Of a stretch of DNA of 64,000 nucleotides, positions 1 through 64,000 are shown one piece after another. The notes below the pieces were generated by a model that was not told the DNA's origin, searched no databases, and saw only the letters and a list, made by a program, of their open reading frames with translations. The translations under genes were made by a program, and so were the position numbers. Within the stretch, counting starts at the first letter, position 1; every line of letters begins with the position of its first letter. The DNA is taken from the NCBI RefSeq assembly GCF_000006565.2, contig NC_031468.1, positions 1,133,747-1,197,746 of the forward strand. The letters are read 5' to 3'. This DNA is from Toxoplasma gondii ME49. Lineage: Eukaryota > Apicomplexa > Conoidasida > Eucoccidiorida > Sarcocystidae.

Positions 1-1251
1 CCTGTGCGTCTACGAACGCTGGTTGTCGAAAACACCCGTCACGAGCGACGGTCGAGAAAGTGCAGGGATAACTGTCAGACCACGTTGAGGTGGAAAAGAA
101 ACGTTTCACGTGTTGACAACTTCCTAGCGATGTCTCGATGCGGCGGTGGGACAGCCTTCGTGAATTTGACGTCCGGCGTAACTCAATTTGCCTTGGTTGC
201 AAAGTGTCGTTAAGACTGCCTCCATTTCTTTTGCCTCTACTTCGCATTCAAACTTTACGGTCTCGCTTACTTAGATTCGTTGTAGGAGGAAAGCAGGGAA
301 TCGAGCCTTTGATGTAAAATCGAATCATGCAGCAAACTCGCAGATTGGTACTTCATTCGTCCCAGAACGCGCAGGGGGATGCGTTGCCGTTTGAAACTCG
401 AAGAGTGGGTGTCCACTGTGATTCCGACAAGACACAAGAGATCGTGGGGTCGTCGATGACCTCTTCGTCGCGTTCCGCTTCTTCAAAAGATACTTTTTAT
501 AAGCGACGACGAGACTCTTCACTGCCGGTAGCGGGCAGACCGGTTCGACCGTCGTGCCAGATGCCAGTCGCAGGGGACAAAGTTCGTGCTTGATTCGAGC
601 TGCGTGATTGCCGGAGCCGCGTTTTTATGGACCCTTTTTAGCGTTTGTTCGAGTGCTAGACTCCTGAAACAGAGCATTTTACGCAAAGTCTGTGACCGTC
701 GCTTATTACTGTGAGAGTAGAGCAAAGTTACGAGGGATGTCCTGCCTGAGCCACGAAACCTCTGCGTCCACGTCTGAAGCGCGTAATCCCACGTACATAA
801 GTGAGGCTTTTACCCTTTCACAGACGCCGTCGTCCGGCTTGCCTGATTTTTACGCTACCGTCTTGAAGGCTCTGGCACAGAAGGGCACACACGCCCTTGT
901 TCCTGGACTTGTGCACTTTCCACCGTGAACCAAAGACCACGAGGCTCAGTTCAAAGCTCCAACGAACCTTCTCGCTCTTAATGAAGAGTCTCTTTGTGGC
1001 CTTCACCGGATCAAATGCTGTTTCTTCGACGTGTAACGTCAAACCTGTCCGCGGCGAACTTCACTAGGTGACAGGGGGGATAGACAGGAGATAAGCAGCC
1101 CCACAAGAATCCGTCAGTATCAGAATGTGCGTCGTCGCTTGCAACTTCCCCTCTAACCCGAGATTCGTGTGGAATAATCAACTTGAAAGGCCCTGCAATA
1201 AAGAACCGCAATCGAGCAAAATTAACCATCAAACTCCCCACACAGCCCCCA
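1..1251. other. Intergenic, no gene seen
   Basis: Only short open frames on both strands (under about 90 codons), none with a recognisable domain, splice-linked partner or biased composition. I see no RNA gene or long repeat before the tRNA. Confidence 0.5.
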
Positions 1252-1256
1252 GCCGT

Positions 1257-1293
<37 letters not shown>

Positions 1294-1324
1294 GAGGTCC
1301 CTGGTTCGATCCCGGGTCACGGCA
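1252..1324 (+). tRNA. tRNA-Phe: tRNA-Phe (GAA)
   Basis: The 73-nt sequence folds as a complete cloverleaf: acceptor stem GCCGTGA/TCACGGC, D stem GCTC/GAGC, a 5-bp anticodon stem around the loop CTGAAGA, a 5-nt variable region, T stem CCTGG/CCGGG with loop TTCGATC, and discriminator A. The anticodon GAA is at 1285-1287 and reads Phe codons. Internal A-box (TAGCTCAGTTGG) and B-box (GGTTCGATCC) promoter elements are intact. There is no intron and the CCA end is not encoded, as usual for a eukaryotic nuclear tRNA. No strong T-run terminator is visible just downstream. Confidence 0.97.
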
Positions 1325-1883
1325 CTCCGTCCGTCATTATAGAGAATTCAATTTGGAAAAGGGACGAAACTTCTCTCTAAAGAGACCTTCATATTCCACT
1401 CCGCATGTAGAATGCCCGGGGTATCATGGCTTCGACCGAGCGAGACGGTTTTCACAGAGCCCTCGCTCCCTTGCTGTCCTTTCTAGCGTGCAGAAGACTC
1501 ACACGAGGGAAACGTCGCAAGATGCAAGTCCTGCCCGAGAGGAATAGGCATGCGGAAACGGTTTCTTCATCTAAGTGAGGTTCCGTGTAGCTTTTCATTC
1601 TTCAGGGTATGTGTCGCTTTCGAGTTCCATCTGTTTACACAAACTTGTACAACTGTGGTCAAATGCAGACGCGCATCATGCCAGATTTCCTCGGAATCAC
1701 GACAGTCGTGTCTCTCCACTTCCTGAAAGCAGTGTGGATAAAGAGCGTTGACCTCTTGCGTCCTATAGCTTGGAGCAAACAGACAAGCCTCGGTAATGCC
1801 GTGTGCCATCGAGATGGGAGTTACGACAAAGTGTCGACAGGAAGTTCGTTGTCCTTTTCAGTCTCCTGCTAAAAAAGAACGGA
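1325..1883. other. Spacer between tRNA-Phe and the RsmE 3' end
   Basis: It probably holds the 3' untranslated region of the minus-strand RsmE gene. Nothing else is recognisable. Confidence 0.5.
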
Positions 1884-3647
1884 TCATACTCCACAGTGCG
1901 TAGCCGTATCACTTTTTTCGTCGCAATTCTGACACACTACGGATGATCTGTGTTGAGAAAACTTCTGCGGCAAGACAATAATCCTTCCATCTTCGTCGCG
2001 GTGTACCTGGCGAACCCCTTCCCTGTTTCTTTCCTTTTTCGAGGACTGCGTCACGAGTTCTCTGCAGGACGAAGCGCTTGGTGACGCATTCGCTTTGTCT
2101 CCTTCGAGTTCTGTTTTTCCGGCAGTTGTGCTGTCGTCCTGTGACGATCCCGGGCTCGTTCGCCGCCGTGCTTCGTCCACAACATTCTGGGCAACTCTCG
2201 CGTCCGGAGAAACATTTCTCCAAGTCGAAGTCGCTTGACTTTCCTCTTCAGACGAGGCGCACGCAGGCGGAAGGCCCGCGCGAAGAGTCGTGTCTTGCAG
2301 AAGCATGTTCAGCTGTCAGACGTCAACAGACAGCGCACAACTTGCAAGATGAGAAATATACTAACAAGCTACAGGCTTGGATGGAATACTTCGAACATCG
2401 AGCAACATGCGAGAAGAGTCTTTTCTCAATGACATGCAGGACAAAAATATTGCTCAAATATACAACTACGTTCAAACTGATGAGAAATCGAATCTTCATC
2501 CGAATAAACATTTCCAGTTCTATAATGACTTCTCAAGACTCGTCTTCACATGACTCCTGGCTGGATGGATCTCTCACACCCAGAGAATGTCCGTGACTAA
2601 GGAAGGAGATCAAGAAGCTTCTCCGTTTCTCGTCCCCCTAAGACACCAAAACTCAGCCTCGTTATCTCCCGAAGACTCTCGTCCTCCACGAGGCTTCTGA
2701 AGAAGCGCTGCAGAGTGAAACGCGAACTCTCGAATCCCTCCGTTCGGGACACCAAGGAGAAGCCGTAAGGAAAAAACCTGTTGTGATCCAGCTCAAGCTC
2801 CTAACAACCACGCGCGACGTCAACCCCCAAAATCCTCGTACGCTTTTCAGGAGAAATATACATGCACGTACATATATATATATATATATATGAATTTACT
2901 GTTTCATACATATAAATATACACACGTAAATATAAACGAGAGATGGATAACTTGATAATTGGATTTTTTGTCAGACCGGTAACTAGACAGATATGGATCC
3001 ATATACACACATACCGCGAATGCTAAACCGCCTTGCAGCACACAATCACCGCGCTGGTTACAGCAGCTAAAGCGGTTGACCGAACACTTATCGGTTGTAT
3101 GCTTGATTGGCATTCGGCCGTGAATCTTCAGTCACGCAAGAGACATATTTTTGATGCAAATGCGGTTTCGACGGTTTACTATAAGGGTTGTCCAGTAAAC
3201 AAGAGAAAAAACCGTTTCAACAAAGTAACTTGACTTCTAGTAGTTAGCTTCATACATCTTTGTGATTCTTTTTCAAAGGCAGACAGCGAAGAGACTGACC
3301 TGCGCGATGACAGAGACGACAGCAGTTTCACACCTGAGCACTCGGTCCCCCAAAGAAAAAAACTCAAAGCCTTGCGTCTCTCTCAGCTCCTCCACCTCTT
3401 GGTCGATCCAACCGCCCTCAGGCCCGATAGCCACGAGCACTCTGCCGCCCGAGTGTGCCTGCATCTGCCCAGAGAAAGAACCAAGGAAAGAGATAGAGGA
3501 AAGCATATCTCTTTAGAAACGCTTTGGAAAACCACTCGAAAAATACTGCAAAGAAAGCTTCAAAGAGCGCACATCTCGCCAGAAACGCTTAAAAACGCTT
3601 CTCCGAAACAAAGCCGAAGGACCAAGATACCACCTGTCTATACATTA

Positions 3648-3679
<32 letters not shown>

Positions 3680-6600
3680 AATCACTCTAATACAGTTATA
3701 CCCTTGTTGCATGTCCTTTTGAGAAAGGATGAGACACGAAATGCCACAGCGAGAAAGACAACATGGATTTGCCGGGTATCTCTCCGCCTACTTTGAGGGA
3801 GGGTAGCGTCGCATCCACTCCAGGGTGGGCGAGGAGGCGCCGAGAGCGCCCCACCGCACTGGTGTAGCAACACCAGGGGACTCTTGAGTGCGAGTCTCGC
3901 TGGTCTGTTCTCTCGGCTCCCCCACCCTGTTCTCCCTCACTGCCAGAGAGAGCAGTGGAAACTCCATTCGCCGGGAGGCAAGAATCTGGACTCTCTCGAA
4001 CGATTTTATCTTTCTGCTGGGAGTGAAACGTGCACGGAGACCGCGAGCGGCGAAGAAAAACCATTAGCGCTTGCCAAGAAGCAAATACTTGGACTTCAGG
4101 AACACGCGTAGAGACGCCTTGTTCGAGGCCTGCGAGGGGAAGAGATTCAAGAGAGAAGACCGCACAGCAGAGAGGGAATGTTGAAAGAGAGGAGAATACG
4201 AAGAAGAGAGATCCCCAAGTGTGGGAAGACAGGGGAGAGGAGCCAGCTCACGAAGGAAGGAAATGCAGGACAGAGGAAACAACGACAGGAAAGCGGGAGA
4301 CGTGCGAAAAGAAAAACAAAGCAGCAACTGACAAGGAGATACATGTCTCCTCGGTCCAGAATCCGTTGACAGGCTTTCTCAGTTCCATCATCTGGTCGGC
4401 TGGCTTGCTGGTTTCCTGTGCTCTAGTGTCCAGTCTGTCAGAATCCTGGTGTGCAGGGGCGTACCTGTCTGCAGCTGTTTTTCGATGTTTTCGCGGGATA
4501 GCTTTGGACTGGAAAGATATCCTTTCTCGACCCGTTCCGAGCATACGAGCAGAAGCCGGCCGACGCCCAACGTCGCACTGACCTGTGGCGACAGCGAAAC
4601 GAAACCGGAGTGCAGAAGTAAAACCGAGACAGAAACCTACCATACAACCAGACCTGTAGGCGGAACGGCGAGGGAGACGGTGCATGCAGACACGGACGCA
4701 GAGCAAAGAAATGGTGCTTGCAGACAGAGGTGCAGCGAGACAGAGCCAGCGACCCCCTGCGGTTTTCCTTGTGGAACAACGCTTCGGGAAAGACCTAGAG
4801 CAGAGCCCAGCAGGAGCGACGGAATTGCAGTGTGAACAGACAGGCTAAACGGATGCTCCTGAGTGCGGCGGCACAAGCTGTCAACAAAGAGAGACGACGC
4901 CGTTGCTTAGAATGCAGAGAAGGGTAAGATGCGACAGGAGAGAGAGAGCCCCCGCCAGTGTCCGAAGCAGAGACGAACACCAGACGGGGGAGAGGGGACA
5001 GCCTGCACGGCGAGAGGGGAGGAATATCACGGAACCTGGAAGACAGCAGAGAAACCGAGGTCCTTTCTGATAAAGCAGAGCTGGCGAAAGAAAGAAGAAA
5101 ACCAGCATCCGCGTTGCCTTGTTCTGTCGGACACGAGGCCGTTGCGAACGCACACCTGGAGAATCTTGTCGAGTGTCTTGGGACGAGGAATCGCAAGGAG
5201 CAGATCGATCAGAGGAGCAGGAGACGCGGAAGGCTCCCTGAGACAAACACAGAGTGAAAAAACCAAAGCACCGAGAGAACCAAATGGCTCACGGAGCAGG
5301 GAACGCCGAACTGTGCATGCACACCAGCATTTATACACAGATATATATATATATATATACATATGTGTATATATATATATATATGAAGTGTATATATTTA
5401 ATATATACACGTGAATCGAAACATGTCCGCACCTGCCCCATGTCCGTTTCGTCCGCGGCACCAAAACATTTGACAAGACTGCGTTACAGAGAATCATGCC
5501 GAAGCCGTCGTGAAAGAGGAGAGCAGAACCTTGAGCCGTGAGGCAGAAAACCGGAGACTTCCTTGTGTCAATCGAGGCGGTGGTTCAGAAATCTTCTTCC
5601 CTAGAAAAAAAACTGCTGCAATTACGAGTTCGACTCTTAGATGGTGAATGTCTTTGTCTCCCGGATCCAAGTCCTATTGTGTCAGCTCGGTTTCGAGGAC
5701 AGTCAGTATATCTAGAAGGCTATTCTGAGCGAGACGTCAAAGTTCACGAGTGCACGAACTGAAGCAGAGAGGGACAGTATCTTCTCCTTTCGCGCGTCTT
5801 TCCATCTCAGTGGGCGCTTTGTCTCTTTACCGTTCCTCATGTCTCCTCCGGTCTCTTTTTTTTCGCTCCTTCTCGATTATGTGTGATGTTCATCCCTCCA
5901 TACGTCTGCACTTGCAGATTTTCATGACTGTCTCTTCCACTTCTTTTCTCTCTCTCTTTGCCTGTTTCTGACACGCGTATCGTGAATTGCATCGACTCCA
6001 TGCAGCTTTCTTTTTCTCTCTGTCTTCTCTCTGTCTCTTTCAAACAGGGATGTTAGCCTAGAAATTGGAAGGTCACTGTCTCCTGCCTTCGTCTCCTTTG
6101 CTCCCTTTCTCTCGGATAACCTCCTCACCGCGCGATGTCTCTCTCGAGGTGGATTTGAACACAGAGGGGGTGCTGGTTAACCGCAACAACATTGGCGCTG
6201 CAGATGCCTCCATTGAATACTCCTACTTTGAGAGAACTCCCGACCTACACGCAACGAAAAGGACAGATTTCCCCGAAAAGAAGACAAGAAGATCTCTCCC
6301 TTCTCCGCATCTGACACGACACTCCGGATACAATCAACATGCACCGCATTACTGTTTAGATCTACGTCAGAAGCGCCTGGCGCCCTCTCTGGCGGTCTCT
6401 GTCCGTCGTCAGAGAAGAAGAACAAGGGGGCAATTCCGGACGTTGCACACATGCATCTATCTCGCGCCTCTTGCGGAGAACAAATAGACCGATCTCGCGC
6501 TTCGAAAAGACGCAAGAGATCGATCTCTGGTCCCTGCCAAGAGTAACAGAGCCGCTTCCAAGACTGCAACTGCGACGGCATCACACTCACCTGAACTTTG

Positions 6601-6770
6601 AGGACAGAGAAGCAGTGTTGAGCCGCAAGGCCCGTCAAATCCACAAGGAGTTGTTCTTCTCCCTCGTCTCCTTTCTTCGCTCCCTCGTCTCCTTTCTCCG
6701 TTGGCTGCGACGTTGACAACCTGGTTCGGACTCGGCGGATCTGCCGCCTCTTGAGGAGAATAAGATTCAT
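1884..6770 (-). CDS. RsmE: RsmE-type 16S rRNA (uracil-N3)-methyltransferase, SPOUT family, 7 exons
   Basis: Family role: SAM-dependent N3-methylation of a uracil in small-subunit rRNA; in a eukaryote the likely target is organellar (apicoplast or mitochondrial) rRNA. Exons, 5' to 3': 6770-6591, 6244-6129, 5237-5156, 4582-4465, 4129-3792, 3464-3300 and 2312-1884, phase-consistent, giving 475 residues. Exons 1-2 encode the PUA-like N domain, starting MNLILLKRR and including LKVGVFNGG. Exon 3 holds DLLLAIPRPK, exon 4 LGVGRLLLVCSERVEKGY, exon 5 GLEQGVSTRVPEV and RLLAHPG. Exon 6 carries the knot and cofactor motifs GPEGG (residues 292-296) and SLGDRVLRCETA (315-326). Between the two exon 5 motifs lies a long insertion compared with bacterial enzymes. 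The frame is open upstream to an ATG at 6968, adding 66 Arg/Ser/Leu-rich residues that look like an organelle presequence. The Ser-rich last exon is the least certain: without splicing at 3300, translation stops after 8 more codons at 3273. Confidence 0.9.
2872..2891. repeat. AT microsatellite in RsmE intron 6
   Basis: A 20-base AT run between the last two RsmE exons. Confidence 0.9.
3646..3679. repeat. AT microsatellite in RsmE intron 5
   Basis: A TA run with one interruption, between exons 5 and 6 of RsmE. Confidence 0.9.
5341..5384. repeat. AT microsatellite in RsmE intron 2
   Basis: An interrupted AT run about 100 bp upstream (gene sense) of the exon 3 acceptor. Confidence 0.9.
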
Positions 6771-6968
6771 GTTAGCGGAAAGAGCGAAGAAAGGGGAAGA
6801 AGAGTCTCGGAAGACAAGCCGAAGAGGCAGACGCCACAGCGAACATGAGAGGCAGGAGAAGCGCGAGAAGATGCGGCGCCGCGGGATGGACGCCAGGAGA
6901 ATCGGTACAGAGGCGAGAGTTGGGGAATGGAAGGAAAGAGGAAATGACAAGTTAGGACGAGGGAGCAA
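6771..6968 (-). other. Possible in-frame organelle-targeting extension of RsmE
   Basis: These 66 codons continue the RsmE frame upstream of the conserved MNLILL start, from an ATG at 6968. The translation is rich in Leu, Ser, Pro and Arg and nearly lacks acidic residues, as in mitochondrial or apicoplast transit sequences. The conserved domain begins exactly at the downstream Met, so either start is possible. An organellar substrate favours the longer form; this is inference. Confidence 0.4.
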
Positions 6969-9900
6969 GACGAGAAGCAGATCAGGAAAAGGTGATACGG
7001 CCCTTGCAACTCATCCCAAGGTGTCAGCGTGGCAGTGGAAAACAAATGATCAAGTGGCGACGGAACCGCCTCTCTGTCCACGAGTAGCTCACTCTGAAAG
7101 AGGTGCCAAGGACATCCAGGTTCCCTAATTTCTCCCGCGGTGGAGATGAAGAAACCAGATACTCTCGCGCTTCGAGATTATGCGTCGTCAACGCATGAAA
7201 CAAATGGGAAAAGTAAACAAGTACGTGTGAATCGCAGATGAGGAACGCTGTGTTTCCTTCTAGAAAGTCTTCCTTCCGCACAGAGCCGCCGTGCAGCCAA
7301 CTGTGTCAGAATTTACCCCCGATTGTTCACCCAACAGGGAATACGTTCACTTTTTCTTCCCTGTCTGAAACGGAAAGACATCTGAGAAGCTGGAGTTTTT
7401 ATGAACAAGAAAGAAGTTGACGACATCGGGAAGAAAACCCAAAGTCGGAAGTTCGCTGATAGTGCACGGAAGATACGCGGGGGCCCCGTGGGGAGAGGTC
7501 GGCCGAAAAAAAAAGCGAGAAAGCGGATCTGAGAGGAGTAGGGATAAAACGCGAGGGAAAGAAACGCAACGAACTAGAAAGAAAACCATCAGACAGAATG
7601 GAGATGGATCAATCGGAAAGCGCTGTCGATTTTGGGAAGGGGGGGGGGGCCAGCTCCAGACTCAACGATGCGACATTCGCGGGTACCAGAGCTTGATACT
7701 TCTCCCCCAGTGCGTGGTCTCAAAAAAAACACGAAATATCTCGACCATCGCCAGAAGTGAAGAAAATTTCCGGAGGTTCCAGCTCCGATGAAAGAGATGA
7801 GCAGGTTGACGTACGCAGTGCTCAGAAGTAGACACTCGAGGCAACACACCGCCGAATTGAGACTTCTAAAGAGCAGATACTGTCCTGTTTCCCTCGCACT
7901 GAGAACGCACTTCTTTAATGTTCTAGCATTTACTTTACTTCTTTCCAGGTCTCTGCATTAGTCGCCATTTTGCGAGGGTCACAGAATCACGGGGTTAACC
8001 TCTGGGCACCGAAGTGTCCGCCGGCGAATCTCGGGTCCGGTGAGACCAGAGCGACCTGATTTTCATCTGCTGTTCCTATTGAGACGCCCTCTTGGATGTT
8101 ACTTGTTTTATTTATTAGCTAAGAACTGGTCGGTTCCCTTAAGGATTGTTATTTTCTAGGTGACGAGAGCTCAGCCGAACACAGCAGGCGTCCGCAGTTG
8201 GCTGCAACGCGCACAACCCGCCTCCCAGAGGCCTGCTGCTAGTCCCACAGTGGTCGTGTCGCAACGTGCTTCGGGGAAAAAATCAGGAATCTCAGAAGGA
8301 AAACCCCCTTAGTCGACAGTAAGGTTTTTTGCTGTTATCCTCGCCTTCGGCGATCTCAAGATGACGCGGGATTTGGTCTAACAGTTCCAGACTTGCAGAT
8401 TTCGGCCCCCCCCCGGTGTAGCAAAGCAGCTGTCAAGTGTCGAGCGCGGTGCATCTGTGCCTGAAGACCACTATAGCGTGTCCAACTCACGTTTGGCAAT
8501 TTCTGAGTGGGTGCTTTTCAATTTTTCCTGCTTTAAAGAAGCGAAGGCTCTCTTCTGCGAGGCGCCACTCCAATTCGAGCGCTGCCGGCGTACAGTTTTC
8601 GCGGAGCGGCGTGGAAGCGAGCTCGCTGCGCAAGACAACAGCGCTAGGTTTGTGACGTTCTCTGGTTGAGGTAGAGGTAGCCCAGACGGCCCGCGCGATG
8701 GAAGGTGTTGCTGTCTTGCACTTTTCGAGAAAAGCTCGTCTCTGCTAGCTGCGCTCGACAGAAAGAGGCAGAAAGAGCATCGGCGACTGCGTTCGGGCGC
8801 AAGCGGAAATTTAAGATTTGAACGGTGGCGCGTCCGTCGGCTTCGAGGTTCTTGGATATTCCTTTGCTTCCGCGGCGCTTCCTCGTTGCGAGATAAATCG
8901 AGACAAGCGCTGCATGGATTTGTGCCCCCGGCCAACGGCGGAACTCAAACCTAGCCCACGCTTTGTCGCGAGTCCAGCGTCGCGCTTGTCTTGTTCTTTT
9001 ATGCTTTTCTGTGGAGCATCGACCCGAGACAGCGTCGCATCTGGTGCAGTCTTGCCTCCGTTCTTGAAGAAAACGGAATTCCGGCAAGCAGAGCTTGCCA
9101 GAGTCGAGTGCAGGTTTCTTCTGTGAAAAAGGTAACGGCACTTCCTGTCTGGTATGGAGCACGCCCCCCGTGGCATTCGTGAGTCAACGAACTTGACGCC
9201 GTTTAGCATGCCGCGTTTACTGCCGAGACTAAAGGGAACAGGGTCTTGCAGGAACGTGAACGAATGACGAACTTCCCTACGCCCAGCTGCAGATCTGTGT
9301 TTTGCTTGGGCATTCTTCGAGCGGCGTTCGTGGGCTGTTAACGGACTCCCGCACAACGTTGCATCTGCGGAACCTCTCCCAGCTTGCCTCAGAATAGCAG
9401 TTCCACCGGCGCTCTTGCGTTTTGTACCAACACTACACTGTGTTGGGGGGCCAGAACGGTAGACGAGGAAACAAAACACGCGTGCGGCCGACCCGCCGAA
9501 AACTGTGGGTATGTGTGGTAATCTTTCAGGGACGTGATTGTGGGCAACTTGGCCAGTTTGAGCTGACTTGCTGCATGGATTCCAGAGGACTCGGAGTCCG
9601 GGGGCAGTCCGACTAGAAGACCTATCTGCTTTTATCTATTTTTTGAGGTGAGAAAACTTCCACAAGTTGACCGTAAAGGAGGAATAGCGGAGCCTGTGGC
9701 CCGGCAGGCGGTTTGACCAGCCACCAGACTCCAATGATCCCTTGATGCAAATGAAGAATTGTGGCTCCTGTGGAACCAAAGTTCCTCATAACTGGGCATA
9801 CCAAAACAGGGTGTCAAAACTGAATCTTGGGTACGGCTCGTAGTGAGCTGCTTCATTTGTCGTTGTGTGTCTCAGCCGGAGAGCGCGTGTACGGCCGCAC

Positions 9901-11686
9901 ATGCCGTTGGTTTTTTCTGTCCACATCCTCAAGAGGATTTTGACACGACCGCCAGGTGTCACATGAAGTGGTTGCCATAGAAGTGACATTCTCCGTATAG
10001 AGTGAGATGCCTTCACTCGCTTCCAACGGAGCGATACAGAGAAGAAACTCTCTCATGTTTCCTTCGGCAGTAGGTGCTGGTCGTGTTCGTTAACTGAAGC
10101 TGTGACCCTTGGACTTGACAGTCAGTGTTGTCCAAATGGAGGACAACTATGCCTTTGGTAGGAAACCTATTCGATTCACCTTCTGTGTAGTTGAAACCGG
10201 TACAATATCAGAAGCTAGAGAGAAACACCATTAGGATGTTCCAACAACGCATTCTTTTGTGGAGAGTCCTTTGTCCCTACCAAATGGCAAACGCTCGCCT
10301 TTCAGGTGTGGACAGCGTGTGCCTGTGTCGCGTAATGACTGGTGAATCTCGTTCCATTCATTCATTTTGCCGATTTTTCTTTCTCTCGGACTTTGCTTTG
10401 TTTCAGTACCCGTATTACCTTTTTCCGTGGAGTCAGTGGTGGGCACAGGGACCATCCAAGTAGCAGATCGTGGTGCAGGTGTATGGCACTCTATGGCATT
10501 CATCTGTGAACATTGAAAGCAGGCGTTTTTTTTCGTACGACTCGGTGAGTTTCAATTTGTTTCTGGCGCTACTCTGCATCTTCCTCTGTCAGCGATCTAC
10601 ATTCGTTTTCTTGTCGTGCTGCAAGGGTGGTGACCACTGTGGCTTGTCTTTACAAGCCGATATGCCGTGGCAGCATCGCAACAACAGTTCTTGTCGTACG
10701 TCTCTGAAGTCTGAAGAACTGCATTGTACCTTAGCGCTTCGGTATGTTCTCTTTTCGTGTGACAACGGACCCTGCTCGCTCTAACACGAGGCCTATCTCC
10801 GTTCGACCCACTTTTCCTTGTGTGGGGAAGTGCATGTTTTACACAGCTTTCTCCCGTGTATTTTGCTCGCTGTATACACTGCTCTTTCCTGCGTTTCTGG
10901 GTTTATGCCATGGTACAAAAAAAGTCAGGCGGCGAATGATGACGACCGCATTTCAGAGAGACCGTCCAGAAAGGGTTATGTCTCCCCTGGTTCGAGTAAA
11001 TGACGTGTGTTCTGGAACGGTTTCACGTTGCATTCCTGTTTCTGTGCTCTTCAACATGCTTGTCGATTGACGGCCACCGAAGGCGCCCTTTCGCTGGTGT
11101 TTCCTCGTTCATTTGCCTCTAGTCGCGTCGAATGGACCTGTCTGTCCAAAGTTCTTCACCGGTGCAGTGTTTTTCCACCACTTGCGCTTCTTCCGCAAAT
11201 TTCGTTGTGCCGGCGCGAGGGGCAAACAGCTGTCTACCGTGTTCATTGCAAGTGACGCTTCGGCGGCCACCAAAGGAGAGGCTTTGGGGTTTCCTGTCTT
11301 TCTAGGTTCGTTTTGCTGGAGGGAGAATGCATGTGTCTTCGGCTTGTCGCGAACTAGGAGACAACTCATAAGACACTCGATTTGACAGAGACACGCAAAG
11401 GCGTCGGTATTTGAGGGGAAGGTCACGGTAAGAAGTCCGCTTTGCGCTTGCTGCCGGGAAGCATTGCCCGCCTTGGCAAGTAGACATGCAGCGAGGCGGC
11501 GCCGTTTGCGGGACAGCCCAGCTTTTTCCCGATGCCGCGTTTGTGTGTCTTCCGCTAGGTACCCGGACGACGACCAGAAAAAGCCGGCGGCAACCAGGGG
11601 AATTGGGTTTGTTTCTGTGTCACTCGCCAACATTTCCTGCATTTTTAATCGCACTTCGTTCTTTTCTCCTCATCGAAAGAAGAACG
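6969..11686. other. 4.7 kb divergent intergenic region
   Basis: It separates the RsmE start (minus) from the PAM2/PPR gene start (plus) and should contain both promoters and 5' leaders. It has an 11-nt G run at 7639-7649 and a 9-nt C run at 8406-8414. A GC-richer island at about 8.4-9.5 kb has overlapping open frames on both strands (up to 222 codons, minus, 8811-9479), but none shows a domain, codon signature or splice partner. I call no gene here. Confidence 0.5.
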
Positions 11687-14600
11687 ATGGGAACATCGAC
11701 GCTGGACGCCAGCGTCGGCCATCACGGACCTTCTGTCCAGCAGCCCTTTGAGGTTGCGGCCTCACCGCCACCCGACCGAGGCTTTCCCTTCGAATCCGAA
11801 AAATGGATTTTTGCCGTCCTCGTCGTTCTCATCATTGAGTTGGTAAGATAAAAGAAGATGGAAACCAGTCCGTTCTCGTACTCCCGTGAGCGCTTTTAGG
11901 CGACAAGCTGTGGCGTGGTCACCTGATGTCCCATGCCGCGTCCGCGAGGCACATGCTCGTCCGGAGTCAGCGGGCGGCGGAAAGTTGGGGACACAAACCG
12001 TCGAGGCTTTCTCTGACCGTTGTCTTACAATTCCTTAACTCTTCTTACCGTGCTCGCTGCTCGTGACGGCACTGTGCAGAACAGGGAAAATCTGTGACTT
12101 CCTTGGTGTGGCAGACCCGCACTCGCGCTCTAACAAGAATGATGCCTCGTGGGTCCAGCTTCTACAACTAAAACTGGCTCACGTGCCGAATTTGATCATC
12201 TCTCTGTGGCAGTTGTTTTCGCAGAACTCAGTTTCTTCATTGTAACGGCGGTTTGCGCCGTGCTGGCCATTTTGCTGAGAGTCGCCGCGGCGAGTCACCG
12301 CAGGTGGTGATCGAGCCAGGTGAAGACACTGCACAGCACAGTCCGTGCTGTTCCCATCTGTGAAGGAGCGAGCCGGCTGGTCAGTCTTGTTCCTACTGGA
12401 TGGCGGCGAATCGTCACTTCGTCTTTTTGTGCCGCGCATGTCTTTCGTCGTGTTTCCAGGCAGGGCTTCTGCTGTACCTGGTCGGGCGGGCATTGCGGCG
12501 CCGCTGCGTGCATTCTGCCGACGCATCATGCTCAGCAAGAGAGCCTTCCTGCTCCTGTCCGTCGGGGACGTCTTCCGTCCTGATCGGCGAGGTGGCTTCT
12601 CTGCCGCAGAAGGCGAAGGATTTTTCAACTCCTCTGCAGGGCGCCAGTCACGTCCACTCCGAATGTTCGACCTTTGAAGCCTTGCCCAACGATTTCCGGC
12701 TGTCATCTTCGCATTCCGGCGGATTCTGCGGCTCGTCTCTGGTGGACTCCCAGAGCGCAGGGCTGCCAGAACAGGAGCACGCGCTCGTGTGTGGCGAAGA
12801 CAGCGTGTGGCAGCTCAAGGCCAAGGACGGACAAATGGGGACGTTTGACTCCGACGCTTCGATATCGTCTCTTTCCCGCGTCTTCCCCACCCCCCTCATG
12901 ACGCGCGCATCACGGACGCTAAGAGTCGACGACGAGGATAAGGCAAGGGAAGACCGAAGCGGACTGCCGCCAGCCGCTCTTCTGGCTGCCCTCGAAGGTG
13001 TTTCCGAGTCGGCGTCGAAAAGGAACTTCGACAAGCGTGAGCGGAACGCCGTCGATCGCTCGGGAGACAGCCTTTCCTCCCTTGTCTTGGGAGGAAGAGG
13101 AAGGAGGGCTGCTGATGCCGAGGCTCTTGCCCATGTCCACTCTCCTTTCTCCGCGCCCTCGCTTGACGCATTCACCTACGCGTGGAAGGGTGCCAGCACG
13201 CTGCATGGCGAAGACATCACCGACATGAAGGAGCGGCGAATGTACTCCCGGAAATCCATGCTTCAATGTCGCGTTGCTCTGGTAAGCTTGCCGGAGGGAA
13301 AAAGAGATCATCCAAACGAGGAGCCGAACACAGCAAGCACGTCAAGCCCTGTACGCAGGTTTCCGCTGAGTGCAGTCGCCGCAGGTCTCGAACCAAAATG
13401 CTGTTTCTCTGTCGTCATCGTCTCCGGATGCCCTCAAACTGTTCACTGATGAAAAAGGGCAAGGTCCCGTTTAGAAACCAGACGCCTCCTCGCTAGGTCC
13501 GACACTCGCTTCAGAAGCTGCCCGAGACCACAATTCCAAATCGGTATCTTTTTCCCCTCTAGCGCGAATGCCCCCTCGGCCCGCCTGTCCGCTGTCTTAG
13601 TTCTTTGCGTTGTCGTTCTTTCCTGTAGATTGGTCTACGCCGTGTTTCGTCTGTGTCGGCTGCTCCTCGCTTCACTCTTTTCGTCGGTTTCGTCGCCTGT
13701 CTGTTCCACAGCAGGAGAAGACAGCGCGGCTCATGAGGCAAGGGGGTCTGCAAGACGGCGAGAAACCTCCCGCGTACGGAGACGCGGCTGGCGCCTCCAA
13801 CTCTTGTCAGCAGGAACAGTTGCTGTTGCCTCTGTCCTCTCTCGAGTTGCTGCGGAGTCTTCGGTGTGAGGCGGTAGAGGCTGCGTCCTCAGGGCGTCCT
13901 CGCTCGTCCTTGCACAGCTCTCGCTCCTCGCGATTCTCCTCCGGAGGGGCCTCGACGAATGCAGGTTCTGCTATCGCAGCTTTCTCCTCGCAGGACTCTC
14001 TCGACTCGCTTTCTGCAGCCGACGTTGTCAGCGTGGACGACGTACTCCACAAGCGAGACGGATGCGCGGAGGAACGGCTGTCGCGCAGCCTGGCAGCGCT
14101 GGCAAAAAGTCCAGTGAACCGCCGGGCGGTCACCCGCGAGGAAAGTGCGCGAGGCGAAGAGGTAGAAAACATCGCCGAGGAGAGACGAGGCAGCGAGAAG
14201 CTGGACCGGGGAGGAGTGTGGCGCCGATCTTCGACCGCGGAAGGCGTCGCCGCAAAGGCGATAGAGAAAAGCAAGTCGAGCAGAGTCGCCCTCCCGCCTC
14301 GAGGAAAGGGCGAGTTCGAGCACGTCCTCGAAAGGTAGGTTTAGGTCTCAGGCATAGTTGTCCTATCGCTGATTTCGCGTATGGCTTAGTGTAGGGTGGA
14401 GTGGATACATCTTAGGATACATCTTAGAACGAAGGAACTTGCGAGCGCGTTTCCGATTCCTCTGTCGCAGAGCCATGAAGCTGAAACAACTCGATATCGC
14501 CATCACCGTTCACGACAGCCTGCGGGCAGAAAACGTCAAAATCGACCGCAAGAGCTACATGCTCCTTGTCCAAATTGCAATGAGGTACGAAGGCAAGCCA

Positions 14601-17306
14601 CTCTCGAGGTCCGATGTCAGACTGGGCCGGTTTCTTTCGAGTGAATTCTTCGGAATTTTCCGCCCCTGCGATACAGCAGAGAGACGTGGAGCATCAGAGG
14701 TGTCTGTGTTTTTCTTTCTGAGGAAGCAGAGGTCACACAATGATGAACCACGAACTCCTGTAATAAGGCATTCGCCTGCGCGCGCGCGTGCTAATGGACC
14801 TTTTCTTCGAAAGGGGCGAGATAGTCACAACTACAGTGGGTTTTCTAGCAGACCTTTTGTAAGCAAAGACGGAATCATTCATCCCCTCCGCAGTCACCCA
14901 TTTTATGCACTGCAGCCACACCACTACAGCCACAGCGTGTCAGGTTTGAAGGCGTTCCTCGTTCCTTCAGCGCGCCCTACTTCCCTCCCCTTGACGCCCG
15001 TCAGTTCAGGCCGAACAAAAAAAAAGAACGCGTTCGCTCCACCTTCTTTTCTGTGAATGCCTTTCCTGTGTGCAACGTGAAGGTGGAGTGTCTCTGTGTT
15101 GTGCGTCAGCCGGAAAGATGTAGCGCTGCAGTCTCAGTGGTTGCTGGAGATGATCGACGAAGGCCATGCCATCGACGCATGCTGGCTGGACCGTCTCTTG
15201 GCGGCGGCGTCCGTCTGCGACCCGACAACGACGGCAAGTCTGTACCGGGATCTGGAGTCTCGCAGTACGTTGCTGTCTCCGGAATGTCTTGCGGTTCTCC
15301 AAAGTGCGAAAACATACATTTCTGTCGGCACCAATTTGATGCGCCGAGCAGCAGGATCTGGGAGTGCAGGGAGCAGACGTCTGGGGAGACAGGAAGAGTT
15401 GAAGAGGGGATGCAAGAGCTACAAAGGAGGAGAAGAAGACGTGACCAGCGACGCGTCGCCCTCGCGTGCGTCTTGCGAAGGGAAGGCCCAGGTACGCAGC
15501 GTCTCGAGGTTCTGTATGACTGCTGTGCACCACTGGCCCAGTCGACTGAAAAAACAGACAGCTAGATATGGTGGACTGCTATATTCTAAAGAGCAGGAGC
15601 AACAGAAGCAGGTGTCAAGAACGATTTTTGGAGGTGTGTGAGAGTCGAGGACTCACGAGAAGAAAGGGAGAGAAGAGCAAGGGACCGCGTTCCGCAGCTG
15701 TCTTTTTGTGTTGTCGGTAGAGTGGATTTTGGGCGGTGGAGGGGGGGGAAAGGAAAGAAAGGTGACTTGGGAGAGAGAAGACAAACAGTGTCAACGAGGA
15801 AAAGCACAGAAAAACGGACTGAGGGTGTGTCCGGTCAGTGTGACAATCGAGGCGTAGACGACCGGGAGCGTTGTCCAGTGGTTTTCGTTTTCACTTCGCT
15901 TGTGTTGCCTGTGTGTTTGATCAGAAGAACGGGGAGACGGGAGTTGCTGGCCGGGCGTCTGAGAGTTCGTCGCCTTCGAGTGCGCCGACGTTGAACCCAA
16001 ACGCTCCGGAGTTTGTGCCGCTGACTTTGCGTTCTTTGCCCCGCCGGTTGCCGGAGACAGTTTCGGGGCTGCGCTACGCGTTTTCTCCTTCGTTCTCTCC
16101 TCCCTCGATGTCTCCGTCGCAAGTTAACAGCGCGGCTGCTGCCTGCCCCGTGACGGCCGCGACGGTGGACCTCAGTGCGTTCGGCACTACTTCCTCGACT
16201 CTCTCGCCGGGGCTCTCCAAGGCGAACCTGGCGCAGTTGTCGACTCTGCGCCTGCTCCAGACTCAAGGGCCGCCGCCGGGTGTCCCTACACCCGACGCAG
16301 TCGCAGCGTCTCTCCTGGCGATGCTCTCCACGTCGCTGTCGCCTGCGCCGGGGGTGCCGGAGCAGTCTGCGGAGTCTGCGCGACGAGACTGGGTTGCCAG
16401 CAGGGGCGAAGAGGCCCTCCAGACGAGCGCAGAGAAGCAGCCAGAAGACTCGAAAAAGAGCACACTTCGACTCCAGATGCAGGAAATGTACACGCGAGCG
16501 AAGGAGGGGAGGGGAAAGGTCATGCATGCAGGATCTGGCGTGAACAAGGACAAGAGGGAGAAAGAACGGACGGGTGACAAGAGCGACGGGCGGCGCAAGG
16601 AGGTACGTTTCGAGCACTGGTCGCCGCGGAGGATGGATGTACGGAGGAGGCGGCAAGGAACAACGAAACAGAGAAAGAGAGAGAAGCAGCGACGGACTGA
16701 GAGGGGAGGATTTTTCGCTGAGACAGCGAGACACGCAAGCAGTGAGGAGGAGGTATCGAAACGACATGGGTGGCGGGCCGGGGAAAGAAAGGACTGTGGG
16801 AGGTCCGAACTATCACCAAGAGAAGAGGGGAGGGTGTGTTTGTCTGGGAATCCTAAAGAACGCCGCTGGAGCACATGGTGAAGTTGCCACGGTATAATTA
16901 GACAGTGGGTGTCTCAGCACTAATGGTCTGTGGGGAGACTCAGATGAAATGTACTTGCAGCTTTCTCTGTTTCCGCTCGTCTTTTGTGGACGTTGATTTC
17001 GTTTTTTCTTGTTTGTGTTTCCAGGAGACAAAAGTGACGTCGTGTCTGGACCAGTTCCAAGCGTTTAACGACAAGAGGATGTCCGATTCCCTGAACTCTG
17101 TCCAGAAAGAAGGGAAGCGAGGTGCCAGCGCGAGTTCTTCGGAGAACGTTGACGAGAAAGAAGGCGAAAATGAAGAGAAGTCTGTGAAACTCTCGCTCCC
17201 GGACAGCGACCGCACGAGCGTCTACCACGGCGATGACGAGCGTGGAGCAAGTGACAGTGGGCAGAGTGAGCTGGAGAAGCCGGTGAAAAAGGCTTCAGAA
17301 GAGTGA
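11687..17306 (+). CDS. Signal-anchored PPR-like protein with PAM2 motif, 7 exons
   Basis: Exons 11687-11842, 12460-13281, 13712-14334, 14471-14584, 15110-15491, 15925-16602 and 17025-17306 have GT-AG borders and consistent phases, giving 1018 residues. Residues 40-60 form one hydrophobic helix split by intron 1 (WIFAVLVVLIIEL plus AGLLLYLVG), followed by RALRRR, which predicts a cytosolic C-terminal part. Residues 65-530 are Ser-rich and low complexity. Exons 4-5 encode at least two helical hairpins of pentatricopeptide type (about 535-610), for example QLDIAITVHDSLRAENVKID then LQSQWLLEMIDEGHAIDACW. At 722-731 is LNPNAPEFVP, a near-ideal PAM2 motif, which in other proteins binds the MLLE domain of poly(A)-binding protein. 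The tail is Lys/Glu/Ser-rich. Inferred role: tethering poly(A) mRNA-protein complexes to a membrane (ER, nuclear envelope or mitochondrial surface). I do not recognise a named orthologue. An in-frame ATG at 11486 is an alternative, less likely start. Confidence 0.85.
15991..16020 (+). other. PAM2 motif (PABP-interacting motif 2)
   Basis: The ten codons read LNPNAPEFVP, preceded by Ser/Pro-rich sequence (SSAPT). This matches the PAM2 core (L, N, A and F with a following P) known from Paip1/2, eRF3, Tob and ataxin-2. It sits at the start of exon 6 in a disordered region, as PAM2 motifs normally do. Confidence 0.85.
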
Positions 17307-20300
17307 AAGGACGCTGAAGAGAGGACGCGCGACGAACTCAGAGGAGCAGGGAAAAGCAGAGGGGAAACCTGGTCGGAGATTTCAGGAGGAGCCGCTCAGA
17401 ATTGTCAAGAAGAGAGCGTGAGGAAACGTCTGTCTGTTCCGAGCTCGCCCTCGAAGTGAAAGGGGTGGACTAAAGGGGAGGAGAGGCGATCCAGGTATGC
17501 GCTTGAAGGGACGGCGACGCAACAGGTTTTCGAAAAACAAGGATCTGTGTAAAGGACCAGATTTTTTCGGGAAGTGCTCGTTTTCTGTGTTCGAAGGTGA
17601 ATGCTTTTTCTGTGTACATACATCTGTAGAGCACGGCGATCTAGGAAAAGACTTAGATCTGCCGAGGACGGTGTGTGTGCAGACTCCTTTTGTTTCTCCG
17701 AGTCTATGTACAGCTGAAATCGCACACCCGAAGGGAAGGTTTTCGCGATTCGTTTTCGACGCGTGGGAAAGGTCTAAGGGTGCCGATTCCTGTCAAAGTG
17801 TGGATTAGCGGATTTGAAAAGAGCGTCGGAGCGGTCCTGGAGGAACGACTGTGACTCGCGACACACAGTTAAGAGCGGAGAAAAGATGGGGGAAGAAAGG
17901 GCAGAAGCGGAACCGTCGGCTTCTCGGAATGCCCCCGTTTCGTTTAGTTGCATGCTCGCGAGTTCGTGTTTTCCCGCGCGTCCGGCAGAAATCCACTATC
18001 GGCCACGGAGAAGCGACGAAGCGCCGCCACCACAAAGGGGGAAAAGCGGCGGTGGGTGCTTTCACGAGAGGCGAGGGGCAGCTGCAGTTTCGACTTGTTT
18101 TTCTCGCCAGCACGAGTTTTTTTCCGGTAGTCAATCAATTCGGGTCGTCAAGACTTGCGCGTGGAACGGGTCTCGTGTTGCTGCCTCGAGCGTCGCGCAA
18201 ACAGACGAGCGTGACTTTGTGTCTTCTACACACAGTGGGGTGAGAGCTCTACGGGGGTGTGAGGTGACTGACAAAAGCCCAGTTGATCACGGGGAAAGTA
18301 CTCTTTTCTTCCGGCGCAGATTGTCTTCAACGAGCGGTACACGTCCTCAGAGGCGCATGCGTCGTTGTAACCGTCTCGAGGCCCCCGTGGAGAACAACAA
18401 ATCCAGTTGTTTGTGTGACGCCTGTGTCGTGTGTGGGAAATGCCAGTGAGATTTCTGTTCGACAGAAAGAGAAACGTTTGTTCTCCTTCCTCGCTTCGGA
18501 GGCAAGCTGTGTGCGCGTCTGTGCTGCCGGGGGACCGGAGGCTTGACACCTTGCGTGCTGTCGGGGGGAACGTTTTGCGTGTTTGTGTGGACGACGCTCG
18601 TGTCTTTTTCGAATCTCACCGTCTCTCCGCCAGACTGTCGCGTGGGAGACCCGAATGGGGTTGTCCGCATTCTCCTTCGGTCCACCCTTTGATTAAAATT
18701 TCTTTTACGCAAGAAAGAACGAGCCAAGGTGTCGGGTCGCGGAAACGCGCATTCGCGTGGACGTTACGGCGCCCGACTTGCGCATCTCAAAAAACCAATA
18801 GGTGTGGACTTCATTTAGTCCTCTCCTGGAGCATTCGTTCGCGTTTCTGCCCACAAGAACCCAAAGAATAGGTGATGGATTTCAGTTAGTTCTCAAGAAC
18901 AATCTCCTATTTGTGCCGTATGCACTCCACTTTTTGATCTCTTCTGAACTATTTGTGCTCACCTAGAATAAGAACGGCGAATCAGATACGCCCCGACAGT
19001 ATTGCCGGCGTAAAAGTTCGCGGCAACGCTCCTGCGAATTCTGTCTTCTTGAAAAGGCAGACACGCCAGAGGGGTGGAGCGGAAAGCGGCACTTTCCAGT
19101 ACTCCTGCGCTTCGGCAGACACACCAAGCACAGCGGTATCCACCGTCTGAAAATCAACATCTGTACAGGCAGAGGCCGAAGAAGTGGAAAGCGTTCATTC
19201 CCTTCGCGCTGTGAGACTCCAGCAGACCGACAGACGCCGAACCAGGACGTGCTGTGTCAGGAGACTGTGCCTGTGACTACCTGACTACTGCGAAAGTGCA
19301 AACGTGTGAAAAGGCAATGCGATTCAGTTGTGAGAGGCCTCTACGCGCGAAAGCGACTGTGAAGAAAGATTCTGCTGCGTAAGAGGGACCACTCTCGTCT
19401 CTGTGGCACCCCGGACAACTGCTCGCCATTCTTTGGCGACAGAAATCCTAAACATGCGGATATGAAATCGAAAGCATTGTAAGACTGAACCTCGTGAGCT
19501 TTCTTTGCTGGATCTCTCGAGTGTCTTCTCAGGTGCTTGGCTCGTTTGTCTCCGTCACGTCCACTGTTCTCCAGTCTTTTCTCGGCATTTGTCCTTGGTC
19601 TTGTGTCTGCGACTGTGTCGTGGGTTGAGGAGGCGACGATCGATGTGAAAGAACCAGAGGACATCTCCTGGGCGCAGACGACGACTCTTTTCGCATACCC
19701 CGCTGGTCTGCGTTTTATCAAGCGAAAATCTTTAAATTTCTTTTGCGCTGTGCGAGGAGGTGCTTCCGCGTTTGTTCCAGGTGTCACAGCTACGTGGACG
19801 TGTGGAAAAAGCATTTAACACTCGCTGGCGACTTGCGTTGTCGACTGTGTTTTCGCGGGTTTCTTCCCGTCTGATCCACTGCCACACGATCTAGTCTCTC
19901 CTCTTGGGTTGTGAAACGCCAAGAGAAGAGCGAATGTTGTAACATGCGACAAAGAGACGAAAGCAGAGAGAAGAAACTGCTGCAGGACGCCGAAGCGCAC
20001 ACACAACTTACAGCAGGGATACAAGGAACGAGAAAACAGAACGAGGCTCTTTCTCTTGACGTTGGTTTCCTTCGCAACTGTACATCCTCAGTAGCCAGCC
20101 AGGAGAGACCGTATCCGAAAGACACCTCCCCAGCGAATCCGAAGTTTTTCTTTCCTCCGCGTTGCTCTGTAAGCGACATTTCTCGCACTCCCTTTCGCGT
20201 TCCCTGCCTCCTATGCAGCCTCGATTTCCTTTAGCTCCTGAGCAAGGCGTCGAGGAATCTCGTTGCCCCATTTACCTGAACATTCATCGCCAGAGAAAAG

Positions 20301-20507
20301 GTGGAAAAACCAAGGCACGTGCTGCACAAACTCCCCGGAAAGGCGACATTTCTGGAACTTCCACGGAAGCAAAAAGAGATGCATCCACAGTGGGGAAACT
20401 CCAACGAACGAGATGGCTTGTCAGATCCACACGCAAGTCACTGGACACTGACCAGGACACAATCTTTCGTAGGGAAGTCACTTGAGCGCCGCTGGTGGTG
20501 AGTCCGG
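17307..20507. other. Convergent intergenic region
   Basis: This 3.2 kb lies between the 3' ends of the PAM2/PPR gene (plus) and COX5B (minus), and probably carries both 3' untranslated regions. Open frames such as 17814-18449 (plus) and 19341-19814 (minus, 157 codons) show no domain and no convincing splice link. No repeat or RNA gene was seen. Confidence 0.45.
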
Positions 20508-22927
20508 CTAAACGAAGCCTACACGGCACTGCGTATACGCTATGCGGATCTCCAAGTGAGCTTCTCTACAGGGAAATCCGTCTATTCCTGGGCAATTCGA
20601 GCCTTTTTGCGTCTTCCAGATGGAACGTGTTGCTAACGAAGTTTCGATTCCACAAAAGAAGTCTGCAGAATTCCTTGAAACGTATGTCAACGCGCGATGC
20701 ACAGAAGCAGTACCTTCCAGAAAGAGTTCAGAGTAGGCCTGGTGACCCGCCGGCCATCGCACGTATTCGTTGCAGTTCCACATCTTCTGGCCCTTTTCAA
20801 GAAGTTTCATGTCGAACACGTCCTCCACCTGTATGCATGCAGCCGCGGCATACACTCCACAAACTTTCCGCATTTGCAAAAGACAAAGCATAGCAAAACC
20901 TCGTCGTAGGAGTTGGCGCGTCTTCCCCTTGAGGAACGTTGAAGCGAACGTGGGTCTGCTGCCAGGCGAGATCTAAAAAAGGCTTTCGACTTGTCTGGAT
21001 TTCCGAGAAGTTCCCTCTCTGCTTGAAGAGCACGGATGAAAACACGATCCTTCTTTGCCTAGCCTCTCTGTTCTGCATGCATTCCACTTCAGTCCACCAG
21101 AGACAGCCAGAAGTCGCTGGACACGTGGAAACGGTTCACTGGCAGTCTCCCTTCGCTCTTCCACACCCAGAAACCTGACATCGGTGCAGACAGCCTCTTG
21201 CGTCATTGTCACACATGCGAATTCGAAGTAAAATATGCGAATTCTAAGTTGTCCCCACTTGCACGCGACGCACACAAGCCAGCACTGTAGATCTCGGCTT
21301 CGTTCATGTTAGGTATGCCGACGTGAACACCAAGACAAGATTTCTAGACCGTGCTCACGACACACAGACGGCTGTTTATCGCACTTCTTGGCGAGAAAGT
21401 GGAGACGCCCCGGTGGGCCTAAGACGAGAGCGATTGTTTGTATCCCCTCTTTCCGAATGCGTCTTCGACAAGCAGCGGAGAAAAACCAAAAAAAAGGCTG
21501 GTCTTCGCCCCTTTTGCTTCTTTTGTCGGCGCACTTACGTCCGGGTCGACAGGGAAAGGATCTTTTCCATCCGGGAGCGAGTAGAAGACACGGACGAGCA
21601 TGAAAATCTGGTCGCACTCGCCACAGCGGTAGAGAAACCCTTCTCGGCAGCGGAACCAGAGAGGCACGTGCTCTTTCTCGCCAGTTCCTCCCGTGCATCC
21701 AACGATTCTGGGGAAAAGCGCATGCAGTCCTCAGTGGAAAGACGCGGCGTCAGGTGTAGTACGAAGGCATGCAAACCCCAAACAACTGCTTCCTCCTCGG
21801 TCCTCGGAAGAACATCCACACTCGTGACAGCACAGGTTCACACATGATACGCCTGCTCTGTCGTTTTGGCTTTTCTCTTCTGCCGCGATTGCGGACAAAG
21901 TGTACACCAACGCTACCAGGCTTTCCCTCGTCTTTTCCCTACGACCTGCCTCCATTTCTTCCCTGTATATCTGTGTATATCGTACGCCATCGGTGTTGAC
22001 GAGGACAGCTGCCAAGCAAACACGAATGCACGTAGGATACTGAAACCCAACGACTTTCCCTGTCAGAGTGGTTCCGGCAGGAAGGTGAGAGATCGGAGCT
22101 GCAACGCCACACGCCTGACAAATCCCTCTTTTTCTCTTTCTCTCTCACCTATCGGTGGTCACAGAGGGGCAGAGCACCGGCTTCTCCACAGTGCCAAACG
22201 GGCCGACAAAGGCAGCAGCTCTCAGGTGTTCGTACAGCTCGAGAAGGCCGACCATGTGCTCGGTTTCTTCAGTCACGATCTGGACAAGAAAAGCGCAAAG
22301 TTTCACACGCGAAAACCGTGCAGAAAGTACCCGCGCACCATTGCACAGCGAGCTTTGATCCGTCCTCTGTCTCCGTCCAGGCACGGGCGCACAAACCAGG
22401 CACAGTGATTTGTTTGAAAGAGGTGTGCGAGGAGAGACTCAGGTCTCCCTGCGTCTTGATCTGGAGACTCTCACCTGCATGCCCATGTCTCTGGCGAGTT
22501 GTTTGTAGCTTTTTTGGGGCAGAGTGGCGGGGTCGAGGATGACGGCCTCGCCCCTGAGCTTCCAGTACCAGTAGTTCTCGAAGAAGTCGAGGTCTTTCGG
22601 GTTCTTGCTCATCAGTTCTGCAACGTTTTTTGGCATCGTGTCGGAGGGAAGTTCGAAGTCTTCGGGCATCGTCCGGCCAAAGTGCAGGTACGTACGCATC
22701 GCTGTTTTGCGCGCAGCCGGAGACAGAGCCCCGGACAGAACGCGAGGAGAGAGACCGGAGGAGCAGAGAGGAGAAGAGAGAGAGGCGAGAGTGCAAGCGG
22801 ACGACCGAGCAGCGAGCTGGGAGAAAGAAGAAATGTTCTTGCCCGAAACTGCAGAGAAACTCTTGGAAAATAAGTGCCTCGGCGCCGCGCCAGGGGCGAA
22901 CACCTGGGAAAGACGCGCAGCCGCCAT
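20508..22927 (-). CDS. COX5B: Cytochrome c oxidase subunit Vb, nuclear-encoded, mitochondrial
   Basis: Zinc-binding peripheral subunit of respiratory complex IV. Exons 22927-22475, 22279-22149 and 21707-21539 join in phase (0, 2, 0). The N-terminal ~75 residues are rich in Ala, Ser, Arg and Leu with few acids, as in a mitochondrial presequence. Exon 2 encodes [13 protein letters not shown] and exon 3 encodes [13 protein letters not shown] (196-208), LWFRCREG and [10 protein letters not shown], the COX5B zinc domain in plant-type spelling (VGC.GG). Likely ligands are Cys199, Cys223 and Cys226; the second Cys of the animal CxC pair is absent, and Cys215 is a candidate fourth. Exon 4 (20828-20714, or read through to the stop at 20508) adds an acidic/aromatic tail beginning [13 protein letters not shown]. 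If its donor at 20714 is used, a tiny last exon near 20480 would end the protein. The long region between presequence and zinc domain looks coccidian-specific. Confidence 0.85.
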
Positions 22928-25900
22928 CTCGGCCAAAGGTGCCTGAAAATGACACGGAAAACCATGAAAAAAGCTTCTGCAGAGGAAAAGGGTGAGAAGA
23001 CAAGTGGGATGCCACTCAAGTCGAGAGTCGTGAGAGGAATTCTAGCTTGCAGAGTAGCCCAAGTGACACAAATCGGGCGTCAAAAAACTGAAGAAGCAAC
23101 GGGATGGAACCGGCGCCTGCGTTTTCGCGGATCAACAGCCAGACGGCGCCCCAGAGACGGACAGAAAAATCCGGGTTCGTTGTTGAGCCCTCAGTCGAGG
23201 CTTCAAGATTCCCCTAGCGAGCATGTGACGCTGAAACACACACACACGGACTGGAGAGCACTGAGCGACGGAGGCACGACCTCGTCAGACTCGTCGCCCC
23301 GAATTCGAGAGACGTTCAAGGGTGCGCAAAACTCGAAGAAGCTGTGGCGCGAGAGTGTTAGAGAGACTGGAAAGAAACACTGGGTAGGGGAGACGCCAAC
23401 TGATCGTCTGTTTCTCCGGAAGAAGCCCGCAAAGAATCCTGTGAAAGAACGGAGTAAGGCGAAAGGCCCAGCGGAGTCTTCGAGAGTCTTGAGGACGAGA
23501 TAACGGGAGAAGACAACAGGAAGGCTACGCGAGACAGAAAAAACCCTTCAGACGAGGAGAGGAGAGCAACGAAGAGAAATCTCTGCAGAGTCAACGCAGT
23601 CTCTTTTCCTCATCGTCGGGTGGAGCTGCTAAAAGTCCTCTCTGTGTCGAGGAAAACGGTCTCTTTGTCGGCGGCAAAGAAGCGCAAAAATTCCGCCAAG
23701 AGCTGCCCCGACAGCAAGTCGCTGAGGTGGGGAAAGAAGCCCGGACCTGCGTCGGCTGGGCAGGCGAACGTAATCAAAGTCCCTATAACTGGTGGGGCTT
23801 GCATTGGTTTCTCAGAGAATCTATTTCCCATTCAGTTCTGGCGCAATCTCCTTGCGAAGTCGGACATGCAGATGTCCTTGAAACTCGATTTGGAGGAAAT
23901 GTCCAGCGGCGGGAGAAACGGCTCCGCCTCGGATCGCTCTCCAGGTATTCGTAGCGCCGAAAAACCCGCCGTTCCGTGAGCTGTGCCTCCTCGTGATAGG
24001 CGAATGCAGGGCGTGCGCGAATTGCGCATAGGACAGAACAGAGGAGACGAGTGTCTTCTTGTGCTGTTTACTGTTGATCCGGTTGGAGGGAAAGAACCGC
24101 GGGTCGGCGACGAAACCTGGAACCGTTTGAGGAGCCCTCGCATTTCCCTGGGTTCCTGAAGTGCGCTGCGGCGCACCGCGTGACGGCGTGCAACGGCATT
24201 ACGAAAGTTGGAGAGACTTCTTGTTGGAGAAAGACGAGACAAGGGAAGGGAAAAGGAAATCCGTCGCCTTCGTCGGCGCCCCGAGTTCGCCCGCAAACAC
24301 AGTGCGGCTTCCAGGAACATGTCCGGAAAACTTGACAGGCGATCGACAACGACGCCTGGTGTACATACACCCGAAGAGGTGTGCGTGGAACGAGCTGTCG
24401 CAATCGGCGTTGAGAGTCGGGCATTCAGAACTTACCCAATTTCGTGTCGGCGAATTTCGAGAGCCCGCGCGAGGCTGCAGAAGTAATTTGTTGCTCCTGT
24501 TCACGTCCCAGCAAGACCGAGTCGCGCTCGACCTCGCTCCCGCGGTCGTCGTCCTTTCGGTCTCGAAACGAACGGAATGCGTTCGTCCACTTCGAAAATT
24601 CGGAAATCACTTGTACACAAATTTGTGTCTGCAGTCCACTTCTTTCGCTGGCTCCCCGGACACTGCCGACTGCGCGCTTTGCATTGCCTTCCCGAAGATA
24701 CGCCGAGAAGAGAAAACTGCGGCGCTCCGTGTACCCCCCGTCGGGGCTTGTGTTGGTGAAACGCGCAGGGGCCAGCAGGCGGCAAGCGCCAGGTGTCTCA
24801 GAAGCTCGTTTTCGACCCTCTGTCTGCGAAGGAATGGTCAAATATCATTAGTCGCGGCTAATTCGGGGTCTGACGAGAGTAGTCTGCAGTTCAGGAGTCC
24901 GTCCGGGCCTCGCGAGGTAGCGTCGTCGCCTGCACGTCTCTCGTGCGGGAAACAAACGGGTGGATCTCGAGTTTCCGACAGAAGGCGTCAGACGAAATGC
25001 ACTCTTTCGACTCGCGTCAGCTGTAAAAGCGAATTCGGAGGTGGCCGCCGGCGACCACGCCTTGGGCTCTGTGTGTGACTCCAGCACAGATTGTCTGGGG
25101 AAAAACTTGGCGCGCCTCCACGAGACGCAACGCCGACAGGTCGTCCCTTTCCTCTCCCGAGTCTGTGAGGAATCTGCACGCACATTTGGCCCTTTGCACT
25201 GGCAAAAAAAACATTATGAAGACCTACAGGTTTCGCCGAGGTCGTGACAGGTACGACAAGTAAGCAGCACTTTATTGACGAACAGAGAGACACTCTATGC
25301 ACAAATCGCTTTAACACGAATTGGCTTCTCGCTCAGAACACTGACTAGAGGCGCCTCGTCACTTCACTACTTGCCCGACAGACGAAGTGGATGGACCGAA
25401 AGCTCTTTCCGCTGGAAGCCTCTAACGACTTCACCTGGTTTCGATCTGTTCTCTCAAACTCGATGTTCACGTCTGGTGTCTGCTGAAAACTCTACGAGGC
25501 TCACCACTGGGTGTGCCTCCATGCTAAAAATCCACCGCTTGCGCACGTCAACGGGTTCGCGAAACATATAAAAGCAGAAGAGGGTGGAAAAAGATGGCAC
25601 GGACACCACAGTTGTCGACCGGGGAAGACAGCATGCAAAGACCGGAAGATAGGACAAGCAGGCGATCTGCCTGCAACACAGTACATGAGAAATCCAGTGA
25701 CCGATTGCAGCAAGTTTGCTGACTCTGCGTTTTTGCCTTCGGAGTGTTCGCTGTGGCGGCCACTTTGATTTCACTCGAAAGCTTTCGTGTGCAGAGGGGG
25801 AGAGAGGGGCAGCGTGCCTCTCTCGGACAGCGGCTATCCATCTGCGGCGTTGTCCACCTCCATCCTGTCTCAGAATTCAGCCCGGGGGCAGTGTGGCAAT

Positions 25901-27727
25901 TTTCACGCGTTCGTAGCGCGAGGAAAGGGGCAAAACACAAACCTCCACGAGTCTGAGTCGAAGACGACAAGCACCACAGAGCAGCCTTCTTGTAGCAAGC
26001 GCCCCCGGGTGTTCAAACCCAGAGGGGTAAATTTACGATATCGTCCTTCTAGATTCGAGCCAGAGCTGAAGGTTAAGCCCGCTGTCAACTTGTGTTTCTT
26101 GCGGAACAGCGACCCTGGGAGCTGCGATAGAAAAAAATCCGTTGCGAGCGGCCATCAGACCCAGCAAAGCGTTGAATTCTGGTCGACCGCCTGCGTGCCA
26201 TTTGGATTCACGCGAAATGGTTGGTCCGTCAGTGTGTTGCTCTTGTGTGTTGTTTCACAAGAATCAAGTGTCGTGCATGGGAGTCCAACTGTAGACTAGG
26301 TTTTCTCTTCCGCAGCAACATCTCGAAACATAGGCAGAAACGACAGCGTTGCCGAGACCCTAACACAGCGCCCACCAGGATTTCTGCCGTGCCTCGGAAC
26401 CGCGACACTGCGGCTATCTGCTGAAGAAATCTCCGGACACGCACTTCTCACTGCAGAAAACTAAAGCTGCCGACGAGTTCACATGCAAAGCGAGAGTTTA
26501 AACCCAGAACAGACAGAATCAAACAGAAACGGCCGGAATGTGATGCTACCGAGGCGCGTTTTTTTAGCCTCCTCCAGATTCTGGACCACGACGGAAAAAG
26601 TGGAAATACACGGCACCCGACTTGGCAGGAAAAACCACGAGTTTAGAACATGCTTCTTGTCGAAGAGAAAGCAGCTTTCCCTCTTTTGCTGTCCTGCACT
26701 GTACAGGACGTTCCTTCCGCTCCCTCTGCGTTGACCGTGATATCGCAACTTCGATTCTTTTAGGGATTCGAACAGCTTCGTCCCTTTTCCTTCGTGTTTC
26801 TGAACCGCGTGTCTGCCTGCTTCCCTTCTGGCGCACCTCGCGCTCCTGTGAAACGACGACGACACATGGAAAGCGCCTCTCTTCGCGTATCTCGACGGCG
26901 CGCTCCAGCCCTGGGCCCTTGCTCGAAACCCTTGAGTCTACTTTCCGCGTTTCACCCGTTTTTTCTCGTTTCATCCGCTGTTCTTCTCCAAGCTTCGCTG
27001 GCCACCTCGTCTCACTCGTCCACGCAGTCGTCGTGATTTGCTTCCAGGCACGGCCGGCAGTGGCAGTCCACGGGCCAGTCGAAAAACGTCTTCTCTGGCC
27101 TGCGAGCACGGGGAAACAGCAGAACAGAAACCTGCCTTGACACTCGCTGGCGAAAAGAGGCGAGAGAGACCGGGTTCTGATCGAAGAAAATCTCCAACAG
27201 GCGCGCAACGCCACCAGAGCCGACGGAGCGGCTACAGCCGACATCAAAGAGACGGAACAAGCCGAGAAAAAATGGAAGAACGCGCGGAGGAAGACACGAC
27301 GGCGAAGAGAACTATCAACGAGTTCGAACTGGGAAGAAATCATTAACGCCAGAAAACGAAGCTTGCATGCAAGGCTGCTCCCAGTCGTGGGAGAGGCGGA
27401 AGAAGAGAATGACGGAAAATGTCACAAAAAGAAGGACCACAAAACAGGCATGGCACAAGACATAGACGCATCTCTCTGGACAAAAGGCAAAGCAGTGAAA
27501 AACCAACGCCGTCAGAGAAAAAACACAACTCTTCATCTGCTTTCCACTGCAAGAAAGCGGTGGAACACGGAAGACGGACGAGGGAGAAGAACCTGCAGAA
27601 TCGAGAGGGAAGAAGACACGAGCGTCATCACGCCATCACTGCCCAGATCTGCAGAAGAGCGAGAAAGAAGCACTGACCAACACACAGAAACTACAAAAGT
27701 CGTGGCAGACATCCAAGAAAAGAAGAC
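22928..27727. other. 4.8 kb without a convincing gene
   Basis: It lies between the COX5B start (minus, its promoter here) and the 3' end of the giant minus-strand ORF, so it should hold that gene's 3' untranslated region. GC-rich stretches leave open frames by chance, the longest on plus at 24161-25078 (305 codons) and on minus at 26564-27343 (259 codons). Neither shows a domain, a clear start context or splice-linked continuation. A small minus frame at 23610-23831 (73 codons) has a plausible composition but no homologue I recognise. No microsatellite was noted. Confidence 0.4.
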
Positions 27728-30700
27728 TTACAGTCTCTCAGGTTCTTTCCTGTCTTCACACTCCTGCTCATAGGCGGCAAGCAAGAGGTGATGCATTTCC
27801 TTCAGAAAAACAGACCTTGGACGTCTTTCTCCCTCACGTCTGTCTCCTTCCTCTTCCTCCAGAGAGCCGAGGAGAGCCGCGAGGCGCGCGAGAGAGAGAA
27901 GAAGCAGCTCTTCTTCTTCTCCTTCCTGTTGGAGCCAGGCTAGAAGAGTCCCGTATCTCCTTGTCCTTCCTCGCTCATTTTTCCTCGTCTCTCCCTCTTC
28001 CTCCACCTCCACATCCGTCGTCGTGGTCTTCATCTCCTCGATCTCTCCAGGAACTGCTCCTTTCGCGTTTCGCTCACTCTCTTCTTTCTCCTTCCCCTTC
28101 GTCTCCTCGTTCCTCTCCGTGTCTTTTCCTGCTGTCTCCCCTCTCTCTGTGTCTTCTTTCTCTGTCTCCTTTGAGGACTGGGTCGCGCTTAGAGGTCGGG
28201 CTCCATCTTCGCTTTCCCCGCGCCTTTCGGTTCGACTTTTGAGAAGTCCGTCCTCCTTGGGGACGACTGGTGCATGCATCGACGCGACGCTTCTGAGTCT
28301 CAGAAGGCGACAAACCTCTCTTCGTTGCTCTTCCTCTAAGCAGCTCTCTCGGTCTCGGTGGTTGCTGTTCTCCTTCATCCGCGTTTCCTCCGAAACTGAA
28401 ACGTGGAAGAACTGCAGGAGAACCGCGCGCACAGTCTGGCGGTAAAAGGAGAGTACCACTCTTTCTTGGTGTGCTTGCTCGTCTGCTTCCTGCCATTTTC
28501 TCCGAATCTCCTGCGAGTCGCCCTCAAACTGCAGGCGACGTTTCCGCTCTTCGCCTCCCAGAGGTACCGCAGTGTGAAGGCTCTCTGGCTGGGCTTTCGG
28601 TGTCGCCGTTTCTTCCGGAGACGCATGAAAAAGTCGCTCCGCGAGGAGAAGAATCGGCACGCGCAAATCCGAATAAAGTGTAGCTGTGTCGAAGAGGCGC
28701 TGCCACGAAGAGCGAACCAGATCTTTGCTGAACTCGAGGGCAGCTGTACAGACACTCCGACTCTCTGTGGCTTCCTCTCCACATTCTGCACTTCCCCAAG
28801 CAGACAACGGAGACCGACAACACTGCGTATCAGGAACGGACGAAGATCTAGATGAAAAGGACAATGGAGAGGAAGAAGAAGGGAGAGAAGAGGAGGAAGA
28901 AGAGAACGACAAAGGAGGAGAGGAAGGAGAGAAGGGATAAGGACATGAAAGCGTGTCTCTTTGTTTCGTTTCAGAAGACGGAATCATCTCGGAAAGAGTT
29001 CTGAGCGTCGCATGCAGAATTTCGTAGGCCGAGGAAAGAGTGTCTTCTCTGGAATGTCTTTGCAGCCACTCGGCAACAGGCGGCAGAGATGACAGCCGGC
29101 GTTCTCGAAATGCACTTCTTCGTCCTGGGCCGCCAACAGCCGCTCGCTCGCTTGTTGAGAGTCCCACCGTCCTTTCTTCCAACACGAATGTTCTCTTCGA
29201 CTCGGGCTCGACAGTTTCGAGAGAAGAAGAAGAGCAGACTGGGTGGAGGCGACCGAGCGCGTCCCGCTGTCTAGACACTTCGTTCTCGACCCTCAAAGGA
29301 GGCGCCAAAAAAGAAATGCTTGGGCGTTCGCTTTCGACAGAAGCGCCGAGACGGACCCTCAGTGCAGTCCGTGCGTCGACGTTCTTGCAAGCGACAAAAG
29401 CAGGTCCGCCTGCGCCGGTGTTGACGGTGTTCGGTGAAGGAAAGGAGTTCTCGCTCGAGGACAGACAGGCGTTTTGGCGAACGCGCTGTTGCGGAGAAAA
29501 GGAGCAGCCAAAGGCCGCAGGCACATCCGAAAGAAGGGCGCAGGAAGAACGCAGGAGAAGCGAATGAAGTGCCAGGAACACAGAGCCGCAGAGGCACTGA
29601 CGGCGATCCGCGGGGCTGCCTTCTTCTCTTGCTCCTCGACCAAGGCGTGCTTTCGCGCGAAGGCGGTCATCGGCGTCTGTCTCCGTGTCTTTCTCTCCGC
29701 AAGCGTCGCCTTGCCGTCGAGCTGAAGTTTCTTTCCCCGCCGCTGGAGGCAGGCCACACAGACAGGTGAGGCGAGTCGCTGGGCCAGCGGTGAGAACTGG
29801 CAGAGCAGAGAGAAGCGGGTGATTTGCTCCAGCAGGGAGACAGAGCGGCAAGCGAGCAGAAGCGAGAAGAAGAGGAAGAAGCCGTTCGCGCATGCACCTG
29901 GAAAACGCAGAGAGGAGGCTCTGCTGTGCATGGAACGGCAGGCTTTCCGCGTTTGACAGCGAACTCTCTGGAGTCGGAGAGGACAGAGAAGACGCAACTG
30001 ACCAAACTGTCTCGCATGTCGCGACTGTGACCTTCCACAGCGGCTCGAGAAGACAGAAAAGCTTGCGCCTCTCGGATGTCTCGCCACCTCCTCCCCGCGA
30101 TCTCTGCTCTTCCCGAAGAAGGCCCAGTGTGCATTTCTGCATCGTTTCGTGGAGGAGTATCAGCAACTCGATGGGAGAGAAAAGGAGAGAGACAGCAGCT
30201 GCAGAAAGCGGAGGAGAGAGGGAGACCCCGGAGGAAGGCGCCGACGCCTCTGCAACCGCCTGCACGACGGCCGCTTTGTGCGCTTTGTTCCCGAAAGAAT
30301 AGCAGGAATCCTGGCTAGAACTGCGGTCGAGATCCGAGAACGACCCGTCGCGCGCGCTTTTCCTCGGCCTCACGTCTCCACGTGTGTCTTTGCTCTTTCG
30401 GCGATTAAGGCCCCCAGAGTGAAACAAAGATCCCGAGAAAAGCACCGCCCGCCACGCGGCGAGCAGAGAAACGAACAGATCCTCGACAACTCCCCTTTCG
30501 TCTAAAAGAAGATTCAGGAACGCGGCTCTCCTTACGCAACTCGACATGTCTCCGTGACATCCCTCATTTGATTCGTCTCCTTCTGCTCCCTGCTCGTCGC
30601 TTTCTCGGCCATTCCCCTGTCTGTTTGGCTCCTTCGTTTCTCTCTGTCCTCCACTTCCTGGTCGGTGGCACCTGCGAGTCTGTGGGCGCGCTTCTGCTTC

Positions 30701-33700
30701 TTTGAGACTTCTAGAAAATACACCGCGCTCTGCGCTCTCTTCCTCTGCGAAGCTCTCTTTCTTCGCGCCTGCATGCGGCGCAAGCGTGCCTAGCGCCTCC
30801 ACTTCGGAGGCGAGGAAGCGCCAGACGCGGACCAAGGCTTTCGCAAGCTCAAGGTCTTCGGCTCGCTCCTGACCTTCCTTTCGCTCTTCGCCAGAGTCTC
30901 CTTCCTTCGTCTCCTGTTTCCGCGGGCCATGAGGACGCGGCTCGAGCGCCAGCGCCGGCGGCGCCTGGCGCTGAGGCGCTGCTCGCAGGTCCGCGGGAAG
31001 CCTCAGGGCGCGCGTGAGAGACAAGACGAGTATTTTGTACAGCGGACGCCGCACAGTTCCTTCCCGGTGGTGCGCGAGAACAGCCGCAGACTCCGAACAC
31101 GAGTCAGAAGAAGGCGAGGAACTCAACGAAAGCGACGCAGGAGACGCAGATCCGTTGTGCAGCAAAGAAGGGTGACATGAGGAAGAAGAAGAAGCAGAAG
31201 AAGAAGAAGAAGAAGAAGGAGAAGGAGAAGCAGAAGAAGGAGAAGGACGTGTGGGTGTAAGGCTGTCAACGAGAAGGTTGATTGAGTTGACATAGTTAGC
31301 AGACCCCCGGGAGAAGATCAGGGGTGAGAAGAATCCGAAGAAAACGGCAGAATTTGAGACAAGTCCAAACGTCTTGTGCATTTCTCTCTCCTTGCACACG
31401 GCACCGTCCACAGCAAATCGAGAGGGCACCGCGTTCTCACCTTCTGCAGAAGATCCTCCTGTTTCGCCTGCGCTCTCGGCTTGCGCAGCCTCAGCAAAGA
31501 GACGCCTTGCAGCTCCTTTCTGCTCGTCTCCCTCTCGTGCCTCTTTGCTCTCCCCTCTCTCCGCCTGCACGTCTTCTTCCCCGCCTCTCACATCTTCTCT
31601 CGAGCGACTCGCCATGAAACCTGCCTTTCTTCCAACTGTCTCTTTGTCCCCTCTCTGAGTCTCCTCCTCTCTCCTGTGTCCTCTGTCTCTCACCTCCGCT
31701 TGCAAGTCAGAGCGGAGAACGCATGCACTTCGAGAAAGAGCGCGAGCCACGCACTGAAGAACAGAGACACAAAGCGCAGAGACAGTTTTGAAGGAAGAAC
31801 GCGACGCTCGCTCCTCCTCCTCTCCGCTCTGAAACGCCTCCGCAGAAGAAGAGACAGAAGAAGAGAAAGGAGAGTAAGAAGGAAGAGAAGACGAAGAAAC
31901 GGAAAATGAGGAGGAAGAAGAGTCGCATTGCGTGAGGAGTGGAACGAGCTTTGTGAGGCTACAGAGAGCCATGTAGTTGGGTGCGATTGGTGATGGAACT
32001 TTTTCAAAGAGAACGGAGAACGAAGAGAGAGAACAGAAGAGAGACGAGTCTCCTGTGGCGCACGCAGTCAGAACTTCGGCGGTTCGAAGAACGAGAAGAA
32101 CTCGACAGACATCAGCCGCGGCGGGGACCGTTGACTTCTTCACTGGAGATGTACTCCCGTCCGCTTTCCTCGCAACGACATCACTGCCGCTCTCTCCTTC
32201 TTCCCCATTCTCGACCTGCCCATCTCGCGCGCGCCGCTGCTCTCTACTGGTGTATGTACACCTCGCACCAGCGGACTTGTAGAAGAAGGAACACGCGAGG
32301 AGTTCTACAAGCGCGTCGAGAAGCTCCAAGACGGCAAGCAATGCACAGCCTTCGCGGTCCTCGCTTGTACACACTGTGTTTGTAGTTCGTTCTTCTTCTT
32401 TTCTTTCTCGTCTTCGCCAAGTTTCGCCCTCACGCCTCTGAAACAGAGGGCTCAGTGTCGGCAAAGAATCGCAAAGTCGATTGAGCAGAAGAAACAGCAG
32501 ACTCGTCTCGTTCTCCTCTTCGTTCGCTCTCTTCTCTCGCTTATCTGTGTTTGGATTTGAACATTCTTCTCCGTTTCCACTTTCCTCGCAGAGCATCCAG
32601 GCGACGAGAGCTGCTGTTCGGCTTCGGCAAGTGAGTGTGGTGAGGGGTGCGAAGAGAAGACCCAGGAGAGAAGCGAAGAAGCGAGCTTTTTCGACGGAGA
32701 AGGTAGAAGAGGCCCGTGGAGCACAGACACAAACTTTGTCTTTCTCCGACATATCCCCCCTACCTCTGCCTGCTTCTCCCGCCTTCGCGACTCCCTGTTC
32801 CTTCTCTTCATGCCTCTTTCTGTCTTGTGCACAAACACGAGCGTCCTCTGCCAGGATTCGCCGAGAGAGAGACTTCGACGCAGCTGGCCGCCTCAACGCT
32901 TCCAAGAGGAGACCAAGTCCGCCAGCTTCTCCGCAGACGAGCTGCCAAGCCAGACCCAGTCTCTCTTCGTCGAGGAGTGCGTCTCGGGGTGTCTCCAGAG
33001 AGCCGGAAAACTGGTAGCGGAAGTCCGTAAGCCACAGGGCGAGGAGAGAGGCTGCGGTGGATGTCCACCCCGGGACGCCCTGCAGAGCTCGCAGCGCCTT
33101 CAGAGTGCAGAGGTGGAGCTGACGCTGAGGAAACTCCACGCGGAGAGAAGCAGAGGAAGAGCGCGAGACAGAGGGCGTCGTCGCGCCGTTCACGCGGTGC
33201 AGAACTGACAAGAAAAACAGCTCTGAGGAGAGAGGCGCGGGGAGAGGAGACCGAGTCGAAACCTGAAGACTTTCCAGGTCTTTTTCGCCGTCGCTGCACA
33301 CTTCGACGCGTAAAAAAGGCGCTTCTCGCGTCGCGGAGTTGCCAAGTTCCACGGAAGGAAGTGACGGAGATCCAGACGCGTCGCGGCTAGCCAGCTCTCT
33401 GGACTGTACATACACCGCAACTGCATCCAGGATGGACTGCACAGCTCGCTTGTTTAGGTCAGGCAGAGCACCCGAAAGTGCAATTTCGTCTGTCTTGTCC
33501 GTCTGGGGATTTCGAATCTTGGAAACGGGGGACCATTCGCATCTCTTCTCTCCTCGCCGTTTCTCATTTGCGTCCCTCGGTGAGACGCGCACGTCTCGTT
33601 CCTCCTCAGCCACTCCTAAGCAAGAGAAGAAATCGCTGCTTTCGCTGCGGTTCCCGAACGGAAACTGCGTGTCTCCACTTTCAGGAACCCCCCCAAAACG

Positions 33701-34762
33701 AAAATCCGAATCAGGCAACAGAGAGAGGAGAAAGAGACCTATAGATCGAAGCTCGACACTCTGGTCTCGAGATCCAAACTCTCCTCTGCTTCGGAGGCGC
33801 TTGAGGTCCCCAGATGCTTCCAAGAGAACTCCTTTCTCCTCGGTCTCCCCACAAGTAGCTTGAACCGTCGTCAGGCAAAGGCGAGAGAGAGGCTTCTCTC
33901 TGTGTTTCGACGCCGGCCGCGGCAACTCAGCAGACGGGGAGGCGACCTGCGGCAGACAAGGCTTCCCTGTCTCCTCCCCAGAGAGGCTGCTGCACGCTTC
34001 AACAGCCTCTCTCGTGTTCCTGTGTAACTGCGTATGCGCGTCTGCATGCGTGGCTGTCAGTGACGCCAGGATGTGAGGGATGTGAGACGAGGAAGGAGAA
34101 ACGGAAGACGACGAAGAGTTCGAGGAACATGGAGAGGCATCACAAGAGGAAAGAGAGACAGGCGCGGGTGAATCAGCTAGAGAGACAGACGGCAGTTCAG
34201 ACGGGGCGGACAAGGAGGAGGCGCACGACGAAGGCTGAAGATGTTTCGAGCCTAGGGCCGATGCGAGAGAAGACAGAGAAGAAACGGAAGGACACTCCGG
34301 CGGAAAAAAACGAGGCGAACTGTCCGGCGAAGCGAGGAGTGGAAGGGATGAACAGGAAACAGGTGGAGGAACTAGGCGCTGCAGGAGAGCGACTGCGTCG
34401 CGGAAACTTGGAGAGACAGAACAAGAGAGAGGAGAGGAAGACGAATGCGATTCAGAAGAGGGAGGAGTCCCTGCCTTTTCCTCTGAAGAGATTCTTTGCT
34501 TGATTTGCTTCTGCTTTCCTGGAACAGCTTGATGTGAGAAACCTGAGAAAGGAAGATGCAGCGTGGTTCCACCATTTCCGCCACGGATGTCTGAAAGCGC
34601 CTTTGCGCGTGATTTGCGGGGATCAAACTTTCGAGAGAAAAGACCTTCCTTCTGAGGGGTCTCTAGACACTCGATTCGGGCGAGGAGGGACTCGTCTTCC
34701 AGCAAATCCGGGGGATGGAGTTCCGCATACTCTGCAGAGACGGCGCAGGAGCAGGGAGCCAT
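27728..34762 (-). CDS. Giant single-exon hypothetical protein, 2344 aa
   Basis: A 7 kb uninterrupted frame, which cannot be chance. The first true ATG is at 34762 in a good context (GCAACCATGG); the frame continues a few codons upstream without another ATG. I do not recognise the family. Hydrophobic helical stretches rich in Leu and Ala (for example NLLLDERGVVEDLFVSLLAA and SPIELLILLHETMQKC) are separated by Ser-rich and Glu/Arg-rich linkers, a pattern seen in large alpha-solenoid (HEAT/ARM-like) scaffolds; that is inference. A poly-Ser tract is near residues 1170-1195, and residues ~2180-2280 are Lys/Glu/Thr-rich. The end returns to Leu-rich helices (LLSLARLAALLGSLEEE). There is no signal peptide or clear membrane helix. 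The nearest likely regulatory feature is a TGCATGC cluster about 530 bp upstream of the ATG. Confidence 0.8.
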   Translation of the reverse strand: MAPCSCAVSAEYAELHPPDLLEDESLLARIECLETPQKEGLFSRKFDPRKSRAKALSDIRGGNGGTTLHLPFSGFSHQAVPGKQKQIKQRISSEEKAGTPPSSESHSSSSPLSCSVSPSFRDAVALLQRLVPPPVSCSSLPLLASPDSSPRFFPPECPSVSSLSSLASALGSKHLQPSSCASSLSAPSELPSVSLADSPAPVSLSSCDASPCSSNSSSSSVSPSSSHIPHILASLTATHADAHTQLHRNTREAVEACSSLSGEETGKPCLPQVASPSAELPRPASKHREKPLSRLCLTTVQATCGETEEKGVLLEASGDLKRLRSRGEFGSRDQSVELRSIGLFLLSLLPDSDFRFGGVPESGDTQFPFGNRSESSDFFSCLGVAEEERDVRVSPRDANEKRRGEKRCEWSPVSKIRNPQTDKTDEIALSGALPDLNKRAVQSILDAVAVYVQSRELASRDASGSPSLPSVELGNSATREAPFLRVEVCSDGEKDLESLQVSTRSPLPAPLSSELFFLSVLHRVNGATTPSVSRSSSASLRVEFPQRQLHLCTLKALRALQGVPGWTSTAASLLALWLTDFRYQFSGSLETPRDALLDEERLGLAWQLVCGEAGGLGLLLEALRRPAASKSLSRRILAEDARVCAQDRKRHEEKEQGVAKAGEAGRGRGDMSEKDKVCVCAPRASSTFSVEKARFFASLLGLLFAPLTTLTCRSRTAALVAWMLCEESGNGEECSNPNTDKREKRANEEENETSLLFLLLNRLCDSLPTLSPLFQRREGETWRRRERKEEERTTNTVCTSEDREGCALLAVLELLDALVELLACSFFYKSAGARCTYTSREQRRARDGQVENGEEGESGSDVVARKADGSTSPVKKSTVPAAADVCRVLLVLRTAEVLTACATGDSSLFCSLSSFSVLFEKVPSPIAPNYMALCSLTKLVPLLTQCDSSSSSFSVSSSSLPSYSPFSSSVSSSAEAFQSGEEEERASRSSFKTVSALCVSVLQCVARALSRSACVLRSDLQAEVRDRGHRREEETQRGDKETVGRKAGFMASRSREDVRGGEEDVQAERGESKEAREGDEQKGAARRLFAEAAQAESAGETGGSSAEGENAVPSRFAVDGAVCKEREMHKTFGLVSNSAVFFGFFSPLIFSRGSANYVNSINLLVDSLTPTRPSPSSASPSPSSSSSSSASSSSSCHPSLLHNGSASPASLSLSSSPSSDSCSESAAVLAHHREGTVRRPLYKILVLSLTRALRLPADLRAAPQRQAPPALALEPRPHGPRKQETKEGDSGEERKEGQERAEDLELAKALVRVWRFLASEVEALGTLAPHAGAKKESFAEEESAERGVFSRSLKEAEARPQTRRCHRPGSGGQRETKEPNRQGNGRESDEQGAEGDESNEGCHGDMSSCVRRAAFLNLLLDERGVVEDLFVSLLAAWRAVLFSGSLFHSGGLNRRKSKDTRGDVRPRKSARDGSFSDLDRSSSQDSCYSFGNKAHKAAVVQAVAEASAPSSGVSLSPPLSAAAVSLLFSPIELLILLHETMQKCTLGLLREEQRSRGGGGETSERRKLFCLLEPLWKVTVATCETVWSVASSLSSPTPESSLSNAESLPFHAQQSLLSAFSRCMRERLLPLLLASARLPLCLPAGANHPLLSALPVLTAGPATRLTCLCGLPPAAGKETSARRQGDACGEKDTETDADDRLRAKARLGRGAREEGSPADRRQCLCGSVFLALHSLLLRSSCALLSDVPAAFGCSFSPQQRVRQNACLSSSENSFPSPNTVNTGAGGPAFVACKNVDARTALRVRLGASVESERPSISFLAPPLRVENEVSRQRDALGRLHPVCSSSSLETVEPESKRTFVLEERTVGLSTSERAAVGGPGRRSAFRERRLSSLPPVAEWLQRHSREDTLSSAYEILHATLRTLSEMIPSSETKQRDTLSCPYPFSPSSPPLSFSSSSSSLPSSSSPLSFSSRSSSVPDTQCCRSPLSAWGSAECGEEATESRSVCTAALEFSKDLVRSSWQRLFDTATLYSDLRVPILLLAERLFHASPEETATPKAQPESLHTAVPLGGEERKRRLQFEGDSQEIRRKWQEADEQAHQERVVLSFYRQTVRAVLLQFFHVSVSEETRMKENSNHRDRESCLEEEQRREVCRLLRLRSVASMHAPVVPKEDGLLKSRTERRGESEDGARPLSATQSSKETEKEDTERGETAGKDTERNEETKGKEKEESERNAKGAVPGEIEEMKTTTTDVEVEEEGETRKNERGRTRRYGTLLAWLQQEGEEEELLLLSLARLAALLGSLEEEEGDRREGERRPRSVFLKEMHHLLLAAYEQECEDRKEPERL

Positions 34763-36358
34763 GGTTGCGACGTGGAACAAACTCGAAGAAGCGGCGGCTT
34801 CCCTATTCGGCGAAATTAGTTGAAGTAAGCGTCTTGTTTACGTTCGCGTATGCGCATTCGTGGCGTTCGCGGTGCCGCTGTCTCGGTCTAACATGCAGGG
34901 AAGCAGCACCCGGCGCCGGTCAATTTCAGAAAACCGGAAAACTGCGTGTTGCATGAAACCCAATCTTGTCCGTTCCCTGCCCATGCATCCGAGGACTTTG
35001 AAAATAATTTGAGGAGCCGAATCCCTGCTTTATGAAGGAAAACAAAGTGGTAAGCGGCGAAAATGCCCGCTGACAGCTTGGCTTTTCCCTGGAGTCTCTG
35101 CAGAGTGACTCGAGCGCCTAGCGAGGAATTCGAAAGAGCACGGTGCGCGGCGCCGCGCAAAAAACGAGATTCTCCCCCCGTCTGAGCACAGAGGTGGTTT
35201 CGCAATTGCAAAGAGAGTGGCGAGAAGAAAAAGCACCCGGGGATCTTGGGGAACAAGGCAATTACAAGCGGGTCAGCATAGATACAGCATGCATGCACTG
35301 CATGCGAAGGGAACTGAGGAACAAGCTCAGGGAACAGCGTCGGTCTTCACAGAAAAACGAAAAGATAGACCCGCACCGGCGCAGTGTGGTGATTTCCGTG
35401 ACTTTTCAATTGGCAGAGTTTTGCCGTCTGTGAGAACTCGAGTAGAGGACGAGAAATGCGTAGGAGCGGGAAACGCCGGGGACCGGCTTGACGCCTGAGA
35501 ATAGGATCCCATGATTCATGCCGTGTGTGGCACAGTGCAGACGAACGCAAATGTAGCTTATATCTACGGAAGTAAACATGTACATATACACATGGACAGA
35601 CTTGCGAATTTGTGTGTAGATATCGGGCTACGAGCAACTATCCAGTAAAAAAGGGGTTAGGGTTTACGGTTGTGTTGTGGGCGAAGAGCCAATGAGAGGA
35701 ATGCCGAAGTTTCTTTCTGGGAACTGGCAGCTCTACAGCAGTAAAATGCGAGGGTATTCCAAATTTTGACGAGTACTTCAGTTTGCAGTTCCTATTCACT
35801 GAACCAGGCCATTTTCAGACACCTAGGAATCCCTGTTAGTTTCCGCAAGGGGTGGTCGCAATGCCTGCCTTAGGTTTTGGAAGCGAGCTTTGGTATAAAC
35901 GTAGACGGAAAGGAAAGTGAACGAAAAGGTGTCAGGTTTGCTCTTATGTTAGAGGCTCCGCTCAAGAGACGAAGGTTCTGCAGTAAAGTGAGGGTTCTAG
36001 GTCTGCAAAGATGTCCAGCATTGCAGTGACACGGGTGCACGCTTCGAGTGTTCACTCAGCTGTCGCGCCGAGAATCCAGGCTGACACTCTCGCATTTACC
36101 CACAGGTGAACCGGGCCGCTGTGTATGAAGGCATCGGCCTGCTCCATCGAGCTTCCAACGAGCAAAAGCTGCGAGTAACTTCACAGCACGGTTCAGTGTT
36201 CTTTCCTCGAGAAGGGGATTTGAAAACTGGGTCTTTTCATGGGTGCCTCAATCGGGTTTTTTGAAACGGGATGTTGCGCAGTTTCGAAGACGAGGCATAC
36301 AACACTGTCGTAGTCTTCAGTGGATGCGACTGCGCACACCATTCGGGGAGTATCAGGC
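34763..36358. other. Intergenic, promoter side of the giant ORF
   Basis: Upstream region of the giant minus-strand ORF, and downstream of the last confident exon of the REJ-like gene. It contains the TGCATGC cluster at 35287-35306. Composition becomes AT-richer from about 35.5 kb. A minus frame at 36193-36393 could be a further exon of the REJ-like gene, but I cannot link it by splice sites. Confidence 0.45.
35287..35306. promoter_or_regulatory. TGCATGC motif cluster
   Basis: Overlapping GCATGCATGCA (35287-35297) and TGCATGCG (35299-35306) lie about 530 bp upstream of the giant ORF start. TGCATGC is a recurrent apicomplexan promoter word, known as TRP-2 in Toxoplasma ribosomal-protein genes and bound by some AP2 factors. 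Function here is inferred from position only. Confidence 0.4.
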
Positions 36359-39300
36359 TCAGGTGGTGCCCCCCGTCCTGAGAGGCTCGACACAAAATTG
36401 CAGTTTCAACGACGCTTTTTCCGTTGTCACTTGAAACGTGACCGAACTCGACTCAGACGCTCCAACAGGTTGCACAGCATATGCCGCTGTAGCTTTTACA
36501 GCGTAGGAGGCTCCAGCGACGAGTTTTCGGGGGTCAATAGCCATGTACAGGGAGTTTCGAAAAGGGTCCACGAGAGAGTCCAGCGGCCGAGAGTCTCCTG
36601 TGCCTCTCATTGTCCATGTTATTTTTATTTCTTTTCCGAGTCTCGCGTACGGGCACGCTGCGACAGAAACGGCTAAACTCGTCACCTCGTCCCGCCGGCT
36701 CTGAACTTGTCTGTTGCCAACAATCGACAAAGTCGGCGCAGGAGAAATTCCCGGAAGCACCTGAACTGTTTTACTCGCTGTGACACACCCGAAAGCAGCA
36801 GAAACAGGAGACCCAACAGAACACGGCAGAACGGCCTTCTGCACCTCATCTACTGCCTGAAGAGTCATTTCGAAAGTCGAGACGTACGAATTAGACAGCA
36901 GAAGCTCGGAGGAGCTAAATTGTTCACTCGGCGAGCTCCAACTCTGCAGTAGAATCTCAGTCCTAGACACCTTAGACAAAAGTAAAAGCCGATATTCTAA
37001 CATGGTGAAGAAACGCGGTATAGCGCAAACAGCAGGAAGGTCCGTTCTGATGGAGACGACAATCTCACAAAGTACTTGAGTAACACCTTCCGGTTTGTAT
37101 GTTTTGCCAAAAGATTCGGTACAGTCTTATGTGATGTCACATTCGAGAGCCGATCGAGAAATTTCTGGTGATGAATTCGACGGCTTGCATAGCACATTCG
37201 TGATTTCCGCTGGCACTCAAGTCAACTCAGTGGAAAAAGAGACACCGTAACAGCGAGAAAAGCAGAGAAGAATCCTTAGCAGGACGACAGCAAATAGACG
37301 AACTGTGTTGACGGTGTGTGATTCGATGGGGGAAAACTAAACGGATTCTCTGTGGTAGTCCGTTCTCAAGATTACACTACACGAAATCCACGGATCGGAT
37401 TCTGCTTGTTCTGGCACCCGCTTGACAAATCGACGAATGCTTTTTATGCCGGGGATGTGCGCAGAGTACTCGACCCCTCTACTGTCTGACCGGTACTGCC
37501 GGGACAGTGTATTGTGTACTTATTACGGTAGTACTGTCAAGCCTTTTCATTCAAACGGACTTCATGGAAAACCTAAAATATGCATACATGATTGGTCTTT
37601 AGCAGATATTCTACAATTTTCCAAAACACATTCATCCAAGCAGTCATCTTCTGTGCGTCTGGCTTCCTGCGAGCATTCGGATTCAGTCAAAATACTTTTA
37701 AACGCACCCTGGGCAGTGACACCTTTTGCTGTTGTAATGGTAAGCTCGAACTCATGTTGCTGGACCGTAGCTGAGCTATAAACTGAAGGAAAGGAGGAGA
37801 AAATCAGCTCCCGATCAAGGATGATGGTTCGACTGCCTTCCACTTCGCGCAAGAAAACTTTGATCGATGAAGGGCATCGCGAACACGACCTGCGAGCGAA
37901 ACGTCCGGAGTGACATCCGAAAAACGCTTTCGCTTTTCGATTTTCGTTTTTGTTCGCTGTCTTTTAGAGCACTCGAACTGCAGTATCAACACATAAAGTG
38001 CCTACCATCTGCTGATACTACACACCAAAAAACAAAAACTGCAACAGCACCTCTGCTGCTCTCAGCGACAGTCGTCTTCTCTGTTCACTAAATGGCAATC
38101 AAGGAAAATGTTCGCAGCTCCGCTGGTCTGCTTCGACACGGGTCTGTTCCCAGTTCCGGAGATGCTTTCCATCTCAGATTTGCACACCGTCGTGAAACAT
38201 ACACGGTTCGTATCGAAAAAAGACTCACTCCATGCACGGAATTATCGCGTCCGTGGATTTTTTTGTCAGAATCTTATCAGTACACAGTTTGCCGTTTCGT
38301 CGGGTTCATACGAACGACTATCCCACTCTTTCAAAGCCTGTGTGGATGCAACACTATGTCTCGTTGAAATCAACCATCTGAAGCTGATCAGTGCTCGTTT
38401 TACCGTTTCTTTGCGTGAGACTTCACATCAGTGTTACCTGCTGCAGATGCCTTTCTACTCACATCTATCTGCTGTCTCCCACAGGTCTTCTGTTTGTGCA
38501 GTCTGTGGTCATTTTATCACTGTAAAGTTCATCCAGGTTTGTAAATCCACAGAAATCTATTGAGGGACTACAAACTCACCACTGGTAGTTCACGATGCTC
38601 GACCCCGTGCTGCCGTCATCCCCTGCCCAGCAGACACATCACTGGCAGTTTGACATTTATGGATTTTTAAAGAAACACACGTGAACAGTTCCCCCTTTCT
38701 GCAAAAGAGCGCCTATTTCTTTGGAAGGAAAACTCTGCCTACTTTTGGGGATCCTTAAGAGGGTGGTTGTGGTAGTCTAAAGAAGCCCGTGAAATTCAGC
38801 TGCCCTAGAATTTTCAACATACAGCGTGACCTGTGTTTTCTTTGTTAGTGTGTTTACGTCCTCTCATTAGCATCTTTTTTCCCAAAATGCTTTTGTATGC
38901 ACACAAGTTCGACTCAAGAACCGGCGAATTTCTGGCTGTGCGCTACAGAGCGCCGCCCCAATTGAGTTTTTGGAAACGCACCGACAGAGACAACAAGCAA
39001 CAAACGATTCGTCTAGGGGCCCTCGTGGCCTTGAATTACGGCGGAAGTCCGTACCTGTGCTGCCTGACGCGGACAATTTAAGAGACGAACACCGATCGAT
39101 GCTAGCAGGTCCCTGACCCATGGCAGCACACACACACACACGTCAAGCAAACGAAAAGCATTCTTGTTGGGCACAGCCGATGAAAAACGCAGTTGGCTAG
39201 GCCATTTAACCGGCGCTGGACGCAGGGACTGCGTAGCTGTACATTCAACAGTTTTGGCTGTTCTAATCCGTCTACTCTGGATAACGATATCGGATGTTGC

Positions 39301-42300
39301 TGATGACGTGTATTTCGAGTGAATATTGCGTTCCGATCTTGAGGGATCGTAACTGCGGCACTGAAAAGGTACGAAGTCGTAATCCCCTGACACAGGACCC
39401 TAACTCGAGAGGCGGTATAGTCAAGAATTCACTGTGAATCGCTGTCACTCGTAGCCAGTGTGACACAGAGGGGTTTCCAGCGGAATGGGAATGAAATAAA
39501 AGCAGCTTATCATGTGAATATCTCGTTTCTGCGGTGAACATAAATTCCTCTCCTGTTGCCTGCACACAAGTCGCGATGTCGAGTGCTGTGGAAAGCTGTC
39601 TATGATAAACTGGAACGACGCAACTGGGCAAAACTGGTGGAACGCGCCTGAGAAAACATAGCCTCCTTTCTATCCGAGACATAATGGGCATATATGTGTC
39701 TGAAAGAGGACGCAGATAGTCAAAGAGTGGCACATTTGCGCCTGCAAGAAGACACCTTTTCCTCTGAACTCTACCAGATTAAGGTGGTTTCGTTTGGCAG
39801 ACCAATGCATACACGGCGTTCACTGACATGCGAGTAATCTTCTCTTTTGTTTTCAGTTTGGGGAAAATTCGCGGTGTCAAACGTTGCTCACTTCAATCAC
39901 AGCCGTTGGAGTTACGGATTGTGCAAACGGCCGCCGACTGAGATCCGTGTTTTGGAAATCAGCCGTTCTTTGCCTACTGAATCCAGAGCTTGGACATGCG
40001 TCTGCTCCTTTAAATAATGCAGAGAACACCGGGGGAAAAGTCATGCATGTCAACTTTGTTCTTTTCTGTAGCACGAGCAGAAGCCCAACAGCCAGGAGAC
40101 ACCAACGCGTGGCTGCCTGCACTGGCGAGCTTGGACAGGCGGAGGTCTTCATCTTTGGAGACTATAACGGGAAATTTTCAATGACTGCAATGCATCATGG
40201 GGAAAGGAGAGATCCGCTTCGCTGCAAAAGTCAAAAAATAACTTAAAACTGTCGACTATGGGACGATTATGTTTGGACCACGCGACGTGACAACCGAGGC
40301 CGAGGCAGCAGTTCCGAAACTACGAACAGGTCGGGTGTCAACCCTCACGCACTGTAGAAACGCTGTTTTACAATATAGCTCAGACAGGGTTTTCCAGAAA
40401 ATGCCGTTCTTGAGGAAACCATTAGCTTCTCTCGAGTGTCATCGTGGGCACTGTATGGAACAACCGGTTGCACCGAATTTACAGACGGTGTTCTCAAACA
40501 GAACCAGCAATACTAACCCATATAAGCATGAATGCTCCACGCAGAGCGCGTTTTCAAGGTAATGATCTCCTTTGCTTCAGAAAAACCAATTGCAGCATGC
40601 GACTGTACCGTACACTTTTTTTAACGACCGAGTGACACTCGAGTACCTCTGACAAACTCAAGAGACTGACCTTTGGAATCTTAAAAGGCCTGCTCAGCGA
40701 CGTCATGTTAAACTATAGGTAAACTCGAACACAAGTCTCGAATCACGTTGAAATGACCCACCGTTTCCGCTGCAGAAATGTCGATATGCGACTTTGGACA
40801 GATTTTCCAGACAAGCGAACAAAGCAGCACCCTAATGTGGAAACATATCACCCATTGTAGGATCGGGCGGTTACTGGTCTTGTGTTTTGAATGCATTTTG
40901 TCGATAGAGCTGTGGGGCCAGCGAAATCTCGCTGTGTAGAATCGAATTGTTCGCGCATGGGATTCGAGCATGACTTGGTTCTGGAACTTCTCCACTTTTT
41001 ACCGCTTAGAGCAGATGCATTACGTTTTCGTTTCATCGTACCGTCGGACTGCGTTGCTGTAAGCCAACACGTAACGCGTGCAGGTAAGAGAAGCGAATAG
41101 CTTTTATGGGAAGAAAACTGCCCAGTCACCTGGGGACGCCACAGACCGATTACCTGTACGAAACAGCCCTTTTTCCTGTGGTCCGATCTCAGACTTCTTG
41201 CGTCCGTAAAATCCTCTCGGTCTGGTTGCACGTTCGTTTTGTCCCGTGGCGCTCCTTTCTGTGTCTTTGCCCCTCGTTTAACTGCGCTGTTTCGTTTTCC
41301 GTGAGTCGTACTCCATTTTCCTTTACCTCTGATCTTGTCATCACAGTCGCAGTTTTGCTCTTGACTCTCTGGCTTTTCTCTAACTCGATAGTTGTCTTCT
41401 TTCTTCAAGGCTTCACTCTGCGTTCACTGCGGCACAAGCGCAGTCCGTGCTCTGCTAGCGGTACTGGACACCAGAGCTCGCAGGCACATGAGAAATGAAT
41501 CTCCACAGTTCCTCACAATCGTGCTGCACGTGCTGATCCGAAGCACCACAAACTAGGCTTACTATGCCTTTGACTTCACATTTAGGAACGACAAAACAAT
41601 CAAACTATGCCTGAGAAAAACATCGGTAGCTGCCGATTGGTAAACTACTTTTTTGCCGCACTAAACAAGAGAGGCACCGCCTCACAGATAGAAGCTGGCT
41701 TCTCCGAATGAGCTATTCATATCCTTGTTCTTTGCTAGTTTTTCTAGAAAGACAGATGCTCTTTCTTGCCAACCGCGAAGGGTAACAGGAGGTCCGATTC
41801 TTCGACAACGATCTGTACAGATTCTGCAACTGTGGCACAGAACGCTACCGAGGATTCAGCTACTGCAACGGTTCGACGCCAATGGGAAAAAACGTAAGGT
41901 TCAGGAACGGATTTACATCACCAACATAGACACGAAGTTCCCGAAGACCATTTTTTGTTTTCGAGCAAGCTTTACTCGAACGGGAAATGGTTCTGAGTAA
42001 TTCCCCTCGTTGATAAGGTAAACACAAGTCAAAAGATCACAGAGGTTGCGGCTGATTATCTGTTGACATCAGCACAGCACACGGCTCATCACACATCCCG
42101 TTCATCACTACGGATCTTTGAAGAGGCGAAACCGGCTACCCAAGGAAGTTTTTGATAATTCCGTGACCTCAACCGCCGCCCAAGTTTCCCCTCTGGTTCT
42201 TAGCTTGTTCTCGAGCGCACTCTGGTCTGATCTGAGTTGCATCGTTCGATAAGGCGTGGCCATTTTTGTTGCCGCCAAGATCAGTGAAACAGAAAATCGT

Positions 42301-44006
42301 GTCACACGGAAAATATTTCCATCCAGGCTACAGCTGAGAACTGAAAGATGTCCGACTGTGAACACCACTTTGCAGCAACTTCGCTAGGCAATTTCGACAA
42401 TAAGGTAGCAGTTCCGCCTTCTGCTGAACAATATCACTTTGCTTCATCCATCGAACAACCAACAAGTGCCGCGATATCGACTTCAGCTCGAAAATGACCG
42501 CGAACTGGACGTGGACTCGTCTGTGCTGAGACTGTTGTTTTTCCGAGTCGTTTGCCCGTTTTTCCCGTACGACCGCAAAGTCTCAGCATTTTCTTTCCAA
42601 ATGCCGACATCCACTGCTTCGTCTTCGCAAACACGTGCATGCGAGAACACTTGGTTTAAAAAGTCGGTCACTTTCTCGTCAAGCCCGACCAAAGGCAGTT
42701 CCAATGTTCTCTTTGCTTCCTGTGAAAGTCCAGCGTGCCTCGGCATACACGAACGGCCAGTGCTTGCTGTCTGTTTCATTCGAGTCTCTTCCGCCTTCTG
42801 GGGACATTTTCGGGTGGTAGGTTATCCGAAAGCAGAACATCCCCCCTTGTCGTGCCTTCTAAATAAACTCCTTCCCGTGTTTCACTTTATTCCTGATCCC
42901 CGCATCCGCGCACCATTCTGCTGCTCCGGAAGCTGCGCCACCTCAAGACGCTTCATCAGAGCGTGAAATATTCAGGAACCCGTCGTGTGGTGGCTAGCAC
43001 TGTGACAAACAGAGAAACGAGGGCGCGTTTTCCCTCTGCAGCTATTGCATTCAAACGACAATCTGTCGTTGGACGTGCCTACATGCACACACGCCTCTCG
43101 AGGTCGAAACTTGTCATTGGTGTGTGTACGAAGCGGTAACACAGAAGATACTTTTGTATATTATTTTGCACTGACTTCCTCCTCCTGGGTAAACAAGTTC
43201 CCTGTTCACCGTGTCCCGTCGGTCCCGAGGAAATTCGGATCCCGGTGTCGATACACGTGTCTATTAACACGGAATTCTTCCAGAAAAGTGTGACCTGCTG
43301 GTAAGGTAAGAAATCTGTCACCAGCTGAAAGAAGGCCTACTGAAGAACAATGCCACTAGGATACGAGAACAAGTTTTAGAAACCACAGGCAAACTCTAAA
43401 CTGCCGACTCGTGACCACCATCGTCGGAGGGGTTCGTTGAAAAAGCCGAGCTACCGAATCCCCGGCTTCTCGAAAAACGCATGTGGATTTGTCCGCTGCT
43501 TAACAGTGGCAACTTGTTATTGCGTGTTCTGTACAAATATCTGCAAAGCAAGAGAGATTTCATTTAGGAAACACGGCTGCTGAGCAAGAAAAGATGCCGT
43601 TCCCCGCAACGGCGTCACAAATCAGCTCGCGTCCTTCATCGATGTCGACGGACAGACGAGCTGTGCATGCTGGACTCTCGTGCTGCGGCACATGCGTCTT
43701 TTCCCCTTTTTCCGGGGAGAAAAAAACTGAGATTTTCTGCGAAACCTGCGGGTCTCTGCGGCCTACTTCACTTCTCTTATCCCACAATTCCGGTCGCGTT
43801 CTGAACGCGTGCTCCCAGCGAAAGCTCTCGAATCCGCCTTCTCCCAGGCAGCGAAGGTCAAAGTTCGAGTGTCTGTACACCGCTATACATGTGTACACGG
43901 ATGGAAAAGCGGAAACTGCGGCTCTTCTCGGCATGGCTTCCCTTTTGAATTTCGAGCCCGCTTCAGTTGTCGACACTTTTACTTGCGCAGCTTCACTGGA
44001 GAAGTA
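36359..44006 (-). CDS. Large multi-exon gene with REJ/PKD-like extracellular repeats (approximate)
   Basis: At least ten minus-strand segments have coding-like translations and similar repeat logic. Approximate positions: 44006-43600, 43539-43400, 42779-42483, 42368-42108, 41925-41745, 41000-40860, 40345-40265, 39733-39300, 38420-38280, 37860-37580 and 36980-36359. The best is the last: LSIVGNRQVQSR, then EIKITWTMRG, then LYMAIDPRKLVAGASYAV and SVTFQVTTE. This is the order of a REJ repeat (strand, F/I-x-W core, then L-x-I-x-P..L..G..Y-x-V). Others show SFRWEHAF, ARFRWPHSS, ISFRWLIST and FSVPQLRSLKIGTQYSLEI. Acceptors are visible at some exons (TTACTTCTCCAG before 44006), but phases could not be joined throughout, so the true start, end and any membrane segment are unknown. 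REJ domains occur in egg-jelly receptors and polycystins; a surface or secreted protein is inferred. The region has lower GC than the neighbouring genes. Confidence 0.5.
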
Positions 44007-45164
44007 ACCGCTTTCTTAGTATCTCGCACATCTTGAAGACAGGAGCGTGCCTCCAAATGCCGAGCCCATGGACCAGGAGGACTCTATGGCAGTCTCTCTT
44101 CCTCCCTTGTCTCTCTTCCTCTTTTCCCTGTGCGGCTCAGGTTCTCCTGCGTGCTCTGGCGTATTCTGTTCCACATTTCCCTGCCTCGATTTGCTGTGAG
44201 AAGTCTTTTTTTCGCTCCCAGATCGACTCCACGTCTCCTCTGCATGCACAGGGGAGATGCGACCCAAGCGGTCTGATATCTTTCTCGCTTTTCCGCAAGA
44301 ACGAGAGCTGCCACCTTTTCTCGTCTCTGCGAAGAAGAGTACTCTGTTGGCCGTATAGTTTCGCTTTTCCCTCTTTTCTGGCGTCCCCCGCCTGTGCGCG
44401 TGGGGACCTCGCAGCGTCTTGCCCCTTTCGAGAGCCCGTATGAGGTGTAGCTACACCAAATATTTCCCGCATTCCCCTGCTGTTCCTCAAGGAGGTAGCA
44501 CTAGACAGCAGATACTCGTGGCCACGGCCCGGAACAGTTTTTTCTTGTTTACGGCTCTTCTTTGCCTCCGTTTCCCCGTCTTGTCCACGTCGAGTCCCCC
44601 CTCCACTCACGGGTTGTCTCTGTTCTCCAACTGCGCATGAAAGGGGAGAGGAATTTTTCTTTGTGGCTTTGCTCCTTTCTTTATCGCGTCCACTGACTCT
44701 GTTCTGCTTAGAACGTTCTGTGCATCCTCTCCTCCACGTCGTGTTCCATCGCGTTTCGCGTGTCTCCAGCTTCCCCACCTTTGATTTCTCCGACTGCAGG
44801 TACGCCCCTTTGTTCGCGACCACAAGTGAGAGTCTTCAAGCGCGTCATTCGTTTTCCCCTTTCTCTTTCTCGCGCGTTTTCCTCCTCCACTCTCCACTCT
44901 TCGTCGTCAGCCTGTTTTCTCTCAGCGTCTCGTCACCCCCGGAACCGGGGGCGTCTCTGCAGCTGTCTTGACCTTCTTCTCTCTCCTCTCGCCTCGATTT
45001 ATCAGTACGAAGACGGTTACACTTATTCCTTGCGCAGCTTCTCGGGAACCAGCTGATAGACTTCCTGGAGAGGGTGAGAACCCACCTGTTCCGTACCTTG
45101 CTTCCTTTGAAGACTTCGAGAGGCGCAACTCCGCACACACGAAGAGTCGCGAGGGGCGAGAAAA
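44007..45164. other. Gap between REJ-like gene and FAM76-type gene
   Basis: Pyrimidine-rich on the plus strand, so minus-strand frames look long (228 codons at 44137-44823) and charged by composition alone. It probably contains the leader and promoter of the plus-strand FAM76-type gene, and perhaps 5' exons of the minus-strand REJ-like gene that I could not identify. Confidence 0.4.
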
Positions 45165-47924
45165 ATGTCGGAGGAACCGGGAGACCAGCTGTACTCTCCC
45201 TCTCGCATTGAGGAGAGCCCGAAAGAGTGTGAGGACACGGGCGAGACGACAGGGCGAGGAGACAGCGGAGACAGGTGGGGTGAGCGCTCGGCGTCTCCCG
45301 CGAGGCGCGAGGCCAGCAGAAACGATGGTAGCCGTGAACTGAGCGAGAAGAAGAGTCATGCTTTTCGCCTCGGTGGAGAGAGAAGCGGGAGAGATGGCTT
45401 CGGGCCGAAGCCGACGGATGGCGACGCGCACAAGAGCGAGGCGCATGGACACTCGAAGAGCGGCGGAAGCCAAGAGGGCAGGCGAAGACATTCGGCGGAT
45501 CCCATCGCACGTAGAGGAGGTGGGCGCGAGGAAGAGAGGAAAGAGCAGGGAGAGAGAGAGAGAACGAGCAGCCGCAGAGACCGAGAGAAGTCTGGCGAGC
45601 GGGAGCGACCGCGGAGAGAACATGGCGAGGAGTGGCTTGGAGACAGGACGGGCGGGCGAGATCACGCAGAGCGGAAAAGAGACGAACACAGAAGCTCGGG
45701 CGGCGACTCGGAGGCCGTGAAGAGACAGACTCCAGTCTCTTCCTCGTCGTGTGCCACGACTCGAAGGAGGACCCGCTTCGACGTAGGACCCGAGGAACAC
45801 AAACAGATGCAGCGCTTGGAGCAGTGGCGCCAACTGGTTGAGCAGAAGGCGCAGGAAGAGCGAGCGGCTTTGCAGGCCGAGCAGAAGTCCGAGGCCAACA
45901 CGGCCCTCGTCGAAGAGTCCGACGACGACATGCAAATCGACGACGGCTCGGAGAGCTGTGCGCCGCCGGGCGCTTCCGTTTCCGGCTTCTCAGCCAGTGC
46001 CGAAGAGGTGAGAGAACGCGCCTCGGGCTTCTCTGGGTCGGGAAAGGGGCGCGACAGCCGCTGCGCAGAGTCTCCGAACAAGCGACGAGAAGAACGTCGG
46101 AGAGACAGAGACGACGACCGAAGAGACAAAGAGGAGAGCAGAAGAGACGACAGGCGGCGCGAGGAGAGGCGAGATCGTGATGGCAGGAAAGAATACGAAG
46201 GGAGACGGGAACAGGAAGGACGACGGGAACAGGAAGGAAGAGAAGAGCGTGAGGGAATGAGGAAACACGGAAAGCGAGAGGAGAAACATGAGAGGCGGGC
46301 GGACCGGCGCAGAGGATACGACAGACGAGAGGATCGCGAGGAAGAACGGAGAGGGGAGAGGAGGCGGGGCGAACGCGAACGGAGAGAACGCGAGTTGCGC
46401 GACGAGAGACGCACAGAGGAAGAGCGAAAAGACCGAGGGCGCAGCAGCCCCTGGAGAGACGACTCAAGTGGGCAAGGAGCCCCGCAGCCCAAGGAAGCCG
46501 AAGAGACGCCTGTCTCCGCAGGCCCGCAGGACGGGTCTTCGTTTCCTTCGCGAGAGGAGATGCGAGAACAGAAACGGGAGGAGAAGCGCGAGGAAGAAAA
46601 GGACAGCAGAGAGGAGGGAGGAGACCGGCCAGACGCACAAACTCAAGACGAGAAGAGCGAGGACGGGGACTGCATTTCCTCTCGACTCCGGCGCCGACAC
46701 ACCTCGCGGCGCGGCGCGTCGGGGCGCCTGACGTCCGACAACAGCGAGAGCGAAAAGTCCTCGCCTTCGCCTGTTTTCGATCGCGCCAAGAAGAGTCTTC
46801 ACAAAGGCCGCCGCGGAGAGGGTCGCACCTCCGCCGTCGCCCTCACTTTGGACGACGACGAAGAAGAGCAACGTCACGGTCACCTCCCGGGCTACTCGAA
46901 TCTGCCTTCGCCTTCGCTCTCGCCCGCCTCCTCGCGGTCGCGACGCTCGCGGAGTCCACTTCACAAACGGAGACTCTCTCCTCGAGACCTGACGTCCGTC
47001 GACCCCTGGACGCACATGGCGCAGAGGCATCCGTTCTCCGAAACCGGAGGCGAGGCTAGCGAAAATAACGGCGTCTCGACGCCTGGACCTCACCACGCAG
47101 CAACTCCCTTCGCTGTTGGTCCAGGCGGCCCCGTCATCCTGCACGCGCCTGCGGGCCAGGTCGCCGCGCCCCCCTTCTCGGGCGCACATACACCCCATCC
47201 GGGGGTCGGCCCCGGACCAGTCCCTGGGCCAGTCCCCGGGCCAGTCGGCCCGGAGACTCCGGGCGCGTTCGGGCCTGTGTGGGGCGTACCCTTCGCGCCC
47301 GCGGCGTATCCGGCGCCGGGGTCAGTGTGCCCTGGCTACTTTGCCCCGGCGGGGTCCCCGCCGTGGGCGAGAGGCCCCCACGGAGAGACTCTGGCACCGC
47401 GAGAGCGTTCGGAGACACTCGGAGACAGTGCGGCGGCTGGGAGACTCCCGGCGGACTTCGGGCCCGAAGTCCGGCCCCACGGGGTCTCTGGGGACCTGGC
47501 GGAGGCGCGAGTGCCACGGGGAGGCGCCTCGAGTTTCGTCGCGCCGCCTCTCGACGCCCATCCCGTGCTACAGCAGCAGGCTCGCGAACAGGCACAGCAA
47601 GTTCACACTCACTCTGTCGCGGTGATTGGCGCGAATGTGTGGAAGAAAATCGACAAATTGCGAAGAGCAAAGATCTGCTTGAACTGCCGGCAACAGCCCC
47701 AAAGAATCAGCAACGCCTCAGGCGCCCCCTCCGGCGTCTGCAGTGGATGTACACGCCACGTCGGCAGACAACACTGCAAACACTGCGGAATCGAGTTTCT
47801 GCAACATCACTACTGCGCCCAGGTAAAAGACACAGACGCGCAACTTTCGACAGACGGAACAGTATCTCAACTCTGTCCAAACACACAGTCAACAGACACC
47901 CCGTTCAGTGCTCTAACGCCATAC

Positions 47925-47980
<56 letters not shown>

Positions 47981-49000
47981 GTATATATATATATATAAAT
48001 ATATATGTACTGTGCGTATGTATTTATGTACGTACGCTTGTATGTATGTATGTATGTTTGTATGCATGTATGTATGTTTCTGTATAAATGTATGTATATG
48101 CATGTTTGTGTATGTAGGTGCATGTACAAGTATGTTTGTTGTCGCTGTAGGTATGCTTTTTTGTGTTTGACGAGTTGATGTTTTCGTTTTCAGTCGCTTT
48201 CATGAAGCGAGGAGAGACCCTCCACCGAAAGCTCTGACTTCCTGTCTGTGGCTTCTTCTGCAGGCAGAGAAATTGCTGGGTCGACCCATCTGCCTCGGAT
48301 GCGCCCGGCAACTGTCCAAGTACCGGAAAGATCCGAGCATGTGAGAAGCAGGCACTCGCTGGGGGGCTGTACAGACACTGGAAGCGGTCTGCTTTCCCGC
48401 GAGAAAGGTGGAGCGTGCCTGTCATTTCTTCGCGTCGTCCAGTTTCTCGTCTTTAGACACAAGAAAGGTCGCCCCAGGTGGCTTTCTGTGCATGTGTTTC
48501 TGTGTTCCTACGCATGCGGTCGCCCTTCTCAGTAGTTCATTGCTTCGCGTCTGCGTCTCTGTGGCCGGGCGCGAGCCCAGAATCGCCAGGGCAAGAACTT
48601 TCAGTCAAAACTCGTTTTCAAAGATTGGTTTCTTGAATAATCTCATCCGCACTCGCAGCTTTATCCTTTGCATGTATTAAAATCTGTCCTCTCTGCTGGC
48701 AAAAGAACTGACGCGATGTCCTGGTTCCTAGTGCCTCTAGTGAACTCCTGTGGTCTCGTCCTAAATACGCAGTGAAGTAACGAGATACAAGGAACTTGAC
48801 AGACAGTGTTCGATTCATACAAACGACTTTTTTCGTCTGCCTCGGTGTTCTCGATCCTTTTCTCTCCATTTCTCTACCTCCCTATGTACCCGTTTCCGTG
48901 GCTCCCCTCCATGAGCCTCTTCATGTGAAGCTGTGTTCACACCTTTCCGTATAAATATAACTACGTCTGTATATCTCTTCTCGTCTATTTGTAGAAATAG

Positions 49001-49039
<39 letters not shown>

Positions 49040-52000
49040 TGTGCGGGTGTGGCTGCTTTTGTGTGCACGTACGCCGCTGTGGTTAAGGAATTCCTTTGTT
49101 TTTCTTTTCTTTTTCAGCTGTCGGTACTGCAAGTGTTGGTCGGCCTGGAACGAAGCTCAGGAGTGCGAACGCTGTCGCTCTCGCATTCAACGGTGAGGAG
49201 ACAGCCGCGAGAGAAGGGAGAGAAGACGAAGGCGAATTGAGGGAGGAGAGCAGACGGGAGAGAGAAGACAAGGAAGAGGGGAAAGAGGAAACACTGGAAA
49301 ACGTTTTGCCGAAGGGGAAGGAAAGTAGACAACGAAGAGGAAGTGGAAGGAAGACACACGTTGTCGAGACTGCTTGTTCCACCGGCATCGTCTGCGTGTC
49401 TCGTGACGAAGAAGATACGAGAACTGTAGAGGAAGGCTGTTGTCTCCAAAGAGAGGATGCCTGCTAGTCCACGACGGCCTTGTGAGCGTAGAGTCATATC
49501 TCAGGAGTTGTGTTCTCTAGCTGTTGATGCAGTTGTCTGCTTTTCTCTCCAGACACGGAATGCCCCGAAGATGCGAGAAATGCGGCGTGGAAGCAGCCTT
49601 TCCGCGCGCATCAACGCCTCAGGAGGGCGAAAAGGGGGAGACGCAGGCCCCAGAGCTTCTTTGCTTTCTCTGCGCCTTCGCAGCGAAGAAGGCGCTGCTT
49701 CTGCAGCAGAGATCGAAAATCCGAGCGCAGCAAACACTGCAGCTCCTGCAACCTGGGCGCGTTGACGCCGCAGCTCTCGAGCTCGACCACGTACCCAGAG
49801 GCCTGCTCAGTGGACGCAGGGAAACGGTGAGGCGAACCGGAAGCCTTTTCGTCTTTCAGTCCACCGAAGAGGCGGGAGGGAAGGAAGGGAGAGAGGCCAA
49901 CAGGGCAAAAGAACGGAGAAAGGCGAAGGGGAGAAAGAACGTGAGGGCGAGCAGAGGAGCGCGAGAAACAGAGAGACAGTGTAAGAGAGCCGATGGTGGG
50001 AAAAAGAAGAAGCATTTCGTTTTGAGAAGCGAGTCTGATGCCGCCGGCCTGCTTCGGTTGCTTTTCCCTCAGCTTGGTCAGGAGACAGGGGAGCTCCCGA
50101 AAGAAGAAGACGCTGCGGCGAAACCTGCGTCTTTTTGGAAACAACACGCACAGACTCTTCAGCAGCAAAATGAAGAATTTCTGCAACAATTGCAACAAAT
50201 GCAGCAGCAGCTGCTCCATAAAGATTTGGCAATGCAAGTACGTGCAGAGAAGAGACACCTGAGTTTTGACAGACAAGCGAAGAAAGCACACGCCCTCGAC
50301 CAGTGCAGTGATGCAGAAAATTCGTGGATTCTGGTGTCGCTTCTGCTGCCCATGAACGAAACGACGCCGCTGCACAACTCGAGTGGGAAGAAGCAACCGA
50401 AAGAAACTCTTTTTTCTGGCTTTTGTTCCTGTCCGTGTCATTTGTTCTCCTCGTTTCTCGTATTATGCCTGGCGCTCTTCGTCGTCCTTCGAGTGCCTCG
50501 GATCTTTGCCAGTTTCCGTGCGCCTGACGGGAAACGCGCCTGCTTCGTTCGTTCTTTCTCCCGCGGGTTCCGGGGTGTATAGACAGCTGATTACCGGGGA
50601 AGACTCGCACAGACTGGTGCTCGCTGTGTTTTTTCAGGAGCAACAACAAGAGAAGAAGGAGCAGCAGCAGGCCCTGCAGCAAGACCTCCTTCAAGAGAAG
50701 CGTCGCAACCAACAACTGGTAGAGACTCGAGGCTCTCGTGTGCAAGAGAGAAAGAGGAAACAGAGGCGAGAGAGAAAAACACAAAAAGCGAAGAGAAAGA
50801 GAGACAGGCATTGAAAGATGTATGCCTCTAGAGAGACAAAGACAACTGCGGAGAAAGAGAGACTTTTATGCAGAGATCAAGCGAGTTCTACGCATATACA
50901 AATGTATTATTATCTATGACATATTATATACATATATACATATATATGTATATATTTTATGTGAAAAAACTACAGAGGCAAGGGGTGGAGAGAGAACTAA
51001 TGAACACTGACGAGGACAATATTTCTATATTTGTCCCTGTTTCCTGCGCCGTCGTTCAAGGAGCAGGCTTGCGACCGTCTGCGTATCTCCGACACCTTCT
51101 TAGCTCTCCTCTGTTCACCTCCTTTGCTGTGTCTGCTCGTTTCTGCTCTTTCTGTCCTCTCTGTTTTAAGGTTTCTCTTTCGTCTTGATTCCTTTTTTCC
51201 TCAGCTTCTGGACTTGAAACGAGCGTCGGCGGAGCAGGAGGCGCAGGCCGCAAAAGCAGCTGCCGACCAGCGGCGAACAGAAGAAACTCACTTGGTGAGA
51301 ATCGACTTCCTCCAAAGGATTCTTGCCCCAGTCGCGTTCAAGTGTTTTCAACTGTGGATCTAGAAAAGCATCAACGCGGAGAGACCAGAAAAAACCTCGA
51401 GGCGAGCCAGCGGGGAAGGGTGGCAAAAATAATACAGGGAAGGAACTTCTTGCGCTACAGAGAGAATTCAAAGGAAATAATTGTAGTGAAAGAGAATGGA
51501 AAAAAGAGCCAAAACGTTTACGCTCAATCTACGCAGTGCCATGAATGTCTACGTACACAGGTAGACGTGCATGTACGTTCGTTTGTCTATCTCATGCTCT
51601 CACATGAAAAAAAAATATACATAAAGATATATATATATATATATATATATATGCCCATTGCTTGGTGGGGGTACACGGGTGGGGTAAGCACAGTTGATGG
51701 GGATGAAAAAGTAGATTGTGACGAGGGAAATAGTGGGCAAGGGGGCGGTTTTCTTATGTTTTCCGGATCTCTGCAGGGCCTCTCAAATGCACTGCACGAG
51801 TGCATTGACCAGCTGAAGCGCAAAAACGAAGAACTCGAGTTGGAGAACAAACGGTGAGAGCAAGGGAGAAGAGAAACTAAGAGAGGAAAGTCGACAGGAA
51901 GAGGAGAGCCCGCACTCATCTCGCTTCCACCTACGCAAATCACCTTCACTCCACCTCGCTGTGTACATGGGGGAAATTACGAGTCGTTGCCTCTCTACCA

Positions 52001-53975
52001 TTGTTCGGTTCCACCTTTGTATCTACCGATGGATCTGTCCGTATATTTAGCTACGTCTACATCTGTGTATCTGTCTACATAAATATATATATATATATAT
52101 ATCTACCTATTTATCTGTCTGTCGATATGAATCTATCTGGATATGGATATATATATATATATGTATATATATTTGCACGTCGATCTACAGTTTTGAAAAC
52201 TCTTCACAGACATACACCTCGAATTTCTAGAGATGATGCTGGTGCAAATCCAGGTATGGCTACGTCTCATCTACCGTATCCCGTGTTAATATGGATATAT
52301 CGAGGCGACATAATATTTTCGCACAAATATATACATATAGATAGATACATACGTACAGATCTGAGTGTATACACATTAAGTATCTCTCCACTATTTTCGC
52401 ACAAAAAGATATATATATATATATATGTATATGAATACATATCACATGCGGGTATGAATGTGCCAATGGATATCTGCAGGTGCACATTGGAGGCACAGCA
52501 GTTGAAGAGGCAGAACCACGCGTTAGTGCGAGAGGCGGAGAACGCGAGAAAGGAACTGTCTTCTGTGACTTCTGCTCGTGACTCGGCATTGTCTTCGCGA
52601 GAAGCTGCGAATTCAGAGATTTCTGCGCTCGAGGCGGCTCTCAGCGCTGCACAGAAAGAATTGGCAGAGACACAGAAGAAACTGGCTGCACTGGAGACCG
52701 AGCTAGCTGCCGCCCACGCTGAGGTGTACAAACAGCGACGCGCGGGGGTTCCGCCGGGAGACGGTGTAGAAGGCAAGAGAGAGTTGACGGACGAACGAGA
52801 ACGGGAGAGAGAAACAGAGAAAAAGGCAGACAGAGAACACGGCAGCCACGAGCACAGTGGCGAGGAGGAAGAGAAGGAGAGGGAGAAGGATCAAGAAGAG
52901 AATGGAGCGAAGGGAGAAGCGAAGAGAGATGAGAAGGCTGGAGAGGAGACGGACGAGAAGGAAGGGGAGAAGGAGAAAGAGGAGAAAGAAGAGAAGGGAG
53001 AGGCGAAGAGAGATGAGAAGGCTGGAGAGGAGACAGACGACAAGGAAGGGGAGAAGGAGAAGAAAAAAGAGGATCTCCTATCACAGGAAGCCGGAAGGAA
53101 AGGAGTATCTGGGAAGAACAAGAAACGGCGTTTGGCGCGCGGTCGAGAAGCGAACCAAGAGAACGGGGAGGTAGAAACTGTCGAGAGGAGAGGCGAAGCG
53201 ACTATCCCCCAAGAGAAGGCAGAAAGAGACCCAGAAGGGGATCAGGGCGGTGCCGATCCGGAGTGCACGCCTGCGTGTACAGACCCCCCGGCGCCGGAGG
53301 TGAGCGAGGGTGCGCCTGCAGCCGCGGAGACTGGCGAGTCTTCCTCGAGGGAGGAGGACGCGGTTCCGAAGGCCTCCTCTGAAGACGAGACGGGGAAAAA
53401 GAACAAGAGAAAGAGGAGACGAGAAGACTCGACAGACGAGGGGAAGAGGCATGCGGCGGAGCCGCAGAGAGGAGACGGCGAAACAAAGGAAAACGACGGA
53501 CACACTCCTATCCGCGATGAAACAGAACGAGAAACAGAGACGACCGGGAATCCTGCGAACGGACAGAAAGGGACGATTGAGGCAGCGCCTGAAGAAAATG
53601 GAGAGAAAGAAGAAAGCGGTACTCATGGCGAAGCAGAACAAGCAGAGCAGAAGGAAGACGACGACCAAGACGACGAAGAGACGCTTCTAGCGGATGTCGC
53701 TGCTACGAAAATCAGCAAACGCGGGGGCAGGAAGGCGTCTGTACAGCGGCGGAAACCAAAGGCGAAGGTACGGCTTCAGAGGGCTGGTATCGACATTAGC
53801 AACGCCCATGTCTATTTGTTTCCTTTGTGCCTCCAACTGGAACCCCTGGAATCATTCTCATGCACTTCTTCGCACATCTATACAGGTTGTCTTTTCTGAC
53901 ACACAGCAATCTGTGATCATCGAGCTACTACGCTTAATAATATCTATATACATCTATATTATGTTGCTCTCTCTC

Positions 53976-54022
<47 letters not shown>

Positions 54023-54093
54023 AGGCAGTATATGCATCTCTGTATATTTCGGTATGCACATTGTAGTTTCGAGGTGTGGTTGATTACCATATC

Positions 54094-54128
<35 letters not shown>

Positions 54129-54265
54129 GGGAATACACGAGTTTCAATGGATGGTGTGGACGCGTGTTCGGTTTATTTTCATGTCTGTGTGGGTGAGAGT
54201 GAAACGGTGTTTCTTCGTCTGTTTTGATGTTCCGCTTGTCCTGCCAGGCGAGTCGAAGGAGGTGA
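45165..54265 (+). CDS. FAM76: FAM76-type zinc-finger/coiled-coil protein with Arg/Glu/Ser-rich N-terminal extension, 10 exons
   Basis: Exons 45165-47822, 48264-48340, 49118-49192, 49553-49826, 50073-50237, 50638-50718, 51205-51294, 51777-51853, 52480-53767 and probably 54248-54265 are all phase-consistent, giving about 1600 residues. Residues 1-837 are disordered and rich in Arg, Glu, Asp and Ser, with RREQEG repeats, then a Pro/Gly/Ala-rich stretch. Residues ~838-975 form a Cys array: CLNC, CSGC, CKHC, CLGC, CRYC, CERC, then HGMPRRCEKCG and LLCFLC. Its order, including G.P..CE.C and the C-terminal C..C pair, matches the zinc domain of metazoan FAM76A/B. Exons 5-8 encode Gln-rich coiled coils, also as in FAM76, and exon 9 another coiled coil followed by a Lys/Glu-rich tail. 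Human FAM76B is a nuclear-speckle protein, and the Arg-rich extension would suit a nuclear RNA-processing role (inference). The last exon (ASRRR then stop) rests on a strong acceptor; otherwise translation ends at 53899. Confidence 0.85.
47929..47978. repeat. (AT)25 microsatellite in FAM76-type intron 1
   Basis: Fifty bases of uninterrupted AT, followed by shorter TA and TATG runs to about 48100, all inside intron 1 (47823-48263). Frames reading Tyr-Ile repeats through it are artefacts. Confidence 0.95.
49006..49036. repeat. (TA)n microsatellite, FAM76-type intron 2
   Basis: A 31-base TA run about 80 bp upstream of the exon 3 acceptor. Confidence 0.9.
51627..51652. repeat. (AT)n microsatellite, FAM76-type intron 7
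   Basis: A 26-base AT run between exons 7 and 8. Further short runs lie in intron 8 at 52083-52102, 52149-52160 and 52409-52424. Confidence 0.9.
52910..53077 (+). repeat. 84-bp tandem duplication inside exon 9 of the FAM76-type gene
   Basis: Two adjacent copies, starting at 52910 and 52994, each encode 28 residues beginning KGEAKRDEKAGEETD. The period is a multiple of three, so the frame is kept. The copies differ at a few positions and the second degenerates at its end. Confidence 0.75.
53980..54128. repeat. (AT)n microsatellite pair in last intron of FAM76-type gene
   Basis: An (AT)20 run at 53980-54019 and interrupted TA runs at 54094-54128 flank a short unique stretch, upstream of the putative last exon at 54248. 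Confidence 0.9.
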
Positions 54266-54411
54266 TTTCTCCGAGCGTCACGGAGGAAGATATTCACTCT
54301 TTTTTTCTCGCCTCTTTCCTCTCTCTGCACTCAACCAGCAAACTAGATCTACATGCATACATCAATCTACACACGCATATACTCAGGTATATCTATATCT
54401 ATCTATCTATC

Positions 54412-54468
<57 letters not shown>

Positions 54469-56033
54469 AAGTATACTCATGGACAGATGTGCGTATACGA
54501 GTAAATCTGTGTGTGTGTGTGGCAGTGGAGGTCCACGCATGCGTTTACGTTTGCAGTGCTGCGTCTTTTGCATGCATCGGATTGCATATTCGGATTTTGT
54601 CTGCGGGGTGTGTGTTCTTGGCGTTTTGGAATGTCTCCGTGGCTGGAGAGGAGAGGGAGTCGTGAGCATGTCTCAAAGACAGCGGGGCCGTCAGGTTCTT
54701 GTTCTCTGGCTTTTCCGTCTTCACGGGTGGTGCCTTGTTCGGAAGAGCAGCCTTTAGAGAAAAAAGATCCGTGTCTCCCCGTGAACACAAGAGGCCTTTT
54801 CCTCCCCTCGCATCCTCTGTGCCGCACGAGTGTGGGGTCCGACCGTGGCTTTCTCTCTCTTGTTTGCGGACCTCTTGTTTCCATTCGTCGTGCATGAGAA
54901 TTCTCTTCTCGCCTACTCGCTCCTTGTCACTGTATCGTCTATGTATACGTATCGTCTATGTATACGTATCGTCTATGTATACGTAAATAAAACTGTGTAC
55001 CTAAAAGTACGTGTGTACATAAACACTTGTCCACATGCACAAGTATATGTGTATATATACAGACACGTGCACATGTGCTTGAGAATGGGTCCTCGGCCTC
55101 CGTGGCAGGAAAGGCCGAGCAAGCGCGCGCGTTCAGCGGACATTTACAGGAGACAACGACCCAAGCAGATTTTTTTCTGTCTGTAGGACAGTTCGCGTTT
55201 TTTGCACCAAACAACCGTCAATTTCCCGCGTTTCCAGCGCAGAAGAGCCGCAGAAAACGCGTCGTTGATCGTCCCCAGAGACGCGAGGCTGTGCATGCAG
55301 TTGAAGAAGCATGCACAGTGACGAACGGACTCGTGGAATATGTCTCTCGACTTGACAAATCCCTGCATAGAGAGATGGAGAGACAGAGGTACATATGGAT
55401 ACGAATGTGAAGAAATACAAGTGGTGATCCATCTGCAGATAGAGAATCAAGTGGACATGCAGAGCTAGATACAGAGAGAAAAGTCAGTAGATGTTCAGTG
55501 ATAGATACATAGATCAGTAAACGGATGCACGGACACAGTTATTGAGGTAGGGAAATGGGCGTACATAAATAGATACACAGACAGAAAGATGTAGGCCTCA
55601 AATTCTACACATGCAACGAGTGACAGGGCCATCACGCATGTAGAAAGTCTTAGAGGTTTGGGGACTTTGATATTTTGAATCTCCACTTTGTTACACATCT
55701 CGTTGTGCTCGGCAGGGAAGTCAGGGAGAGCCATGTGGCATCTAAGGTGATTTGAGCAAGATCTCTTCACAAGCATTCACCTCGAAAACTTACAGTGAAT
55801 GCCGACTGTGGGGCAGAATGTTTAAACATATATATATATATATATATATAAATTTTTATATTTATGTATATACATATATATGAGGTTCATATGGATGCAT
55901 TTTCGTACCTAACTGTAGATACACACGTTTCTAAAAGAAAAGTACGTCTTGCAGAGTGCCAGGCGTCCGGTAAGCCCACAATCCCTGAATACGCGCGGGC
56001 GGAGTCCTACACATACATGCCTACTTACATACG

Positions 56034-56066
<33 letters not shown>

Positions 56067-57498
56067 CATGCATATGCTGCATCTAGACACCGACGGGAAT
56101 TCTTTGCCGTACACGTGTGTCGCGTTCCTCGTAAAAGGATTTCTGTGTAGAGCACGGAGTTTTGCGGCTGTTAACGTCGTCAAGGTTCCTCGGCAAATCT
56201 ATTTTGGGGCCTTGGCTACGTGGAAGATTGAAGCATCTGGTGAAACACGGAAAAGATCCTGTGTGAAACACCCCTGTTCTCCGTCAAGTGTCACTACACG
56301 AACGGCTTGTCTCGTTGCTGTCTTCATGCACCTCTTCTGCACGCGTCTGCATCCGAACTGAGTAGCGGATATTTCTGTTATCCTAAATTTTCTATGTAGG
56401 ACACAGATATGCACTTGAGCAGAAGTGTAAGTTACTTGACACTAAATGTAAGCCTCTATTTTCACGTGTGCATCTGCGCCTATACACATATATATACACA
56501 CTTGCAGCTGTGCAGTTAAGTACAAATATAAGTATACACTTATCTACCTGTATGCATATGCTTGTGCATGCATGTCTATCCATCCGCCTGCAGACTCTTT
56601 GAGTGAGTGAGAATGCCTGCAAAGTGGCGTTGAATACGCTGTCTGGAAGTTCCAGAGGGTCCGGACGTAGGGGAAGGTTGTCAGAGTTTCAGTTTTCAGA
56701 GACAGCGGAGACAGGTTTGACGCACACAGAGTTTGTGCTCCGATTTCGACACCGGTACAGAGAACGCACATCTCCTAAGCGTCTTCGGGGATCCAGCGAC
56801 GCGGCTGGACCCTGAAGTCGTTCATGAGACCCAAAAGGGTAGGAAAGGCTTGGGACGTCTAGACTCGTACAGAGAAACGCATGCATTCCCGAAAGAATCG
56901 GATTCGTGTCTTTCGAAATTTCTTCTTCGACTGCTCTCACGGAGCCCGCGAAACGCCTTGACGGCGCGTTGCAATCCAGAAGAGACCTCAAGCTCTGTCG
57001 AAACACCGCAGAGTGAGAACTGCAGTATTGCTTGTCCCTTTCAAGACACTCCGCCTAAGTTTTGTCGTTCAGTCTTGTCTTTGTCACCTGAAAACTCCAC
57101 GAGAAAGATCCCGAAACCTCTACCCCCCGAAAGGACATAGACGCCTTTCGACCCCAGTCGGCGTCCACGGCTCCTTTCTCGTCGCGACGCGTGCTCTCTC
57201 TGCCTCAGAGACGAACGTCCAACCTGTCTCGTCCAGTTTTTTCGTCGAGCTCGAAACAACACCCCGAAGGCGCTTTTTCTGTCCGAATGATGAACACACG
57301 ACCCAGCAGCACGCTCCGTCGTTTACGCCACACCCCACGCAAAATCCCGAGTCTTCCTGCACAGGGAGACATACATAGTGACCATTTCTTCGCGAGCGAG
57401 AAGTGCGTAAGGTTTCTCCGTGCATAATGCAGTCACCGGGTGAGAGGCGCAATGCGGGGGCGGGTAAGCCGCATGCGGCGTGCTTTTCTCGAGTGAAT
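54266..57498. other. Convergent intergenic region with microsatellites
   Basis: It lies between the 3' ends of the FAM76-type gene (plus) and RPS28 (minus). It holds AT runs at about 54412-54468, 55831-55850 and 56037-56062, a 17-bp tandem repeat, and many TGCATG-containing words. Plus-strand frames such as 56733-57140 (135 codons) lack any recognised domain, and I call no gene. Confidence 0.45.
54932..54982. repeat. 17-bp tandem repeat, three perfect copies
   Basis: The unit GTATCGTCTATGTATAC is repeated at 54932, 54949 and 54966 without mismatch, in spacer sequence. Confidence 0.95.
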
Positions 57499-57705
57499 TT
57501 ATCTGAGGCGACGAGCCTCACGTTCTGTTTCCAAAAGAGCAAGAATGTCGCCTTCTCTGACGGGGCCCTTAACGTTGCGAATCAACGAACGGCCAGCGAG
57601 GTCAGTTTCGTCAGCCATGAAAGTCACGCGAACCTGCAGAACCCCTCCGCGGCTGCCAGTTCTTCCCAACACCTTCTCGACCTTTGCGAGCTTCGGCTGC
57701 TCCAT
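57499..57705 (-). CDS. RPS28: 40S ribosomal protein S28 (eS28)
   Basis: Cytosolic small-subunit ribosomal protein near the mRNA exit region. The 68-residue product matches the family almost end to end: [24 protein letters not shown], then [14 protein letters not shown] and the invariant tail [12 protein letters not shown]. The start ATG at 57705 gives MEQPKLAK, about the family's usual length. The frame is open upstream, but that sequence is Ser/Phe-rich and not conserved. The coding region is one exon; an intron in the 5' leader cannot be excluded. TRP-1- and TRP-2-like promoter motifs lie 170-330 bp upstream, in line with co-regulated ribosomal-protein genes. Confidence 0.95.
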
Positions 57706-57872
57706 CTTGCGGAAAAGTGGCGAGGAAAATGCGCAGAAGCAACCCCAAACGAGACGCGAGGAAGGCGAGTGAGAAAGAAAAGAGAAAACACAAATGCGTG
57801 GCGCGAAGGTGTGGGAAAAGCGGGAAGAAACGGGAAAGAGAGCCCCGAAAGGCATGCCGAACAGTCAGCACC

Positions 57873-57880
57873 TGCATGCG
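57873..57880. promoter_or_regulatory. TRP-2-like motif TGCATGCG
   Basis: Exact match to the Toxoplasma ribosomal-protein element (T/C)GCATGC(G/A), about 170 bp upstream of the RPS28 start. The consensus is recalled from memory. Confidence 0.65.
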
Positions 57881-57917
57881 CCCGCCACGCAGGACGGGAA
57901 GGTCCCCGGCTGAGTCT

Positions 57918-57932
57918 CCGAATATAAGGCGA
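57918..57932 (-). promoter_or_regulatory. TRP-1-like motif
   Basis: The minus strand reads TCGCCTTATATTCGG, one mismatch from the Toxoplasma ribosomal-protein element TRP-1 (TCGGCTTATATTCGG, recalled from memory). It lies 213 bp upstream of the RPS28 ATG and in the gene's orientation. Confidence 0.75.
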
Positions 57933-58024
57933 TTCCCTACTGCGACGCGATAGACGAGGCTGGAGAACAGGCGGGCAGTTTGTCGCAGGTTTTCTGTGCA
58001 ATGCTCACGGTCCAGCAGGTTTTG

Positions 58025-58032
58025 TGCATGCA
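58025..58032. promoter_or_regulatory. Second TRP-2-like motif TGCATGCA
   Basis: Matches (T/C)GCATGC(G/A) about 320 bp upstream of the RPS28 start, just beyond the stop codon of the neighbouring gene. Confidence 0.5.
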
Positions 58033-58040
58033 CACTTTTG

Positions 58041-59120
58041 TCAAAACGGCGAGGTGGTGAGGCGGAATTTTCCCGTCTCTCTCGAAAAGGTGCAGTTTGC
58101 CGGGGATCTCTGGCGGTCTAGGAAGTTGTCCAGGCGTTGCCGCTGTCCTGAATGATTGTGGGCAGTCATTCCTGGCGTCGTCGTGTACAGAACAACGGAA
58201 TTGTCTGGAAGACACCGAGTATCAAAGTCGTAGATGCACAGATGGACATAATTGACCGTTGTACAGTTTGTGAGAAGCTGCACTCTCTACCCAGGCCACC
58301 TATCGTTCTGAGAAGGGAGAAAGCCCGAGAATTGGTGGAGGAAACGCCTTTATTGAAAGATGAGACACAGGCACAGCTTAGTGACCTGTCTTACCGGATT
58401 CTTCACACCCGCAATACAATTCGAATGAAGGGCGTGTCTGTTTTTACTAGACATCTTAATTTTTCACAAATCCGAGAAGCAAACGATTTTTCTCCCGTTC
58501 GTGGGCGCCTCTCCAAAGGGTGCTAGGCCTTCTTCCCCTTTCCGCCGGGCAACGAAGAAAGAACTAGAGATAGACAAACAGCGGGAGAGGGAAAACGCTC
58601 CTCTCCCATGCGCTGCTCTGCCCGCAGGGTGCGCCTGTTCCGGGACACAGGCTGCCTGCGATCGGAAGAGCCAGATTCGTATACATCTGCGAAGACGTCG
58701 CGAAAGAATTCCTTTGGATGCCTGAAATCAACGGCAGACGAGAAGCACGCATCCTTGTGTCTCTATCTATGGAGAAATGTCGGGGGAAAGCTGGATGTAG
58801 ATGCTTTCGCCCAAGGAAAAGGTTGAAACGTCCTGCAGAAAACTGCATTCTGTCTAGATGTACACAGATTTACGTAAGCTATCCTTTTTTCAAGTGTAAA
58901 TCTGTGTCGAAAAGTTGAAGGAGGCCGTTGAAGTCCTCGTACCTCGCGCTCTCCAATTTTAACCAGCACTTTCGACTACCCATCAACGAAAGCACATGTA
59001 CGCGTACAACTATATATATATATATGTACATGCACATGTTTATATCTTGGAAACAAAATGTGAAACGCGTTTCTCTGAAGATTCGCAATGTAAATGCAGA
59101 AATAAAATCTCTCTTTCTCT

Positions 59121-59164
<44 letters not shown>

Positions 59165-59428
59165 CTGCTGGCAAAGCGGAACTTGAAAGAGTTTGATGAC
59201 TCTGTCTTCTTCAACTTGGATTTCAGCCTCCCAATCTCCGAAGTTTGTCAGGAAAGCCAACTTAGAGCCCCCTGCATGCACGTCTGTTGCAGAATTTCGT
59301 CGCCTTTCTTCGATTTCTTTCAACTGACCCTGAGCTGCAAGGCGTTCAGATGCCGAGACACGCTCAGAAGCTTCGTAAATCGATTCAAAGATCTGTCTCC
59401 TAACAGAATCATCCATAGGTGCACGCAT
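58041..59428 (-). CDS. Unrecognised minus-strand gene between RPS28 and DNAI1 (provisional)
   Basis: Two segments look clearly coding. The first runs from an ATG at 59428 (MRAPMDDSVRRQ) to about 59182 and encodes a charged helical region followed by LAFLTNFGDWEAEIQVEED. The last, about 58277-58041, encodes VNYVHLCIYDFDTRCLPDNS and ends LTTSPF. A short exon at about 58975-58943 (SKVLVKIGERE) would link them in phase 0, but the donor after the first segment (CAA|GTTCCG) is weak. If unspliced, the first frame runs into an (AT)20 tract at 59123-59162, which more likely lies in an intron. I recognise no family. The start is only 438 bp from the divergent DNAI1 start, suggesting a shared promoter. 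Confidence 0.4.
59123..59162. repeat. (AT)20 microsatellite
   Basis: Forty bases of uninterrupted AT, probably intronic to the minus-strand gene that overlaps it. Confidence 0.95.
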
Positions 59429-59866
59429 CGCTGAGTGCAGTCTTTTTTGCTTCGGCGTCAAAAGCGTGCTGCTCAGTCGAGAGCTCTTTCTTGGTTCTTA
59501 AAACCGATCAGCCCCTCTCCATCTGAAAATCTTTCTTCTCCGGGGAGCGGAGCATACCCCTACCTATATATATATATATATATATATACATATGATACAA
59601 GAAATCTTTATTCTATTTTCATCGATTTAGAGATAGCTTGTTTTCTGTCAGCAGTCTTCGTTTAATGCTCGTTTCTGAGGAGCTCACAGGGAACAGCCGC
59701 TACAAGAAAGCATTAAAAAAGCAGAAAACGCAATCGGAGACACGCAGCAGCTCTCTCCCATCGCTCCCCCGCAGGATGCCGCTGCCGTCGACCCTCAGGC
59801 GTTCTTCCTGAATCCAGCTCGCTGTCGTTCTTCATCTCCCTGGATTTCGGACTATATGCGAACAAA
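59429..59866. promoter_or_regulatory. Divergent promoter region of the provisional gene and DNAI1
   Basis: This 438-bp spacer separates two start codons facing away from each other. It contains one AT run at about 59571-59588 and no gene. Regulation in both directions is inferred from geometry. Confidence 0.45.
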
Positions 59867-60183
59867 ATGTGGAACAGCAACAGTCCCGCTGCGCAGAAGA
59901 AGCGCACCTCCATCACAGGCCTGCCCGGCGGCCGACGAGGCCACCGTGCCTCTCTTTCTCTGCACCGCGATGAAGACTCGCAGCAAGAAGACGCATCGAA
60001 TCCAATGGTAAAACAGAGAAGGAGCACTCAACAACACTTCAAAAAGACATGGATCCATCGGAAGCGTACAATAACTCCATAAAAGAACGCCATATATATA
60101 TATATATATATATATATAAAGGCATAGATACGGAGAGGGAGAGATATGTAGAGTGAGATGCTTGCATGCACATATTTGAATGA

Positions 60184-60219
<36 letters not shown>

Positions 60220-61864
60220 ACATGTAGTGTATGCATGGATGTGAAACACATTTGAGAAGAAAAGGATACACCAGCGTGGCTAGGACAAGTTATGATGCCT
60301 CGAAACGCAAGCTGTGCGAACCGAGGGTCAAAAGACAAGGGAGATTTTGTTCGAGGCATCCATGTCGCTTTCTTTCCCTGTGTTGTTGGCGCATGAGGAA
60401 GTGTCTGCAGGAATACATGTTTCTTTTATTTCTTCGAAAAGTCGGAGAAACATCCCAATCTTATTCACGGCACATACAGGCTACACACATGGCACTTCTG
60501 CATCATCATCGTGCATGACTTTGTCATACTCATTTATGTACATTTCTCTGCATCCATTTTCCTACCTATTAATAGGTAGATACGCATGTATAGCTACGTC
60601 ACGTATGCAGATACATCATGCACATAGAGAGATACCTACATATATATATATATATATCTGCATACACAGACATCTGCATACACATTTCCATCGCTCTTGC
60701 CGACTGGGTGCAATTTGCCCAACAGCCGAGCTGGTTCTACGTTGGTTTATCCACCGAACAATTCGAAGAAACGATGCCTTGTCTCAGTTGTCTAGACGTG
60801 CAGTCGTGTGTTAGCTCGCGTCTGCCTCCAGCTGAAGGTCTTCTTCTTTTTCTTTTTTCTGTTCGCATCTGCTTCTCTTTCGGGTGTACCGAAGGCTGTA
60901 GCGTGACACAGCATGCGCAGAACAGACAGGATCCCCTTCTCGTTCATGTGTCTCTGTTTTTCTGCCTTTTCCCCTTGTTGAAGGCCGTTCTGCGAGTGAA
61001 GCCCAAAGACCAGCTTCAGCTGTCGCCAGAAGAACTTCGCAAACGCATGCCCCCCCGCATTTTGTATCCGCAAAATCCTCGCGCACCGAAAAACCTGGCT
61101 CTTTATTCGTTCAAAGAAAAAGTTTTCAAGCGCGACGAGCAGATCGATCAAACTGTCTTCCATTTGAGCGTCGACGGGTGCGAAAAAGAGAAGAGACGGA
61201 GACAACGGCCTCTCGTCAATCGCTCAAAACGACCGCCGTTGTCACGATTTAGCAACGCACAAACGCAGGCAGCCCTACACACAACACACATCATCTACGC
61301 ATGCTTCCACAAGTCCCGAATTAAACGTCTCCCCCTACACTCACTCAATCTATCCGTTTATCTACCTAGTCATACAACAAAGATCTACAGGGACAGACGC
61401 AAGTACAGGTGTGTGTGCAGATACGCGTACATGTATGCATGCATATATCCGCGCGGATGTATACATTCTCGCCCCCTTCACTACGTTACTTCACGTATCG
61501 ACATGTTTAGTTACCGAGATCGTGGACTTCGGCGTTTCATGTGGGGACTGTGGAAGCCTCCAGGGACGATCGGGTCCCCGTTTTGAGAAGAATAACGAAT
61601 CGTTTTGAACGGAGAAATGATCTCTTTTCCTCTCTGTGTTCCGGTCTCAAACTAGGGCGTTGCTCCACGCCGAAAGTCAAGAAGCCATTGAGCAAGAAGA
61701 GGCGTGGAGACTTCGAGAAGAAGAAGACGCGAAAAAAAAGAGAAAAGAAAGTGTTGACATTCGCATCGAAGACGACCTCCAACGTAAGAAAAACAACACA
61801 ATTCCAACAGCAGTCTCCCGCGGAAAGTGGAGAAACGACGTCTGAAGAAGTCAGTGTCTTCGCA

Positions 61865-61895
<31 letters not shown>

Positions 61896-62582
61896 GTATA
61901 TGCCTCCATTTATTTTTGAGTGCATGCCCATGCATCGATGCGTGTGAAGACGGAGGGACTTGCTGTCTGGTCAGAGACACCAGAGAAGGTAAGAGAGGGA
62001 AGAGCGGAGGCAGAGCACAGAGGAGGAGAAGCTGCTTTCTTCTCGCATTTCACAGTTTGCTTTCTTGAGTCTGTAAAATCGAACAACTCTCGAAACACGG
62101 TTTCCGGATGTGCTCTGTTTCTTCTACAGAAAACACTGAAGACGAAGGTCGGGTGCTGAGGAACCAGTTCAACTACGGGGACCGGGCTTCTCAAACTGAA
62201 ACAAAAGCTGATAGGTAAGACGATACATCCCTTCTCCATCAAATCTAAAAGCCATATGCGCCACATATTCGTTTATACACAAATTCAGACATGTACACAT
62301 TTGTAAAAGTACATCAGGGCGTCCGGATTGGAGGAATTCCCACAGGGATAAGGAACTGTCTTCATGCGTGTGCTGAGAAGAACTTTTGATCCGCACAGAA
62401 CACTTGATGCACATGTTTAGAAATGTGAAACCACATAGAGCGTAATCACACCTACGCGGTAAAGTTTACACAACAAGGATTAACAGGAATTGCTTTTTAT
62501 GCACATATATAAAACGTGTGTGCGCATATGTATATATACATATATATTTGTATATGTATATATATATATATATGTATATATG

Positions 62583-62613
<31 letters not shown>

Positions 62614-63450
62614 GTATATATGTATATATATATGTATATATATATATGTATATATATGTATGTATATATGTATGTATATATGTATATATGTGAAGTTGTC
62701 TGGTCTCTGTGGATATGTGTGCACGCTTCCTCCTGCGGAAGATTTGTCGGACCACAGGGCTTCGCTGTTTGTTGTGTTCGCTTCGTCTTTGAGGTTGGTT
62801 GGTCGCTCATTTGTACTTTCTCCTTCTCGTGTGAATATTTCTTTTCGTCTGCCTTTGTCGTGTTCTTGTTGCTCGTGTCGACGTTTTAAAAAACGCTGCC
62901 TTTTTCATGTTTTTCCATTTTCTTCAGAGAACGAGGTGTGGCTACGAGGCCTCCGCCTACTGTCCCTGTGGCCGGCACAGGTGAGACAAAGATTCTCTCT
63001 CTTCCGAAACAAGGCGTTTTCTCCGTCGAAAACCTGCTTGAACACCTCAGAAGACATAGAAACCAAGGCAGCAGAAAGCAGACATCGAAAGCAAGGAACG
63101 AACTGAGAGAGACAGGAGAAGAGATCGCTTAGACCAGAGACTGTCAGTGAGGGGTCTCTTTTTCTGTCGCTGATTCGTTGCGTCAGACTCCAAAGACGTC
63201 GACAGCCAGCGCAGTGAAGCGTCCTGCATACCCTGCCGTGAACAGACCTAGACAATCTTGTTGCTGAGAAACGGCGGACCTGCCGGCTGCCTCGTCTGCG
63301 CGGTGACACAGGGAGCGCGCAAGCAACCCCACCGTGTGTGCATGCACTGAAAAGGCGAGTGCTGCGGTTTTTGCAGTCAATCAATGGAGAATGTACGACG
63401 CGTATGTGGAGGAACTAAATGCTCAAAATCGACTGCAGAGTAACCAGCAG
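59867..63450 (+). CDS. DNAI1: Axonemal dynein intermediate chain 1, 5' part, cut by the window edge
   Basis: Outer-arm dynein intermediate chain; in coccidia expected in the flagellum of the male gamete. Exons 59867-60007, 60984-61177, 61656-61783, 62130-62214, 62928-62980 and 63377-63450 join in phase for 225 residues. The ATG sits in an ideal coccidian context (AACAAAATG). Diagnostic family blocks appear in order: [59 protein letters not shown] and [13 protein letters not shown]. The C-terminal WD40 propeller is not in the window, so the gene should continue beyond 64000. The exon 2 acceptor (TTGAAG) is weaker than the others, and exon 1 is assigned by start context, phase and basic composition only. 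Exon 6 may extend past 63450: the frame stays open to 63546, with a Lys-rich translation. Introns carry several AT microsatellites. Confidence 0.88.
60092..60215. repeat. AT microsatellites in DNAI1 intron 1
   Basis: AT runs at 60092-60117 and 60186-60215 with ~70 bp between; another run is at 60640-60657 in the same intron. Confidence 0.9.
61864..61889. repeat. AT microsatellite in DNAI1 intron 3
   Basis: A 26-base AT run ~80 bp after the exon 3 donor. Confidence 0.9.
62520..62692. repeat. Compound TATATG/TA microsatellite in DNAI1 intron 4
   Basis: About 170 bases made almost only of TA and TATG units. It keeps all frames open, so Tyr-Ile-type frames of over 100 codons on the minus strand are artefacts. 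Confidence 0.9.
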
Positions 63451-63865
63451 GTCGGAGAGAAACACGACTTTCACAAGGCCAAACCAGAGAGACAGAAAGT
63501 GACAGCGAACTCGACGGAAAGCAAAAGAGGAAACGCGAAAACATAGCAGGGACCTGGAAAAGGGTGATCTTCTCAGTGGCAGAGAAAAATACTGTTTTTC
63601 AATCTACCGTCTTTCACCTCTTCACAAATACTATCCTTATTTGTCTACATCTACCTATACATGTATACATTTGCGTCTCTTTGGCGGTTCACGGTCCTGT
63701 CTCATTACACACAAATATGCATATATATATATATATATGTATTTATCTCTGTATCTACTTATGTTTGTATACAGATCTTCGTCGAGACATCTAACTGCTG
63801 CTCTCTGTTCCTGTTACACCCATTTTCTTCCGTGGATGACTATATCCACGTGCTCTGAAAACACA

Positions 63866-63898
<33 letters not shown>

Positions 63899-64000
63899 TT
63901 GTAATTGCATCGATCTACTTTTGCATACACCTTTTCATCTTTATATATATCAAAATTGGTATGCATCTCTCTAGCATTTTATCCACATCTCCGTGAGTAT
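63451..64000. other. Probable DNAI1 intron 6 or exon 6 extension to the window edge
   Basis: After the candidate donor at 63450 the sequence is AT-rich, with AT runs at 63719-63738 and 63868-63894. No further DNAI1 block (WD40 region) is seen before the end. Confidence 0.5.

Follow-up and report, generated by a model that had tools for sequence, protein, structure and literature searches.

Membrane mRNP adaptors as such are already known. The endosomal mRNA transport adaptor Upa1 of Ustilago maydis combines, in one protein, a PAM2 motif for the MLLE domain of Pab1 with a membrane-binding part and links mRNPs to the membrane; according to that study, a FYVE domain that binds lipids attaches Upa1 to endosomes, the protein also contains ankyrin and RING domains along with PAM2-like motifs that serve Rrm4, and the PAM2 motif is dispensable (PMC4466420). 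AKAP1 is described as a protein of the outer mitochondrial membrane that carries an RNA-binding domain and brings in mRNAs to be translated locally, and the main text of that paper contains 0 occurrences of PABP (PMC12650760). ADAM15, a transmembrane protein at the plasma membrane, binds PABP with its cytosolic tail, which coincides with translation there; it recruits PABP by another surface, and the word PAM2 is absent from the accessible text (PMC6161846).

Here we analyzed a 64,000-nucleotide stretch of the Toxoplasma gondii ME49 genome (the window), in which a preliminary description had proposed that one gene encodes an N-terminal anchor, PPR-like hairpins, and a PAM2 motif and tethers poly(A) mRNA to a membrane. 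That membrane-tether interpretation is partly supported. AKAP1 differs from the window protein in having KH and Tudor domains, neither of which was found in Pfam scans of the window protein and its relatives, instead of a PPR-like domain. Its anchor is N-terminal, and we know of no PAM2 motif in it. The outer mitochondrial membrane, where AKAP1 recruits mRNAs (PMC12650760), is one candidate site for the window protein. Upa1 differs in its mode of membrane binding, since the window protein has a membrane-spanning helix and a PPR-like domain and no FYVE domain in Pfam scans. The parallel with Upa1 that the preliminary description had drawn holds for the joining of PAM2 to membrane binding and is weakened by the dispensability of Upa1's own PAM2 (PMC4466420), because of which the presence of a PAM2 motif is not proof of a working tether. 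None of Upa1, AKAP1, and ADAM15 shares the window protein's combination of features.

A seven-exon gene encodes the anchor, the PPR-like domain, and PAM2

Joining of reading frames at splice sites gave a gene of 7 exons at window positions 11687 to 17306 on the forward strand, where all its features described below lie, with a single frame of 1,018 residues. All introns have GT and AG at their ends and are in phase, and the stop codon is at 17304 to 17306. Exon 1 (11687 to 11842, residues 1 to 52) encodes the N-terminus and the first part of the membrane helix, and exon 2 (12460 to 13281, residues 53 to 326) encodes the rest of the helix, the sequence GRALRRR, and a disordered region with CSTFEALPND. 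Residues 327 to 533 and part of 534 come from exon 3 (13712 to 14334). Most of PPR-like unit 1 and the start of unit 2 lie on exon 4 (14471 to 14584, part of residue 534 to part of 572), and the remaining PPR-like domain lies on exon 5 (15110 to 15491, part of residue 572 to 699). Exon 6 (15925 to 16602, residues 700 to 925) encodes PAM2 and a pair of conserved helical motifs, and exon 7 (17025 to 17306) encodes residues 926 to 1018 and the stop codon.

The gene product is identical at 1,010 of 1,018 positions to a public T. gondii protein of equal length (P0001; UniRef A0A2G8XUE3, strain COUG, 13 member sequences), named only "Putative transmembrane protein," so that public annotation agrees with the gene model and with the joining of the anchor exons to the PAM2 exon. 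By the usual numbering convention, from Hammondia HHA_209250, we take the T. gondii gene to be TGME49_209250. In the comparisons that follow, the five proteins are P0001 itself and one each from Hammondia, Neospora, Besnoitia, and Cystoisospora. The N-terminal start MG[TA]STL was found in four of the five, which supports the annotated start.

Frame joining and annotation thus confirmed that the three features belong to one gene. The preliminary description had named separate genes for the anchor and PAM2 exons as what would refute it; in each of four genera (Toxoplasma, Hammondia, Neospora, and Besnoitia), one annotated protein carries the anchor, the PPR-like domain, and PAM2, a linkage that rests on annotation, not transcripts, and on ortholog annotations that may borrow from one another. 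The structure model of the whole protein was mostly unstructured (mean pLDDT, 41.0; pTM, 0.28). No description of the protein was found among the titles and abstract starts listed in our literature search, the scope of which did not extend to subscription papers, preprints, or supplementary tables.

Elsewhere in the window, an uninterrupted open frame of 2,369 codons on the reverse strand (27728 to 34837) had no Pfam match at an E value of 0.1. A forward-strand frame at 49521 to 50582 had a subthreshold FAM76 match (24.1 bits; cut-off, 28.5). It may form exons of one FAM76-like gene together with the charged frame upstream (45111 to 48170, forward strand), because the latter ends in a similar cysteine-rich stretch.

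Short conserved islands surround the PPR-like domain and PAM2

Protein searches at E values up to 1, 10, and 10 returned P0001 to P0006 only; one of the searches at 10 scored the 7,985 candidates sharing most words, and such a word-based search can miss distant relatives. P0006 (537 amino acids) aligns with a C-terminal portion of the Cystoisospora protein, and no Eimeria or Plasmodium relative was among the matches listed by these word-based searches. In the searches made, the protein thus appears to be confined to the five named genera and the fragment P0006. Toxoplasma, Hammondia, Neospora, Besnoitia, and Cystoisospora all belong to the Sarcocystidae.

Around the PPR-like domain and PAM2, five short motifs (CSTFExLPxD, YxRxxMLQ, SSQ[DN]SL[DE]S, SLLAxLS, and LR[LI]QMQEM) were kept in the same order in all five proteins, within otherwise fast-changing sequence. 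The first reads CSTFEALPND in T. gondii (residues 121 to 130; 12664 to 12693) and lies in a region predicted to be unstructured. SLLAMLS (residues 828 to 834; 16309 to 16329) and LRLQMQEM (residues 880 to 887; 16465 to 16488; LRIQMQEM in Besnoitia) fall in helices modeled with low confidence at residues 824 to 832 and 879 to 892. An FFAT-like reading of CSTFEALPND was rejected: E is followed by A in four proteins and by Y in Cystoisospora, which does not fit that motif. The Cystoisospora protein (P0005) carries the exon 2 motif CSTFExLPxD, the PPR-like domain, and PAM2 together. This pattern of conserved islands suits a scaffold with several docking sites.

A hydrophobic anchor is predicted to leave the C-terminal part in the cytosol

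The signal anchor comprises hydrophobic residues 40 to 60 (WIFAVLVVLIIELAGLLLYLV), preceded by FESEK, and GRALRRR at residues 61 to 67 (11804 to 12504, split by the intron at 11843 to 12459). Hydrophobicity over 19 residues peaks in the stretch beginning at residue 41, with a mean Kyte-Doolittle value of 2.84, and the full model has a single membrane helix at residues 37 to 68 (pLDDT about 45 to 75). Hydropathy thus located the anchor where the preliminary description had put it, at residues 40 to 60 with RALRRR after it. The best 19-residue means were 2.84 to 2.93 in the Toxoplasma, Hammondia, Neospora, and Besnoitia proteins. The annotated Cystoisospora suis protein (P0005; 1,741 amino acids) lacks a hydrophobic segment, its highest 19-residue mean being 1.31; either its first exon was missed in the gene model or the anchor is truly absent. 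The point concerns residues 1 to 100 of P0005, a protein that is nevertheless named a transmembrane protein.

By the positive-inside rule, the side of a membrane helix flanked by basic residues faces the cytosol. Because basic residues follow the helix, we infer that the long stretch C-terminal to it is cytosolic, which probably places both the PPR-like domain and PAM2 in the cytosol. High anchor hydrophobicity favors the endoplasmic reticulum (ER), and a basic flank after the helix also resembles outer-mitochondrial anchors.

One membrane helix near the N-terminus would also be expected of a secretory or exported protein, of the dense granules or the surface, with its tail facing the lumen or the host. 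T. gondii has RRLPE at residue 739, which is like the TEXEL export motif. We rejected RRLPE as a TEXEL-like motif, as RRLx[ED] occurs in only one of the five proteins and lies far from the N-terminus. The basic residues after the helix predict a cytosolic tail instead, and in the lumen or the host there would be no use for a PAM2 motif directed at PABP of the parasite. We consider secretion or export very improbable.

The PAM2 motif is conserved and has a candidate partner in the same genome

The PAM2 motif TLNPNAPEFVP (residues 721 to 731; 15988 to 16020; leucine codon, TTG) narrowly passed the Pfam cut-off for PF07145 (20.1 bits; cut-off, 20). In a six-frame profile search of the genome (65.3 Mb, 1,959 contigs), this site ranked first of 10 scored candidates, with 22.7 bits. 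LNPNAPEFVP starts at residue 722 and extends to 731, exactly as had been described, and the preliminary description's proposed check of the core in relatives gave a positive result: the core LNP[NH]APEFVP, with the essential phenylalanine, was retained in all five proteins and thus in five genera, each with a PAM2 match in Pfam at an E value of ≤1. The pattern LNxxAxEFxP arose in 0 of 20,000 shuffles of the window protein. At the protein's composition and an assumed proteome size of 6.2 million residues, about 0.1 chance occurrences of LNxxAxEFxP and about 0.00002 of LNPxAPEFVP are expected. Identity over residues 717 to 735 was 100% in Hammondia, 89% in Neospora, 89% in Besnoitia, and 68% in Cystoisospora; the flanks at 656 to 716 and 736 to 800 were 30 and 22% identical in Besnoitia and 15 and 25% identical in Cystoisospora.

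Aligned over 11 residues, the motif departs at two positions from the superPAM2 peptide (PDB 8smo_B) and likewise at two from the Paip2 peptide (1jgn_B); the E values of 0.72 and 1 are those expected for matches of this length. The best row of this PDB search, 8pjs_A, is an unrelated repeat protein and was set aside. The term superPAM2 was not found in the literature searched.

A single MLLE domain was detected in the T. gondii genome (100.4 bits), within a frame that also has RRM domains (poly(A)-binding protein). It is identical to human PABPC1 at 40 of 59 residues, with KITGMMLE for KITGMLLE. A docking partner for PAM2 is therefore present in the same organism, and on motif and partner sequence the window PAM2 very probably binds MLLE.

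PAM2-like sites were also found in other open frames. L003 to L009 contain FVFNPNASVFVPG, STLNALAPPFYPG, RLNASAPEFIP, QFNRNAQEFVPG, FQFNPHANAFTPS, SSLNPGAAPFIPT, and PLNPYATPFVP, and there are two further sites, L010 and L011. Seven of these nine fall below the Pfam cut-off and two pass only when summed with neighbors in their frame; a Pfam scan of the seven frame pieces of L003 to L009 found no other domain at an E value of 0.01. These sites suggest a PAM2-MLLE network in T. gondii. For PAM2 and PABP, our literature search with Toxoplasma yielded a single paper, on Plasmodium yoelii. As a separate observation, PLNPYATPFVP occurs with identical flanks on the chromosome-size contig C10 (L009) and on C862 and C1813 (L010 and L011; 850 and 803 bases), the latter two being probably unplaced duplicate assembly pieces.

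The PPR-like domain has a predicted PPR-type fold and resembles the PPR code in unit 2 only

Helix spacing, a domain model, Foldseek, and VIA-align placed a PPR-like domain at residues 525 to 655 (14306 to 15359, interrupted by introns). In the predicted model, it has units at 525 to 559 (35 amino acids), 560 to 594 (35), and 595 to 628 (34), followed by a C-terminal helix, for seven helices in total, with A-helices starting at 526, 560, 595, and 629. The PPR-like hairpins placed at about 535 to 610 in the preliminary description were thus borne out as a predicted fold, with a longer extent. Modeled alone, the domain reached a pLDDT of 93.9 and a pTM of 0.86, and PPR or PRORP was named in 28 of the top 50 Foldseek titles. 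Foldseek gave no E value below 0.001; its best were 0.0059 with the domain as query and 0.0015 with the full-length model. One comparison, THA8-like (PDB 4leu), is a short PPR protein with 12% identity; THA8-like is organellar and soluble and has neither PAM2 nor an anchor.

Checking against PPR-specific profiles, as had been suggested, gave a negative result at the sequence level. Pfam scans of the window protein and its relatives found no PPR family match, and hhalign with a PPR profile gave a probability of 14%. We also built a T. gondii PPR profile from 12 fetched segments among the 22 genome matches to PPR_2 at an E value of 0.1, which do not include the window gene. Against the five domains, its best score was 8.0 bits (Neospora), which 3 of 2,000 shuffles exceeded, so the domain was not separated from shuffles; the T. 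gondii domain was absent from the 15 best rows, and the whole window protein scored 0.4 bits. Because no PPR profile matched and no Foldseek E value was below 0.001, we label the domain PPR-like rather than PPR; judged by its modeled geometry, a PPR-type fold is nonetheless highly probable. A search for a second copy in the genome gave two matches, both the window gene itself, and a search of PDB sequences gave only two matches, both weak and confined to low-complexity or tag regions. Corazonin and FeoB_associated Pfam matches, weak and in one member each, were attributed to chance. Ordinary PPR genes, with PPR_2 above the cut-off, lie at C4:398776-400212, C7:2687520-2689742, C9:264494-269978, and C14:5188558-5189925.

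Many of the fold matches are mitoribosome or plastid-polymerase chains, and nearly all PPR proteins known to us are organellar, from mitochondria and plastids. Both points would agree with an organellar PPR-type protein, in which the N-terminus is a targeting signal, the protein acts on RNA within either the mitochondrion or the apicoplast, and PAM2 arose by chance. The domain piece also gave a match to Mitoc_L55 (mitochondrial ribosomal protein L55) that would agree with this reading; with 12.7 bits (cut-off, 25; E value, 0.11), it is no better than chance, and we rejected it. However, residues 1 to 39, before the strongly hydrophobic helix, have two basic and five acidic side chains, unlike a matrix presequence, and a PAM2 that arose by chance would be unlikely to score highest in the genome and to persist across five genera. 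We regard organellar import as quite improbable.

In the PPR code, the base recognized by a unit depends on its residues at positions 5 and 35. These are T and D for unit 2 in four of the five proteins, with M and D in T. gondii; E, V, or H combined with D for unit 1; and D combined with S or P for unit 3. By sequence comparison, the code appears to be fitted only by unit 2 of the four non-Toxoplasma proteins and misfitted by units 1 and 3. With three units and at most one readable code, sequence-specific RNA binding by the domain alone is unlikely. Three hairpins, a net charge of 0 over 132 residues, and a code fit only in unit 2 do not support the earlier proposal that the array binds RNA, and direct RNA binding by the domain seems somewhat doubtful. 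Protein binding, or RNA binding assisted by PABP, is possible.

The absence of net charge and the position 5 residues (E, V, or H in unit 1 and D in unit 3) would fit a protein scaffold, in which the PPR-like alpha-solenoid binds protein and PABP is brought to the membrane, or competed for, to modulate deadenylation or translation while no particular mRNAs are located. The five other conserved short motifs resemble partner sites, and the further PAM2-like sites in the genome could compete, both of which agree with such a scaffold. We hold it as a tentative alternative, of lower probability than an mRNP adaptor.

A candidate membrane-anchored mRNP adaptor

We consider a membrane-anchored mRNP adaptor the best explanation of the window protein, with a probability of about 0.5; whether mRNA tethering is its main function is evenly balanced. 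Held by its N-terminal helix in the membrane of the ER or in the outer membrane of the mitochondrion, the protein would expose about 950 residues to the cytosol. The anchored tail would capture PABP via PAM2, and hence poly(A) mRNPs, at the membrane, and the PPR-like domain and the five conserved short motifs may recruit more partners (protein, possibly RNA) and so make recruitment selective.

A stronger form of the adaptor would be a two-handed coccidian mRNA receptor, membrane anchored and facing the cytosol, in which a PPR-type RNA-binding domain picks transcripts by short sequence and PAM2 grips poly(A) tails via PABP. We think this form unlikely; we know of no earlier membrane-anchored, cytosol-facing protein with a PPR-type RNA-binding domain. 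If it were true, chosen proteins would be made on the surface of one organelle. The window gene is one directly testable candidate receptor for the placement of mRNAs on organelles in apicomplexan parasites.
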